Assembly: GCA_938041455.1 (NCBI GenBank)
Contig: CALITO010000033.1
Location: forward strand, 1 to 44,173
Length of the DNA: 44,173 nt
Reading direction: 5' to 3'
DNA from: an uncultured bacterium
GTDB lineage: Bacteria; Armatimonadota; JACIXR01
In this document: in pieces, positions 1 through 44,173 of the stretch
Position numbering within the stretch: the stretch's first letter is position 1
Layout of the letters: every line of letters starts with the position of its first letter
The notes under the pieces: model-generated
The model's database searches: none
Seen by the model: the letters and a program-made list of their open reading frames with translations, nothing else
Told to the model about the DNA's origin: nothing
Position numbers and translations under genes: made by a program

Positions 1-98
1 GTTTCAATCGCACCATAGTGGAATGGAAATAGTATTGGGCAACTCAGGGTTTTATATATAATAGAGATATCTCAATCGCACTATAGGGAAAGGAAAAT
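1..98 (+). CRISPR. Trailer end of a CRISPR array (one full repeat, one spacer, one degenerate terminal repeat)
   Basis: Positions 1-30 read like a complete 30-nt repeat beginning GTTTCAATC and ending ATGGAAAT. Positions 69-98 match it with several mismatches, mainly in the 3' half. The 38 bp between them (31-68) is a spacer. The degenerate copy marks the leader-distal end, so the array reads left to right and its leader lies beyond the window. The repeat is imperfectly palindromic around a central CAC-CATA-GTG. By the usual type III/I-B rule its last eight bases, ATGGAAAU, would be the crRNA 5' handle. Only one spacer is visible, so array size cannot be judged. The array shares orientation with the csm genes that follow. 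Confidence 0.85.
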
Positions 99-103
99 AT
101 GTA

Positions 104-132
104 TTGACAAAAATTTGGCATCGTATTAATAT
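104..132 (+). promoter_or_regulatory. Sigma70-type promoter of the small-ORF/csm operon
   Basis: TTGACA at 104-109, a 17-bp spacer, and TAATAT at 127-132. The -35 box is a perfect consensus and the -10 box keeps the key first, second and last bases. It starts right after the terminal CRISPR repeat and would initiate near 139, leaving about 35 nt before the ATG at 174. No comparably good promoter lies between here and cas10. Confidence 0.65.
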
Positions 133-173
133 AGCAATAGAAAAGAAATTATCGGGAATAGGAGTATAATTAA

Positions 174-338
174 ATGAAGAAGATGAGAGGATACACCCCT
201 GGAGGAGAAAAGCCCCACCACAGGCTAATTTCTATGCCAAAAAAGCCCAACAAAGGGCAAAGCCTCGCAGTTCCTCCCTCCAACAGCACCCCCTCTCACC
301 AAATCTCAAGCGGTATCATAAAGGTGATAATAATATGA
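174..338 (+). CDS. Small ORF 1 upstream of cas10 (54 aa), unknown
   Basis: I do not recognise this 54-residue protein. It starts at ATG 174 behind GGAG at 161-164 (9-nt spacing) and about 35 nt downstream of a near-consensus promoter. The product is basic and rich in proline, lysine and serine, with a short hydrophobic C-terminus (IIKVIII), and looks largely disordered. Its stop TGA overlaps the ATG of the next small ORF in an ATGA junction, the same coupling seen elsewhere in this csm operon. The reading frame is short enough to arise by chance, so the case rests on the promoter, ribosome binding site and overlap. The alternative is that this is only a long 5' leader of the cas10 transcript. 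Confidence 0.35.
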   Translation: MKKMRGYTPGGEKPHHRLISMPKKPNKGQSLAVPPSNSTPSHQISSGIIKVIII

Positions 339-502
339 GACCAAAACGGCAAAAACTAACCTCTGGCAACCAACTGAGAAGAGTTGCTAAGGTAGCAGAA
401 TCTATACTCCGCTATCTGAAGTATCTTTACATTATCTATATAATGCTTATGTTATTACTTATATTGCAGATAATTAGAAAGTTAGCCGAACATTTCTCTT
501 AG
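335..502 (+). CDS. Small ORF 2 upstream of cas10 (55 aa), predicted single-pass membrane peptide
   Basis: Not a family I recognise. ATG 335 overlaps the preceding stop (ATGA) and follows AGGTGAT at 322-328 with 6-nt spacing. The first 30 residues are strongly basic (MRPKRQK, LRRVAK), followed by an uninterrupted hydrophobic stretch at residues 30-47 and a short charged tail. That pattern fits a peptide with a cytoplasmic basic N-terminus and one transmembrane helix. The gene ends 50 bp before cas10 on the same strand, so it probably shares the csm transcript. Small membrane proteins are known ancillary partners of some type III systems and are also common as toxins. Either role is inference. 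A chance ORF remains possible. Confidence 0.4.
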   Translation: MRPKRQKLTSGNQLRRVAKVAESILRYLKYLYIIYIMLMLLLILQIIRKLAEHFS

Positions 503-552
503 AAGTAAAAGCAAATTACTTAAGGAAAGGCAGTAAAGCAGGAGGGCGAAAA

Positions 553-2904
553 GTGAATAAATTTTCAAAAGAAGAAGAAAGACAAATCCTTCTCTTTGCC
601 TCCCTCCTTCACGATATCGGTAAGCTCGTCCAAAGAGCAAACCCCGACCCCTCTCAAAAAACACATAGCCAGTTTGGAGCAGATTGGTTCGCCAATCGCT
701 TCCCCCACGATCTTCTACCTCCCCGCCTCAGACCGCCAATTGAAAGCCTCATCTACAACCATCACAACTCTACCGCCCCTCAATTGGAAAACCTCCATAA
801 AATCCTCCAAGAAGCAGATTACCTCAGCGCAGGTGAACGCCCGGAAAAAGAAGACCCCTATAAGGACGAAAAGGGCAGATGGAGAAACTGGGAAATACCG
901 CTCCGCTCTATCCTCTCCCAGGTCCAATTGGAAGGGAAACCTCCCCCCTCACCCTCCTATTGGAAACTTCAATCCCTAACCTCCTCCTTCACCCACCCCC
1001 TTCCCAGAGATTCCGCCATACCCTCCCAAACTGACTATGAAGAAATCCTCCAAACCCTCAACCAAAATATATCCCCCATCAAAAGCCTTCCCGCCCTGCT
1101 CGCCCTCCTGGAAGAATGCCTTACCTTCGTCCCCTCCGAAACGAGGGAAGTCTTAAAAGATGGCTTGCCCGTCACCGAGAAAGACCCCGATATCTCACTC
1201 TACGACCACTTAAAGCTTACATCCGCCATCGCTCTCTCACTCTACGATGGGGAAGAAAGGGAATTCCTCCTCTTAAGAGGTGATATCTCCGGCGTCCAGA
1301 ATTTCATCTACACCATATCCTCTAAAGGTGCCTTGAAGAGCCTCCGCGCCCGCTCCCTCTATATTGAACTCCTCTCTAACCACATCCCCGCCCTCATCTT
1401 GGAAGAGTTCAAACTCCCTCCCACCAACCTCGTCTTCTGCGGCGGCGCCCACTTCACACTCCTCCTCCCCAATACCCAAAACGCTGAGGAAATCCTCCAG
1501 AAAATGAGAGAAAAGGTCAATGCCTGGCTTTGGGAAAATTTCAGGGGAAAACTATATTTAGCCCTCCAATGGCTACCCCTCTCTAAGGAAGAAATCGTGG
1601 GGAAAGGCCTGGTTCAAAAGCAAGGAGAATTATCATCCCTTATAGAAGAGGAAAAACTTCGCAAATTCGCCCAACTCCCCCACCTCTTCCAACCCCTGGA
1701 AGTGAAGGAGGGAAGATGCAAGGATAATAAAGAACATATTGTCTATGAGTGCGATGTCTGCCGAGCCTCAGCAGATGAGTTTCGCTCGCCTTTAGAAGGA
1801 GAAGAGCACCTTCACCTTTGCCCCTTGTGCTACTCCCTCTTCAAAGTGGGGAGGGACATTCCCAAATTAAAAAATCCCTGCTTCGTTGCTCTCCCCGATG
1901 GTGATATCCCCTTGCCCGGTTCATCCTATAAACTGATGGAGATAAAGGAACTCGAGCCCTGTCTTCCCAAGACGGAGAGGATTTTCGCCCTAAACGCTGA
2001 ACCGAGCTCGCTTCCCTTTCATCCCCATATCTATTTCCTCCCCCTTGCCCGCTATATAAAACGGAATGAAAAGGGGGAAGGCTATGATCTGGAGGAATTT
2101 TCTGAAGCCGCTAAGGGGGCAAAGAGGATTGGCGTTCTCCGTTTGGATGTTGACCATCTGGGCAGGATTTTCAGCAGAGGATTGGGGGAGAATTACTCCT
2201 TCTCCCGCATCGCCACACTATCCCGCTTCCTCACCATCTTCTTCAAAACATATGTGGATGATAGGCTGAAGGATAAAAATGTTGCGGTAATTTACTCGGG
2301 CGGGGATGATGCCTTCATAGTGGGCGCCTGGGACGATGTCCTGGAAAGCGCCTTTGAAATTCAGGAGAAGTTCTCCCAGTTCACCCAAAATCCCTCCTTC
2401 ACTATATCTGCTGGCTACCTGGCCACCCATCCAAAGAGCCCCCTTTATCAACTGGCAGAGAGAAGTGGGAAGTTAGAAGAATCCGCCAAGGAATCGGGAA
2501 GAGATAGCTTCGCTATCTTCCTCTCCAAAAGGGAGGAAAACTTCAGGGAACAATTTCGGAAAGAGCCCACCTGGAATGAGTGCCGTAAGATAAAGGGATG
2601 GAAGGAGGAGATACTGAAGAATTTCGCTCGGGAAAAAGGGACTTTTTATGAGTTGGAGTTGCCTCGCTCCCTTTTATACCGCTTGATGGAGATAAGCAGG
2701 CAATGGCAAAGGGGAGAGAGCATCTATCCCTACATCTATTTGATTTATCTCAAGGGGAAGATGAGGGAAAACTTGAGGAAGATAAAAAAGGAGGACAAAT
2801 GGCCCCAACTCGCCAACATTTTGGGGAAGGATAACATCCCCCATTTCATCCATCTGTTCCATTGGATAGACCCCTTGGTAAGAGAAAAAGGAGGTGAAAG
2901 TTAA
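553..2904 (+). CDS. cas10: Cas10/Csm1, type III-A CRISPR large subunit with HD and GGDD motifs
   Basis: Large subunit of the Csm interference complex. On target RNA binding it degrades ssDNA through its HD domain and makes cyclic oligoadenylate from ATP in its palm domain. The 783-aa product starts at GTG 553 behind GGAGGG (541-546, 6-nt spacing). The HD motif is H20-D21 in LLHDIGK. A palm/Cas10 signature GDISGVQNFIY lies near residues 238-250. A zinc-binding insertion has CxxC at 400/403 and CPLC at 423/426. The cyclase motif YSGGDD is at residues 581-586. Both catalytic centres therefore look intact, which fits the CARF-HEPN effector at the end of the operon. Length is normal for Csm1. csm2 follows directly at the stop codon. 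Confidence 0.96.
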   Translation: MNKFSKEEERQILLFASLLHDIGKLVQRANPDPSQKTHSQFGADWFANRFPHDLLPPRLRPPIESLIYNHHNSTAPQLENLHKILQEADYLSAGERPEKEDPYKDEKGRWRNWEIPLRSILSQVQLEGKPPPSPSYWKLQSLTSSFTHPLPRDSAIPSQTDYEEILQTLNQNISPIKSLPALLALLEECLTFVPSETREVLKDGLPVTEKDPDISLYDHLKLTSAIALSLYDGEEREFLLLRGDISGVQNFIYTISSKGALKSLRARSLYIELLSNHIPALILEEFKLPPTNLVFCGGAHFTLLLPNTQNAEEILQKMREKVNAWLWENFRGKLYLALQWLPLSKEEIVGKGLVQKQGELSSLIEEEKLRKFAQLPHLFQPLEVKEGRCKDNKEHIVYECDVCRASADEFRSPLEGEEHLHLCPLCYSLFKVGRDIPKLKNPCFVALPDGDIPLPGSSYKLMEIKELEPCLPKTERIFALNAEPSSLPFHPHIYFLPLARYIKRNEKGEGYDLEEFSEAAKGAKRIGVLRLDVDHLGRIFSRGLGENYSFSRIATLSRFLTIFFKTYVDDRLKDKNVAVIYSGGDDAFIVGAWDDVLESAFEIQEKFSQFTQNPSFTISAGYLATHPKSPLYQLAERSGKLEESAKESGRDSFAIFLSKREENFREQFRKEPTWNECRKIKGWKEEILKNFAREKGTFYELELPRSLLYRLMEISRQWQRGESIYPYIYLIYLKGKMRENLRKIKKEDKWPQLANILGKDNIPHFIHLFHWIDPLVREKGGES

Positions 2905-3339
2905 ATGAGTTTCCAAGAAAGAAGACCATATAGAGAGGAGCAGAAGGGACCAGGAATTTACGAGAAATGTGGAAACTACATACAACAGCGTGGTAATTTA
3001 AAAGAGGCTGAAATGGAGAAGTTGTTGGAGTTCTTGGAAAAGATAGGAGAGGATTTGGCGAGGGAAGTCAAGATGGCCCAATTGAGGAGGCTTTTAGATG
3101 CTTTTGAGAAACTGAAATCCGCTGTGAGGACGAGAAAAGGGCTGAATATTCGGGAGGAGACGCAAATTTTGAAGATTCACCTTGCTTATGCGGCAGGAAG
3201 AGAAAGAGCTCTCAGACCCCTTGAGAAGCTTTTGGCGTCAGCTATTGACAAAGTTCGGGATGAAGAAGATTTCAAGAGATTATCCCAGTTAATAGAGGGG
3301 TTAATCGCTTATCATAAGTTTTATGGAGGAGGTGATTGA
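2905..3339 (+). CDS. csm2: Csm2, type III-A small subunit
   Basis: Small alpha-helical subunit that lines the crRNA-target duplex in the Csm complex. The 144-aa product is helical and highly charged. It carries the family-typical middle motif HLAYAAGR (around residue 92) and a C-terminal YHKFYGG. ATG 2905 follows the cas10 stop with no gap and has a strong GGAGGTGA at 2890-2897 (7-nt spacing) inside the cas10 end. Presence of Csm2 rather than Cmr5 assigns the locus to subtype III-A. The N-terminal 20 residues are charged and probably flexible. Confidence 0.92.
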   Translation: MSFQERRPYREEQKGPGIYEKCGNYIQQRGNLKEAEMEKLLEFLEKIGEDLAREVKMAQLRRLLDAFEKLKSAVRTRKGLNIREETQILKIHLAYAAGRERALRPLEKLLASAIDKVRDEEDFKRLSQLIEGLIAYHKFYGGGD

Positions 3340-3341
3340 AT

Positions 3342-4109
3342 GTGAAGAATGAAAGGCCCGTTCTCGCTAAAGTGATAATAGAGGGGCAAATGGAGTGCCT
3401 TACCGGGCTCCACATAGGGGCGAGGAGGGAGGCTATGAAGATAGGGGGTATAGACTCGCCGGTTGTGCGCGACCCCATAACGGAGTTCCCCTATGTGCCG
3501 GGAAGTTCCCTAAAAGGCAAGATGCGCTCCCTCTTGGAGCGGAAAATGGGGAAGGAATTCAACCGTGACATAGGTGGCGTCAAAATCCACTCCTGCACGG
3601 ATAGGGAATGCGAGATATGCCGGCTGTTCGGCTCCACCGCGGAGGGGGAAGGGGGTGAGAACATTCCCTCCCGCCTCGCCGTGCGAGACCTATTTCTCAC
3701 AGAGGAAAGCAAGGAGAAACTGGAGGGGATAGAGACAGGGCTCCTCTATACCGAGTGGAAGTTTGAGAACGCCATAGATAGAGTTACCTCCGCCGCCAAC
3801 CCCCGCCAGATAGAGCGAGTGCCAGCGGGCTCAGTCTTCAAACTGGATATAATTTATACAGTGGAGAATATGGAGCATCTGGAAGAGGATTTGAGAAACC
3901 TCCTCTCCGCTATGCGCCTTTTGGAGGACGATTACCTCGGCGGACACGGCTCAAGAGGCTACGGAAAAGTCAAGTTCCAACTCTCCAAAATAGAGTATCG
4001 CAAGAGCGAATGGTATTTAACAGGCAAGGACGAAGATAAAAAGGAATGGAAAGTCCAAAGCATAGATGAGGCAATTGCCAAACTCCAGGAGATAGTGAAA
4101 TTCCAATAA
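3342..4109 (+). CDS. csm3: Csm3, type III-A backbone RNase
   Basis: RAMP-fold backbone subunit that repeats along the crRNA and cuts target RNA every six nucleotides. The GLHIG motif is followed by IGGIDSPVVRDP. The Asp in IGGID (D38 with this start) matches the known catalytic residue position of Csm3. PYVPGSSLKGKMRS then supplies the usual crRNA-contacting loop. I chose GTG 3342 because GGAGGTGA at 3328-3335 sits 6 nt upstream. An in-frame TTG at 3336 directly abuts the Shine-Dalgarno and is less likely. The protein is 255 aa, normal for the family. It has a CxxC-type group (CTDRECEIC) that may bind zinc. The stop overlaps the ATG of csm4 by one base. Confidence 0.95.
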   Translation: MKNERPVLAKVIIEGQMECLTGLHIGARREAMKIGGIDSPVVRDPITEFPYVPGSSLKGKMRSLLERKMGKEFNRDIGGVKIHSCTDRECEICRLFGSTAEGEGGENIPSRLAVRDLFLTEESKEKLEGIETGLLYTEWKFENAIDRVTSAANPRQIERVPAGSVFKLDIIYTVENMEHLEEDLRNLLSAMRLLEDDYLGGHGSRGYGKVKFQLSKIEYRKSEWYLTGKDEDKKEWKVQSIDEAIAKLQEIVKFQ

Positions 4110-5032
4110 TGAAAGAGTTCCTCGTCAAACTAAAACCTATCTCTCCCTTCCACTTAGGAGAGGTGGGGATTGGATTGGAGGGAAGTTTATCCTATGTCCC
4201 CTCCGACCTCCTCTTTTCCTCTCTCGCCAACGCCTATGCCCAACTTTATGGCAAAGGGGAAGTGGAATCTCTCTTAAATTCCTTCCTCTCCTCCCCGCCA
4301 TTCCTCATCTCCTCCGCCTTTCCCTTCTATAAAGAAACTCTCTTCTTCCCTCGCCCCCTCATCCCTCCTAAACTGGAAGATAGGGAGAAATTAAAGGATT
4401 TGAAGAAAAGGAGTTTCCTCCCCTACGGGGTTTTTGAGAAATGGATAAGGGGGGAAGGGCTCCCCTCCCCAGAGGTTGAAGGAGGGGGTTTGCCTAAGAA
4501 GGAACTCCTGCCAAGCGTTGTCCTGGATAGGTCAAATATGCGCTCCCAAATCTATCACCGTTCCGCCCTCTTCTTCCCCAAGGAAGGGGGACTGTTCTTC
4601 CTCCTCCGCCTTTATGAGGAGGGTTTGGAAAAAAAGATAAGGGGAGCTCTCCAATTTCTGGGAGATGTGGGAATAGGAGGAGAGCGTTCCCTGGGTTATG
4701 GACGCTTCAAGGTCTACTCCTTTGAGGAAACTTCCTTACTTCCCCCTCCAACCGATTCCTCCCCTACCCTCACCCTCAGCCTCGTGGTCCCTTCCCTAAA
4801 TGAGGTTGACCTTTCCTCCTCCTACTACCAATTGGTCCTCAGAAGCGGTTGGATTTCCTCCCCCTTCTCTTTCAGACAAACTCGGAGGAAGGCAGTGTGG
4901 ATGCTCGGGGAAGGCTCGGTTTTCCCTAACCCCGTTAGGGGACAACTAATTGAACTAACCCCCCAGGGCTTCCCCCATAAAGTCTATCGCTATGCCCTTG
5001 CCTTTCCCCTGGAGGTGGTGTTGAGTGCTTAA
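4109..5032 (+). CDS. csm4: Csm4, crRNA 5'-handle-binding subunit
   Basis: RAMP protein that caps the 5' handle end of the crRNA and holds Cas10. The 307-aa product begins with the RAMP motif KLKPISPFHLGEVG. It ends its first half with a glycine-rich loop GDVGIGGERSLGYGRF characteristic of Csm4/Cas5-group RAMPs. ATG 4109 overlaps the csm3 stop (TAATG), implying translational coupling. The next gene starts 8 bp before its stop. Identification rests on the RAMP motifs plus position between csm3 and csm5. No catalytic role is expected. Confidence 0.92.
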   Translation: MKEFLVKLKPISPFHLGEVGIGLEGSLSYVPSDLLFSSLANAYAQLYGKGEVESLLNSFLSSPPFLISSAFPFYKETLFFPRPLIPPKLEDREKLKDLKKRSFLPYGVFEKWIRGEGLPSPEVEGGGLPKKELLPSVVLDRSNMRSQIYHRSALFFPKEGGLFFLLRLYEEGLEKKIRGALQFLGDVGIGGERSLGYGRFKVYSFEETSLLPPPTDSSPTLTLSLVVPSLNEVDLSSSYYQLVLRSGWISSPFSFRQTRRKAVWMLGEGSVFPNPVRGQLIELTPQGFPHKVYRYALAFPLEVVLSA

Positions 5033-6146
5033 AGTTCATAAGTTTCGCCTCATCCCCTTATCTCCACTTCACATAGGTGGTAGATTCCAAGCCCTATTCC
5101 CCTTTGAATATATAATTTGGGAGGGGAAACTCATTGTGATAAGGGAGGATGAAGTGGGGAAGCTTCTTCAAAGGGAGGGGCTTTTGAACGACTTCCTCCG
5201 AAGATTCGGAGAATCCGCCTTCTCCCTCACGGACTATCTGAAGGAGAGGAGGCTTCTATCCTCCGAACTTGTGGAGGAACTCACCCTTTACTCCTGCTTG
5301 CTCTCTCCGGGGATATCCCTCAGAGGGGACAAGCGGATTCGTCCCTTCACCAGGGATGCCTATCAGCGACCCTATATTCCGGGAACTGCTATAAAAGGCG
5401 CTATGCGCACCGCATTGTGGTATCACGCAATGAAGTCCGATGACGAATTGAGGGAGAAACGGTTAAAGCAGTTATTAAGAGAGAGGAAGAGAAAGGAAAG
5501 AATTGACGACGAATTGGACAAGGATATTTTTGAAGGATATAGGCTGAGAAATATGGAGAGGTCTCCCAACACCGACATACTGAGGGTTATAAAGGTGGGC
5601 GATGCCCAGCCTTGGGAGAGGGATTCCCTCTATGTGGGGGAGGAGGAGACGCTCGCCAATGACAAACCTCGTCCCGATATCTCCATCTATTTGGAGTATC
5701 AGAAAGAAGAAGAGCAAACATCTTTCAGCCTGACATTTGATGAGGAACTCTTCCAAAAGTTTAAAGAGACGGGAAGAAGGCTTCTATTTGATGGTCTGGA
5801 GGATTTCTTGAAAAAAGTTGATGCTTTTTATAGGGAGGTGGCAAGGGAAGAGGTGGCAAGGGAAGAAGAGAAGAAAGGGGAGAAAGTGAGCAGAGATTTT
5901 TACAGTCGGCTTTTGGAAAAGACAAAAGATGCTGGTTATCTTCTGCGGATAGGCTGGGGAGGTGGGCTTCCCTCCATCACAATTTGGCTCGCTCTCTCCC
6001 AGGAGTTAAGGGAAACGATGAGGAAGGAATTCTTCAAGAAAAGTCGGAGGGATAAGTTCCCTCTGACGAGAAGGTTTCTTAAAAGAAGGGACAAAGAACC
6101 TTATGCTCCCTTCGGTTGGGTGATATTGAAGGAGGTGAAAGGATGA
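5025..6146 (+). CDS. csm5: Csm5, RAMP subunit at the crRNA 3' end
   Basis: RAMP subunit that caps the 3' side of the Csm filament and helps crRNA maturation. The 373-aa product opens with KFRLIPLSPLHIGG and contains YIPGTAIKGAMRTAL near residues 118-132, both typical of Csm5. A lysine/arginine- and glutamate-rich segment (around residues 140-170) and a second charged stretch (around 275-290) look like mobile insertions. GTG 5025 is 6 nt behind GGAGGTGG (5011-5018) and overlaps the csm4 end. The stop overlaps the start of the downstream effector in an ATGA junction. Confidence 0.92.
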   Translation: MLKVHKFRLIPLSPLHIGGRFQALFPFEYIIWEGKLIVIREDEVGKLLQREGLLNDFLRRFGESAFSLTDYLKERRLLSSELVEELTLYSCLLSPGISLRGDKRIRPFTRDAYQRPYIPGTAIKGAMRTALWYHAMKSDDELREKRLKQLLRERKRKERIDDELDKDIFEGYRLRNMERSPNTDILRVIKVGDAQPWERDSLYVGEEETLANDKPRPDISIYLEYQKEEEQTSFSLTFDEELFQKFKETGRRLLFDGLEDFLKKVDAFYREVAREEVAREEEKKGEKVSRDFYSRLLEKTKDAGYLLRIGWGGGLPSITIWLALSQELRETMRKEFFKKSRRDKFPLTRRFLKRRDKEPYAPFGWVILKEVKG

Positions 6147-7423
6147 AAAAAAAGAGAATACTTCTCTTAACCGTGGGAGGAAGCCTTGCCCCCCTCGTCA
6201 CATCAATTAAACAACTTCAGCCTGATTTCGCCACTTTCATTTGTAGTGAGGATACAGAGACCCCAGGGTCATATACACAGATACCCGATATTTTGCAAGA
6301 GGTAGGGGGGATAGAGCACGAGAAAATCTTGGTTTCCCCTGATGGTCCCGAGGATTGTATAGGCAAGATTATGGGTAAAGTAGAGAGCCTCCGTAAGGAA
6401 AACCCCGACGCGGAGATTATGGCGGATTATACCGGGGGAACGAAGACGATGAGCGCCTCCCTTTTCTGGGTTGCTATTCATCAAAATCTGCAACTCTTCC
6501 TCACGACGGGGTTAAGGCGAGACTTAATTGCTGTCGTTGAAGGGGAGACTACTCGCCGCCTCCCCCTTTCCTTCCCCTATTATGAAGAATTGTTAGAGAA
6601 TGTCGATTCGCTGTTGAAAAGGTTTGATTATGCGAGTGCGGGAGAAATGTTCCACTTCGCCCTCGCCAATTATCCCTTCTCCCCCGATGAGGCGAACGAT
6701 TTGCAAAGGAAACTGGAAATCGTAGAGATCTTTAGGCTTTGGGATGTCTATGACCATCTCGGTGCTTTCCGGAGAGCTCAACCTTATAGAAAAGCCCTCT
6801 GGAAGGATTATATGTGCTTTTGGGATAAGGTTATCGGGGATAGGATGAAGATGGAAGAGGATTTCAAGAAGGAAGTTGAGGAGAGGAAAATCAATATAGT
6901 AGCGAAGGATGCCCCCACAAAATACGCTGTAGTGCAAGATTTGCTATTGAATGGGGAGCGCTGTGCTAAAAGGGAAAGATATGACGATGCCACCGCCAGG
7001 CTCTACAGAGCTGTGGAGGTGCTTGCCCAGATAAGATTGTTCACCAAATATGGAATTAACTCGAGCAACCTGGATATAAACAAAATCCCCGAAGATAAAA
7101 GAGAGAAATACGAGAGGAAAAAGGACAGGGAAGGAAAGATCAAGTTAGGTTTATTTGACGATTACGAGCTCCTCTATGATTTTGGGGATGAAGTGGGGAA
7201 GAAATTTAAGGAGGGAGATGTTAGGGGAGCCTTGGAGCGGAGAAATCAAAGCATCCTTGCTCACGGATTCAAGAGCATAAATGGAAAGGATTATAAAAAA
7301 ATAAAAGAAAAGATAGAGGGTTTCATCAAGGGATGTTTGAGAGAATTGTTGGGGGAAAAATATGGGGAGCCTAAGCAGTTGCCGAGTAGTTTGGAAGAGA
7401 TAGAGAAACTATTAGAGGCATAG
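6143..7423 (+). CDS. csm6: Csm6-like CARF-HEPN effector (TIGR02710/Cas02710-type)
   Basis: Predicted cyclic-oligoadenylate-activated RNase. The N-terminal CARF domain starts ILLLTVGGS (residues 6-14) and has the second ligand-binding motif DYTGGTKTM at 95-103. The C-terminal helical domain carries the HEPN catalytic pattern R367-x6-H374 (RNQSILAH). Together these match the TIGR02710 family of Csm6-like proteins. I prefer ATG 6143, which overlaps the csm5 stop as ATGA and follows GGAGGTGA at 6131-6138; this gives 426 aa. An upstream in-frame start at 6116 lies within csm5 and lacks a ribosome binding site. It is the last intact gene of the csm operon. Ring size of the activating nucleotide cannot be told from sequence. 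Confidence 0.88.
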   Translation: MKKKRILLLTVGGSLAPLVTSIKQLQPDFATFICSEDTETPGSYTQIPDILQEVGGIEHEKILVSPDGPEDCIGKIMGKVESLRKENPDAEIMADYTGGTKTMSASLFWVAIHQNLQLFLTTGLRRDLIAVVEGETTRRLPLSFPYYEELLENVDSLLKRFDYASAGEMFHFALANYPFSPDEANDLQRKLEIVEIFRLWDVYDHLGAFRRAQPYRKALWKDYMCFWDKVIGDRMKMEEDFKKEVEERKINIVAKDAPTKYAVVQDLLLNGERCAKRERYDDATARLYRAVEVLAQIRLFTKYGINSSNLDINKIPEDKREKYERKKDREGKIKLGLFDDYELLYDFGDEVGKKFKEGDVRGALERRNQSILAHGFKSINGKDYKKIKEKIEGFIKGCLRELLGEKYGEPKQLPSSLEEIEKLLEA

Positions 7424-7453
7424 CCTTCCCCAAAGCCTTTCCCCCGGGTTAGA

Positions 7454-7477
7454 TAAATGCCCTTGCCTCAGACGATC
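7454..7477 (+). repeat. 24-bp imperfect direct repeat, copy A
   Basis: Matches copy B at 8616-8639 at 21 of 24 positions, including 13 identical consecutive bases (GCCTCAGACGATC). Copy B is the extreme 3' end of the permease gene. Copy A, read on the minus strand, would encode a related C-terminus (DRLRQGHL versus DRLRRRRL) but no permease body is attached. Confidence 0.55.
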
Positions 7478-8185
7478 AGAAGAGGTGATTCGTTTATTAA
7501 GCGCCCACATCCCCGCAACTGGGATAAAAAAACTGCGAATGAAAAACCCTCTATTGAAGCAACTAAACTAAAGGTAGGACTTTGGCTTCAAGGTCTCGGC
7601 TGTAGAATTTACCAAAAGGAACATAGCGACCTTGCACCAAATTGGGGTTTGTTCTAGGTTGAAGGTGCCCGAGGAAGGAAACCCGACTTATTGATAGAGG
7701 GTGATTTATACGCTAAGACCGAACGGCGCGGGAGAACTTATATCGCTGTGGTGATAAAGATTGGATGGGAACACAGAGAAATTTCCGATGATTTAGAAGG
7801 GATCTTAGATTGTTTTGTGGATTACTGCAAGGGAACTAAATATTATGGGGAAGGTAAGACCGCTGATGTCTTCGCTATTGTCCTTGCCACTTATTACTCT
7901 CCGGATGGATACTTATATCGCTTTGAGGAGAACCTGCCAACCGATTTCGTTCACGCGTGGGATGCATCACCAGTTACCTTCACGCTTTCCCGAGCGATGT
8001 GGCGTATGCGCAAACGAGAACTTAAACCGCTTCCCCTTTCTTGGCAACCTCCCCAAGTAGGAACCCTTACTAAGAATATGCGACCTCCCGACTCCGAATT
8101 ACGATATGATGCCGAATTATTACTTTCTGAAAAGCCTTGGTCTTGGGGGATGGGTTGGGGGAGGAGGAGGAGATTTCGCCCTTAG
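7457..8185 (+). pseudogene. Decayed PD-(D/E)XK-like nuclease interrupted by an in-frame TAG
   Basis: Two open segments in one frame, 7457-7654 and 7658-8182, are separated by a single TAG at 7655-7657. Reading through it gives about 242 residues. Just after the stop is GARGRKPDLLIEG, then TYIAVVIKIGW, the spacing expected for a PD...(E/D)xK nuclease core. The position normally holding Glu before x-Lys appears to be Val, so the active site looks lost as well. There is no ribosome binding site before ATG 7457, and the preceding in-frame codon is a stop. It follows the CARF-HEPN gene by 33 bp on the same strand, suggesting a former accessory nuclease of the CRISPR locus. Family assignment is inference from motif spacing. 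A stop-codon sequencing error is an alternative, but would not explain the missing Glu. Confidence 0.55.
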
Positions 8186-8281
8186 GTCCGCTCTTTGCCC
8201 AAGAGAGCCTTCACTCCCTCTATTTGTCTCAGACCACATAAAATAATCCAATAAAATCTTTAATAATAAAAGCCATCTGTG

Positions 8282-8310
8282 TTGATTTTTCTCATATAAA
8301 GGATTATAAT
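8282..8310 (+). promoter_or_regulatory. Promoter of the winged-helix gene
   Basis: TTGATT at 8282-8287, a 17-bp spacer, and a perfect TATAAT at 8305-8310. Transcription would start near 8317, about 38 nt before the ATG at 8355, which has GGAGGT at 8342-8347. The remaining sequence between 8186 and 8281 shows nothing else recognisable. Confidence 0.65.
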
Positions 8311-8354
8311 TATTCTAAAAAATAAGTATTTATAAATAGACGGAGGTAATTCAA

Positions 8355-8618
8355 ATGCCCAGAGATATGTTCGGTCGGTTTATTGCTCTGAAGTTTTTAG
8401 CGGAGAGGAACATAATAACCCCTATAGAACTACAGGAAGAGTTGGGATGGAAAAGAGACAAAACGATATCTGTTTTGCATAGGTTGGTGAAGCATGGTTG
8501 GGCTGAAAGGATTGCCTATGGAATATTTGCCATTACCGAGAAGGGGAAAGAGGAATATTCAAGGTTGAGGGATGTTATTGAAAGGATAATAAAAAGGTTT
8601 TCCCCTCCATCAGACTAA
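8355..8618 (+). CDS. Small winged-helix DNA-binding protein (87 aa)
   Basis: Predicted transcriptional regulator made of a single winged-helix domain. Residues 20-50 (TPIELQEELGW, then TISVLHRLVKHGW) form the helix-turn-helix. AERIAYGIFAITEKGKEEY forms the wing and following strand. There is no effector domain. The ATG has a good Shine-Dalgarno (GGAGGT, 7-nt spacing) and its own consensus promoter. It sits inside the segment bounded by the 24-bp direct repeats and next to the broken nuclease, so it may belong to the CRISPR-side accessory DNA. Its last 9 bp overlap the end of the convergent permease gene. Target genes are unknown. Confidence 0.8.
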   Translation: MPRDMFGRFIALKFLAERNIITPIELQEELGWKRDKTISVLHRLVKHGWAERIAYGIFAITEKGKEEYSRLRDVIERIIKRFSPPSD

Positions 8619-9593
8619 ACGCCTTCGCCTCAGACGATCGAGGAGGACGGCGATGATTATCAAGCTCCCCACTACTGTTTGTTGCCAGAAGGGGTTGACC
8701 TCCAATAGATTGAGGCCGTTGTTCAAAACACCCATTATCAGGGCTCCGATGAGCGTGCCTCCCACTCCCCCTTCCCCTCCCATAAGGCTCGTCCCCCCGA
8801 TGACAACCGCAGCGATGGCGTCCAACTCGTATCCCAGTCCCGCCTGGGGATGGGCGCAGTTCAAACGCGCTGTCATAACCAGTCCCCCTAAACCAGCGGT
8901 CAGTCCGCTTATGACATAAATATAAATTTTGTAGCGTGACACTGGCACTCCCGATAACCTGCTCGCTTCCTCGTTACCTCCAATGGCATAAACTCTCCTC
9001 CCGAATGTGGTGCGAGAGAGGACTATGTGGGCAAGGATATAGATTAAAAGGGTTATGAGAACGGGAATGGAAAGAAGTGGGTGGATGAGGTGTCCACTTC
9101 CCAGATACTGGAAGCTCTGGGGCAGGGGGGAAATGAGGGCACCCTTGGTATAGACGAGGGTCAAACTACGGGCTATCGCCATCGTTCCCAGGGTAGCTAC
9201 AAAGGGTGGGACATTCCCCTTCGCTATTATCGTGCCTTGAACAGCCCCTATGAGTGCGCCCAACAGTATTCCTGCGAGCAGGGCGAGCATCAAGGGATGG
9301 GAAGAAGCTAATCCCGCCGATACAGCTCCACAAAGGGCGAGGACGGAGCCAACGGAAAGGTCTATCCCTCCCGTCAAAATTACGAATGTCTCACCTACAG
9401 CCAAAATGGCGTAAACTGAGACCTGGCGTAGCACATTAGACATATTCTCAAGGGTCAGGAAACGAGGATTTGGGCTCGTGGCTCGCTCAAGGGAAAAGAA
9501 AAGAAGACAGATGAAAAGGAAAACCAGGAAAGTGCTCCCCCTCGTGAGGAGGGATTTCGCCAAAGCAGAACTACTGCCCGAGTTATTTTTCAT
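8610..9593 (-). CDS. RbsC-type sugar ABC transporter permease
   Basis: Inner-membrane permease of the ribose/xylose/galactose ABC importer class. The 327-aa product has about nine hydrophobic segments. It carries the family signature GETFVILTGGIDLSVGSV (about residues 68-85) and the cytoplasmic motif YAIGGNEEASRLSGV, which contacts the ATPase. GLGYELDAIAAVVIGGTSLMGG near the C-terminus is also typical. No ATPase or periplasmic binding protein gene adjoins it, so its partners must be elsewhere. The start codon follows a purine-rich tract rather than a clear Shine-Dalgarno. The 3' end overlaps the winged-helix gene and contains copy B of the 24-bp direct repeat. Specific sugar cannot be predicted. 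Confidence 0.9.
   Translation of the reverse strand: MKNNSGSSSALAKSLLTRGSTFLVFLFICLLFFSLERATSPNPRFLTLENMSNVLRQVSVYAILAVGETFVILTGGIDLSVGSVLALCGAVSAGLASSHPLMLALLAGILLGALIGAVQGTIIAKGNVPPFVATLGTMAIARSLTLVYTKGALISPLPQSFQYLGSGHLIHPLLSIPVLITLLIYILAHIVLSRTTFGRRVYAIGGNEEASRLSGVPVSRYKIYIYVISGLTAGLGGLVMTARLNCAHPQAGLGYELDAIAAVVIGGTSLMGGEGGVGGTLIGALIMGVLNNGLNLLEVNPFWQQTVVGSLIIIAVLLDRLRRRRLV
8616..8639 (+). repeat. 24-bp imperfect direct repeat, copy B (inside permease 3' end)
   Basis: Second copy of the sequence at 7454-7477 (21 of 24 identical). It encodes the last residues of the permease on the minus strand. The 1.16-kb segment between the copies holds the broken nuclease and the winged-helix gene. 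The arrangement resembles a scar from integration at, or duplication of, a gene 3' end. Confidence 0.5.
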
Positions 9594-9611
9594 TTCTTTT
9601 TTCTTTAGAAG

Positions 9612-9639
9612 ATATTACAATTTCCTAAAGCATTAGCAA
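9612..9639 (-). promoter_or_regulatory. Likely permease promoter
   Basis: On the minus strand TTGCTA (9639-9634) and TAATAT (9617-9612) are separated by 16 bp. Initiation would fall about 12 nt before the ATG at 9593, giving a very short purine-rich leader. The divergent acylase gene starts only 52 bp away and shows no equally good promoter. Confidence 0.45.
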
Positions 9640-9645
9640 ATATCT

Positions 9646-11532
9646 ATGTTTACAAGGAGAAGAGACGATTTCGGAGTTCCCATTATAGAGGCTGATAGTT
9701 TGGAGGAGTTGTTCTTCGCCTTCGGCTACACTCAGGCGGAGGACCACCTCATTCCTATGCTTTTGAATTTTCGGGAGGCGAGGGGCTGTTCTGGGGAGGT
9801 ATTGGGGGAGGAGGCGATGGAAACAGATATTAGGAGCAAAATCTACGCAATAGAGAGATACGCTGAAGAAGATTGGAGAAAGGCAACTGAGGAGGAGAGG
9901 AGGATTTTGAAAGCCTTCGTTTGTGGGATAAACAGGTTCATAGAGGAAAGGGAGAGGGAACTTCCCCAATGGGCGAGGGAAAAGGTGAAGGAGGAGGATG
10001 TCCTCGCCTTCCTTCGCTGGAGCATATTGGCTTTCGGGGAGATGAGGACGGCGAGCAAGCTCCCCCTTGGTTCCAACCACTTCGCCATCGCCCCCTGGCG
10101 CACGAAAAATGGAAGAACCATCGTCTCAACCGCAATCCACCTCCCCTGGCAACGCCCCTTCCTCTGGTATGAAGCCCATCTGAAGGGACCCGACCTCAAT
10201 GTAAGGGGAGCCACATTCTTCGGCAACCCCATAATAACTACGGGACATAATAGGAACATAGCCTGGTCCTATACGATCAATCCTGTTAACATCGGCGATA
10301 TCTATATGGAAAGATTGAACCTCAAGGGAGATAAATATCTCTATGAGGAATCCTGGCGGGAGATAGAGGAAGAAGAGGTGGAGATAAAGGTAAAGAAAGG
10401 GGATAGGATTTTGAATAGGAGGGTGCGGATAAGGAGGACTCATCACGGACCGATTATAGGTGAGGAGGGGGGAGGAGCCCTCGCCGTCAAACTGAGCCTT
10501 TTCTACACCGAATCTATTTTGAGCTTCCTCCTCCGAGTGGCGAGGGCAACTAACCTTTCCCAATTCAAAGAAGCTTTCAAAAGACCCGGTTTCCCTATGT
10601 TCAATGTGATTTATGGAGATAAGGAGGGGAACATCTACTACCTCTGTAATGCCCTCGCCCCTATCCGTTCTCCCGATTACCTTTGGTCCCAGCCCGTCCC
10701 CGGCTGGAAGAAGGAGACCGAATGGCAGGGCTTTCATAGGTTTGAGGAACTTCCCCAGTTGGAAAATCCCCCCTCTGGATACCTACAAAATTGTAATGTT
10801 GACCCCACTCATATAACCGTTGAGCCCTATTTAAGATGGGAGGATTTCCCTCCCTTTCTCATAGACCCAGCATTTACGGGAAGGAGCAAAAGACTTCTCG
10901 CCCTCTTGGAATCAAACCGCTCAATAAGCCTTGAAGAGGCTATGTCTTACTCCCTGGATGTCCTTGATATGACGGCGGAGGATTGGAAACCTCGCCTCAT
11001 CTACGCCTACAATTCCCTATTACACGAATTGAAAGAGGGAAAAGAACTCATCGCCTCAGCGATAAACCTCCTTAGAGAATGGGATAATAAGGACGAACTG
11101 GATAGCAGGGGGAGCTACTTGTTTGGCTTATGGATGGAGAAACTTCAGGCGAGGAGCGAGGGGGAGGAAAGGGGGATGCTTTTGGACCTCAAATCTTCCG
11201 CCGAGGAGATGCTCAGGCGATTCGGTAGGTTGGATGTAAGGTGGGGGGATGTGCATATCCTGAGGCGTGGGGAGAGGGAGTATCCCGCCGCGGGCGCTGG
11301 CTTCCCTTCTACTGAATCCCTCCATATCGCTACGGGAAGAGTAAGGGATGACGGGAAGGTGGAGGCAGAGGGAGGAACTTCCTTCATTATGATAGTTGAA
11401 CTTGGCGAGGAAGTTCGCTCCTGGAGCCTCCTCCCATTCGGAAACAGCGAGAATCCTCAATCTCCCCATTTCTCCGACCAGGCGCCTCTCTTCTCCCAAG
11501 GGAAGCTCAAACCAGCATGGGAGGGGAATTGA
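9646..11532 (+). CDS. Penicillin-acylase-family N-terminal-nucleophile hydrolase
   Basis: Amide hydrolase of the penicillin amidase / acyl-homoserine-lactone acylase superfamily. Such proenzymes cut themselves to expose an N-terminal nucleophile. The expected A-chain start RRDDFGVPIIEADS is at residues 4-18. The self-cleavage site PLGSNHFAIAP places the nucleophile Ser at 143. The later motif TTGHNRNIAWSYT is also conserved. At 628 aa it is shorter than typical members (about 750-850) and has no signal peptide, so as annotated it would be cytoplasmic. ATG 9646 follows an in-frame stop 9 bp upstream and has no visible Shine-Dalgarno, so N-terminal loss is possible. It heads a run with the next two genes (gaps of 2 and 1 bp). 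Substrate unknown. Confidence 0.88.
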   Translation: MFTRRRDDFGVPIIEADSLEELFFAFGYTQAEDHLIPMLLNFREARGCSGEVLGEEAMETDIRSKIYAIERYAEEDWRKATEEERRILKAFVCGINRFIEERERELPQWAREKVKEEDVLAFLRWSILAFGEMRTASKLPLGSNHFAIAPWRTKNGRTIVSTAIHLPWQRPFLWYEAHLKGPDLNVRGATFFGNPIITTGHNRNIAWSYTINPVNIGDIYMERLNLKGDKYLYEESWREIEEEEVEIKVKKGDRILNRRVRIRRTHHGPIIGEEGGGALAVKLSLFYTESILSFLLRVARATNLSQFKEAFKRPGFPMFNVIYGDKEGNIYYLCNALAPIRSPDYLWSQPVPGWKKETEWQGFHRFEELPQLENPPSGYLQNCNVDPTHITVEPYLRWEDFPPFLIDPAFTGRSKRLLALLESNRSISLEEAMSYSLDVLDMTAEDWKPRLIYAYNSLLHELKEGKELIASAINLLREWDNKDELDSRGSYLFGLWMEKLQARSEGEERGMLLDLKSSAEEMLRRFGRLDVRWGDVHILRRGEREYPAAGAGFPSTESLHIATGRVRDDGKVEAEGGTSFIMIVELGEEVRSWSLLPFGNSENPQSPHFSDQAPLFSQGKLKPAWEGN

Positions 11533-11534
11533 CA

Positions 11535-12746
11535 ATGGAGGATATCCTCCGAGATTCAGCGGAAAAATCAGCTCGCTTCGCCCATCACTGCCTTGAGGAT
11601 TGCCCCCTCTGCGGAGGAAGGAGAGCTATATCTTCCTTCGTAGATTTTGAGGGTAAGCCGATGCTCTGGCATAATTTCGGTCCCCTGGAAGGACCGGGCT
11701 GGGCGAGTAATTCCTTGGGGGGAGCTTATGAACTGCTCCTCTTCTTCCTCTCTGGGGAAGATTATGTCTTTGAAAAGGACGCCTTAGGACTTCTTCACCA
11801 TTCCCTTAACTGCGGATTCATCAGGGGAGACGGCTTCATCATACCCTATAGGCATCTCCTGAGAAATGAACTTTGTCTCAATTTCCTGGGAAACGATAAT
11901 TGGTTTGCCCCTGGCTCTATGGCGAGGGTTGCCCTCCAGATACTTTGGATTGAGGATATTCTGGGAGAGGATTTGAGCCATTACGCACTGTCTTGCGCCC
12001 AATGGATAAGGGATAAAGTGGAGACCGCTCCCAACGGATGGTATCCGCGCAGATGTCGTCCAGATGGCGGTTTCTATCCCTTTAAGGCTGAGGAGAGAGT
12101 GGAGGACCCAATAAGGGAGATCTCGGGCGATGGCTCCCATATACCATTCCTTTTCGCTGAGTTAACCCTGAGGGGTATAGGAGATTTCAGAAAAGAAGTG
12201 GAAGAAAAGGTAGAACTCTATATTAACAGGGGCGGTTTCCTGGGCTCACTCAACCACGATACTTACGACGAGGAGGAGAATGTCTCCATAGCGGTGGGAT
12301 TCAGGATGCTTCTCAGGGCCGCCCAACTTTTGGAGAGGGAAGATATAAGGGATTTCGCGTTTGAACTTCTGAGAAGATTGGAGAGGTTTGAATTGAAGGA
12401 GGATTTAAACCGCTGCGCAACAGCGGGGCTTCTCTATATGGAGGATTCATGGACCACCTGCTATCTTTGGGAGAACGCTGAGGCGGCGCTTGCCTATGTA
12501 GAAGCTTGGGAAGTAAGTGGAAAGAGGCTATACTTAGAGAAGGCAAGGAGCATCCTCTCCGCCTGTGCCAAGCATCATTATGGTGAATACGGATTCCTCA
12601 CGGAGGGGGTGGATTGGCAAAACAGCGTGGGAAAAGAACATCACATAGGTGATGAGGAGTTCGGGGATATAAAATATACCGAGCCATTGCTGAACAATTT
12701 GCATATAATTGAACCAACCGTGAAATTAAGGAGGGCAAGTAAATAA
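11535..12746 (+). CDS. Predicted alpha/alpha-barrel protein (403 aa), glycosidase-like
   Basis: I cannot name the family. The protein is helical, with alternating aromatic- and acid-rich segments (GDGSHIPFLFAELTLRG, NHDTYDEEENVSIAVGF, WTTCYLWENAEAALAYVEAW). These suggest an (alpha/alpha)6 toroid as found in many glycoside hydrolases and glucuronyl hydrolases. An N-terminal CPLCGG provides one CxxC pair only. There is no signal peptide. I prefer ATG 11535, behind GGAGGGG (11519-11525, 9-nt spacing). An in-frame ATG at 11517 lies inside the acylase gene. It is 2 bp from the acylase and 1 bp from the nucleoside hydrolase, so all three are probably cotranscribed. Function is inferred from fold-like features only. 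Confidence 0.7.
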   Translation: MEDILRDSAEKSARFAHHCLEDCPLCGGRRAISSFVDFEGKPMLWHNFGPLEGPGWASNSLGGAYELLLFFLSGEDYVFEKDALGLLHHSLNCGFIRGDGFIIPYRHLLRNELCLNFLGNDNWFAPGSMARVALQILWIEDILGEDLSHYALSCAQWIRDKVETAPNGWYPRRCRPDGGFYPFKAEERVEDPIREISGDGSHIPFLFAELTLRGIGDFRKEVEEKVELYINRGGFLGSLNHDTYDEEENVSIAVGFRMLLRAAQLLEREDIRDFAFELLRRLERFELKEDLNRCATAGLLYMEDSWTTCYLWENAEAALAYVEAWEVSGKRLYLEKARSILSACAKHHYGEYGFLTEGVDWQNSVGKEHHIGDEEFGDIKYTEPLLNNLHIIEPTVKLRRASK

Positions 12747-12747
12747 A

Positions 12748-13686
12748 ATGAAAGGAGGTTCAATTTGGATGTGTTTTTTGCTTTTGGCTACCTTTTCTCC
12801 CAGCCTAGATGGTAAGATAAACTTGTGGATTGACACAGATATAGGAGGGGATATAGACGACGCTTTAGCGATATCCTTTGCCCTCTCCCGTCCCGAATTC
12901 AATATAGTGGGGATAAGCGTTGTGGATGACCAGAACGAGAGGCGCCTTATGACACTCCAATGGCTACTTAAACAATTTGGCAGGGACGATATTCCCCTCT
13001 ACAGAGGCTGGGGGAAGCCCATTTTGTGGGGAGGGGGTGTTCGCAGAGGAGATGCTTCCCTAACTTACCCCCGAGAGTTCTCGGGGGAGTATAAGGGGGG
13101 AGTGTATGACAATGCTCCCAAGGGCATTTTGGAGGCGATAGAAAGATACGATGGCGACCTCGTCCTACTGACGGTGGGAGCGATGACCAACGCCGCAATT
13201 GCCTATCTTTCCGCCCCCCAAACCTTCAAGAAATTGAAGAAATATGTTGCTATGGCGGGTTGTTTCAATGAGCAAAAAGTTGAGTATAATGTGGTGAGGG
13301 ACCCCTATTCAGCGGAGGTCATCTTGGAGTCAGGAATAAAGCCGGTATTGGTGGGGCTGGATGTGACTCAACGCTGTGCCTTGGATAGAGAAAAGCAGAA
13401 GAAGATAAAGGCTAAACATCCTTTCTTGGGGGAATTGATTGATGAATTTCTCCGGAGGGCGGGGTGGGCGGAGGGAACTCCCATTCTTCACGACCCTTTG
13501 GCTTGCGCCATTATAATAGATGAGAGTTTGGTAAAAAAGGAGCCCAGGCGCTTGGCAGTTGAACTGGAAGGGGGATATACAAGGGGGATGATGTGTGGTG
13601 CGGAAGGTGAGCCTAATGCCGAGGTTTGTGTAGATGTTGATGTAGAGCGCTTTCTCACTATGTTTGTGGAAAGCCTGAGCAAATAG
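12748..13686 (+). CDS. Exported inosine/uridine-type nucleoside hydrolase
   Basis: Nucleoside N-ribohydrolase family enzyme that splits a nucleoside into base and ribose using a bound calcium. The calcium/ribose-binding motif DTDIGGDIDDALA occupies residues 29-41 and the second metal site HDPLA has H248-D249. A hydrophobic N-terminus (CFLLLATFSPSLDG) looks like a signal peptide, unusual for this mostly cytoplasmic family. Two starts are possible. ATG 12748 has AAGGAGGG 12 nt upstream. ATG 12769 has AAAGGAGGT (12751-12759) at 9 nt. I list the first because it gives a positively charged n-region. Length (312 aa) is normal. It is the last gene of the acylase run. Confidence 0.88.
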   Translation: MKGGSIWMCFLLLATFSPSLDGKINLWIDTDIGGDIDDALAISFALSRPEFNIVGISVVDDQNERRLMTLQWLLKQFGRDDIPLYRGWGKPILWGGGVRRGDASLTYPREFSGEYKGGVYDNAPKGILEAIERYDGDLVLLTVGAMTNAAIAYLSAPQTFKKLKKYVAMAGCFNEQKVEYNVVRDPYSAEVILESGIKPVLVGLDVTQRCALDREKQKKIKAKHPFLGELIDEFLRRAGWAEGTPILHDPLACAIIIDESLVKKEPRRLAVELEGGYTRGMMCGAEGEPNAEVCVDVDVERFLTMFVESLSK

Positions 13687-13738
13687 GGAGGATATAGAGT
13701 GGATTGATATTGTAAAATCCCGAAATTTTCCCCTTAAG

Positions 13739-13888
13739 TTTTGCTGAATAATTAAGCCGAAGAACTTATGGTAAGTAAAAAACGAATCAGAACAAAAGGG
13801 GAAGAAACCGTGTCTTATAAGCGATTTAACTTGACAATTTTCTTCCCGAAATCTAAGGGAAAGTAACCCTTTTAGTTATTCAACAAAA
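13739..13888. repeat. MITE-like element with terminal inverted repeats, left copy
   Basis: The ends TTTTGCTGAATAA (13739-13751) and TTATTCAACAAAA (13876-13888) are inverted repeats with 12 of 13 bases matching. The 150 bp between carry no ORF of note. The interior shares a block with the right copy (13792-13832 versus 15896-15938, about 32 of 43 aligned columns by hand) and an identical AAGGGAAAG (13855-13863). It lies in the 368-bp gap before the redox cassette. The rest of that gap holds an AT-rich tract (about 13946-13970) and the promoter described next. Confidence 0.6.
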
Positions 13889-13976
13889 GGATACCCAAGG
13901 AAATAAGTTATGCTTTTCCCTTATAATCTCGATCGGATTTTGGGGTTATTTTTTTAAAAAATTTTTAAAATCGATG

Positions 13977-14005
13977 TTGACGAAAGGGGGTAAGGCAGTT
14001 ATTAA
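13977..14005 (+). promoter_or_regulatory. Candidate promoter of the redox cassette
   Basis: TTGACG at 13977-13982, a 17-bp spacer, and TATTAA at 14000-14005. An AT-rich tract just upstream could act as an UP element. Initiation near 14012 gives a 43-nt leader with AAGGAGGT at 14043-14050 before ATG 14055. Confidence 0.5.
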
Positions 14006-14054
14006 ATAAAAATGTTGTTTCCAATAAAACCATTACCGAGATAAGGAGGTAAAA

Positions 14055-14273
14055 ATGGCTGAGAACTGGTATCCCATAATAGATTATTCTAAATGTAAAG
14101 GTTGCCTTTCCTGTGTGGAGTTCTGTCCCAATAATGTTTTTAAGGTGGAAAATGGGAAACCTATAGTGGCTAATCCTGCTAACTGTGTGGAGTTTTGTAG
14201 AGGATGTCAAAAAGCCGCTTGTCAATATAATGCAATTACTTATTACCAAGACCACAAAAATAGGAGGTGTTAA
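14055..14273 (+). CDS. Two-cluster ferredoxin-like protein (72 aa)
   Basis: Small electron carrier predicted to bind two [4Fe-4S] clusters. The first site is the standard CKGCLSCVEFCP (residues 14-25). The second, CVEFCRGCQKAAC, has a longer first gap (Cx3Cx2Cx4C) than usual. The same deviation occurs in the second ferredoxin of this cassette (15446), and both begin W(Y/H)PIID(Y/E)SKC, so the two are paralogues. ATG 14055 follows AAGGAGGT by 4 nt. It is the first gene of a four-gene AT-rich run. It presumably passes electrons to or from the neighbouring HdrA-like and ProC-like proteins, but no reaction is shown by sequence. Confidence 0.85.
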   Translation: MAENWYPIIDYSKCKGCLSCVEFCPNNVFKVENGKPIVANPANCVEFCRGCQKAACQYNAITYYQDHKNRRC

Positions 14274-14275
14274 AA

Positions 14276-14641
14276 ATGAAAAAGGGTCTTTTGCTCTGTG
14301 TTTGTCAGGGAACATGTCCATCGTTCAAAGGGATGGACATCTTTGAGGTTTTGAATACTATCAGACGGGAAAAACTTGTGGATTTTGTATCTATTCATCC
14401 TCAACTGTGTGCAGATGATGGCGATGGATTTCTTGCAACACTTATGTCCAACAGAGACCTCGATGCGTTATTCATAGCAGGATGTGACCCGAGGATGCAA
14501 CAGAAGATGTTTAAGGATACTTTTAATGAAGCGGGTTTTGACCCCCAAAAACACTTCGCAGTAGATATCAGAAATATGACCACCCAGCAGGCAATAGATG
14601 CCATAAAAGATCTCATCAAAAAGTCTGTTTCTGAAAAATAA
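14276..14641 (+). CDS. Stand-alone HdrA N-terminal-like iron-sulfur protein (121 aa)
   Basis: The protein resembles only the first ~120 residues of heterodisulfide reductase subunit A. It has a CxCxxxC segment near the start (LCVCQGTCPS) where HdrA has its CxC/G motif. A single Cys follows after QL (QLCADDGDG), then ALFIAGCDPRMQQKMFKDTFNEAGF, equivalent to the ASCSPR...AGLNP block of HdrA. The flavin-binding rest of HdrA is absent. ATG 14276 is 6 nt behind AGGAGGTG (14262-14269); an in-frame ATG at 14267 overlaps that site and is rejected. Conserved Cys residues suggest a bound cluster or a thiol relay. The family resemblance is from memory of the motif order and needs a profile search. Confidence 0.65.
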   Translation: MKKGLLLCVCQGTCPSFKGMDIFEVLNTIRREKLVDFVSIHPQLCADDGDGFLATLMSNRDLDALFIAGCDPRMQQKMFKDTFNEAGFDPQKHFAVDIRNMTTQQAIDAIKDLIKKSVSEK

Positions 14642-14652
14642 AAGAGGCAATT

Positions 14653-15435
14653 ATGGAGAAAATAAATACAATTGGGTTTATAGGGGGCGGAAGAGTTACA
14701 CGAATTATACTCGGTGGATTTAAAAATGCGGGAAAGATCAATGAATACAAATTTATAATAAGCGATATACAACCAGAAGTTTTAGAAAGACTAAAAAGAG
14801 AATATGGGGAGATAACTATCACAGATAACAATAAAGAAGTTATCTCCTCTGATATAATATTTCTCGCAGTTCATCCGCCGGTAGTGAGAAAAGTTGCAGA
14901 GGAAATAGAAACCTGTTTGACGAAAGATAAGGTCCTTATTTCACTCGCCCCCAAAATTACTATAGCGCAACTATCCGAAATGCTGAACCACTTCAACAAA
15001 ATCGTCAGGATGATACCCAATGCCCCATCTATAATAAACAGTGGTTATAACCCTATCCATTTCTCTCCAGCATTCACACAAACAGAAAAAAATGAATTGC
15101 TAAGTGTTTTGAATATCTTAGGGGAGACCCCTGAGGTTGAAGAAGAAAAATTAGAAGCATATGCTATTCTAACTGCAATGGGTCCAACATACCTCTGGTT
15201 TCAACTATACGAACTTCAGGATATTGTAAGAGATTTTGGACTGCCTGAGGAGGAAATAGAGGAAGGAATAATAAAAATGGTTTGTGGTGCAGTGAAAACA
15301 ATGTATAAATCGGGACTTCCTCGGACTGATGTAATGGACTTAGTTCCTGTTAAACCATTGGGAGAGGAAGAGGAGAACATAAAGAATATATATAGAAGAT
15401 GTCTGAACATTATCTTCAAAAAATTAAAAGGTTAA
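14653..15435 (+). CDS. ProC-like NAD(P)-dependent reductase (260 aa), probably not a true P5C reductase
   Basis: Pyrroline-5-carboxylate-reductase-like fold. It has an N-terminal Rossmann motif IGFIGGGRVT (residues 7-16), the second motif VRMIPNAPSIINSGYNP, and a dimerisation domain with TAMGPTYLWF in place of the family's SGSGPAY. Near the C-terminus, where ProC has the substrate-binding SPGGTT segment, this protein reads VPVKPLGEEEEN, so the normal proline-pathway site is altered. Length is close to ProC (about 270). The start follows an AGAGG site. It lies between the HdrA-like gene and the second ferredoxin in an AT-rich operon, which suggests an NAD(P)H-linked redox step. Genuine proline synthesis is an alternative I consider less likely. 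Confidence 0.7.
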   Translation: MEKINTIGFIGGGRVTRIILGGFKNAGKINEYKFIISDIQPEVLERLKREYGEITITDNNKEVISSDIIFLAVHPPVVRKVAEEIETCLTKDKVLISLAPKITIAQLSEMLNHFNKIVRMIPNAPSIINSGYNPIHFSPAFTQTEKNELLSVLNILGETPEVEEEKLEAYAILTAMGPTYLWFQLYELQDIVRDFGLPEEEIEEGIIKMVCGAVKTMYKSGLPRTDVMDLVPVKPLGEEEENIKNIYRRCLNIIFKKLKG

Positions 15436-15445
15436 GGAGATAAAA

Positions 15446-15817
15446 ATGGCTAAGGAAAACCCCTCGGTAAAACTTTTAGAGAAGTTTGCAAAATGGAAAG
15501 GTGTTCCAAGAGAAGAAATAGAGTGGCATCCAATAATTGATGAGAGTAAATGCGTGGGCTGTGGCTTTTGTGTTACAACCTGTGGGAGGAATGTATTTGA
15601 CTATGATGAGGAGAGAAAAAAGGCAGTTGTCGCAAGACCTTTACAGTGCACAGTTGGATGTACTTCATGTGAGGTGTGGTGTATATTTAATGCAATCAGT
15701 TTTCCTAACAAGGAGGTTGTAAGAGATTTTATAAAAGAAAAAAAGATACTTACCACAGTTCGCAAGGAACTTGAGACAAAACTAAATGAATTAAACAAAA
15801 ATAGTGAAAACCAGTAA
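15446..15817 (+). CDS. Second ferredoxin-like protein with helical tail (123 aa)
   Basis: Paralogue of the cassette's first ferredoxin with extensions at both ends. The N-terminal 30 residues (KLLEKFAKWKGVPREEIEW) are new. The clusters are CVGCGFCVTTC (first site, lacking the usual Pro after the fourth Cys) and CTVGCTSCEVWC (Cx3Cx2Cx3C). A C-terminal charged helix of about 40 residues follows and could be a docking arm or coiled coil. AAGGAG precedes the ATG at normal distance and the gene starts 10 bp after the ProC-like gene. The right-hand inverted-repeat element begins 7 bp after its stop, so the cassette ends here. Confidence 0.83.
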   Translation: MAKENPSVKLLEKFAKWKGVPREEIEWHPIIDESKCVGCGFCVTTCGRNVFDYDEERKKAVVARPLQCTVGCTSCEVWCIFNAISFPNKEVVRDFIKEKKILTTVRKELETKLNELNKNSENQ

Positions 15818-15823
15818 TCTTGG

Positions 15824-16010
15824 TTTTGTTGAATAAAGGGAAACGTATCCTCCTCTTCAGCGGTTTCCTCCCTTTCTTTTGGAATAAATAGCTTTACAAA
15901 AAGCGAAGAGAAACTATGTTTTATTGGCCATTTAACTTAATGCTACATTTATATAAACTTCGTCATTCCTTCGAAGGGAAAGCGAATGTTCTTTGAATTA
16001 CTCAACGAAA
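15824..16010. repeat. MITE-like element with terminal inverted repeats, right copy
   Basis: Ends TTTTGTTGAATAA (15824-15836) and TTACTCAACGAAA (15998-16010) are inverted repeats with 11 of 13 matches, and they match the ends of the left copy. AAGGGAAAG recurs at 15974-15982, at nearly the same distance from the right end as in the left copy. No transposase or other ORF lies inside. The following 153 bp to the next gene show nothing else I can identify. Confidence 0.6.
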
Positions 16011-16163
16011 CTGTAATTTTCCCTTTCATCTGACCTTGTATCTTAGGATCACTTATCTCTTACCGGCCTGTCCTAAAATTTTAAAAGTGCGACTTGCGTG
16101 TTAAATATTTTTCCTACTATCCAGCCAGAGAAGAAAGTGATATCTTATTAAAAGGTGAGGAAT

Positions 16164-19100
16164 ATGAACGGTTTTTTAATTCTCTCCTTTTTGTTGCTTT
16201 CAAGCCTCGGCTTCACCACCCTTAATTGGCATCACAACTTCTACCTGGCAGGTGATGGCTACTGGCACAAGAGAATAAAGGTTGAAGTGCTCAACAGAAT
16301 GGATGTGGAACAAAGAGGAACACCTATAGTTATAAAAATAGGTAAGGGGGAAAAGGAAGCGGATTTGGTTGGGGTTTACCCTTCCACTATAAGAGTTTGC
16401 GATGAGAAAGGGATAGAAATGCTTTTTAATATAACTTCTCCCCGAGGGGAAGAGTTGAGAAAGGGTCCCATCCCAGAGGGAAGCAACATCATCATTCCTG
16501 TTGAATGCCCGCCCCATAAAACCGCCACCTACTACATCTACTTCGATAATCCCTCCGCTTGGCCAGTGCCCGATTACCTCAGCGCTTTTCCCGAAGTTCG
16601 CAATGGTAGTATGGAAGAAGGGGAGGGTGATGAGCCAAGGGGCTGGCGCCACGACCCCCAAGATGAACAACATCGCACCTATTGGGTCTCTGAAAATCCC
16701 CATTCGGGAAAGAAATGCCTCAAAACAGTTGTAAGGGAAGGAGCCGAGCCCAGCTGGATAGCAACAAGACAACTTAACATATACATCTTCGGGGGAGCAA
16801 GGTATATCCTGCGAGGATGGGTGAAAGCGGAAAATGTTAAAGGATACGCAGGCTGGTATATCCATTGCGGGAACCAGCAGAACCCTATGATTCTCAATCA
16901 GGTGATAAGCGCCGGCGAGGGAACATATGATTGGAAGGAGATATCCTTTGAATTCACCGCTCCCAAGGAAGCCAATGTAGCAGATTTGGGCACCGTCCTC
17001 TGGGGAACGGGAACAGCCTGGTTTGACGATGTTAGCCTGGAATGCCTTGATGAACCCCCTTTAGAGATATTATCCGTCTCGGAGCCAGAAGGGCTCGTTT
17101 TGAGGGAAATCGTCCCTAATAAGAAATGGTTCGATGATAATCCAAAGGATGACATAGTTTGGGAATATAGGGTGCCTGTGAAGGTGTTTAATTGGGAAGA
17201 GAAAGGGAGAAAGACCCTCGTTTTCCTTGATGATGCTTCCCTGCGCCTAAAGGGAAAAATCAATCCCCTCTCTTTCCGCTTGAGCGATGGGGAGAAACTC
17301 CTCCCCTTCTACAGGTTTGGAGAAGCGCTCCTCTTTCAGGCTGACCTCCCGCCCCGCTCTCTGCGGGTTTTCTATCTTTACTTCTCCGCTGATAAGCGGA
17401 TAAAGGGAACAAGGGAGCTCAGTTATGAAGAACTTTTGGAAAGCGAATATAACCTGGTGAAGAACCCGAGTTTTGAGATAGGGCAAGGACTACCCGCTGA
17501 TTGGGCAGGTGGGGCGGAAGGAGCCGAGCCGCCGGGAACGATTATGGGCTTGGATTCCCCCGGTTTATTCGGCAAGCGATGTGCCAAGGTATCCATACCC
17601 CGGGGCGTCCAGAAAGCTTGGACGGGCTGGAGACAGAGTGTTCCCGTGGAGCCCGGCAAAAACTATCTCTATTCCGCTTGGGTCAGATGTGAGGATATAA
17701 GGGAGGGAAATGTTCTCATTCACGCCCATTACCATAATGCAAGGGGTCAGCTCTGCGAGAGCGTCCAATTTGCAAGCGCTGGGGAACCTTTGGAAGGGAC
17801 GAAGGACTGGACACAGATGTCCGGAGTATTTCGGATGCCACCCGATGCAGCATTTTTCCAACTCCATCTTACTATGCTGGCTACGGGAACAGTTTGGCAT
17901 GATGGCGTCCTGCTTGCAGAGGTTGAGGAGGCGAGGCCGGGCAATTTGGAATCCCCAAAGGGAGTGAGGGGGATAGCGGTTTGGCAGGTCCCCGCTATAG
18001 TGAAGGTTTTTAAAGAAGATTTGCCACCGAGAAAGAGCGAGCCCATCAGAATAACTATGGCTAAGAACGAAAGGGAACCGCTCCAAATAGCCATCCGTTC
18101 TTCCCAAGAAATTAAGGGAATTAAGGTGGAAATTGTTCCTCCCAGCAACGCGAAGGGGGAGAAACTGGGGGATTTTGAGATAGGGGTAGTGGGTTATGTT
18201 CCCATAGACTACCCAAGTGGTTATTATGCGAGCACAAGCCCGGCCTGGCATCGTAAATATCCAACAGCCCAGCCGGGTAGCGATGGCTGGGCGGGAATGT
18301 GGCCCGACCCCCTCCTCCCTTACGATGTGTTTGATCTCAAGCCAAATGAGACCCAACCAATTTGGATAATCTTCAAATCTCCCCAAAACATCTCCCCAGG
18401 CGATTACTCCGGGAAGATAAGATTGCTATTTAGAAATAAAGTCCTCAAGGAGATTCCCTTCACCGTTCATATTTGGGATTTCGCCCTTCCTGAGGAGGTG
18501 CATGTGGGCGCCTTTTACACCTCCGACATAAACCCAATCTATGTTCCCCCTGGCAAGACCTTAGAGGAAGCTAGGAAACTCTTCTGGCGATTTATGGCGG
18601 AAAGACGCCTCTACACGGGGCTTATTTCCCCTGAACCAATTCTAAGCAAAGATAAACTGGATTTCAGCGAGTTCGATAAAGCCGGTGAGTATTGTTTCAA
18701 TGAGCTGAAAATGCCCTATGCTTTCACTCCCTGGCAGTTTTATCTCTTCGGCTGGGGCTTCCCTCCCTGGGAGAAATGGGGGGAGAAGCCCTATCCCGGC
18801 GATTATCCCTATGAGGGAGCGGATAGAAGTAAGTTGCGGGAAGAGTATAAGCGGGCTTATCAAGCCTTCCTCAAAGCTTTCTGGGAACATCTAAAGGAGA
18901 AGGAATGGGATAAGAAGTTCATCCTTTATATTTCCGATGAGCCTTTTGACTATCTTACCGAGATAAAAGAGCAGATGAAGGCGCTATGCGTTATGATTCA
19001 CGAGGTGGATCCCCATATCCCGATTTATTCCAGCACCTGGCATCATCAGCCCGAGTGGGATGGTTATATAAATGTTTGGGGGATAGGTCCCTCTGGCAAT

Positions 19101-19679
19101 GTAGCTCCAAAGGAAATGGAGGAATTGAGAGGCAAACGGGCTCGACTCTGGTTCACAACTGACGGACATATGTGCATAGATACCCCTTATTGCGCCATTG
19201 AGAGGCTCCTTCCCCATCTATGTTTTCACTATGGGGTTGAGGCATACGAGTTCTGGGGCATAAGTTGGCTGACCTATAATCCCTACGAGTTCGGCTGGCA
19301 CGCCTACATACCCCAAAGTGACACCCCCACTCGCTCCTATTATGTCCGTTATCCAAATGGAGACGGCTACCTCGCTTACCCGGGAAAACCGATAGGCTAC
19401 GATGGCTTCGTGAGCTCGGTTAGAATGGAGCAGGCTGGTGAAGGCGTTGAGGATTACGAATATCTTTATATTTTGAGGGAACTAGTGAAGAAGGGGCAGG
19501 AGAAGGGCAAGGATGTGAGGGAAGGAGAAGAGGCTTTGGAAATGGCACGAAGGCTTGTTGCCATCCCTAACGCTGGGGGGAGGTTTTCAACCAAACTCCT
19601 CCCCCATCCCGATGATGTTTATAAAGTGCGTGAGGCGGTGGCGAAAGCGATAGAGAAATTGAAATCCAATAGTCTCTAA
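16164..19679 (+). CDS. Secreted GH123/DUF4091-type protein with duplicated carbohydrate-binding units (1171 aa)
   Basis: Large exported protein, probably a glycoside hydrolase. After a signal peptide (GFLILSFLLLSSLGF) comes a DUF2341-like beta domain (YWHKRIKVEVLNR), then a CBM4/9-like module starting NGSMEEGEGDEPRGW. The same pair recurs: WEYRVPVKVFNWEEKG, then NLVKNPSFEIGQGLPADW. The C-terminal half is a GH123-like barrel with the acidic pair D925-E926 in LYISDEPFD, where GH123 enzymes have their catalytic Asp-Glu. It ends in a DUF4091-like segment (VEDYEYLYILRELV). ATG 16164 follows AAAGGTGAGG; the GTG at 16155 overlaps that site and is rejected. GH123 acts on N-acetylgalactosaminides, but the substrate here is unknown. 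Its stop overlaps the convergent hldA stop by 4 bp. Confidence 0.82.
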   Translation: MNGFLILSFLLLSSLGFTTLNWHHNFYLAGDGYWHKRIKVEVLNRMDVEQRGTPIVIKIGKGEKEADLVGVYPSTIRVCDEKGIEMLFNITSPRGEELRKGPIPEGSNIIIPVECPPHKTATYYIYFDNPSAWPVPDYLSAFPEVRNGSMEEGEGDEPRGWRHDPQDEQHRTYWVSENPHSGKKCLKTVVREGAEPSWIATRQLNIYIFGGARYILRGWVKAENVKGYAGWYIHCGNQQNPMILNQVISAGEGTYDWKEISFEFTAPKEANVADLGTVLWGTGTAWFDDVSLECLDEPPLEILSVSEPEGLVLREIVPNKKWFDDNPKDDIVWEYRVPVKVFNWEEKGRKTLVFLDDASLRLKGKINPLSFRLSDGEKLLPFYRFGEALLFQADLPPRSLRVFYLYFSADKRIKGTRELSYEELLESEYNLVKNPSFEIGQGLPADWAGGAEGAEPPGTIMGLDSPGLFGKRCAKVSIPRGVQKAWTGWRQSVPVEPGKNYLYSAWVRCEDIREGNVLIHAHYHNARGQLCESVQFASAGEPLEGTKDWTQMSGVFRMPPDAAFFQLHLTMLATGTVWHDGVLLAEVEEARPGNLESPKGVRGIAVWQVPAIVKVFKEDLPPRKSEPIRITMAKNEREPLQIAIRSSQEIKGIKVEIVPPSNAKGEKLGDFEIGVVGYVPIDYPSGYYASTSPAWHRKYPTAQPGSDGWAGMWPDPLLPYDVFDLKPNETQPIWIIFKSPQNISPGDYSGKIRLLFRNKVLKEIPFTVHIWDFALPEEVHVGAFYTSDINPIYVPPGKTLEEARKLFWRFMAERRLYTGLISPEPILSKDKLDFSEFDKAGEYCFNELKMPYAFTPWQFYLFGWGFPPWEKWGEKPYPGDYPYEGADRSKLREEYKRAYQAFLKAFWEHLKEKEWDKKFILYISDEPFDYLTEIKEQMKALCVMIHEVDPHIPIYSSTWHHQPEWDGYINVWGIGPSGNVAPKEMEELRGKRARLWFTTDGHMCIDTPYCAIERLLPHLCFHYGVEAYEFWGISWLTYNPYEFGWHAYIPQSDTPTRSYYVRYPNGDGYLAYPGKPIGYDGFVSSVRMEQAGEGVEDYEYLYILRELVKKGQEKGKDVREGEEALEMARRLVAIPNAGGRFSTKLLPHPDDVYKVREAVAKAIEKLKSNSL

Positions 19680-20674
19680 GGTCGTTTTGTTCTGAGGATT
19701 ATTTCCTCTTTCAATTCCTCAAGGGAGACAGTTGCGGTGCCGAGTTTTCCCACCGCTATGCCAGCTGCTAAATTAGCAAGTTGGGCGGATTGATATAGAT
19801 TCGCTCCCGCCAACAAAGCAAGGACGACCGTAGCGGTCACTACATCTCCCGCTCCCGTTACATCAAATACTTGCCGGGCAACGGTGGGAATGTCAACAAC
19901 TTCCCCGTCTTTGGGGAAAACCGTCATCCCCTTTGCGCCCCGAGTGATTATCACCCCCTTAGCGGAAAGCTTCTCTAACAATAGTTTTCCATATCTTTTT
20001 ATGTCCTCGTCCTCCCTCCCTTTCTCCCCAAAGGCGGAAGCTGCCTCGTTATCGTTTGGGACAACGAAATGTATCCCCTTGAAATGCCCTATGCGGTCTC
20101 GGGAATCACCCACCGATAGGGAGGCTTTTTTAGCGACTAATTCTATCATCTCATCGCCCACTACCCCGTAAGAATAATCCGCTAAAACCACTGCTTCCGC
20201 TCCCTTTATCGCTTCCTCCGCTCTCCTCAAGAGCTCTGCTCTGGTGTCCCTTTCTATCTCGCCCTCGTAATATTCGTCTATAAGGGCAAGTTGTTGGGTA
20301 GGAGAGTGTTCCTTAGTTGCTAAGAGCTTTGTAAATGTGGTGGTAGTGTAAGAGGGGGAGACGATTATCCCCTCTATGTTGATATTCCTACTCATAAGCT
20401 TGAGGAGTATATCGCCGTGGTAATCCTTACCTATCAGACCAACCGCTTGGACATTTCCTCCCAAACTGGCGATGCAGTTGCAGACATTGGCACCTCCCCC
20501 CGGGGTATAATCCCTTCTTATGAGCCTCATTCGGGGGACAGGGGCCTCGGGAGACAGGGAATAGGCTTCTCCAAGCACATACTCGTCAAGGCACATATCC
20601 CCTATAACCGCTACCTTTCTCCCTTTAAAGTAGGGGAGGAAATCGAGGAGCTGATGGGATATGTCCAGGGACAT
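19676..20674 (-). CDS. hldA: D-glycero-beta-D-manno-heptose-7-phosphate kinase (HldA/RfaE domain I type)
   Basis: PfkB-family kinase that phosphorylates heptose 7-phosphate at C1 on the way to ADP-heptose for lipopolysaccharide core or other surface glycans. LGEAYSLSPEAPVPRMRL (residues 34-51) and PGGGANVCNCIASLGG (58-73) are the substrate-side RfaE motifs. DVTGAGD (271-277) is the PfkB catalytic motif with D277 as base. At 332 aa it contains the kinase domain only. The nucleotidyltransferase half found in bifunctional HldE is absent and not elsewhere in the window. It is 3 bp downstream of the isomerase gene and last in the ssb-rpsR operon. hldD at 30646 supplies a later step of the same pathway. 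Confidence 0.88.
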   Translation of the reverse strand: MSLDISHQLLDFLPYFKGRKVAVIGDMCLDEYVLGEAYSLSPEAPVPRMRLIRRDYTPGGGANVCNCIASLGGNVQAVGLIGKDYHGDILLKLMSRNINIEGIIVSPSYTTTTFTKLLATKEHSPTQQLALIDEYYEGEIERDTRAELLRRAEEAIKGAEAVVLADYSYGVVGDEMIELVAKKASLSVGDSRDRIGHFKGIHFVVPNDNEAASAFGEKGREDEDIKRYGKLLLEKLSAKGVIITRGAKGMTVFPKDGEVVDIPTVARQVFDVTGAGDVVTATVVLALLAGANLYQSAQLANLAAGIAVGKLGTATVSLEELKEEIILRTKRP

Positions 20675-20677
20675 ATT

Positions 20678-21757
20678 TCAGGAGTGGGGGAAGGAGCCCA
20701 ATTTATTCTTTATATAATTTATGAAATCTATCTCCTGGGGGTCAAAGTGGTAGAGGACAGCGAGGTAGAGGCTGAGGAAATCTCCGAGGTAAAGCAGTGA
20801 GAAGACCCTCGCCAATTTGCTTTGCCCCTTTGTCCAAACCTCGTAAATCTCCGCTTTATCTCCGATGAGTTCCTTTGTTATCTCAACTCTCTTCTTAATT
20901 CTATCGTTTTCCCCCTTATCGCGTAGAAGCACCACTGCGAAGTTCGCAACTTTTTCCCTTGATTCCCAAGCCATTATCTCGTTATGCTGGAGTTCGGGAA
21001 AGAGGTCCACATAGGCGTGGGCTTTGGCATTTTCGTTTAGTTGAGTTTTCCAGCGGAGAGCTACACCAAAAAGGAGGGGAGATGAAGCGTATAGGAGGGG
21101 GAGTTTCCTCCACAAGGAGTAAGCTAATTTCTTAGCTTCATTATCCGGAGAAGGGGTATGAGGTGCTAAATCCTCCCTCAGTTCCCTAAGAACTTCTACC
21201 GTCTCCTTCCAGTCGTTTCTTTCCCTAACTATGCCCATACTTTCAAGAGACTTCACTATGGAAACGAAGATGAAGGGGAAGGCAAAGCGGGGTGGCATGC
21301 CCGAGGGTAGTGGTAGGTAAACATCGTCCCCCGCTATCTCCTTAAGCTTACCTCCACTAGAGATAACGATGCACCTTGCCTCCTTTGATTTAGCTTCCAT
21401 ATAGGCGCTGATCGTTTCTTCAGTATTGCCGGAGTAGCTAACGGCGAAGAAAAGTGTTCTGCGACTTATGAAGGAAGGAAGGTTGTACTCCCTCACCACA
21501 TAGAAAGGGGCGGGGAGTTCCTCTCGGAGGAGGGAATAAGCGATGTCCCCTCCTATTGCCGAGCCTCCCATGCCCGCGAGAACTATATTGGCGGGGGTGA
21601 AGCGAGGAAATGTCCTTGTCCCAAAATCGGCTAAAGCCTGCTCGATGTCCTCGGGCATCCGAAGGGTAAGGGAGAACATATCTCCCTTGTCCACTTCTTT
21701 TATCACTCCCAAATCGTCGAGAGAGGGACCAGGAGGGGAGCAAAATTCGCAGGACAT
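20678..21757 (-). CDS. Bifunctional phosphoglucose/phosphomannose isomerase
   Basis: Cytoplasmic isomerase interconverting fructose 6-phosphate with glucose 6-phosphate and mannose 6-phosphate. The 359-aa length and two SIS domains fit the PGI/PMI type. The first SIS domain has LAGMGGSAIGGD (about residues 60-71) and FAVSYSGNTEETISAY (about 108-123). The C-terminal half carries the family-specific PELQHNEIMAWE. ATG 21757 follows AGGTGA by 6 nt and directly abuts the rpsR stop. The first residues (MSCEFCSPPG) have two Cys and may be an extra N-terminal tail. Placement next to the heptose kinase suggests supply of sugar phosphates for surface glycans. Confidence 0.9.
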   Translation of the reverse strand: MSCEFCSPPGPSLDDLGVIKEVDKGDMFSLTLRMPEDIEQALADFGTRTFPRFTPANIVLAGMGGSAIGGDIAYSLLREELPAPFYVVREYNLPSFISRRTLFFAVSYSGNTEETISAYMEAKSKEARCIVISSGGKLKEIAGDDVYLPLPSGMPPRFAFPFIFVSIVKSLESMGIVRERNDWKETVEVLRELREDLAPHTPSPDNEAKKLAYSLWRKLPLLYASSPLLFGVALRWKTQLNENAKAHAYVDLFPELQHNEIMAWESREKVANFAVVLLRDKGENDRIKKRVEITKELIGDKAEIYEVWTKGQSKLARVFSLLYLGDFLSLYLAVLYHFDPQEIDFINYIKNKLGSFPHS

Positions 21758-21988
21758 TTATTCACCTACGAAGGGAAGTAGAGCCAGTATCCGCGCCCTC
21801 TTTATTGCTCTTGCCAAGGCTCTCTGGTGCTTAGCGCAAGTGCCACTCACCCTCTTGGGAACGATCCTCGCCCTCTCCGTGAGGAATTTTCGCAGGGTTT
21901 CCACATCCTTGTAATCTATCTCCTTCACATTGTTGGCGCAAAAAATACAAGATTTTCTCCTACGGGGTTTTGCAGTTCGGTTGGGCAT
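21758..21988 (-). CDS. rpsR: 30S ribosomal protein bS18
   Basis: Small-subunit ribosomal protein that pairs with bS6 on the 16S rRNA platform. The 76-aa product has the hallmark [45 protein letters not shown] order (described here in parts: a CxxC near residue 14, [14 protein letters not shown], and the basic C-terminal helix). AGGAGGT precedes the ATG at normal spacing. It follows ssb by 27 bp, the usual ssb-rpsR arrangement, but rpsF, normally first in this cluster, is 11 kb away at 33268. The stop is immediately followed by the isomerase ATG. Confidence 0.97.
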
Positions 21989-22015
21989 AAATATTACCTC
22001 CTTTCCGCTCTTCGT

Positions 22016-22441
22016 CTATTCTTCTTCAAAACCTGCTTCCTCTTCCACTATCGGTATGTTTTCCTCCATTTCCCCCTCCGAGATGTATTCCTCGGGGCCA
22101 ACCTCCTCCGGAGGGGCTACCTGGGGGGCTCTATCAAGGAAGCGGAAGGCGTCAGCGAAAACTTCCACTGCGCGTCTCTTTGTTCCATCTCGAGCTACCC
22201 AGCTACGCTCCCGCAATCTTCCCTCCACGACAACCAGTCTCCCCTTCTCAGCCTCGGCTATCCTTTCCGCTAAGTCCCGCCAGGCAACAATGGTGAAGAA
22301 ATCTGTATCCTTCCCATCGGGCGCAGGAGTAGGACGACCTACAGCGAGACGGAGGTTGGTTACCGCTGTGCCCGTTGGGGTGTATGTCCTCTTGGGTTCG
22401 GTGGCTATCCTGCCGATTAATATTACCCTGTTATAATACAT
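22016..22441 (-). CDS. ssb: Single-stranded DNA-binding protein
   Basis: Binds ssDNA during replication and repair. The OB-fold runs from MYYNRVILIGRIATEP to about residue 105, with the typical TNLRLAV and VEGRLRERSW strands. Length (141 aa) is normal and a short acidic tail follows. The tail ends AGFEEE rather than the usual acidic-Ile-Pro-Phe tip that recruits partner proteins; a NIPIVEEE segment precedes it. AAGGAAGGAG precedes the ATG, and a consensus promoter lies 45-75 bp upstream. First gene of a probable four-gene operon with rpsR, the isomerase and the heptose kinase. Confidence 0.96.
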   Translation of the reverse strand: MYYNRVILIGRIATEPKRTYTPTGTAVTNLRLAVGRPTPAPDGKDTDFFTIVAWRDLAERIAEAEKGRLVVVEGRLRERSWVARDGTKRRAVEVFADAFRFLDRAPQVAPPEEVGPEEYISEGEMEENIPIVEEEAGFEEE

Positions 22442-22486
22442 TCTTCTCCTTCCTTTCTATAAGATGGCAGAGTTTCACAATATACT

Positions 22487-22515
22487 ATAATAAGGGGAAA
22501 TCGACTTTTAGTCAA
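22487..22515 (-). promoter_or_regulatory. ssb-rpsR operon promoter
   Basis: On the minus strand TTGACT (22515-22510), a 17-bp spacer and TATTAT (22492-22487). Initiation near 22480 leaves a leader of about 39 nt before the ssb ATG at 22441. Confidence 0.6.
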
Positions 22516-22624
22516 GTTGAGTAAATGTTTTTTTCAAAAACCGAGGTAAGGGAAGGCGAACTTGTATACAAAGGAACAATTTGCTACAATGTTAAAAAAT
22601 AATGAACCGAGAGGGTGTTCTTAT

Positions 22625-23203
22625 ATGAGGCAAGGTAAGAATATGCTCCTTTTTTGCGTGGCTGGAGGGGGTGCCCTTTGGCTGCTCCTTTTCTCCTCCT
22701 TCCAAAGCAAGGAGATGAGAGAGCCCCTTTTAGAGGTAAGGGACCGGTTGGTAGATTACCTTTGGGAAAGGAGCGACGATTGCTGGCACCAGGGAGAGTA
22801 TGAGTATTGCATAAAGATAAACAGGCTCATCGTTATCTTGGATCCTTCCTTCGTTGAGGCTTATTTGACCTCCGCTTGGCTGGCTGATAGTTTGGGGCGG
22901 GAGGAAGAAGCGGAAAGTTGGCTTAAGGAAGCAGTGGAAAAAGCGCCAGGCTGGGAGGCTTATAGCGATTTGGGGCTCTTCTATCTTAATCGGAAGAATT
23001 ATACCAAAGCGGAGGAGAATTATAAGAAGGCTTGTCGGGAATATTCGCCCCCTCCCTTTGTGTGGCGGATGTATGCCCATTCCCTCCGTCATCAAGGGAA
23101 ATTGAGGGAAGCGATAGAAGTTCTGGAAGAAGCGGTTAAGAAATTTCCCGATGATCTCGTCACAAAACACATATTGGAGAAATTCAAAAGCGAGGTGAAA
23201 TGA
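22625..23203 (+). CDS. Membrane-anchored TPR protein (192 aa)
   Basis: A hydrophobic N-terminus (LLFCVAGGGALWLLLF) forms a signal anchor. The rest is tetratricopeptide-like helical hairpins: CIKINRLIVILDPSFVEAYLTSAWLADSLGREEEAESWLKEAVEKAPG and similar units continue to the end, about four repeats (motifs abridged: DPSFVEAY, GREEEAESWL, NYTKAEENYK, GKLREAIEVLEEAVKKFPD). Such proteins serve as protein-interaction scaffolds. I prefer ATG 22625, 7 nt after AGAGGGTG; upstream in-frame TTG 22562 and ATG 22589 would only add a polar leader. The solute-binding lipoprotein starts 3 bp after its stop, so both are probably cotranscribed and may work together at the membrane. Confidence 0.75.
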   Translation: MRQGKNMLLFCVAGGGALWLLLFSSFQSKEMREPLLEVRDRLVDYLWERSDDCWHQGEYEYCIKINRLIVILDPSFVEAYLTSAWLADSLGREEEAESWLKEAVEKAPGWEAYSDLGLFYLNRKNYTKAEENYKKACREYSPPPFVWRMYAHSLRHQGKLREAIEVLEEAVKKFPDDLVTKHILEKFKSEVK

Positions 23204-23206
23204 AGG

Positions 23207-24496
23207 ATGAAGATAAAGAGAACGCTTCTCCTTTTCTTCTGTTTTTTGATTATTTTGGATTTGACTGGCTGTGTGGAGAGGTTCACCACCTCGCCTTCTC
23301 CGCCTCAAGAGGAGACCCAGCTTCAAGTGTCCCAGATTTCCCCTTCCCAACCTACTCCTTCCCCACCAACCGCTCTGAGAATAGCGATTCTGCCCGAGGA
23401 CCTCGTGGACTACGGGATTTTGAGCGATGCAGCGAATATCTTGAGGGATGCCCTCGGGATAGGTGTGGAGTTCGTCTCCACACAAAACGATTATGACCTC
23501 TATGTAGGAACATCCAGCGAGATATCGACAATGGCACAGCAGGGAACTCTCCAACCCTTACAAGGTATCCTTCCCGAGGTTTCCTCCCCTCTTCTTTCAG
23601 CCTTCAGGGAAGGGGAAAACATATATGCCCTACCTTTGGGAGGGAAAGGGAAACTCCTCCTCATAAATACATCTCTCCTTTTGGAAAATGGACTCCCACC
23701 CCGCGCCCCCGCTACATTTGAGGAATGGGCGAAGATGATGCGCATCCTTAAAGCGAGAGGGGTGAGGTATCCCCTTTTCCTACCTATGGAAGGTGATAGC
23801 CTGCTTGAGAACTTCGAACTCTGGTCGGCCATATATGGCGGGAGCTCCTATTCCCAGGATAAGCCAAGCCTTAGCGACGCCTCAAGACGAGCTCTTATTG
23901 CTCTCTCCGCCCTGGCTAAGGACGACCTCATAGACCCCCTTTCCTATGGTGGAGGAGAAGAAGAAGCCAAGGAGGCGGTGAAGGGGGGAGGCTGTGCCTT
24001 TGCCGTGGTTTGGGGCGATGACCTACCCTCAGGTGTGGAAGTGGGTTTAATCCCTCCCTCACAGGATATATACGATTTAGAGAAAAAGCCCAGCGTATCG
24101 TTGGGAAAAGTGAAGGGGGTGGCGCTGAAAGCGAATTCCCCTTTGACCAAGGAGGCGAAGGCATTCCTAAAATTGGTTTGGCATCTCCAGAAAAAGAATA
24201 ACAGGGATTTGGAGGCATTAGCCCTTTCCTATGCGGTGCCCTGCCCTTCCTTCCGCTCCTACCCTCAGGAGAACGAGGTCGTTAAGAGATTCGTTCTCTC
24301 AACGATACAGGGAATACTCGCTCCCGAAGAAGCGATAAGCAGGGCGCAAGAGGCTCTGAAAGCCATCCCCCAACAAGTTCCTCCCACTCAACCTGCTCAA
24401 CCTCAGATACCCACAAACCAACCCGCTCAACCCCAGATGCCCACAAATCAACCCGCTCCCCCGCCAATGCCAGCAAATATCCCCGTTATTAAATGA
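23207..24496 (+). CDS. Extracellular solute-binding lipoprotein (429 aa) with proline-rich tail
   Basis: Resembles family 1 sugar-binding proteins of ABC importers. A lipoprotein signal peptide ends LDLTGC with Cys22 as the lipidation site, followed by a Ser/Pro/Gln-rich linker. The body shows the usual pattern: YALPLGGKGKLLLINTSLL, FEEWAKMMRILKARGV, then a glycine-rich LSYGGGEEEAKEAVKGGG and late VKGVALKANSPLTKEAKAF. The C-terminus carries three near-identical 10-residue units (QPAQPQxPTN) at 24389-24478, unusual for this family. No permease or ATPase gene is adjacent. It follows the TPR gene by 3 bp, with GAGGTGA 8 nt before its ATG. It could be a sensor or scaffold rather than a transport component. 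Confidence 0.72.
   Translation: MKIKRTLLLFFCFLIILDLTGCVERFTTSPSPPQEETQLQVSQISPSQPTPSPPTALRIAILPEDLVDYGILSDAANILRDALGIGVEFVSTQNDYDLYVGTSSEISTMAQQGTLQPLQGILPEVSSPLLSAFREGENIYALPLGGKGKLLLINTSLLLENGLPPRAPATFEEWAKMMRILKARGVRYPLFLPMEGDSLLENFELWSAIYGGSSYSQDKPSLSDASRRALIALSALAKDDLIDPLSYGGGEEEAKEAVKGGGCAFAVVWGDDLPSGVEVGLIPPSQDIYDLEKKPSVSLGKVKGVALKANSPLTKEAKAFLKLVWHLQKKNNRDLEALALSYAVPCPSFRSYPQENEVVKRFVLSTIQGILAPEEAISRAQEALKAIPQQVPPTQPAQPQIPTNQPAQPQMPTNQPAPPPMPANIPVIK
24389..24478 (+). repeat. Three tandem 30-bp coding repeats (proline-rich tail)
   Basis: Three consecutive 30-bp units encode QPAQPQIPTN, QPAQPQMPTN and QPAPPPMPAN at the C-terminus of the lipoprotein. The third is the most diverged. The unit length keeps the frame, so copy number could vary without loss of the protein. 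Confidence 0.8.
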
Positions 24497-24503
24497 TAGC
24501 CCT

Positions 24504-26234
24504 TCACCAGGGCAATTCTTTTCCTTCAAGGATTTTCCTTGCCCTACTTATCGCCCATACATACCAGGCGCTCTGTTCCCCGTTGCCCGGGTCGCTGAGG
24601 TGTATCTCTCCCTCGGGGGATAGCGAAAAACATTCGGCGAAAAGGGGCGCACTATTCGCTTTCTCCAGGAAATCCAATAGTTCGCAAGCCCTAGCCCATT
24701 CACCCCTTCCCACACAGTATAAAAACTCCCAAGCCCATTGCTTACCAATAACAGCCCTTGCCACCCTATCAGGGGGGTTCCATTCCGCCCCTAAAAGTTT
24801 GAAGCCTTGCCAGTCAAAAAGGGCTCGTTTCCGATAGGCGGATACCGTCGCCCTTAGAACCTCCTCATCCGCTCCCTTCCATCCTGCCGCTATGGGGGAA
24901 AGATTTACCCATGATAAGCCCTCGTAGATTTTTCCTGAGGCGCCATCGGGAAGCCTCATCTCAGCGTAAATCTTCTCACCATCCATTTGGATGGTTAAAA
25001 ATTCGTTTATTCCCCTCTCCAGTTGGGAAAGAGTGGCCTGCCATTTATAGTAATGTTCCCAATCTCCCCGCTTCTTCGCAATGGGCAACATCTCCCGCCA
25101 AGCCTCAGCGGTGAAGACCTGCGTAAGGAGGTCATAGCAGTCCCAAAAACGCACTTCCCGAGAATGTTCGAAGCAGGGATTGCGGATGAGGAAAGTAGCG
25201 GTGGTTCCCCATCCCATATTCATATAGGGCATATCAGTAGCAAGGTCGGCGAGTTTTGCTACTTGGGAATATGTCAACTCCTCAAAATCACTATCCCCAC
25301 TCACCGTCACATACCTTGCCCAAGCAAGGATTATATGGTAATGCCCATCCGGCTGGTCAGCCTTACACAAAATGGGGATGTTTCGCTTTTCTTTATGCCT
25401 AAGGGAACCAAAATCCAGGGCGAAGGCAGTGATATGGTCTTTGTGAAATACCCAACCTATAGGTAGTTTATCAAAGGAATAAGCGCCCCCAAATGGGTTA
25501 TCCCCAACATCGTTGAGCCCCCACCATACAACCGTCCCCTTCCCCTCAAAACTCAAGCGAATGAGATAATTATCCCCTTCCTTTAAGGGGAGAGGCTTAG
25601 GGAAAACAGCTCTCGTCCATCCCCGTTCCCTTATCTTTTCAGTGGGGATATCAAGGGAAGCTATAGCTTCCCCTTCCAACTGGTGAGCTATCTCCACTTT
25701 TAGAACACCCTTGGCCTCTGCCTCTTTGCTAAGCCAGACCTCCACTGCATAAAGCAAGGAAGAGAAAGCTTTGAAAGGTTGCGCACCACCATAATCCGGC
25801 AGGTCAAGACGGTAAAGGGGAATAAAATGGAGGATTTGCCCCGGATTGGCTTTGTCAGGTTGCGGTTCTCTCTCCTCGTATGCGGGTCCTATCACATGGG
25901 GTATGCGGTTCATACCTGCGAGGAATGTAGCATCAAGGACATACTTGAGAGTTTTCCTCGCTTTCTCAAATTCTCCATTCTCCAATAGGAGGAAGACATA
26001 GGGTCCAAGCGTTCTGGGGAACTCGCCTCCATATGCTCCAGTTAGTGATTCGGGGAGATACCCACTTGGATGAAGGCGCTCAAGCAGGCTTTGGTAGGTG
26101 CTTTGAAACAATCTTTGATGGAAAGGGCTTTTTAGGAGCTTGAGGACATCTTCTTTTGTAGCAGGCTTCTCGTTGGAGCCGAAAGCCCAAGGGAGGAAAC
26201 TCCCGCTAAATAAGAGTATAGCCAGCCAGCCCAT
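24504..26234 (-). CDS. Secreted alpha/alpha-barrel glycosidase-like protein (576 aa)
   Basis: Exported protein of an (alpha/alpha)6-toroid type, similar in feel to glucosidase/GH63- or GH15-like catalytic domains, but I cannot assign a family. A signal-like hydrophobic stretch ends near WAFG (residue 19). GAYGGEFPRTLGPYVFLLLENGEFEKARK and LTYSQVAKLADLATDMPYMNMGWGTT look like helices lining a substrate cavity, with many Trp and acidic residues (parts only quoted: PESLTGAYGGEF, GSLRHKEKRN, EGLSWVNLSPIAAGW). Residues 150-270 form a beta-rich insertion. ATG 26234 follows AAAGGA at about 9 nt. A homopolymer A run just upstream (26247-26253) leaves an out-of-frame ATG at 26256. The gene follows the 645-aa membrane protein by 44 bp on the same strand. 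Confidence 0.65.
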   Translation of the reverse strand: MGWLAILLFSGSFLPWAFGSNEKPATKEDVLKLLKSPFHQRLFQSTYQSLLERLHPSGYLPESLTGAYGGEFPRTLGPYVFLLLENGEFEKARKTLKYVLDATFLAGMNRIPHVIGPAYEEREPQPDKANPGQILHFIPLYRLDLPDYGGAQPFKAFSSLLYAVEVWLSKEAEAKGVLKVEIAHQLEGEAIASLDIPTEKIRERGWTRAVFPKPLPLKEGDNYLIRLSFEGKGTVVWWGLNDVGDNPFGGAYSFDKLPIGWVFHKDHITAFALDFGSLRHKEKRNIPILCKADQPDGHYHIILAWARYVTVSGDSDFEELTYSQVAKLADLATDMPYMNMGWGTTATFLIRNPCFEHSREVRFWDCYDLLTQVFTAEAWREMLPIAKKRGDWEHYYKWQATLSQLERGINEFLTIQMDGEKIYAEMRLPDGASGKIYEGLSWVNLSPIAAGWKGADEEVLRATVSAYRKRALFDWQGFKLLGAEWNPPDRVARAVIGKQWAWEFLYCVGRGEWARACELLDFLEKANSAPLFAECFSLSPEGEIHLSDPGNGEQSAWYVWAISRARKILEGKELPW

Positions 26235-26278
26235 TTTAAAAGGTCCTTTTTTTCATAGGCACCCAATAATCTCCTTTC

Positions 26279-28216
26279 CTAAGGCCAGGGGAAGAAAGGA
26301 GGAGGAACACGGGTGAGGGAAGATACCGCTGTCCAGATTACCGCCATTGTAAACTCGCCCAATATCATCCCGAGAAATAAGGGGCGTCCCCTTGCGAATA
26401 GGCGCATCCCTCCATAGCGGGTTATAAACCATTTTATTATCCAGGCTACTAACACGGGGAACCAAAAGACTATCATCGTCCAGGAGGCGCAGAGGGCGTA
26501 GCCGAGGGGATGAAGGGGCCACCAGAAGTATCTGAACCTCATAAAGGCGAGGAAGAGGGTGAAAACTGCTCCCAACCCGAAGAAGGTAGGAGCTCGCCAA
26601 TCGTGGGAGATGTGGGATTCTATTGCTGGACCGTGGTCTTGAAAAGCCCAGAGGTTGTTGCCCTGGTAAGGATAGGTATAGAGAGTTACAGCACCGTATT
26701 TATAGGGAATCATCAAATGGAAAATGGTTCCAATGCCCAAGGCTACGAGTATGGCGGTAGCGAAGACGGGAAGGAATTGTCTTCTCTTTATTCCCACACC
26801 ATCCCCTAATCTCAAACCGTCAAGGAAGGCGGTTAGAAGAAGCCCTCTTTGGTCTCTGGTGAAAACAGCGTCAAAAAAAGCGAGGGTTGTGAGGTTTTGA
26901 GCACCCAAGGTGCTTTTGGAAGCGAAGATGACATATAGATCTATGGGGCGGAATGATGTTTCGGTCATAAGCATCCCTGCCTCAGCTGTGCTTCTTGCCA
27001 TAACAATAGCCACGATGAAAAAGTATACAAAGAACTCCATAACCGCCAGCCAGAGAGACAAACCCGCTAAATAAGCCCAGGAGACTATAAGGAAAAAGGA
27101 ACTTATCAACCCCCAGAAAGCGACATTATAGGGGAGGAGCTCGTTGTTATCATCTATAACCTTTTTGCCGAGGGCATTCTTTAAAACCTGCTTTAAGTGG
27201 GGAAGGCTTATGTAAAGGAGGTAAGAAGCGAGCACTATGTAGGCGCCTGCAACTTGATAACCAATAAAAAAGTGGGTGGGATAAAGGGGCATAGGGTCCA
27301 TTTGCATTCCTAAGGAGGAGGCAATCACATCTTGTAAGCGGGAAAAGGCGAAGAAAAACCAGAGGCTGAAGAGGAGCTCTGTAGGTAAAAAGTAAAAGAA
27401 GCCGATGGCAGCAAAGGAGCAAAAAAGCGGTGTATAGAATATGTCCGACCAAGGGCGAGTGGTGAAGTGCTGATTAAGGTAATATTGTAGAGGGATTTCG
27501 GGAAGGGAAGGGATAAATTTTTGGATACCATTGTAGGAGAAAATCAGAAAAGGAATAGCGAAACCTATCCAAGTTAAGCGGTTACCTAAAAAGGTGCCGG
27601 TCTCCTCATCCTTTGCCAATTCCAGGGGAAGCTGGACTAAGGGGAAGGGTAGTTTTTCGTTATCTACCCATTGGCGCCTTAAAAGGGATGCAAGGCAGAG
27701 GAGGGAGAAGAAGACGAAAAGCACCAGAATCATCCAGGAAGCAAGGGGTATCTGCCATTTCCCCATCCAGTGTTGCCATCTTGTCCAAGAAAGGGTCCCC
27801 TCGAAGAACTCCTTCGCTACTTCCTGCTGAGGTGGTCCCGTTGGTTCCCAGGGGACAAGCCACTTTTTAATGTGGGGAAAAAAGAGTTGCTCCCATTTGT
27901 TTGGAACATTAGCAAAATAATTTGGGGTTACCAGAAGGGGGATGAGCTTTTCCAAGAGCCCTCGGGAGGGGATCATCGTGCCCACGAGCATCATTGAGTA
28001 AACTATGAGCATTTCCTGGGAAGTAAGGTGAAAACGCCCGGAGATTTTACCCACAAGCCTGTTGAGAAGAAGGACGAAGGTGAACATACCTATGACGACC
28101 GGGGGGAACTGGAGGATACCGATTTGGATGTATTGCGTCACGAGCTCGGCAAAACACACTGTGGCAACGCAGAGGGTGAGGAAAATAATCCCTATCAATA
28201 TGCTCCGAAAACTCAT
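26279..28216 (-). CDS. Polytopic membrane protein (645 aa), DUF6785/OPT-like
   Basis: Large inner-membrane protein with roughly 14 hydrophobic segments and aromatic-rich loops. It resembles the DUF6784/DUF6785 group reported from Planctomycetes- and Armatimonadota-like genomes and superficially oligopeptide-transporter-like proteins; function unknown. Conserved-looking elements include the early LTSQEMLIVYSMMLVGTMIPSRG segment, a DNEKLPFPLVQLPLEL loop, and a MARSTAEAGMLMTETSFRP loop near residue 410 (quoted in short). The ATG lies exactly 6 nt after a -10 box and lacks a Shine-Dalgarno, suggesting a leaderless mRNA. The next gene on the strand encodes the secreted barrel protein, so the pair may combine uptake with hydrolysis. 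That link is inference. Confidence 0.7.
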   Translation of the reverse strand: MSFRSILIGIIFLTLCVATVCFAELVTQYIQIGILQFPPVVIGMFTFVLLLNRLVGKISGRFHLTSQEMLIVYSMMLVGTMIPSRGLLEKLIPLLVTPNYFANVPNKWEQLFFPHIKKWLVPWEPTGPPQQEVAKEFFEGTLSWTRWQHWMGKWQIPLASWMILVLFVFFSLLCLASLLRRQWVDNEKLPFPLVQLPLELAKDEETGTFLGNRLTWIGFAIPFLIFSYNGIQKFIPSLPEIPLQYYLNQHFTTRPWSDIFYTPLFCSFAAIGFFYFLPTELLFSLWFFFAFSRLQDVIASSLGMQMDPMPLYPTHFFIGYQVAGAYIVLASYLLYISLPHLKQVLKNALGKKVIDDNNELLPYNVAFWGLISSFFLIVSWAYLAGLSLWLAVMEFFVYFFIVAIVMARSTAEAGMLMTETSFRPIDLYVIFASKSTLGAQNLTTLAFFDAVFTRDQRGLLLTAFLDGLRLGDGVGIKRRQFLPVFATAILVALGIGTIFHLMIPYKYGAVTLYTYPYQGNNLWAFQDHGPAIESHISHDWRAPTFFGLGAVFTLFLAFMRFRYFWWPLHPLGYALCASWTMIVFWFPVLVAWIIKWFITRYGGMRLFARGRPLFLGMILGEFTMAVIWTAVSSLTRVPPPFFPWP

Positions 28217-28222
28217 ATATTA

Positions 28223-28251
28223 AATTTAAGGCAACTCTCACCTTGGAGCAA
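28223..28251 (-). promoter_or_regulatory. Leaderless-type promoter of the 645-aa membrane protein gene
   Basis: On the minus strand TTGCTC (28251-28246), a 17-bp spacer and TAAATT (28228-28223). The ATG begins 6 nt further on, at 28216, so transcription should start at or next to its A. Confidence 0.5.
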
Positions 28252-28266
28252 GTATCTATTGGGGAA

Positions 28267-29895
28267 TTAGCTTTCTTTGAGGGGAAGGGTGAATGAGAAG
28301 GTAGTGCCCTCACCTAACCTGCTTTCCACCTTGACTTTCCCTCCTTGCGCTTCCACAAGACTTTTAACTATCGCTAAGCCCAGTCCCATCCCGCTCCCCC
28401 TCACCCTTGCCTTATCAGCCTTATAGAACCTTTCAAATATATAGGGTAAATCCTGGGGAGGAATCCCCTCCCCTTTGTCACTTACTCTTACCTCTAACTC
28501 CCCTTCCCTTATTTTGTATTCTACGGATACCAATCCGCCTTCTCTATTGTATTTCACGGCGTTTTCCATCAGGTTTAACAGCACCCGCTCGGTCATCTCC
28601 CTGTCCCCTATCACGGGGGGAAATCCTCTTCCAATTCTTATCTTAACTTTCTTTCCCTCCGCCATAAGCTTAAGCCTTTCCCTTATCCTTTTGGCAATCT
28701 CTCCCACATCCACCTCTTCCTTCTTCGCCTGAAGCTTTCCCGTTTCCGCCCTGGTTAATTGGAGGAGATTATCAACGAGGTTGGAAAGATAAAGGGATTC
28801 TTCTAAAACCCTCGCTAAATACTTTCGCTCCTCCTTCTCGTTTACAACCCCATCTATAATCGCTTCAATATAGCCCCTTATTGAACTGAGAGGCGCGCGC
28901 AATTCGTGGGATATGTCTATGAGAAAGTCCCTCCTCACCCGCTCTAACTGCCTTATCTCCGTTATGTCTTCCACTATTCCAACCGCTCCCCTCCCTCCAA
29001 AAAGTGGAGCCGCGATGACGAGAAGAATTCTATCTCCTATGTTGAGTTCCTTCCTTATTTCCCCCTCCTTGCCTTTCTTCACGAGGGAAAGAACATCCTC
29101 CGGCAGTTCATCGGGGAAAATCTCCCTCGCACGAGGATTAAGAAATGGTTCTTTTCCCTCTTCTATGGCGATGACCCCCTCGGGCAGAACGGAGAAAAGG
29201 GTTGATAGTTTGTCCCTTTCCTCCTTCACCTCCTTCATACTTTGTTCGAGCCTTTCCGCAAGGGTGTTGAAAGCCAGCCTGAGACTTTCTATCTCTCCCC
29301 CCGCTTTTCTTTCCGCCCTTGCGGAAAGATCGCCCTCCCTCCACCTATGGACCGCTTTCTCTAATACACCCAGGGGCGCAGATATACCCTGCGAAAGGTA
29401 GAAAGCCAATAGAAGGGAAAGCAGGAGGGCAACTACAGCTGAGGCGATGACGATATCGTAGATATAATTTGTAATATCATAGACCTCGCTAACGGAGGCG
29501 TGAAGGACAAGGGTGCCTATGGTTTTGCCCCCCTTCCCTTTAACACCCGAAGCCACGGAGATGGCGGCATAAGGGGGCATACATATCTCCCCCCACCTGG
29601 TGTGCCCGGCTTCTATATGCATACTCACATATGTGGGGGAGGGGGGAACAAGGCAGAGATGGTAACCAGTAGATTCGCTAATTTGTTGAAGGAACCCCAA
29701 AGCTTCTCTATCCCCCTCCTTTTCCCTTATTAAGGAATAACGGGAGGCAATGGCATTTACCAGCTCGTTAAGTTGTTTTTCCTTGGTCTTTTTGTAGTAA
29801 TCGCTTAGAAGAAAGGTTGTAGCGAGGGCTATGGTAAGAGTGGCAAAGAGGACGACGAGGAAGTGGGATATGAGGAGACGTGAGAATATCCGCAT
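28267..29895 (-). CDS. Sensor histidine kinase (PhoR/ResE-like)
   Basis: Membrane sensor kinase of a two-component system. TM1 is at about residues 8-30, an extracytoplasmic sensor at 31-145, and TM2 at about 147-168. A HAMP domain (SAPLGVLEKAVHRWREGDL) and a PAS-like domain (about 230-315) follow. The HisKA box FLIDISHELRAPLSS has the phospho-accepting H330. The ATPase domain shows the N box (LMENAVKYN), G1 (DKGEGIPP) and G2 (GSGMGLGLAIV), all intact. The gene begins immediately after the response-regulator stop, so the two are coupled. The architecture is the PhoR/ResE/WalK type; signal and regulon are not evident. Confidence 0.95.
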   Translation of the reverse strand: MRIFSRLLISHFLVVLFATLTIALATTFLLSDYYKKTKEKQLNELVNAIASRYSLIREKEGDREALGFLQQISESTGYHLCLVPPSPTYVSMHIEAGHTRWGEICMPPYAAISVASGVKGKGGKTIGTLVLHASVSEVYDITNYIYDIVIASAVVALLLSLLLAFYLSQGISAPLGVLEKAVHRWREGDLSARAERKAGGEIESLRLAFNTLAERLEQSMKEVKEERDKLSTLFSVLPEGVIAIEEGKEPFLNPRAREIFPDELPEDVLSLVKKGKEGEIRKELNIGDRILLVIAAPLFGGRGAVGIVEDITEIRQLERVRRDFLIDISHELRAPLSSIRGYIEAIIDGVVNEKEERKYLARVLEESLYLSNLVDNLLQLTRAETGKLQAKKEEVDVGEIAKRIRERLKLMAEGKKVKIRIGRGFPPVIGDREMTERVLLNLMENAVKYNREGGLVSVEYKIREGELEVRVSDKGEGIPPQDLPYIFERFYKADKARVRGSGMGLGLAIVKSLVEAQGGKVKVESRLGEGTTFSFTLPLKES

Positions 29896-30567
29896 TTAAA
29901 TCTCTTCCAGTTTATAACCGACTCCTCTCACAGTGGTTAACCTAACTCCCGCCTCCTCAAGGTCAATTAAGTCTCTTATCCTCTTTATATGCTGGTCAAC
30001 CGCCCTCTCATCAGAAGGATATTCCTCTTCTCTCCACACCTTGTTCAGTATTTCCTCCCTTCTAATCACCCTTCCCCGATTATCAGCCAGCAGGTAGAGG
30101 AGCTCCAACTGCTTAAGTGTAAGGGGGATTTTTTTCTCCCCGATCCTCGCCTCGCAAGCGGTTCTGTCAAGGGTTAATTTGCCGATTGTTATTGTTTGAG
30201 GGGGTCTCTCCTTCCTCCGAAGAATTGCCTTAACCCTTGCCACTACCTCTCTGGGACTGAAGGGTTTCACCACATAATCATCTGCTCCCAACTCCAAACC
30301 GAGCACTCTGTCCGCTTCCTCCGCCCTGGCGGTTAGCATAAGGATGGGAACATCGTAACGCTCCCTGAGGAATTTGCACACCTCCCAGCCGTCCATCTTG
30401 GGAAGCATTATGTCCAAAATGACGAGTGTAGGCTTCTCCTTGTGGAAAAGGCGAAGCGCCTCTAACCCATCGTAAGCAGGTATAGTTTCAAACCCCTCCC
30501 TTTGAAGATAAAGGGAAAGAATCTCCACGATATCCTTGTCATCATCAACTACCAGAATCTTCCTCAT
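29896..30567 (-). CDS. OmpR/PhoB-family response regulator
   Basis: DNA-binding partner of the adjacent kinase. The receiver domain has the acidic pocket D8-D9-D10, phospho-acceptor D52 (LDIMLPKMDG), T79 and K101 (VVKPF). The C-terminal winged helix has the typical LTLKQLELLYLL and RAVDQHIKRIRDLI segments and ends VRGVGYKLEE. The 223-aa length is standard. Its ATG lies 8 nt after a TAAAAT -10 box, with no Shine-Dalgarno, so the transcript is probably leaderless or nearly so. It is divergent from hldD, with the two promoters back to back. Confidence 0.96.
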   Translation of the reverse strand: MRKILVVDDDKDIVEILSLYLQREGFETIPAYDGLEALRLFHKEKPTLVILDIMLPKMDGWEVCKFLRERYDVPILMLTARAEEADRVLGLELGADDYVVKPFSPREVVARVKAILRRKERPPQTITIGKLTLDRTACEARIGEKKIPLTLKQLELLYLLADNRGRVIRREEILNKVWREEEYPSDERAVDQHIKRIRDLIDLEEAGVRLTTVRGVGYKLEEI

Positions 30568-30575
30568 CGTTTTTT

Positions 30576-30603
30576 ATTTTAACAAAATCTTCTTAAAATG
30601 CAA
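30576..30603 (-). promoter_or_regulatory. Near-leaderless promoter of the two-component operon
   Basis: On the minus strand TTGCAT (30603-30598), a 16-bp spacer and TAAAAT (30581-30576). The ATG at 30567 is 8 nt past the -10 box, so the leader would be only about 2 nt. Confidence 0.45.
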
Positions 30604-30610
30604 CAAAACA

Positions 30611-30639
30611 TTGAGAGAGCTCCTTCTTTTCTTTATAAT
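30611..30639 (+). promoter_or_regulatory. Leaderless-type promoter of hldD
   Basis: TTGAGA at 30611-30616, a 17-bp spacer and a perfect TATAAT at 30634-30639. The ATG of hldD at 30646 lies 6 nt beyond, at the expected transcription start. The box also argues against the longer in-frame start at 30598, which would be upstream of the promoter. Confidence 0.65.
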
Positions 30640-30645
30640 TGGGGT

Positions 30646-31638
30646 ATGCTTGTGATAACTGGCTCCGCTGGGTTCTTAGGAAGCGCCCTCGTTTGGGGAT
30701 TCAATAAAAGGGGCTTTGAGGAAATCCTAATCGTTGACTCTCTCGGTAAGGAGGAAAAGTGGAGGAACCTTCGCAATCTGCGCTTCAGCGATTTTATGGA
30801 TAAAGAGGAATTCATAGAACGATTGGAGAAGGGGGAGTTAGACAGTAAGATAGAGGATGTAATCCATCTCGGTGCCTGTAGCGATACTATGGAAAAGGAT
30901 GCGGATTTCCTCATTCGCAATAACTACCAATACTCCAAAAGGGTAGCCATTTGGTGCCTTAAAAGAGGGAAACGCCTCCTTTATGCCTCAAGCGCAGCAA
31001 CTTATGGGGATGGGAGTAGAGGCTTCCTCGACGACCACTCCCTTCTCCTTTACCTAAAACCCCTGAATATGTATGCTTATTCAAAACACCTTTTTGACCT
31101 CTGGGCTTATAGGAACGGTTTCTTAGACAAGATGGTGGGCTTAAAGTATTTCAATGTCTTTGGTCCCAATGAATATCATAAAGGGGAGATGCGCAGCGTT
31201 GTGCACAAGGCTTTCCAACAGGCGCAGGGAGAGGGAAAGATAAGGCTCTTCAAATCCCATAATCCAAACTTCGCCGATGGCTGGCAGATGCGAGATTTCC
31301 TCTATGTGAAAGACGCGGTTGACATCACCTTGTTTCTCTACGAGAAGAAGGACGTTGTGGGAATCTACAATGTGGGAACGGGTAAGGCTCGTAGTTTTTA
31401 TGATTTAGCTACCGCTGTCTTTAAAGCCTTGGGCAAGGAGCCCAATGTTGAATTCATAGATATGCCTTCCGAGATAAGGGATAAATATCAATACTGGACA
31501 CAAGCGGATATAAGGAAATTGAGGAGTGCCGGCTATGAGAAAGAGATGACCTCCTTAGAAGACGCCATAGAGGATTACATCCATAATTATCTCCTTCAAC
31601 CAGACCCCTATCTGGGGAATGAAAGAGAAAGGAGCTGA
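30646..31638 (+). CDS. hldD: ADP-L-glycero-D-manno-heptose 6-epimerase
   Basis: NAD(P)-dependent extended-SDR enzyme that converts ADP-D-glycero- to ADP-L-glycero-manno-heptose, the last step of heptose precursor synthesis. Residues 2-12 hold the dinucleotide motif LVITGSAGFLG. YASSAATYGDG is at 113-123, and the catalytic Y143-x3-K147 lies in NMYAYSKHLFD. NVFGPNEYHKGEM and QMRDFLYVKDAV are typical of HldD. I chose ATG 30646 (330 aa) over 30598 because a consensus promoter lies between them and the Rossmann motif starts directly here. Together with hldA at 19676 it indicates a diderm envelope with heptose. A CBM9-like gene follows after 5 bp. Confidence 0.9.
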   Translation: MLVITGSAGFLGSALVWGFNKRGFEEILIVDSLGKEEKWRNLRNLRFSDFMDKEEFIERLEKGELDSKIEDVIHLGACSDTMEKDADFLIRNNYQYSKRVAIWCLKRGKRLLYASSAATYGDGSRGFLDDHSLLLYLKPLNMYAYSKHLFDLWAYRNGFLDKMVGLKYFNVFGPNEYHKGEMRSVVHKAFQQAQGEGKIRLFKSHNPNFADGWQMRDFLYVKDAVDITLFLYEKKDVVGIYNVGTGKARSFYDLATAVFKALGKEPNVEFIDMPSEIRDKYQYWTQADIRKLRSAGYEKEMTSLEDAIEDYIHNYLLQPDPYLGNERERS

Positions 31639-31643
31639 GGAGC

Positions 31644-32321
31644 ATGTTGTTTTTCCTTGTAACATTTTTCACAGCCCCTCCACCTCCTCAGCCCGAAAGC
31701 TACACCGCCCTGCAGGTTGAAAGACCCCCCATCATCGATGGGTATTTGAATGAGTGGCAAGGAGTTACCTCCGTGGAGGTAAACTATGATATAGAGAGGG
31801 GGAAGAGGGTAGATATAAGGACCTACGCAAGAATTCTCTGGGATAAGGAAAATCTTTATATTTCCTTCCAATGCGAGGATGAGGACCCTTGGGCAACGAT
31901 AAGGAGAAGAGACGGTTTCCTTTGGGAAGAGGAGGCAGTAGAAGTTTTCATCGACCCCAAAGGGGATGGGACAAGATATGTAGAATTGGGAGTAAATCCT
32001 CTCAATACAGTGGATGATATCTTGATAATAAGGAAACCGAAGTTCCGCTGGCTTTTGAATTGGAACTTGTTCGACCTCAAGACGGCGGTGCGGAAGAGAG
32101 AAGGCGGATGGGATGTGGAGATAGCCATTCCCTGGTGGAATTTCCTCTCCTTTGACCTACCAATGCCACCAAAAGGACAAATTTGGAGAATTCAACTTTG
32201 TCGGGTGGAAAGGCCCGACCATAAGACCCCTATCTGGCTCTCCTGGTCTCCCACATCACAGACTTTTCACAAACCCGAGAACTTCGGAAAAGTTCTCTTC
32301 TCCTCTCAATTTATTAAGTGA
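31644..32321 (+). CDS. CBM9-like carbohydrate-binding protein (225 aa)
   Basis: Beta-sandwich protein resembling carbohydrate-binding family 9 / DOMON-like modules. ERPPIIDGYLNEW near residue 27 is the standard opening (ppxIDGxLxExxW). It is followed by DIRTYARILWDKENLYISFQCED (abridged), EAVEVFIDPKGDGTRYVELGVNP and a late IAIPWWNF, all in family order. A short hydrophobic N-terminus (LFFLVTFFTA) may be a weak signal peptide. AAAGGAG precedes the ATG. It occurs as a single domain without a catalytic partner and sits between hldD and a six-TM protein with gaps of 5 and 1 bp. The ligand is not predictable. Confidence 0.8.
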   Translation: MLFFLVTFFTAPPPPQPESYTALQVERPPIIDGYLNEWQGVTSVEVNYDIERGKRVDIRTYARILWDKENLYISFQCEDEDPWATIRRRDGFLWEEEAVEVFIDPKGDGTRYVELGVNPLNTVDDILIIRKPKFRWLLNWNLFDLKTAVRKREGGWDVEIAIPWWNFLSFDLPMPPKGQIWRIQLCRVERPDHKTPIWLSWSPTSQTFHKPENFGKVLFSSQFIK

Positions 32322-32322
32322 A

Positions 32323-32952
32323 ATGGACATCCTTAAGGAGGCGTTAATAGCTGGTATTTTGCTCGCTGGAATAATAAACACTATATATGGGGTGCCTTTC
32401 GTGGGGGCATACACCCTTGGCATACGAAGGAGAGCGCTACTTTGGACATTCCTCTTCCTTTTGGGCAACTTCTCGGCCCATCTTTTTATCTTCCTTGTAG
32501 GACTTAGTGGTGGAAGCGATGCAATGGAATTGATAGGAGAACTCAAGCCCTTGTTCCGCTTTCTTCTTTCTCTCCTATCGTTTTTAGCCGGGGGGTTTGT
32601 CTTTCTAACTGCCCTATTGCTCAATAAATTGCTTGCGGACATTATGGAGAGAATAGTGCTGAGCGGATGGATAATTTACCTCATGGGGTTCTTAACAGGG
32701 CTTTATCTGGGGAAGAACACTGTTGGGATGGGTATCTACTTAGAAAAAACGCTCTCCCTCTCCAAACCGATGTTCGCTCTTTCCGGTTTCCTCTTCTCTA
32801 TAGGTAGTTTCCTCTCCCCCCTTTATATAGCGGCTGCGCTTTTCGCGGTTTTTCCCTCATATATAAAGACAAAGGGTGAAAAGAGATTTTGGGATATCCT
32901 CGCCTCTATCTTGTTGATAATTACAGGCTTATGTCTTTTCTTTTGGGGTTAA
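32323..32952 (+). CDS. Six-TM membrane protein of unknown function (209 aa)
   Basis: Not a family I can name. There are six hydrophobic segments at about residues 5-27, 35-58, 72-97, 106-127, 145-170 and 182-208. The general layout (small, six helices, Gly/Pro in helices 1, 4 and 5) is reminiscent of CcdA/LysE-like transporters, but I see no diagnostic cysteine pair. I chose ATG 32323, one base after the preceding stop; a longer in-frame ORF from 32152 overlaps the CBM9-like gene and its extra residues look non-coding. The ribosome binding site is weak (AAGTGA), suggesting coupling to the previous gene. It ends 3 bp before the convergent MIP18-type gene. Confidence 0.7.
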   Translation: MDILKEALIAGILLAGIINTIYGVPFVGAYTLGIRRRALLWTFLFLLGNFSAHLFIFLVGLSGGSDAMELIGELKPLFRFLLSLLSFLAGGFVFLTALLLNKLLADIMERIVLSGWIIYLMGFLTGLYLGKNTVGMGIYLEKTLSLSKPMFALSGFLFSIGSFLSPLYIAAALFAVFPSYIKTKGEKRFWDILASILLIITGLCLFFWG

Positions 32953-32955
32953 ATT

Positions 32956-33255
32956 TCACCCCTCCTTCAACATCCTGTTTATGTCGTCCTCCATAATATG
33001 TCCCTTTACAATTACCTCCACCTCCTCTATTCCCTCAACGCTCTGTGCCTTTTCCTTCAATTGTCTACCTATATAGAGAGCCAAAGGAGGAGGGCAAAAG
33101 GGGGCGGTAAGGTGATAAGTGATAGTAACCTTTTCCCCTTCAACCTTCACCTCCTCTACGAGCCCCGCTTCTACTATGGAGAAACCGAGTTCAGGATCCA
33201 TTACATCCTTCAGTGCCTCCAGCACTTCTCTTTCCTTTTCCGATAGATTTTCCAT
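32956..33255 (-). CDS. MIP18/DUF59-family iron-sulfur assembly-type protein (99 aa)
   Basis: Single-domain member of the MIP18 (SufT/PaaD-like) family, linked to maturation of Fe-S proteins. The diagnostic DPELGFSIVEAGLVEEV is at about residues 20-36 (cited in short), and the family's hallmark Cys lies in LTAPFCPPP at about residue 54. Length and motif order match. GGAGGA precedes the ATG by 5 nt. It is downstream of rpsF in a two-gene unit, an unusual pairing. The window also encodes several predicted Fe-S proteins, but no other Suf/Isc genes. Confidence 0.88.
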   Translation of the reverse strand: MENLSEKEREVLEALKDVMDPELGFSIVEAGLVEEVKVEGEKVTITYHLTAPFCPPPLALYIGRQLKEKAQSVEGIEEVEVIVKGHIMEDDINRMLKEG

Positions 33256-33267
33256 TGGTTTCCTCCT

Positions 33268-33549
33268 TTACTTTGATTTCCTCACTATCATATGGCGGAG
33301 TATTCCCTCTTGGAGTTTGAGAAATTGGTCAAGTTCTTTGAGGGTATCACCGGTAGCGCGGAAGAGCACAACTACATAGTAGCCTTCTTCCTTGCGATCG
33401 ATTTTATAGGCGAGCTTACGTTTTCCCCACTCATCGATATCCAAGACCTCTCCCTTTATCTCTCTCTTCACCCTTTCCATAAGATCGTGCCTCGCTTCAT
33501 CTTCTAAATCCGGGTCTATGATGAACATCAACTCGTAGATATGTTCCAT
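33268..33549 (-). CDS. rpsF: 30S ribosomal protein bS6
   Basis: Ribosomal protein of the 30S platform, partner of bS18. The 93-aa product shows the family order YELMFIIDPDLEDE, GKRKLAYKIDRKEEGYYVVV (split: GKRKLAYKI, EEGYYVVVLF) and LREQEGILRHMIVRK-like C-terminus (LKLQEGILRHMIVRK). GGAGGT precedes the ATG. It has its own promoter and a structured leader (hairpin at 33578-33599). It is separated from ssb-rpsR, its usual operon partners, by about 11 kb, and is instead followed by a MIP18-family gene. Confidence 0.96.
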   Translation of the reverse strand: MEHIYELMFIIDPDLEDEARHDLMERVKREIKGEVLDIDEWGKRKLAYKIDRKEEGYYVVVLFRATGDTLKELDQFLKLQEGILRHMIVRKSK

Positions 33550-33577
33550 TTCATCTACCTCCCTATGGACTTTCTCG

Positions 33578-33599
33578 GCTCCCTTTTCAAGGAGGGAGC
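33578..33599 (-). promoter_or_regulatory. Hairpin in the rpsF leader, candidate ribosomal autoregulatory RNA
   Basis: A 7-bp perfect stem (GCTCCCT/AGGGAGC) with an 8-nt loop lies in the ~63-nt leader of rpsF. On the RNA strand it is followed by CCGAG. Upstream of the hairpin a CCCT could pair with the AGGG of the Shine-Dalgarno region. Many bacteria carry a leader that binds the bS6-bS18 complex and includes a hairpin beside a CCG element. The resemblance here is suggestive only. Confidence 0.35.
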
Positions 33600-33618
33600 A
33601 GGGCGATTAAGTATGTAA

Positions 33619-33647
33619 ATTTTAGACGAAAAAGAGTTATTTGACAA
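33619..33647 (-). promoter_or_regulatory. rpsF promoter
   Basis: On the minus strand TTGTCA (33647-33642), a 17-bp spacer and TAAAAT (33624-33619). It begins 6 bp after the stop of the upstream GH123-like gene. Initiation near 33612 gives a ~63-nt leader. Confidence 0.6.
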
Positions 33648-33652
33648 CCACC

Positions 33653-36388
33653 CTATTTCTTGGCTAACTCCCTGAGGAGCGCTAAGCGAACTTCTTCCAA
33701 CTTCTTAGGAGACCTCTCGTAATCTGTAGCACTTCTAATTATCTCCTTGAGGAAGTAGGAAGCTTTTTCCCTTCCAAGCATAGAGAGAAGGGCAAAGTCC
33801 TCAAAACCATCCCTCATCGCCTCCCAGCGGAGGGAGGAGCGGGGAGCGAATTTTCCTGGGTAGATAATCCAATTATCTCCCGGGGCAAAGCCCATATCCT
33901 TGAGTTCCTTATCGGTCCAAAAGTTCAGCCCCCAATGGAGCCAGCCAGTTGTCCCGTAAAGGAAGCCACACCAAGGAAGGAGGCGAGATTTGATAAGGGG
34001 ATAATCGAGCAAGCGATTAAGGAACTTTCCCTGGGGCACCCAAGCTGTATAAAACCACAATTCCGAGCCTTTTCTTTGGGCTTCCTTATACCCATCCAAC
34101 CATTCCACCAGATAGTTCAGTTGGGGGACTAATACTTCAAGGTAACCTGCCACCTCGGAGGCGGGGACATGGATAGCATCTATTCGCCTTAGTTTGGGGG
34201 CATAGCGGTGAGCGATGGCGGATTGTTCCCTCCAAGAGGCTACATTAACGAAGATAGGTTCATCCCCTATATGCATAAGGGTTTTATTTAACCATCCCTT
34301 CTCCTCCAAATGCTTTTGAAGTTGGGGAAGGAAAACATCCAAGCCCAAGGGGATTTGCTGTCCAGTGGTCTTGTCTATGGCATAGCGAGGGGGGAGGGAA
34401 AATGTTGGGCATTCCCACTCACCACTGGTTCGCCCGCCAAGGTGTGATAATTCTATAAGTTTGAATCCTTCTTGGAAGAAGAGTTCAACCCAGCGGTCAA
34501 AGGCGCTGAAATCAAAGGAAATTTCACCATCTTCATTCCTCCAAATTTTTATCAAGGACAAAGGGGTTAAGACGACATTCTGGTGTCCCCTACGCATCTC
34601 CCTTGCATATAGGCGAAGCACCCTCCAGAAATCCTCCGACCATTCCCTAAGGTTATGGAAACTCGCAATAGCGCCTGTTGAAAACCAGTTTGAGATGAAT
34701 ATAGGAAGCTCCTCAGGGAGGGTTACGGGAAATACCTCCACTTTGAGGGGAATGGAAAGGGAACCCTGCCCCGAGGCAACAAAGACTGCGCCTCTGTAAG
34801 TGCCCGGCTTCGCATTTTTAGGGACCGATACACTCAGGAGGAATGGCTGATTTTGATTTGCGGTGAGGTCAATCTGCCAATCCTCAAGCAATGGGTCGGG
34901 GAAATGAGCGGGAGCTTGGCGGATAAGTTCCTCAGGCGGTGTGTGGGTTGAATTCTTCTCTACATAAATGTAGCCAACGAAATTAAGGGAAATGTTCTCA
35001 GGAGGTAGAGAGGCTTTGCCATCTTCGTGGATAAGGGGGGTAGCTTCCAACCAAATCCCTTCTATAGAAGAAGAGGGAAGAAGAACTATTTGGGCACATT
35101 CCCTCTCATTACGAGCGGAAAAGAGCCTTATTTCCTTGGGAGCCTCCTGAGGTTTTGATGTGTCGGGAAAGACATTCTCCAGAGGAGATGTCACCCAGAA
35201 ATCAAGGGGAATTGAACCCAAGGGAGAAGGAGCAGGGAGGGATTGCCACAGCGGGGTGCTTTCGTTTCCCGCGGAGTCAACGGCAGTAATGGATAGTCCC
35301 TCGGTCTCCTTTGGTAAGGAAGCTTGGGATAGCCAAAGAAGGCGCTGATTAAAAGGAAGTTTCTTCAATATCCTCTCTTTTCCCTCTGCTGTGCGAACCT
35401 TTAATTGGAAGGCTTCGATGTCAAAGTCAAGGGGGTGGGGACGCCAACGGATGAAAAGATGGTGTGGTCTCGCCAAAGAACCTCGTAAATAGAACTCCAC
35501 TGGTGAGGGTGGCTTATTATCCCTGATAACCATCTTCAATGGTTTCACCTCCGTAGGTCTTCTACCATCAATCATAAAGGGAACAACAGCCACATAGACG
35601 GTTTTGGGAAGACCAGATACTGGGAGCCTGGCCTCCCTTAGGGGAAAGTCGAAAACCGCTTTAGGTCCGAGGTTCTTAAGGGATTGGAAGAAACGGGGCT
35701 CTATATAGACCTCATATCCCCTGATGCCTGTGGGGTCCTCAATCTCCCAGGCAAGGGAAATCTCCCCCCAGTCAGAGGGTTGGGGAATGACCTTGGACTC
35801 CGGGATTTGGGAGGGAATGGCGGTGGGAAGGAGCTCTAGGGAGTCGAACCAAGCTATTCCTTCATTAGGCTTGTCCGTGAGGAGGTCGAAGTGAACCCAA
35901 ACGGTTTGGGGCGGAAAGACAATTTCTTTCTCTATAAATGTCCACTCGGTGCTGCCGGAAACCGAGCCCGCGTTGACACCATCAAACCATCTGCCTTCTT
36001 TATCGAGGAACTCAACCAATATAGAGGCTTGGGCACCGCCAAGGTTATAACACTTCAGGTAAGCTCGCACGATGTAGCGCCCCGGTGGAAGGGTTAGAAC
36101 CTGCATAGCTATGCCCCTGTTCCCCTTTCCCATTATCTTCAGGGCCCTCTTCCCCGTTTTGACGATTTCCTCGTCTATCTCTATCTTGCTTAGCCCCGTC
36201 CCTTTACCTTCAACCTTCGCTTCATACCACCAGTGTTCGGTAGTCCACCCAGCCAATCCATCTTCAAAATCACCATTTAAAAGGAGGTTGTTAGCCAAAA
36301 GGGCATAAGAGATAACGAAGAGCAAAGCGAGGGGATTAAATACGATGCCAATTAGCAGTTGATGTAGGAAATGTTCCCTATGTTCCAT
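33653..36388 (-). CDS. Second secreted GH123/DUF4091-type protein (911 aa)
   Basis: Exported protein built around a GH123-like catalytic domain. A hydrophobic signal/anchor (IVFNPLALLFVISYALLA) is followed by a CBM4/9-like module starting NLLLNGDFEDGLAGW. Two beta-sandwich domains of fibronectin type follow (about residues 205-400). The catalytic barrel has the acidic pair D709-E710 in LMHIGDEPIF. The C-terminal segment SSLRWEAMRDGFEDFALLSML is the DUF4091 end block. The same core as in the 16164 gene, with one rather than two N-terminal binding units. The ATG lies 6 nt after a TATGAT box without a Shine-Dalgarno, so a leaderless mRNA is likely. Substrate unknown. Confidence 0.82.
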   Translation of the reverse strand: MEHREHFLHQLLIGIVFNPLALLFVISYALLANNLLLNGDFEDGLAGWTTEHWWYEAKVEGKGTGLSKIEIDEEIVKTGKRALKIMGKGNRGIAMQVLTLPPGRYIVRAYLKCYNLGGAQASILVEFLDKEGRWFDGVNAGSVSGSTEWTFIEKEIVFPPQTVWVHFDLLTDKPNEGIAWFDSLELLPTAIPSQIPESKVIPQPSDWGEISLAWEIEDPTGIRGYEVYIEPRFFQSLKNLGPKAVFDFPLREARLPVSGLPKTVYVAVVPFMIDGRRPTEVKPLKMVIRDNKPPSPVEFYLRGSLARPHHLFIRWRPHPLDFDIEAFQLKVRTAEGKERILKKLPFNQRLLWLSQASLPKETEGLSITAVDSAGNESTPLWQSLPAPSPLGSIPLDFWVTSPLENVFPDTSKPQEAPKEIRLFSARNERECAQIVLLPSSSIEGIWLEATPLIHEDGKASLPPENISLNFVGYIYVEKNSTHTPPEELIRQAPAHFPDPLLEDWQIDLTANQNQPFLLSVSVPKNAKPGTYRGAVFVASGQGSLSIPLKVEVFPVTLPEELPIFISNWFSTGAIASFHNLREWSEDFWRVLRLYAREMRRGHQNVVLTPLSLIKIWRNEDGEISFDFSAFDRWVELFFQEGFKLIELSHLGGRTSGEWECPTFSLPPRYAIDKTTGQQIPLGLDVFLPQLQKHLEEKGWLNKTLMHIGDEPIFVNVASWREQSAIAHRYAPKLRRIDAIHVPASEVAGYLEVLVPQLNYLVEWLDGYKEAQRKGSELWFYTAWVPQGKFLNRLLDYPLIKSRLLPWCGFLYGTTGWLHWGLNFWTDKELKDMGFAPGDNWIIYPGKFAPRSSLRWEAMRDGFEDFALLSMLGREKASYFLKEIIRSATDYERSPKKLEEVRLALLRELAKK

Positions 36389-36394
36389 ACCTAA

Positions 36395-36422
36395 ATCATA
36401 AAATATTGGGCCTATCTTTCAA
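36395..36422 (-). promoter_or_regulatory. Leaderless-type promoter of the 911-aa gene
   Basis: On the minus strand TTGAAA (36422-36417), a 16-bp spacer and TATGAT (36400-36395). The ATG starts 6 nt further on at 36388. Confidence 0.5.
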
Positions 36423-36463
36423 TCGTTTTCTTCCCTTGTTCAACAAAACCGACCGTTCTTACT

Positions 36464-36492
36464 TGCCTTTCCCCCATAGGGCTGGCTAAAAT
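36464..36492 (+). promoter_or_regulatory. purC operon promoter (very short leader)
   Basis: TTGCCT at 36464-36469, a 17-bp spacer and TAAAAT at 36487-36492. Expected initiation near 36499 leaves about 4 nt before ATG 36503, with no room for a Shine-Dalgarno. An out-of-frame ATG sits at 36498. Confidence 0.5.
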
Positions 36493-36502
36493 TAAAAATG
36501 CT

Positions 36503-37384
36503 ATGGAGAGAGCCATCTTTTCCACTGACCTCCCCCTGCCTCTTTTCAAAAGGGGTAAAGTGCGTGATATATATGAGCTGGAGGGACATCTTTTGTTCGT
36601 CGCCACAGACCGCCTCTCCGCCTTCGATGTAGTGCTCCCCACGCCTATCCCTTATAAGGGCAAGGTCCTCACTGCCCTCTCCCTCTTCTGGTTTGATTAC
36701 CTCAAGGACATCATCCCCAATCACATCCGTTCATTCCCCCTTCCCTCAAGCCTTGACCCTTATCTTCCCATCCTTGAAGGACGCTATATTATCGGTGTTA
36801 AAACTCAGCCAATCCCCGTTGAATGTGTTGTTCGCGGTTATCTCTTTGGCTCTGCCTGGAAAGAATATCAGGAAAAGGGGGAAGTGAGCGGTGTGAAGCT
36901 ACCCAGAGGTCTCAAGTTGGCGGAGAAGCTTCCCTCCCCTATCTTCACTCCCGCAACGAAGGCGGAAACCGGCCACGATGTGAATATAAGTTTCGGAGAA
37001 ATGGAAGATATAGTGGGGAGGGAAACCTCCCAGTTCTTGGTGGAGAAAAGTCTCGCTCTTTATAAGAAGGCATCCACTTACGCTGAGAGTAGGGGGGTGA
37101 TAATTGCGGATACGAAATTTGAGTTCGGTTGGCACGAGGGGAAGATAATCCTCATAGACGAGGTCCTAACTCCTGATTCCTCCCGCTTCTGGGATGCTCA
37201 ACTTTACAAACCGGGTGAAAATCAACCATCTTTTGACAAGCAATTCGTGAGGGATTACCTTGAAAGCATAAACTGGGACAAGGCCCCTCCTGCCCCTCCC
37301 CTTCCTTTCAATGTAGTGGAGGGGACGATGCAAAGATACCTTGAAGCCTATCGCAGGTTGACGGGAAGGGAGGATTTACAATGA
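36503..37384 (+). CDS. purC: Phosphoribosylaminoimidazole-succinocarboxamide synthase
   Basis: SAICAR synthetase, step 8 of purine synthesis, ligating aspartate to CAIR with ATP. GKVRDIYEL (residues 18-26), ATDRLSAFDVVLP and the nucleotide/aspartate-site block VVRGYLFGSAWKEY are all present. The late LIDEVLTPDSSRFW is the family signature. At 293 aa it belongs to the longer form of the enzyme. It heads a four-gene operon; its stop overlaps the apgM start as ATGA. The start codon is 4 nt from the predicted transcription start, so translation is probably leaderless. Confidence 0.96.
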   Translation: MERAIFSTDLPLPLFKRGKVRDIYELEGHLLFVATDRLSAFDVVLPTPIPYKGKVLTALSLFWFDYLKDIIPNHIRSFPLPSSLDPYLPILEGRYIIGVKTQPIPVECVVRGYLFGSAWKEYQEKGEVSGVKLPRGLKLAEKLPSPIFTPATKAETGHDVNISFGEMEDIVGRETSQFLVEKSLALYKKASTYAESRGVIIADTKFEFGWHEGKIILIDEVLTPDSSRFWDAQLYKPGENQPSFDKQFVRDYLESINWDKAPPAPPLPFNVVEGTMQRYLEAYRRLTGREDLQ

Positions 37385-38571
37385 AATATTTATTGATTGT
37401 GGGAGACGGCATGGCTGACCTCCCCCAAGAGGAATTGAGTTGGCAAACCCCTTTGGAATACGCTTATAAGCCCAATATTAATCGTCTTACCGCTTCCTCT
37501 CTCCTGGGGGGAATAGTGAGAACTATTCCCGAGGGAATGGAGCCCGGCTCAGATGTAGCGAATATGAACATCTTGGGTTACGACCCCAGGAAATATTACA
37601 CAGGAAGAGGGCCCTTGGAGGCAGTGGCTATGGATGTGCCTATGAATAAGGAGGATGTTGCCTTCCGCTGCAACCTCGTTTCCACGGATGGGGAGAAAAT
37701 AGTTGATTACAGCGCGGGACACATATCCTCTGAGGAGGCAAGAACACTAATAGAAATTTTAAACGAAAAGCTCGGCTCTTCAAAAATCCAATTCTATCCG
37801 GGGGTTTCCTATCGCAATCTTATGGTCTGGCGGGCTGGCAAGGACGAACAGTTCCTCACCCCTCCCTATTATATTACGGGGAAACCCTTCAAACCCTATC
37901 TCCCCCAGGGTGAGGGAGAGGAGTTCCTCCGTTCCTTAATCTATAACTCCTTTGAAATCCTTGACAATTTAGAGATAAATAAGAGAAGAAGGGACGAAGG
38001 CAAGCCACCGGCGAATATGATCTGGCTTTGGGGACAAGGACGCCTCCCCAGTCTCCCTCTTTTCTTCCTCAAATGGGGATTAGTAGGAGCGGTTATCTCT
38101 GCCGTGGACTTGATAAAAGGTCTGGGGAAGGCGGCAGGATTACAAGTTATAAAAGTGCCGGGAGCTACCGGCTATATAGATACGAACTATGAGGGCAAAG
38201 CCGAATACGCCCTTAGAGCCTTGGAACAGATGGACTTCGTGTTCATCCATATAGAAGCGCCAGATGAGTGTGGACATACCGCCGATTTGGAGAACAAGAT
38301 TCGCTCCATTGAAGATATAGACGAGAAAATCGTGGGCAAAATAATAAGAGAGCTCCCCTACATAGACGAGGATTTCAAAATCCTCATCCTCCCAGACCAT
38401 CCCACCCCCATTTCCCTCCGCACCCATACACCTGACCCTGTTCCCTTTATCATCTATTCCTCTGAGAAACCCCTTAAGGGAGAGGAAAACTTCTCGGAAA
38501 GATGGGGAGAGGAGAAGGATTATTTTTTAGAGGAGGGAGACAAATTAATAGAGATATTCTTGCGAGGCTAA
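37381..38571 (+). CDS. apgM: Cofactor-independent phosphoglycerate mutase, archaeal-type (ApgM)
   Basis: Alkaline-phosphatase-superfamily enzyme interconverting 3- and 2-phosphoglycerate in glycolysis/gluconeogenesis without 2,3-bisphosphoglycerate. VGDGMADLP gives the first metal ligand D9. GSDVANMNILGYDP contains the phosphoserine-forming S57. FIHIEAPDECGHTAD and LILPDHPTP carry further metal ligands. Length (396 aa) fits ApgM and is much shorter than GpmI. ATG 37381 overlaps the purC stop. The 3' end overlaps the annotated start of tilS by 70 bp. Confidence 0.94.
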   Translation: MKYLLIVGDGMADLPQEELSWQTPLEYAYKPNINRLTASSLLGGIVRTIPEGMEPGSDVANMNILGYDPRKYYTGRGPLEAVAMDVPMNKEDVAFRCNLVSTDGEKIVDYSAGHISSEEARTLIEILNEKLGSSKIQFYPGVSYRNLMVWRAGKDEQFLTPPYYITGKPFKPYLPQGEGEEFLRSLIYNSFEILDNLEINKRRRDEGKPPANMIWLWGQGRLPSLPLFFLKWGLVGAVISAVDLIKGLGKAAGLQVIKVPGATGYIDTNYEGKAEYALRALEQMDFVFIHIEAPDECGHTADLENKIRSIEDIDEKIVGKIIRELPYIDEDFKILILPDHPTPISLRTHTPDPVPFIIYSSEKPLKGEENFSERWGEEKDYFLEEGDKLIEIFLRG

Positions 38572-39944
38572 AGGAAACGATCAGGCAATATTCAATGCTA
38601 TCCTCAGGGGAAAGGGTGATAGTGGCGGTCTCCGGTGGTCCCGATTCCGTTTGCCTCCTCCATCTCCTTCAGAGAATTTCTCCCGAATTCAATTTGGAGT
38701 TGTTCGTAGTTCATCTCAACCATATGTTGAGGGAAGAAGCTACTGTTGAGGAGGAGTTCGTGCGTAAAATGGCGGAAGATATGTCTCTTCCCTTCTATAG
38801 TGAGCAAATAGATGTGAGGGCTCTCCTGGGAAAAGGGGAGACATTGGAGGAAGGGGCGAGGAGGATACGCTATGATTTTTTGAGGAGGGTAAGCGAGAGA
38901 TTTTCCGCTTCAAAGGTCGCTTTGGGCCACAATGCGGATGACCTGGTAGAGACGGTAATATTCAATCTGACAAGGGGGACGGGACTTCGCGGTATGCGCG
39001 GCATCCCCCCAATAAGAAAAGAAGAAAAAAACATTTTCATCCGCCCCCTCATAAACATCTGGCGAGAAGAGATAGAAGAATATCTCAGGGAAAATCAAAT
39101 CCCCTATATGATAGACCGTAGCAACCTCTCGCTCCAGTTCACACGAAACAAAATCCGTCACCAGATAATCCCCCTCCTAATAAAAATAAACCCCAGGGCA
39201 AAGGAAGCAATTCATAGGCTCGCCCTAATAGCGAGCGAGGCCTACTCCTTACTAAGAGAAGAGGCGGAGAGACGAATGGAGGAGTTAATAGAAAGGAGGA
39301 CGAAATCTCTCCTCCAAATCAACCTCGCCTACCTCTCATCCCTCCATCCTGCCCTTGGGAAGGAGGCTTTAAGGATAACCCTCGGCAAGTTCGTAGGAGA
39401 TATGAGCGAGATAGGGAGCGAGGAAGTGGAGAGGATTTTGGAGATGGAGGAGGGGGAGGCGCTTTCTCTTCCGGGCAACCTGCAAGCGAGGAGGAGGGGT
39501 GAAACCCTGCTTTTAAGGAAAGGAAAGGGGAAAGTGATTCCCTATGAAGTGACGATCCAAGTCCCCGGCTGGACATCCATTCCCCAGGCGGGGCTGGAAA
39601 TAGAAGCGAAAATAGTGGAGGGAAATTTTCTCATAAAGGACCCCGCTTGCTTGGAGGTCACCTTGGATATGGATAAGATAACAGGCAGGCTGGTGGCGAG
39701 GAATTGGAGGACTGGGGATAAGATGGTTCCCTTGGGGATGAGCCAACCGAAAAAACTTCAGGATATCTTCGTCGATTGCAAGGTATCAAGGGAGGAAAGG
39801 CATAGGATCCCCATAGTCTGCGACGAGGAGGGAATATTGTGGATAGTAGGCTTGCGAATTAGTGAGCAAGCCAAAGTGAGATATGAAACGAAAAGGGTCC
39901 TTCATCTAAAAACCGTCTCCAAAAAGGAGGTGCTTGAGGAATGA
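38502..39944 (+). CDS. tilS: tRNA(Ile)-lysidine synthase
   Basis: Converts the wobble cytidine of tRNA-Ile(CAU) to lysidine so that it reads AUA. The PP-loop VSGGPDS is at residues 43-49. LGHNADDLVETVIFNLTRGTGLRG (in part) and the tRNA-contacting FTRNKIRH follow. The C-terminal TilS domain ends with RVPLSxR-like GLRISEQAKV. ATG 38502 lies 70 bp inside apgM and its ribosome binding site is poor. Stronger GAGGAGGG sits near 38529, followed by ATT codons but no standard start, so the true N-terminus is uncertain by about 15-30 residues. The stop overlaps the next ATG (ATGA). Confidence 0.93.
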   Translation: MGRGEGLFFRGGRQINRDILARLKETIRQYSMLSSGERVIVAVSGGPDSVCLLHLLQRISPEFNLELFVVHLNHMLREEATVEEEFVRKMAEDMSLPFYSEQIDVRALLGKGETLEEGARRIRYDFLRRVSERFSASKVALGHNADDLVETVIFNLTRGTGLRGMRGIPPIRKEEKNIFIRPLINIWREEIEEYLRENQIPYMIDRSNLSLQFTRNKIRHQIIPLLIKINPRAKEAIHRLALIASEAYSLLREEAERRMEELIERRTKSLLQINLAYLSSLHPALGKEALRITLGKFVGDMSEIGSEEVERILEMEEGEALSLPGNLQARRRGETLLLRKGKGKVIPYEVTIQVPGWTSIPQAGLEIEAKIVEGNFLIKDPACLEVTLDMDKITGRLVARNWRTGDKMVPLGMSQPKKLQDIFVDCKVSREERHRIPIVCDEEGILWIVGLRISEQAKVRYETKRVLHLKTVSKKEVLEE

Positions 39945-42880
39945 TTAATGATGTATTCTGGAGATTTATCCCTATTACTTTCCTTATTACTTTCCTTACA
40001 GCGCTCGTTTTCCCTCAATCACTTCTTCAAAACGAGTTTATCAACCTTGAACTTCGAGAAAATATGCTCCTCCTGTTAAATAAACTGACCAACACTCCCC
40101 TCCAATTGCCCCTGTCATCCATTAAACTTAAACTCGCAGACGAATGGCTTGGTGGGGAAAAATTGGAAATAAAGGAGATAAAGAAAGCCCAAAGTTCCTG
40201 CAAAATCGTTTTTAAACCCCTCAAATCTCAAAGAACTACTTTATTTATAACCCTCAACCTTTCTTTATCTCGCAACCTCCTTCGAAAGTGGCTTACCCTA
40301 AAGACGGGTTATTTAAACGAACCCCTGCCTCTTTTAGATGTCGTGCTGGAGGGCTTTCGCCCTCCCGATGAACCAGAGACTTTTCCTTCCTGGTGGCAAA
40401 GTCAGCCAGTAATAGGTAGCGATTATTTTCTTGGAATAGAGTTCCCTGTTGCTTATTGGAGGAAAGAGGGAGAATTTTTCGTCCTGGGGCATCAGCCCGG
40501 CGTATTACTGAAGGGGGAAACTAACTATGAGAGCAGAAAAGAGGTGATCGGCGTCGCTCCCCAAGGGAAAGCCAGGGAATGGTTCGAAGAATACATAGAT
40601 TCCCTGCGCCCTTCGCCCAAGGGCATTCACTTCAATTACAACACTTGGTGGAGCTTGCCAGTTATTTATGGGGAAAAAGAAGCCTTAAACCTAATAGCCC
40701 AATGGAGAAGGGCTTTCTATGAAACTTATGGAGTTTCCCTCGATACATTCACTTTGGATGCGGGTTGGTCTGAGCCTAAAAGTATCTGGAGGATATCAAA
40801 TAAACGCTTCCCCAACGGGTTTGCAAACTTGAGAAAAGAATTGGAAAGGATGGGAACGAAACTCGGGCTTTGGGTCTCACCATCGAGTTGTTATCATCCT
40901 TTCACCCAGGACCTCCAGTGGGCGCAAGAGAATGGCTATGAAATATTTAAAAGCGGTGAGCAACCTTATGCCTGTCTTGCCAAGGGGAATCGGTATCAAG
41001 AAGCTATGAAGGAAGCACTTGTGGATTTAGTGAAGCGCTATAATATCCACCAGTTAAAGCTCGATGGTTATGTTCCGGAATGTCCGAGCGATGCCCACAA
41101 TCATCTTCCCGGCTCTCTCTCCAGAGAGGCTGTAGCGGAGGGGTTAATGGACATCTGCAGAACTGTAAGAGGGGTCCAGCCCCAAATCTGGTTAGAAGCC
41201 ACCTGCTTCGGCTGGGACCCCAGCCCCTGGTGGTTGATGGTCATAAACTCGGTAGTGGGTCCCTTTGGGGATGATGCCCCTTATGGAAGGATTCCCTCCC
41301 TTATTTACCGCCAAAGTTACACAAGTGCACGCGATTTCTACAACCTCCATGATAAAACACCCATCCCGATGAGGGCTAAGGAGGTTTTGGGGATAATCCA
41401 CCAGACAACCGAGCCTCTATATGACGATGCGGTAATAACGGTTATGCGTGGACACTTCTTCATATCACTTTACATCAATCCACGGTTTATGGAGGATACC
41501 CAATGGCGCTTCCTGGCCCAGCTCATATCTTGGTTAAGGAGGAACGAGGGAATTTTAAGAAACACCACCATCATTCGCCCCAAGGATTGGAGGGTTTCCT
41601 CCAACGATTGGACTAGGGACAAGATGTCGCGCTTACCCTACGGTTATGTCCATTGGGGGGGAGGAAAATCTCTCATCTGCTTGCGCAATCCCTTCATTGA
41701 AGAATCAACTTTTGAGTTAAATATAGATTCCTCCCTCGGCATTTCCCCAACTGCGGGTTCTCTTTCCCTCGTCCGCCTTTACCCTACGAAGGAGATATTA
41801 GCGAGCGGACTCTCTTTTGGGGATAGCTTCCCTATTCAACTTTATCCCTACGAGACGACAATTCTCGCCCTAATCCCCAAGAATCTGCAACCTATAAGGA
41901 TGTCCCCTCCCCTTATAGAGGTCAAGGATTTCTCATTTAAATTGGAGAATGTCAAGGTCAAGGAAATTCGGCCCCCTTATGGAGCCAACTACACCAGCTT
42001 AATAGGTGAGGCTGACAAGTATTTCAGACTTTCAGGAGAGGGTATAATAAGCCTTCCTGAAGGTGGGAAAATCCTCGCCCTATTAGAATATCCCTCCTCT
42101 TTCCCTAACCCTCCTTACGCCCGAGCCTGGTTCAACCAGAAGGAAGTGAAGGTTGAGGTCATAAGCTCTGAGATGGGCTGGGCGTCATCTGGACCCTACT
42201 CGAAGAACGAATATTGGGCTTTCGTGGTAGTTCCCCTGAGGGGTTTTGGGCGTTTCAAGTTGGAGATTTACTCAAAGGACAACGCCAAACTTTCCCTTTG
42301 GGCTTTGAGCGAGGGGAAAAGGAGCGATATGGTTTCCTTTGAGGACGATTTTCTCTCCTTTCCTTCCCGTCCCGAATGGCGGGCAACGCGCTCACTTCGC
42401 CTGATACCTCCTATGGAACTGGAGGATGGGGAAGAAGTGGAGGGAGAACTCCCTATGGAATATCTCCCAGAGGGAATTTACCTTGATACAATGGAACCAG
42501 TTGAGGCTAAGCAGGATTGGGGAGAGCTTCAGAGGAACAGGAGCGTCCAGGGGAATCTTCTTAAAATAGGTTCAAAGGTGTTTATGAGGGGTTTGGGCAC
42601 ACACGCAAATAGTAGGATAGTTTACCGGATTGAAGGGAAGTATAAGAGGTTCACAGCCTATGTAGGAGCGGATAGGGAGGTATCAGGTAACACCATAATT
42701 TTTGAGGTTTGGGGAGATGGGAGGAAGCTATGGGATAGCGGTTTGATGAGCATTTACGATGAACCGAGGAAGGTCGATTTGGACATTTCGGGAGTTGAGA
42801 TATTGGAACTAAGGGTTAGCGATGGAGGGGATGGCATCACCGCCGACCACGCCGACTGGGCAGACGCAGTGTTATATTAG
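39941..42880 (+). CDS. Secreted GH36-like alpha-galactosidase-type protein with NPCBM domain (979 aa)
   Basis: Exported glycoside hydrolase of the melibiase clan. A signal peptide (FIPITFLITFLTALVF) precedes a beta-sandwich domain. The (beta/alpha)8 barrel has FNYNTWWS, TFTLDAGWSE, KLGLWVSPSS and HQLKLDGYVPEC, with D375 in LKLD as likely nucleophile. GPFGDDAPYG (D444/D445) is the probable acid/base region. After a second beta domain, residues ~855-979 form an NPCBM module (RGLGTHANSRIVYRI, then VWGDGRKLWDSGLM and the closing HADWADAVLY). ATG 39941 overlaps the tilS stop, with AAAGGAGGTG 8 nt upstream. It is the last gene in a housekeeping operon, an odd place for a secreted enzyme. Exact sugar specificity is not predictable. 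Confidence 0.84.
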   Translation: MINDVFWRFIPITFLITFLTALVFPQSLLQNEFINLELRENMLLLLNKLTNTPLQLPLSSIKLKLADEWLGGEKLEIKEIKKAQSSCKIVFKPLKSQRTTLFITLNLSLSRNLLRKWLTLKTGYLNEPLPLLDVVLEGFRPPDEPETFPSWWQSQPVIGSDYFLGIEFPVAYWRKEGEFFVLGHQPGVLLKGETNYESRKEVIGVAPQGKAREWFEEYIDSLRPSPKGIHFNYNTWWSLPVIYGEKEALNLIAQWRRAFYETYGVSLDTFTLDAGWSEPKSIWRISNKRFPNGFANLRKELERMGTKLGLWVSPSSCYHPFTQDLQWAQENGYEIFKSGEQPYACLAKGNRYQEAMKEALVDLVKRYNIHQLKLDGYVPECPSDAHNHLPGSLSREAVAEGLMDICRTVRGVQPQIWLEATCFGWDPSPWWLMVINSVVGPFGDDAPYGRIPSLIYRQSYTSARDFYNLHDKTPIPMRAKEVLGIIHQTTEPLYDDAVITVMRGHFFISLYINPRFMEDTQWRFLAQLISWLRRNEGILRNTTIIRPKDWRVSSNDWTRDKMSRLPYGYVHWGGGKSLICLRNPFIEESTFELNIDSSLGISPTAGSLSLVRLYPTKEILASGLSFGDSFPIQLYPYETTILALIPKNLQPIRMSPPLIEVKDFSFKLENVKVKEIRPPYGANYTSLIGEADKYFRLSGEGIISLPEGGKILALLEYPSSFPNPPYARAWFNQKEVKVEVISSEMGWASSGPYSKNEYWAFVVVPLRGFGRFKLEIYSKDNAKLSLWALSEGKRSDMVSFEDDFLSFPSRPEWRATRSLRLIPPMELEDGEEVEGELPMEYLPEGIYLDTMEPVEAKQDWGELQRNRSVQGNLLKIGSKVFMRGLGTHANSRIVYRIEGKYKRFTAYVGADREVSGNTIIFEVWGDGRKLWDSGLMSIYDEPRKVDLDISGVEILELRVSDGGDGITADHADWADAVLY

Positions 42881-42963
42881 AACATTTAAGTAGAAGGGTT
42901 CTGTATCATCAAACCCTGGCTTCCTCACATCTGCGCCAAAGAAGTTGCACCATTTGCCAATCC

Positions 42964-44173
42964 CTATCCCACCTCCCGTATCTTTATCGTTGCATCCGAG
43001 CTTCCCGAGGCGAGGAACTTCCCATCGGGAGTGAAGGCAAGGGAAAGCACAGCCCCATCATGCCCCTCAAGTGTCTCAATACAGCTCCAATCCCCAACCC
43101 TCCATATCTTTATCGTTTCATCCTCGCTTCCCGAGGCGAGAAACTTCCCATCGGGAGTGAAGGCAAGGGAAAGCACATCCCATTTATGCCCCTCAAGTGT
43201 CTCAATACAGCTCCAATCCCCTACCCTCCATATCTTTATCGTTTTATCCCAGCTTCCCGAGGCGAGAAACTTCCCATCGGGAGTAAAGGCAAGGGAACGC
43301 ACAAGCCATTCATGCCCCTCAAGTGTCTCAATACAGCTCCAATCCCCTACCCTCCATATCTTTGTCGTTTTATCCTCGCTTCCCGAGGCGAGGAACTTCC
43401 CATCGGGAGTGAAGGCAAGGGAAAGCACACCCTTTTTATGCCCCTTAAGTGTCTCAATACAGCTCCAATCCCCTACCCTCCATATCTTTATCGTTTTATC
43501 ATAGCTTCCCGAGGCGAGGAACTTCCCATCGGGAGTGAAGGCAAGGGAAAGCACCCACCATTTATGCCCCTCAAGTGTCTCAATACATCTCCAATCCCCA
43601 GCCCTCCATATCTTTATCGTTGTATCATCGCTTCCCGAGGCGAGGAACTTCCCATCGGGAGTGAAGGCAAGGGAACGCACCCAATCTTTATGCCCCTCAA
43701 GTGTCTCAATACAGCTCCAATCCCCTACCCTCCATATCTTTATCGTTTTATCATAGCTTCCCGAGGCGAGGAACTTTCCATCGGGAGTAAAGGCAAGGGA
43801 AAGCACATCCCATTTATGCCCCTCAAGTGTCTCAATCTCACTGAGCCGCTTTTGGGGGACTGGGGGAATGGGGACTGGTCTCTCCTTTTGAAGATAGGAG
43901 AGGAAATCCTCCACACTCTGGGGACGCCTCTTAGGGTCCATCTCCATACCAACCATTACCGCCCCAGATAGGAAATCGCTCACCTTGGGATTGAGCTCCT
44001 TTGGGGATGGTAATCTCACACCAGATGCCCTAGCAGGGGCCTCAACCGGTATCTCACCTGTTAGCATATGATAGAGGGTGGCGGAAAGAGCATATATGTC
44101 CGTGTAAGGACCCCTCTCTGCCTGCCGGGAATACTGCTCATTGGGAGCGTAGCCAGGCGTCAGGATAACGGTT
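42964..44173 (-). CDS. Eukaryotic-like Ser/Thr protein kinase with seven WD40 repeats (5' end cut by window)
   Basis: Only the C-terminal part is present; the reading frame runs off the window end. The first visible residues are the kinase activation-segment/APE region TPGYAPNEQY, followed by GPYTDIYALSATLYHMLTG, typical of Hanks-type kinases. After the kinase C-lobe and a linker (PVPIPPVPQK) come seven WD40 repeats of exactly 42 residues, sharing IETLEGH, LAFTPDGKFLASGS and TIKIWRVGDW. They would close one seven-bladed propeller. The last repeat ends IREVG instead of IWRVG. Repeats differ mainly at two or three residues after GH, and at the residues around the Asp of GSxDxT. The ATG at 44067 is internal and not the start. 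Catalytic-loop residues lie outside the window. Signalling or partner recognition is inferred. Confidence 0.9.
   Translation of the reverse strand, partial: TVILTPGYAPNEQYSRQAERGPYTDIYALSATLYHMLTGEIPVEAPARASGVRLPSPKELNPKVSDFLSGAVMVGMEMDPKRRPQSVEDFLSYLQKERPVPIPPVPQKRLSEIETLEGHKWDVLSLAFTPDGKFLASGSYDKTIKIWRVGDWSCIETLEGHKDWVRSLAFTPDGKFLASGSDDTTIKIWRAGDWRCIETLEGHKWWVLSLAFTPDGKFLASGSYDKTIKIWRVGDWSCIETLKGHKKGVLSLAFTPDGKFLASGSEDKTTKIWRVGDWSCIETLEGHEWLVRSLAFTPDGKFLASGSWDKTIKIWRVGDWSCIETLEGHKWDVLSLAFTPDGKFLASGSEDETIKIWRVGDWSCIETLEGHDGAVLSLAFTPDGKFLASGSSDATIKIREVG
42970..43850 (-). repeat. Seven tandem 126-bp WD40-coding repeats
   Basis: The string TGCCCCT(C/T)AA recurs at 43061, 43187, 43313, 43439, 43565, 43691 and 43817, an exact 126-bp period. 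Long stretches, including third codon positions, are identical between copies. This implies recent expansion or ongoing gene conversion. Long open frames on the opposite strand across this array are by-products of the periodicity. Confidence 0.92.

Follow-up and report, generated by a model that had tools for sequence, protein, structure and literature searches.

Composition and comparison with other genomes show the four-gene redox operon at 14055–15817 of the window to be foreign to its genome and horizontally acquired, and it borders almost exactly on two small elements. The window is the whole 44,173-nucleotide stretch of DNA analysed here, contig C33 of genome G000 (2.2 Mb, 50 contigs, 97% complete), whose pilin-like sequences suggest the Armatimonadota, and the ends of both elements belong to a recently amplified insertion sequence (IS) and MITE family that the genome-wide counts show to be specific to this species.

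The acquired redox operon

The cassette has a GC content of 37%, against about 48% for the window, of which it is the most AT-rich part and, at the 1-kb scale, the only stretch below 40% GC; its GC3 values are 0.32–0.40, compared with 0.49–0.64 in the other long ORFs of the window. The first-pass annotation, which had drawn attention to this AT-richness, gave counts (17/60, 24/60 and 30/60 GC) that were exact. Positions 14046–15807 are 82% identical at the nucleotide level, with the same gene order, to a contig binned as Omnitrophota (L180; JAMWCZ010000057.1), and in L181 the donor homology extends to 15822. Parts of the cassette are also found in L179 and L181, which likewise carry the Omnitrophota label, and in G071, the fourth genome of that set; the name of the donor is tentative because of MAG binning. 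Donor homology stops within about 16 bp of the left element and 2 bp of the right element, a wide search detected none outside the elements, and the IS right end that forms part of the left element (see below) was not found in the donor-like genomes. In the congener G002 the same neighbours (a nucleoside hydrolase and a GH123 protein) have nothing between them but a 146-aa ORF, the cassette being missing at that place, so that it lacks syntenic conservation there. Neither congener offers a clean empty site, as G002 has this ORF and the neighbours lie apart in G001. An orthologue of gene 3 is missing from both congeners and is present in one of 58 other genomes of the same phylum (G046, 45%), and searches of plasmids and viral contigs for the cassette returned only ordinary proC (<30%) or nothing. 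The earlier proposal that a foreign cassette had been captured is thus supported by the GC content, the identity to L180 and the absence from the congeners.

All four genes are read on the forward strand. Gene 1 (14055–14273) encodes a 4Fe–4S ferredoxin of 72 aa (Pfam Fer4, 1e-7; 78% to L180), gene 2 (14276–14641) a 121-aa protein resembling the N-terminal domain of HdrA (NCBIfam HdrA2, 6e-8; PDB HdrA 9sfi, 5e-6), gene 3 (14653–15435) a pyrroline-5-carboxylate reductase-like NAD(P) oxidoreductase of 260 aa, which at 119 bits lies below the curated NCBIfam proC cut-off of 196.75 bits, and gene 4 (15446–15817) a further 4Fe–4S ferredoxin of 123 aa (77% to L180). The host genome has a second, weak homologue of gene 3 at C50:25535. 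Judged by dN/dS values of 0.10–0.24 against L180, the cargo operon is conserved and under purifying selection. PADLOC matched none of the cassette, and a literature search found nothing relevant on this gene set or on MITEs in this lineage. The four genes most likely form an electron-transfer module, which in relatives is sited in arsenic and thiol-redox islands. Related ferredoxin, HdrA-N-like and ProC-like sets, of variable gene order, occur at L179, L180, L232 and L233, all in MAGs binned as Omnitrophota, where they lie in islands with an ArsP_1 permease, a redox thioredoxin, a DsbD-type protein, an ArsR regulator and an SBF transporter. Close to the homologues of the cassette genes there are ArsP_1 permeases, thioredoxins, a DsbD-type protein, an SBF-family (ACR3-like) transporter and an ArsR-type regulator, and from these arsenic and thiol-redox neighbours our guess is that the cassette may have a role in metalloid or thiol redox.

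The flanking elements and their IS/MITE family

The two elements lie where the first-pass annotation had placed them, and their 13-bp terminal repeats are found at 13739–13751 (outer left repeat, forward strand, TTTTGCTGAATAA), 13876–13888 (inner repeat forming the right end of a MITE A fragment, reverse strand, TTTTGTTGAATAA), 15824–15836 (left repeat of the right element, forward strand, TTTTGTTGAATAA) and 15998–16010 (right repeat of the right element, reverse strand, TTTCGTTGAGTAA, two mismatches). At two mismatches or fewer the 13-bp end has 10 matches in the window against 2.8 expected, a number reached by none of the shuffled sequences, and the perfect 13-bp pair was also recovered as an inverted repeat. 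In a proper alignment the two interiors are similar above background: their local alignment scores 45, and none of 2,000 shuffles exceeded 39. The shared block of about 43 bp described earlier is therefore above chance, but the best ungapped 43-mer common to both interiors has 30 matches, not the 32 or so that had been counted by hand; the identical interior 9-mer (ATTTAACTT) was confirmed.

The left element starts at 13739 on the forward strand, as first described, but it ends at about 14030 and not at 13888, since homology to the IS family continues to that point. It is a mosaic of an IS5-family IS left end (13739 to ~13805; score 67, shuffle maximum 41), a MITE A fragment (~13793–13860; score 63, shuffle maximum 42) and an IS right end (~13931–14030; score 92, shuffle maximum 46). 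Within the last of these, 13961–14030 on the forward strand matches the IS right end at 78% (E 1.9e-9), reads towards gene 1 and lies about 25 bp upstream of its start. The first-pass annotation was right that no transposase is encoded by either element, as there is no intact transposase ORF in them, but the left element is partly a deleted IS and therefore not a simple MITE. The right element (15824–16010, forward strand; 187 bp) represents MITE A, which is 221 bp long, in a diverged form (score 240, shuffle maximum 46), and it matches full MITE A copies at 75%. Both elements are short (150 or 292 bp on the left, according to the extent taken, and 187 bp on the right), non-coding and bounded by 13-bp inverted ends, with copies throughout the genome, which supports the MITE-like nature first ascribed to them.

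The genome holds many further copies. The end TTTTGYTGAATAA, at one mismatch or fewer, occurs 123 times compared with 6 for the reversed control pattern, a density of about one end per 18 kb, whereas in the two congeners it is near background (16 versus 12 and 19 versus 11 for the control). MITE A has 40 matches in the genome. Near-identical 221-bp copies are present on contigs C3, C8 and C18, and C10, C39, C40, C45 and C46 carry half-copies at their ends, as expected because recent repeats break short-read assembly. Target-site duplications of 8–9 bp, judged against 4,430 cross-contig control pairs, are present around full MITE copies (9/9 at C18, C4:202139 and C8:56559, and 8/8 at C44:21372).

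Longer relatives of these elements carry transposase fragments (C16:5865–6363, C8:271213–271856 and C37). Two of the fragments match the NCBIfam model transpos_IS5_2 (NF033579; 1e-13 and 4e-19), matches to Pfam DDE_Tnp_1_5 (PF13737) and DDE_Tnp_1 (PF01609) are also seen, and the IS5-family fragments sit inside elements bounded by MITE-type ends. The assembly holds no intact autonomous IS, only decayed copies and ends at contig breaks. The first bases of contig C44 fall within the start of a transposase that looks intact, and on both C17 and C21 the same transposase end is found, with the IS right end after it. At least two IS copies therefore seem to have been lost at contig breaks. Neither congener has this transposase. 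The family resembles IS5-family insertion sequences in its transposase fragments, its short inverted ends and the outward promoter-like sequence of the IS right end (TTGACG-17-TATAAT); it differs in that no intact copy is assembled here, and it is placed at the level of the family.

Several other features of the genome were observed. At five loci (C2:75951, C7:72934, C11:2975, C26:6179 and C44:126) a family end is found next to a DNA methylase gene or within one. In addition, a secreted-protein gene family has at least seven copies, on C13, C20, C23, C24, C35, C37 and C42 (L145, L153, L156, L207, L210, L082 and L094), that begin immediately next to an IS right end or a MITE, three of them with the near-identical junction AACAAAACCAATGCTACAAAAATACTTGCACAATTTT, which suggests that the secreted-protein genes and the IS/MITE ends were amplified jointly. 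This family was considered as a third cargo and rejected: its repeat stops at C42:3507, whereas the terminal repeat is at 3594, and it has a host-like GC content. At the beginning of the window (positions 4–99), TCAATCGCACCATAGTGGAATGGAAATA occurs twice (82%) and probably marks where a CRISPR array ends in degenerate form; a similar CRISPR-like array lies beside the hydrolase gene in congener G001 (C6:~153200–155500).

Possible movement of the cassette

At C7:72934–75613 (L141) lies a cargo unit of 2,680 bp whose ends are those of the family in the window. Its cargo has a GC content of 36% and consists of a 216-aa ORF and a gene for a 619-aa protein with an HATPase_c_3 domain; PADLOC matched only the interrupted methylase and gave no hit for the cargo. 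The unit splits an N6_N4_Mtase-HNH gene exactly (profile positions 1–42 and 40–220), a perfect 10-bp duplication (10/10; CATATAGATT) surrounds it as a whole, and its right boundary has only about 20 bp of IS-like end. This arrangement makes it clear that at least one foreign block other than the window cassette, that on C7, jumped as a unit between ends of this IS/MITE family.

Our working hypothesis, which we hold at very nearly an even chance, is that the redox operon moved as a composite between two non-autonomous elements, both derived from a single IS5-family element. A transposase of the IS5 family, working in trans, would recognise the outermost inverted ends, at 13739 and 16010, and would move the block of about 2.3 kb as a composite, as with the 2.7-kb block on C7. 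The IS right end before gene 1 may now provide a promoter in place of the operon's own, which would have been lost when the genes were transferred. A degenerate copy (TTGACG-17-TATTAA) of the outward promoter of intact IS ends is found at 13977–14005; because its −10 sequence is degenerate and was not called in a promoter scan of the window, we infer only that the IS right end may supply a promoter for gene 1.

The direct repeats around the unit bear on two explanations at once. An outer repeat, AATTTTCCC(C/T)TT, flanks the whole unit with 11 of 12 positions matching (left copy 13724–13735, AATTTTCCCCTT; right copy 16015–16026, AATTTTCCCTTT), a score reached by 0.11% of the 4,430 control pairs and, among real pairs, only by C7 and the window unit. 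It lies 3 and 4 bp from the unit ends, however, whereas genuine duplications lie 1–2 bp away, and it is thus out of register. The right element has a possible duplication of its own that is in register, at 15813–15821 (AGTAATCTT, which includes the stop codon of gene 4) and 16012–16020 (TGTAATTTT), with 7 of 9 positions matching, a level reached by 1.1% of controls. No target duplication was found for the left element alone or for 13739–14028, which speaks for the composite. The composite mobile unit proposed in the first-pass annotation therefore gains from C7, which moved as a unit, and loses by the register of the outer repeat and by the right element's own duplication.

It is also quite possible, at a little under an even chance, that the operon arrived by another route (recombination of transferred DNA, for example) and that MITE and IS copies inserted independently later in the AT-rich non-coding stretches to either side of it, the bracketing being incidental. 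The in-register duplication fits such a history, as its left copy forms part of the donor sequence, L181 being identical there, and weak colinear donor-like sequence follows the right element (P 0.007 at 30 nt and 0.05 at 40 nt), so that donor-like sequence may resume just after the duplication. The mosaic left element, made up of several insertions, and the frequency of the IS/MITE family in AT-rich intergenic DNA point the same way. Two later insertions would, however, have had to fall within about 16 bp and 2 bp of the ends of the donor homology at the family density given above, and both the 11/12 outer repeat and the presence of a composite of the same kind (C7) in the same genome argue for joint movement. 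Movement as a composite and independent insertion stand nearly level because both lay claim to the same few bases.

It is improbable that only the left IS mattered and that, in its deleted state, it captured the adjacent operon through one-ended or aberrant transposition with a chance or MITE right end: the IS right end does directly abut the operon, and the right boundary of C7 has only its short IS-like end, but the right boundary in the window is a full 187-bp MITE and not a bare end. That the cassette contig is foreign to this genome, through an error of assembly or binning, is most improbable, for although the donor-like records are low-coverage MAG contigs, a single 44-kb contig holds the cassette and the species' own MITEs, and on either side its host gene order agrees with that of G002.

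Relation to known systems

If the unit moved as a composite, its closest counterparts would be the TIME-COMP structures, composites in which the boundaries are formed by two miniature elements derived from Tn3 (PMC4133298, PMC13367494). As in those, two transposase-less MITE-type elements bracket foreign low-GC cargo that has no part in transposition, movement would depend on a transposase acting in trans, and promoter-bearing ends have been suggested to express the captured genes. TIME-COMPs in the strict sense have Tn3 ends of 38 bp and 5-bp duplications, whereas here the ends are of 13–15 bp, the duplications of 8–10 bp and the transposase of IS5 type; the host molecule is the chromosome of an uncultured bacterium, and movement of the window unit is proposed. 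MITE-flanked integrons and resistance genes have been described (E622, IR148/mcr-5 and class 1 integrons of Acinetobacter), as have promoters inside MITEs (PMC10969869). In these too a gene block has a small inverted-repeat element at each terminus, but their flanking MITEs are identical copies, whereas here an IS/MITE mosaic is paired with a MITE A copy. Mobile insertion cassettes carry single IS ends, whereas complete mini-elements flank the window cargo. These cassettes, named as MICs in PMC4133298, are similar in having IS-type ends around cargo genes without a transposase. The window unit would be an IS5-family case of the known MITE-bounded composite, in a new family and a new host.

Most known cases of gene capture by mini-elements that lack a transposase come from resistance plasmids of Proteobacteria. 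In the present case the setting is a chromosome of an uncultured lineage and the cargo is not one of resistance genes; C7 gives clean evidence of one jump. The cargo operon of the window is conserved and has arsenic and thiol-redox genes as neighbours in its closest relatives, and we found no functional description of it. One might go further and regard the IS5-family MITE system as a capture and expression device that would repeatedly take up foreign AT-rich blocks (the window unit and C7) and add an IS-end promoter, the cargo being an undescribed ferredoxin/HdrA-N-like/ProC-like redox module spreading between phyla, a broader proposal that we consider rather unlikely. The movement of C7 as a unit does imply that small transposon relics may shuttle genes in this uncultured species.

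Follow-up and report, generated by a model that had tools for sequence, protein, structure and literature searches.

What are the few differing residues for in a protein whose repeats are otherwise almost copies of one another? The contig analyzed here, C33 (44,173 bp, the whole of which is the window; genome of 2.2 Mb in 50 contigs, 97% complete), raises this question with a gene in which such repeats follow a protein kinase. An earlier note on this DNA had proposed, by analogy with the fungal HET/NWD proteins, that the repeats could form a fast-evolving recognition surface that controls the kinase.

Kinase, propeller and contig setting

The gene has the following parts, repeats 2 to 7 being assigned from the sequence. 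For each repeat we give the residues after GH and those around the Asp in GSxDxT.

42964-44172, (-) strand: open reading frame of 402 aa, 5' end open; contig G000:C33 stops at 44173
43885..44172, (-) strand: C-lobe of a Hanks-type protein kinase, truncated by the contig end; starts with an APE-like TPGYAPNEQY
43843..43884, (-) strand: short proline-rich linker, by eye without a membrane segment
43717..43842, (-) strand: WD40 repeat 1 (KWD; Y-D-K), whose first strand serves as the ring-closing strand d
43591..43716, (-) strand: WD40 repeat 2 (KDW; D-D-T)
43465..43590, (-) strand: WD40 repeat 3 (KWW; Y-D-K)
43339..43464, (-) strand: WD40 repeat 4 (KKG; E-D-K)
43213..43338, (-) strand: WD40 repeat 5 (EWL; W-D-K)
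43087..43212, (-) strand: WD40 repeat 6 (KWD; E-D-E)
42964..43086, (-) strand: WD40 repeat 7 (DGA; S-D-A) and stop codon

The interval 42964-44173 named in the earlier note holds the repeats but is not made of repeats throughout, its part from 44172 to 43885 being the kinase C-lobe. This lobe makes up the initial ~96 residues of the ORF, ahead of the linker and the seven WD40 repeats; since it shares one ORF with the propeller, the kinase lies N-terminal to it, as in Hanks-type kinase-WD40 proteins of the PkwA kind. The kinase assignment held. Alone, the C33 C-lobe matched the PF00069 profile weakly (positions 157-203, E 5.7e-4, under the curated cut-off) but was 45-58% identical to the C-lobes of 12 kinases from the same phylum. 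A kinase N-lobe over the PF00069 cut-off lies at the end of another contig (C7:1-483, (-) strand), where it stops at Pfam position 97. Searched with PF00069, the genome yielded four places, a set that leaves out the C33 part.

The kinase stretch missing between these ends is 59 residues long in 15 of 21 two-half kinases used as a yardstick (range 54-64); against the 12 kinases of the phylum it is 58 residues in eight, 59 in two, and 63 and 71 in the remaining two. Because this is the expected length, the C7 and C33 ends are most simply read as parts of a single gene interrupted by some 175 bp, or about 58 residues, of missing sequence. The catalytic loop would sit in this gap, as would the HRD and DFG catalytic motifs, which are present in the relatives L068 and L180. 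Synteny was rejected as a further link: the purC-like and purB-like genes are 134 kb apart in the same-genus genome G001 and on different contigs in G002. As the kinase-WD40 gene was not found in G001 or G002, the fit of the kinase halves is the one thing that ties C7 to C33. The C7 end carries a CxxC...CxxC ribbon (by eye; Pfam gives kinase models only), and if C7 is the other half, the kinase N-terminus would be zinc-ribbon-like. In the N-lobe frame of C7:1-483 (L148), the first listed start, a GTG, falls after the first CxxC of the ribbon; relatives in the phylum keep both CxxC.

The C-terminal parts of kinase relatives in nine stretches from the phylum include WD40 repeats (internal identity 0.20-0.42), hydrophobic segments and others. 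None of the nine has a repetitive propeller, the C-terminal part of L244 being unseen where its contig ends right after the kinase; a repetitive array of nine blades (0.85) does occur in the phylum (L022). In one stretch (L245, G006:C59:111500-125500), kinases or kinase-like proteins stand in a row that all have CxxC N-termini but differ in their C-terminal parts (WD40, hydrophobic segments), a family that seems to swap sensors.

The neighbours seen are an NPCBM-domain protein on C33 and, by eye, an adenylosuccinate-lyase-like gene on C7, and these say nothing about defence. Elsewhere the window has Type III-A CRISPR genes (Csm1/Cas10, Csm3, Csm4, Csm5) with a TIGR02710 CARF protein at 553-7423, and a short tandem repeat of period 30 at 24388-24478, proline-rich in the overlapping ORF 23207-24496. 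For the parts of the gene seen, no NACHT/STAND or HET domain was among the best 25 of 47 matching families. Full-length matches to the PADLOC anti-phage families PD-T4-6, MAD6, PglW and HEAT-ARM_XIII were not found (PADLOC cut-offs are not given). The best match confined to the kinase domain was PD-T4-6 (8e-24 on the C7 part, 2e-9 on C33), MAD6 and PglW matched in the kinase domain only and far under the NCBIfam cut-offs, and the HEAT-ARM_XIII match (5e-29) spans about 120 of 1972 positions, which are the WD40 repeats. A plasmid search with the window protein gave 377 records, every one below 60% identity.

Seven blades and their variable positions

The seven 42-aa repeats span 43842-42964 (-), and this array accounts for all seven places where the genome matched PF00400. 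They are as near-identical as first described, with a pairwise mean identity of 84% (aa) and 90% (nt); TRF found a period of 126, 6.8 copies and a score of 1420. With an internal identity of 0.84, against the 0.7 or more set for highly repetitive (HR) WD40 proteins by Hu 2017, and with diverse hotspot positions, the array sides with that class, as judged by a procedure other than the exact WDSP procedure of Hu 2017 and with a hot set taken from fungal papers.

Three or more residues occur at repeat positions 10, 11, 12, 30 and 32. Position 14 is L or R, position 39 has a single change (V/A in repeat 2), positions 7 and 34 vary in one repeat each, and 1, 2, 37, 38 and 41 vary mainly in the first or last repeat. 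The residues after GH and those flanking the Asp (Y/D/Y/E/W/E/S before it, K/T/K/K/K/E/A after it) are exactly those that the earlier note had listed; it missed positions 14 and 39. The repeats of Podospora HET-D/E are classified by positions 10, 11, 12, 14, 30, 32 and 39 for their high dN/dS (excerpts of PMC12222747), and older fungal work numbers such positions 7, 9, 25 and 27 (excerpts of PMC2873952 and PMC1805685). Within positions 3-36 of the window repeats, all six of the six fungal hot positions are among the eight variable ones (hypergeometric p 2e-5, indicative only), so that the fungal analogy is borne out down to identical positions. We take the older numbers to be 12, 14, 30 and 32 minus five, in a register set by the residues tabulated in those papers and by the HET-E repeat.

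Between repeats, over positions 3-36, hot codons had a pN of 0.453; the framework had a pN of 0.009 and a pS of 0.061. The minimal changes are 22 non-synonymous at hot codons, and two non-synonymous and three synonymous in the framework. When the hot non-synonymous changes are pooled with the synonymous ones in the framework, 22 of the 25 sit at 15 of some 35 sites (p 3e-6); as uncorrected Nei-Gojobori counts on repeats that possibly exchange, these ratios and p values are indicative only. The blades combine a near-fixed framework with non-synonymous change at loop positions far above the framework synonymous rate. A four-gamete test within the array found 24 of 43 site pairs incompatible, as shuffling would predict; the signal can equally be recurrent mutation, because hot codons were hit several times.

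An AlphaFold2 model (eight sequences) has seven closed blades, 28 strands and a pLDDT of 97.6. Its best PDB matches are seven-bladed propellers, with the designed WRAP propellers and PkwA among the closest (PkwA, 5yzv: rmsd 1.0-1.2, 44% identity). In blade 1, the d-a loop holds positions 10-12 and the b-c loop positions 30 and 32; position 14 comes second in strand a, and 39 directly follows the end of strand c. These loops belong to the top face in the description of HET-E (excerpts of PMC1805685), as the d-a loop does in that of PkwA (excerpts of PMC6113231). The earlier note had held that variable residues in the buried core would count against a recognition surface; the hot residues of blade 1 fall within loops or at the edge of a strand, which is a statement about placement and not computed burial. 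They occupy positions that usually touch a partner and likely form a contact surface.

A misassembly was the other objection that the earlier note foresaw: short reads could have garbled a 126-bp tandem repeat, leaving copy number or blade order wrong, or could have wrongly joined, at assembly or binning, kinase and propeller. The contig does end within the gene, and 126-bp repeats are a borderline case for short reads (excerpts of PMC12222747). Yet the seven blades close a propeller, the first and last bear unique ends, the frame is open throughout with C-lobe and propeller in one ORF, the break falls in the kinase outside the repeats, and the missing kinase part has the expected length, all of which makes an artefact improbable.

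Diversification by a retroelement (DGR) that targets hypermutation to the variable codons has a precedent in cyanobacteria, where CLec domains fused to Ser/Thr kinases are diversified in this way (excerpts of PMC7517822). We rejected it as the diversifier, and consider it barely credible here: the reverse transcriptase profile PF00078 had no match in the genome (0 of 1; 97% complete), and the codon changes in the repeats extend beyond adenines.

Hot positions in other genomes

In 150 loci we sought arrays with at least five 42-aa repeats and obtained 68 distinct ones, of which 24, the window's included, had an identity of at least 0.70. The most variable positions in these 24 were 30, 14, 12, 11 and 32. 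In all 24, pN at hot positions exceeded framework pS (ratio 1.2 to 6.1), though the arrays are not independent: 20 are cyanobacterial, three loci contribute two arrays each, and the loci were picked by similarity to the window protein. As read from these sequences, the hot-position pattern is common among repetitive WD40 proteins.

Less repetitive kinase-WD40 proteins behaved differently. In five cyanobacterial groups (26 sequences, orthology by similarity alone; internal identity 0.50-0.62 where listed), hotspot pN (0.020-0.239) was below pS in all five and above framework pN in four; residues differed at 0.04-0.39 of hot and 0.06-0.25 of framework positions. Because hotspots are constrained in these groups, differences between blades alone are not proof of rapid evolution. 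Internal identity places the window gene among the repetitive proteins.

A direct comparison between genomes was possible for L061 of Microcystis aeruginosa NIES-4325, a repetitive kinase-WD40 protein with the domain order of the window gene. When the 12 genomes of its genus were searched, every one gave a match, and eight places spanned the whole query. From fourteen stretches taken, we counted eight seven-bladed sequences from seven genomes (G113 gives two) and left out L183 (irregular register), L191 (irregular), L186 and L187 (five blades), L189 (no open frame with blades) and L190 (split). Amino acid identity among the eight was 0.892 before the propeller and 0.911 in its framework but 0.247 at positions 11, 12, 14, 30 and 32. 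Since this nears the 0.215 found at these positions between different-numbered blades, the hotspots are close to randomised between genomes. Their pN was 0.475, against a framework pS of 0.133. Positions 10 and 39 were conserved (0.945), contrary to the fungal list.

Three control WD40 proteins, analyzed in the same genus by the same procedure, had identities of 0.947, 0.963 and 1.000 at the five hot positions, with frameworks at 0.967-0.975, and so are somewhat less diverged overall than the kinase-WD40. They comprised a 361-aa protein (5 of 8 sequences; L206, L209 and L212 were dropped, with five blades called, not four), a 318-aa protein (5 of 5) and a 1113-aa protein (8 of 8), from genomes that overlap those counted for the kinase-WD40 in sets that are not identical. 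A 132-aa ORF, 97-98% identical to the L179 copy, lies beside the gene in L178, L179, L180 and L188, which are hence probably one locus. These four copies had 0.267 at the hot positions (pairs 0.11-0.40) and 0.934 in the framework; for the remaining four a common locus is not established, L181 and L185 sharing another ORF with L179. The 56 blades contain 48 distinct five-residue cassettes, and five of these recur in other blades or genomes, as expected from shuffling. A kinase-WD40 protein from another genus, with its domains in the same order, thus renews most hot positions from genome to genome and conserves the remainder.

The kinase itself is recognizable in L188 (PF00069, 2.5e-25). L186, L189 and L190 are broken, short or split copies, and the genus also shows one TAA in G105:C161, one TAG in G109 and a split copy in G111. 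By eye, a hydrophobic segment separates kinase from propeller in the Microcystis protein and is absent from the window protein, so that the compartments they sense may differ. A plasmid search with the Microcystis kinase part gave 46 records, none reaching 80% coverage.

Nostoc proteins with 14 repetitive WD40 blades behind a long N-terminal part (L085, L099, L102) were 82-87% identical in that part, among whose domain matches only propeller models stood in the best 25 of 60. At the hot positions the three pairs had 0.21, 0.17 and 0.60, against 0.24, 0.18 and 0.27 for any blade against any other; in two pairs, at 82% N-terminal identity, hotspots were no more alike than random blades. Two genomes of the genus of L068, searched for a replicate of the hotspot test, gave no clear orthologue. 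No alleles of the window gene were found, nor an orthologue in G001 and G002, each of which holds only one short three-blade WD40 protein. The description "fast-evolving" is therefore borne out in the Microcystis analogue, has no alleles to stand on for the window gene, and does not extend to the less repetitive groups.

A possible recognition receptor and its known relatives

With moderate confidence, we regard the window gene as a Hanks-type Ser/Thr kinase controlled by a C-terminal, seven-bladed WD40 propeller that diversifies for recognition. Repeat exchange, by unequal crossing-over or gene conversion, would keep the framework uniform and reshuffle hotspot cassettes, and selection would retain new partner specificities. 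A partner bound by the top face of the propeller could then switch the kinase on or off. This putative partner would be a rapidly changing protein, foreign or self, and defence, kin recognition or insulation of pathways are conceivable purposes. Non-self recognition by the window propeller is a possibility suggested by the fungal analogy.

Alternatively, the propeller may have been amplified recently, as in WRAP and PkwA, and specialised once, each copied blade being fitted to a fixed partner or substrate and the surface now stable. High internal identity and low pS suit recent amplification (Hu 2017; excerpts of PMC9218822), and the constrained hotspots of less repetitive kinase-WD40 groups point the same way. 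The repetitive kinase-WD40 of Microcystis is not stable, however, and at least 22 hotspot changes beside three synonymous framework changes demand strong selection even for a single episode. We consider this account possible but doubtful.

A wider and more tentative proposal is that Hanks-type kinases with homogenised WD40 repeats make up a class of bacterial receptors, hypervariable and HET-like, that have converged on the fungal allorecognition receptors but signal by phosphorylation and are diversified by repeat exchange and not by a retroelement; the window gene would be a non-cyanobacterial member. A kinase that has its likely partner-contact residues near-randomised between relatives, with the remaining sequence conserved, offers a receptor open to testing: it is known which residues vary, the related PkwA has a soluble and stable propeller, and phosphorylation is a simple read-out.

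Several parts of this picture have precedents. Kinase-WD40 fusions, from PkwA and from cyanobacteria, have long been published (PMC2176072; PMC6113231), and rapid turnover has raised the suspicion that repetitive WD40 proteins of bacteria play a part in immunity or self-recognition (excerpts of PMC9218822). The window gene itself thus belongs to a published kind; turnover of hotspots between genomes in a bacterial kinase-WD40 seems new. The literature searched, with most subscription papers lying outside it, gave no report of a hypervariable bacterial kinase-WD40.

The DGR-diversified kinase-CLec proteins of cyanobacteria (excerpts of PMC7517822) join a kinase to a hypervariable binding domain, as proposed here, but have a different fold and a retroelement mechanism, and no retroelement was found for the window gene. 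Cyanobacterial kinases with seven WD40 repeats, cbSTKII (excerpts of PMC2176072), share its combination of Ser/Thr kinase and repeat number. The cyanobacterial kinase-WD40 groups compared above, whose identity with the cbSTKII genes is not established, are unlike it in being less repetitive and constrained at hotspots. PkwA of Thermomonospora curvata (PDB 5yzv) has the same plan of a kinase with a C-terminal, repetitive seven-bladed propeller; its blades are mostly >60% identical (excerpts of PMC6805158), compared with 84% in the window gene, and the parts of the literature examined report no hotspot turnover for it. HR WD40 proteins (Hu et al. 2017, PMC5587647) and WRAP (PMC6805158, PMC9218822) share an internal identity above 0.7 with the window gene, and excerpts of the former already recorded hotspot diversity; between-genome turnover in a kinase, with controls, is absent from the excerpts examined.

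The repeats also resemble those of the fungal receptors HET-D, HET-E and HNWD, which have homogenised 42-aa repeats with the same variable positions as the window gene and a turnover between alleles that the Microcystis analogue matches. The fungal proteins bear HET and NACHT domains and the window protein a kinase instead.
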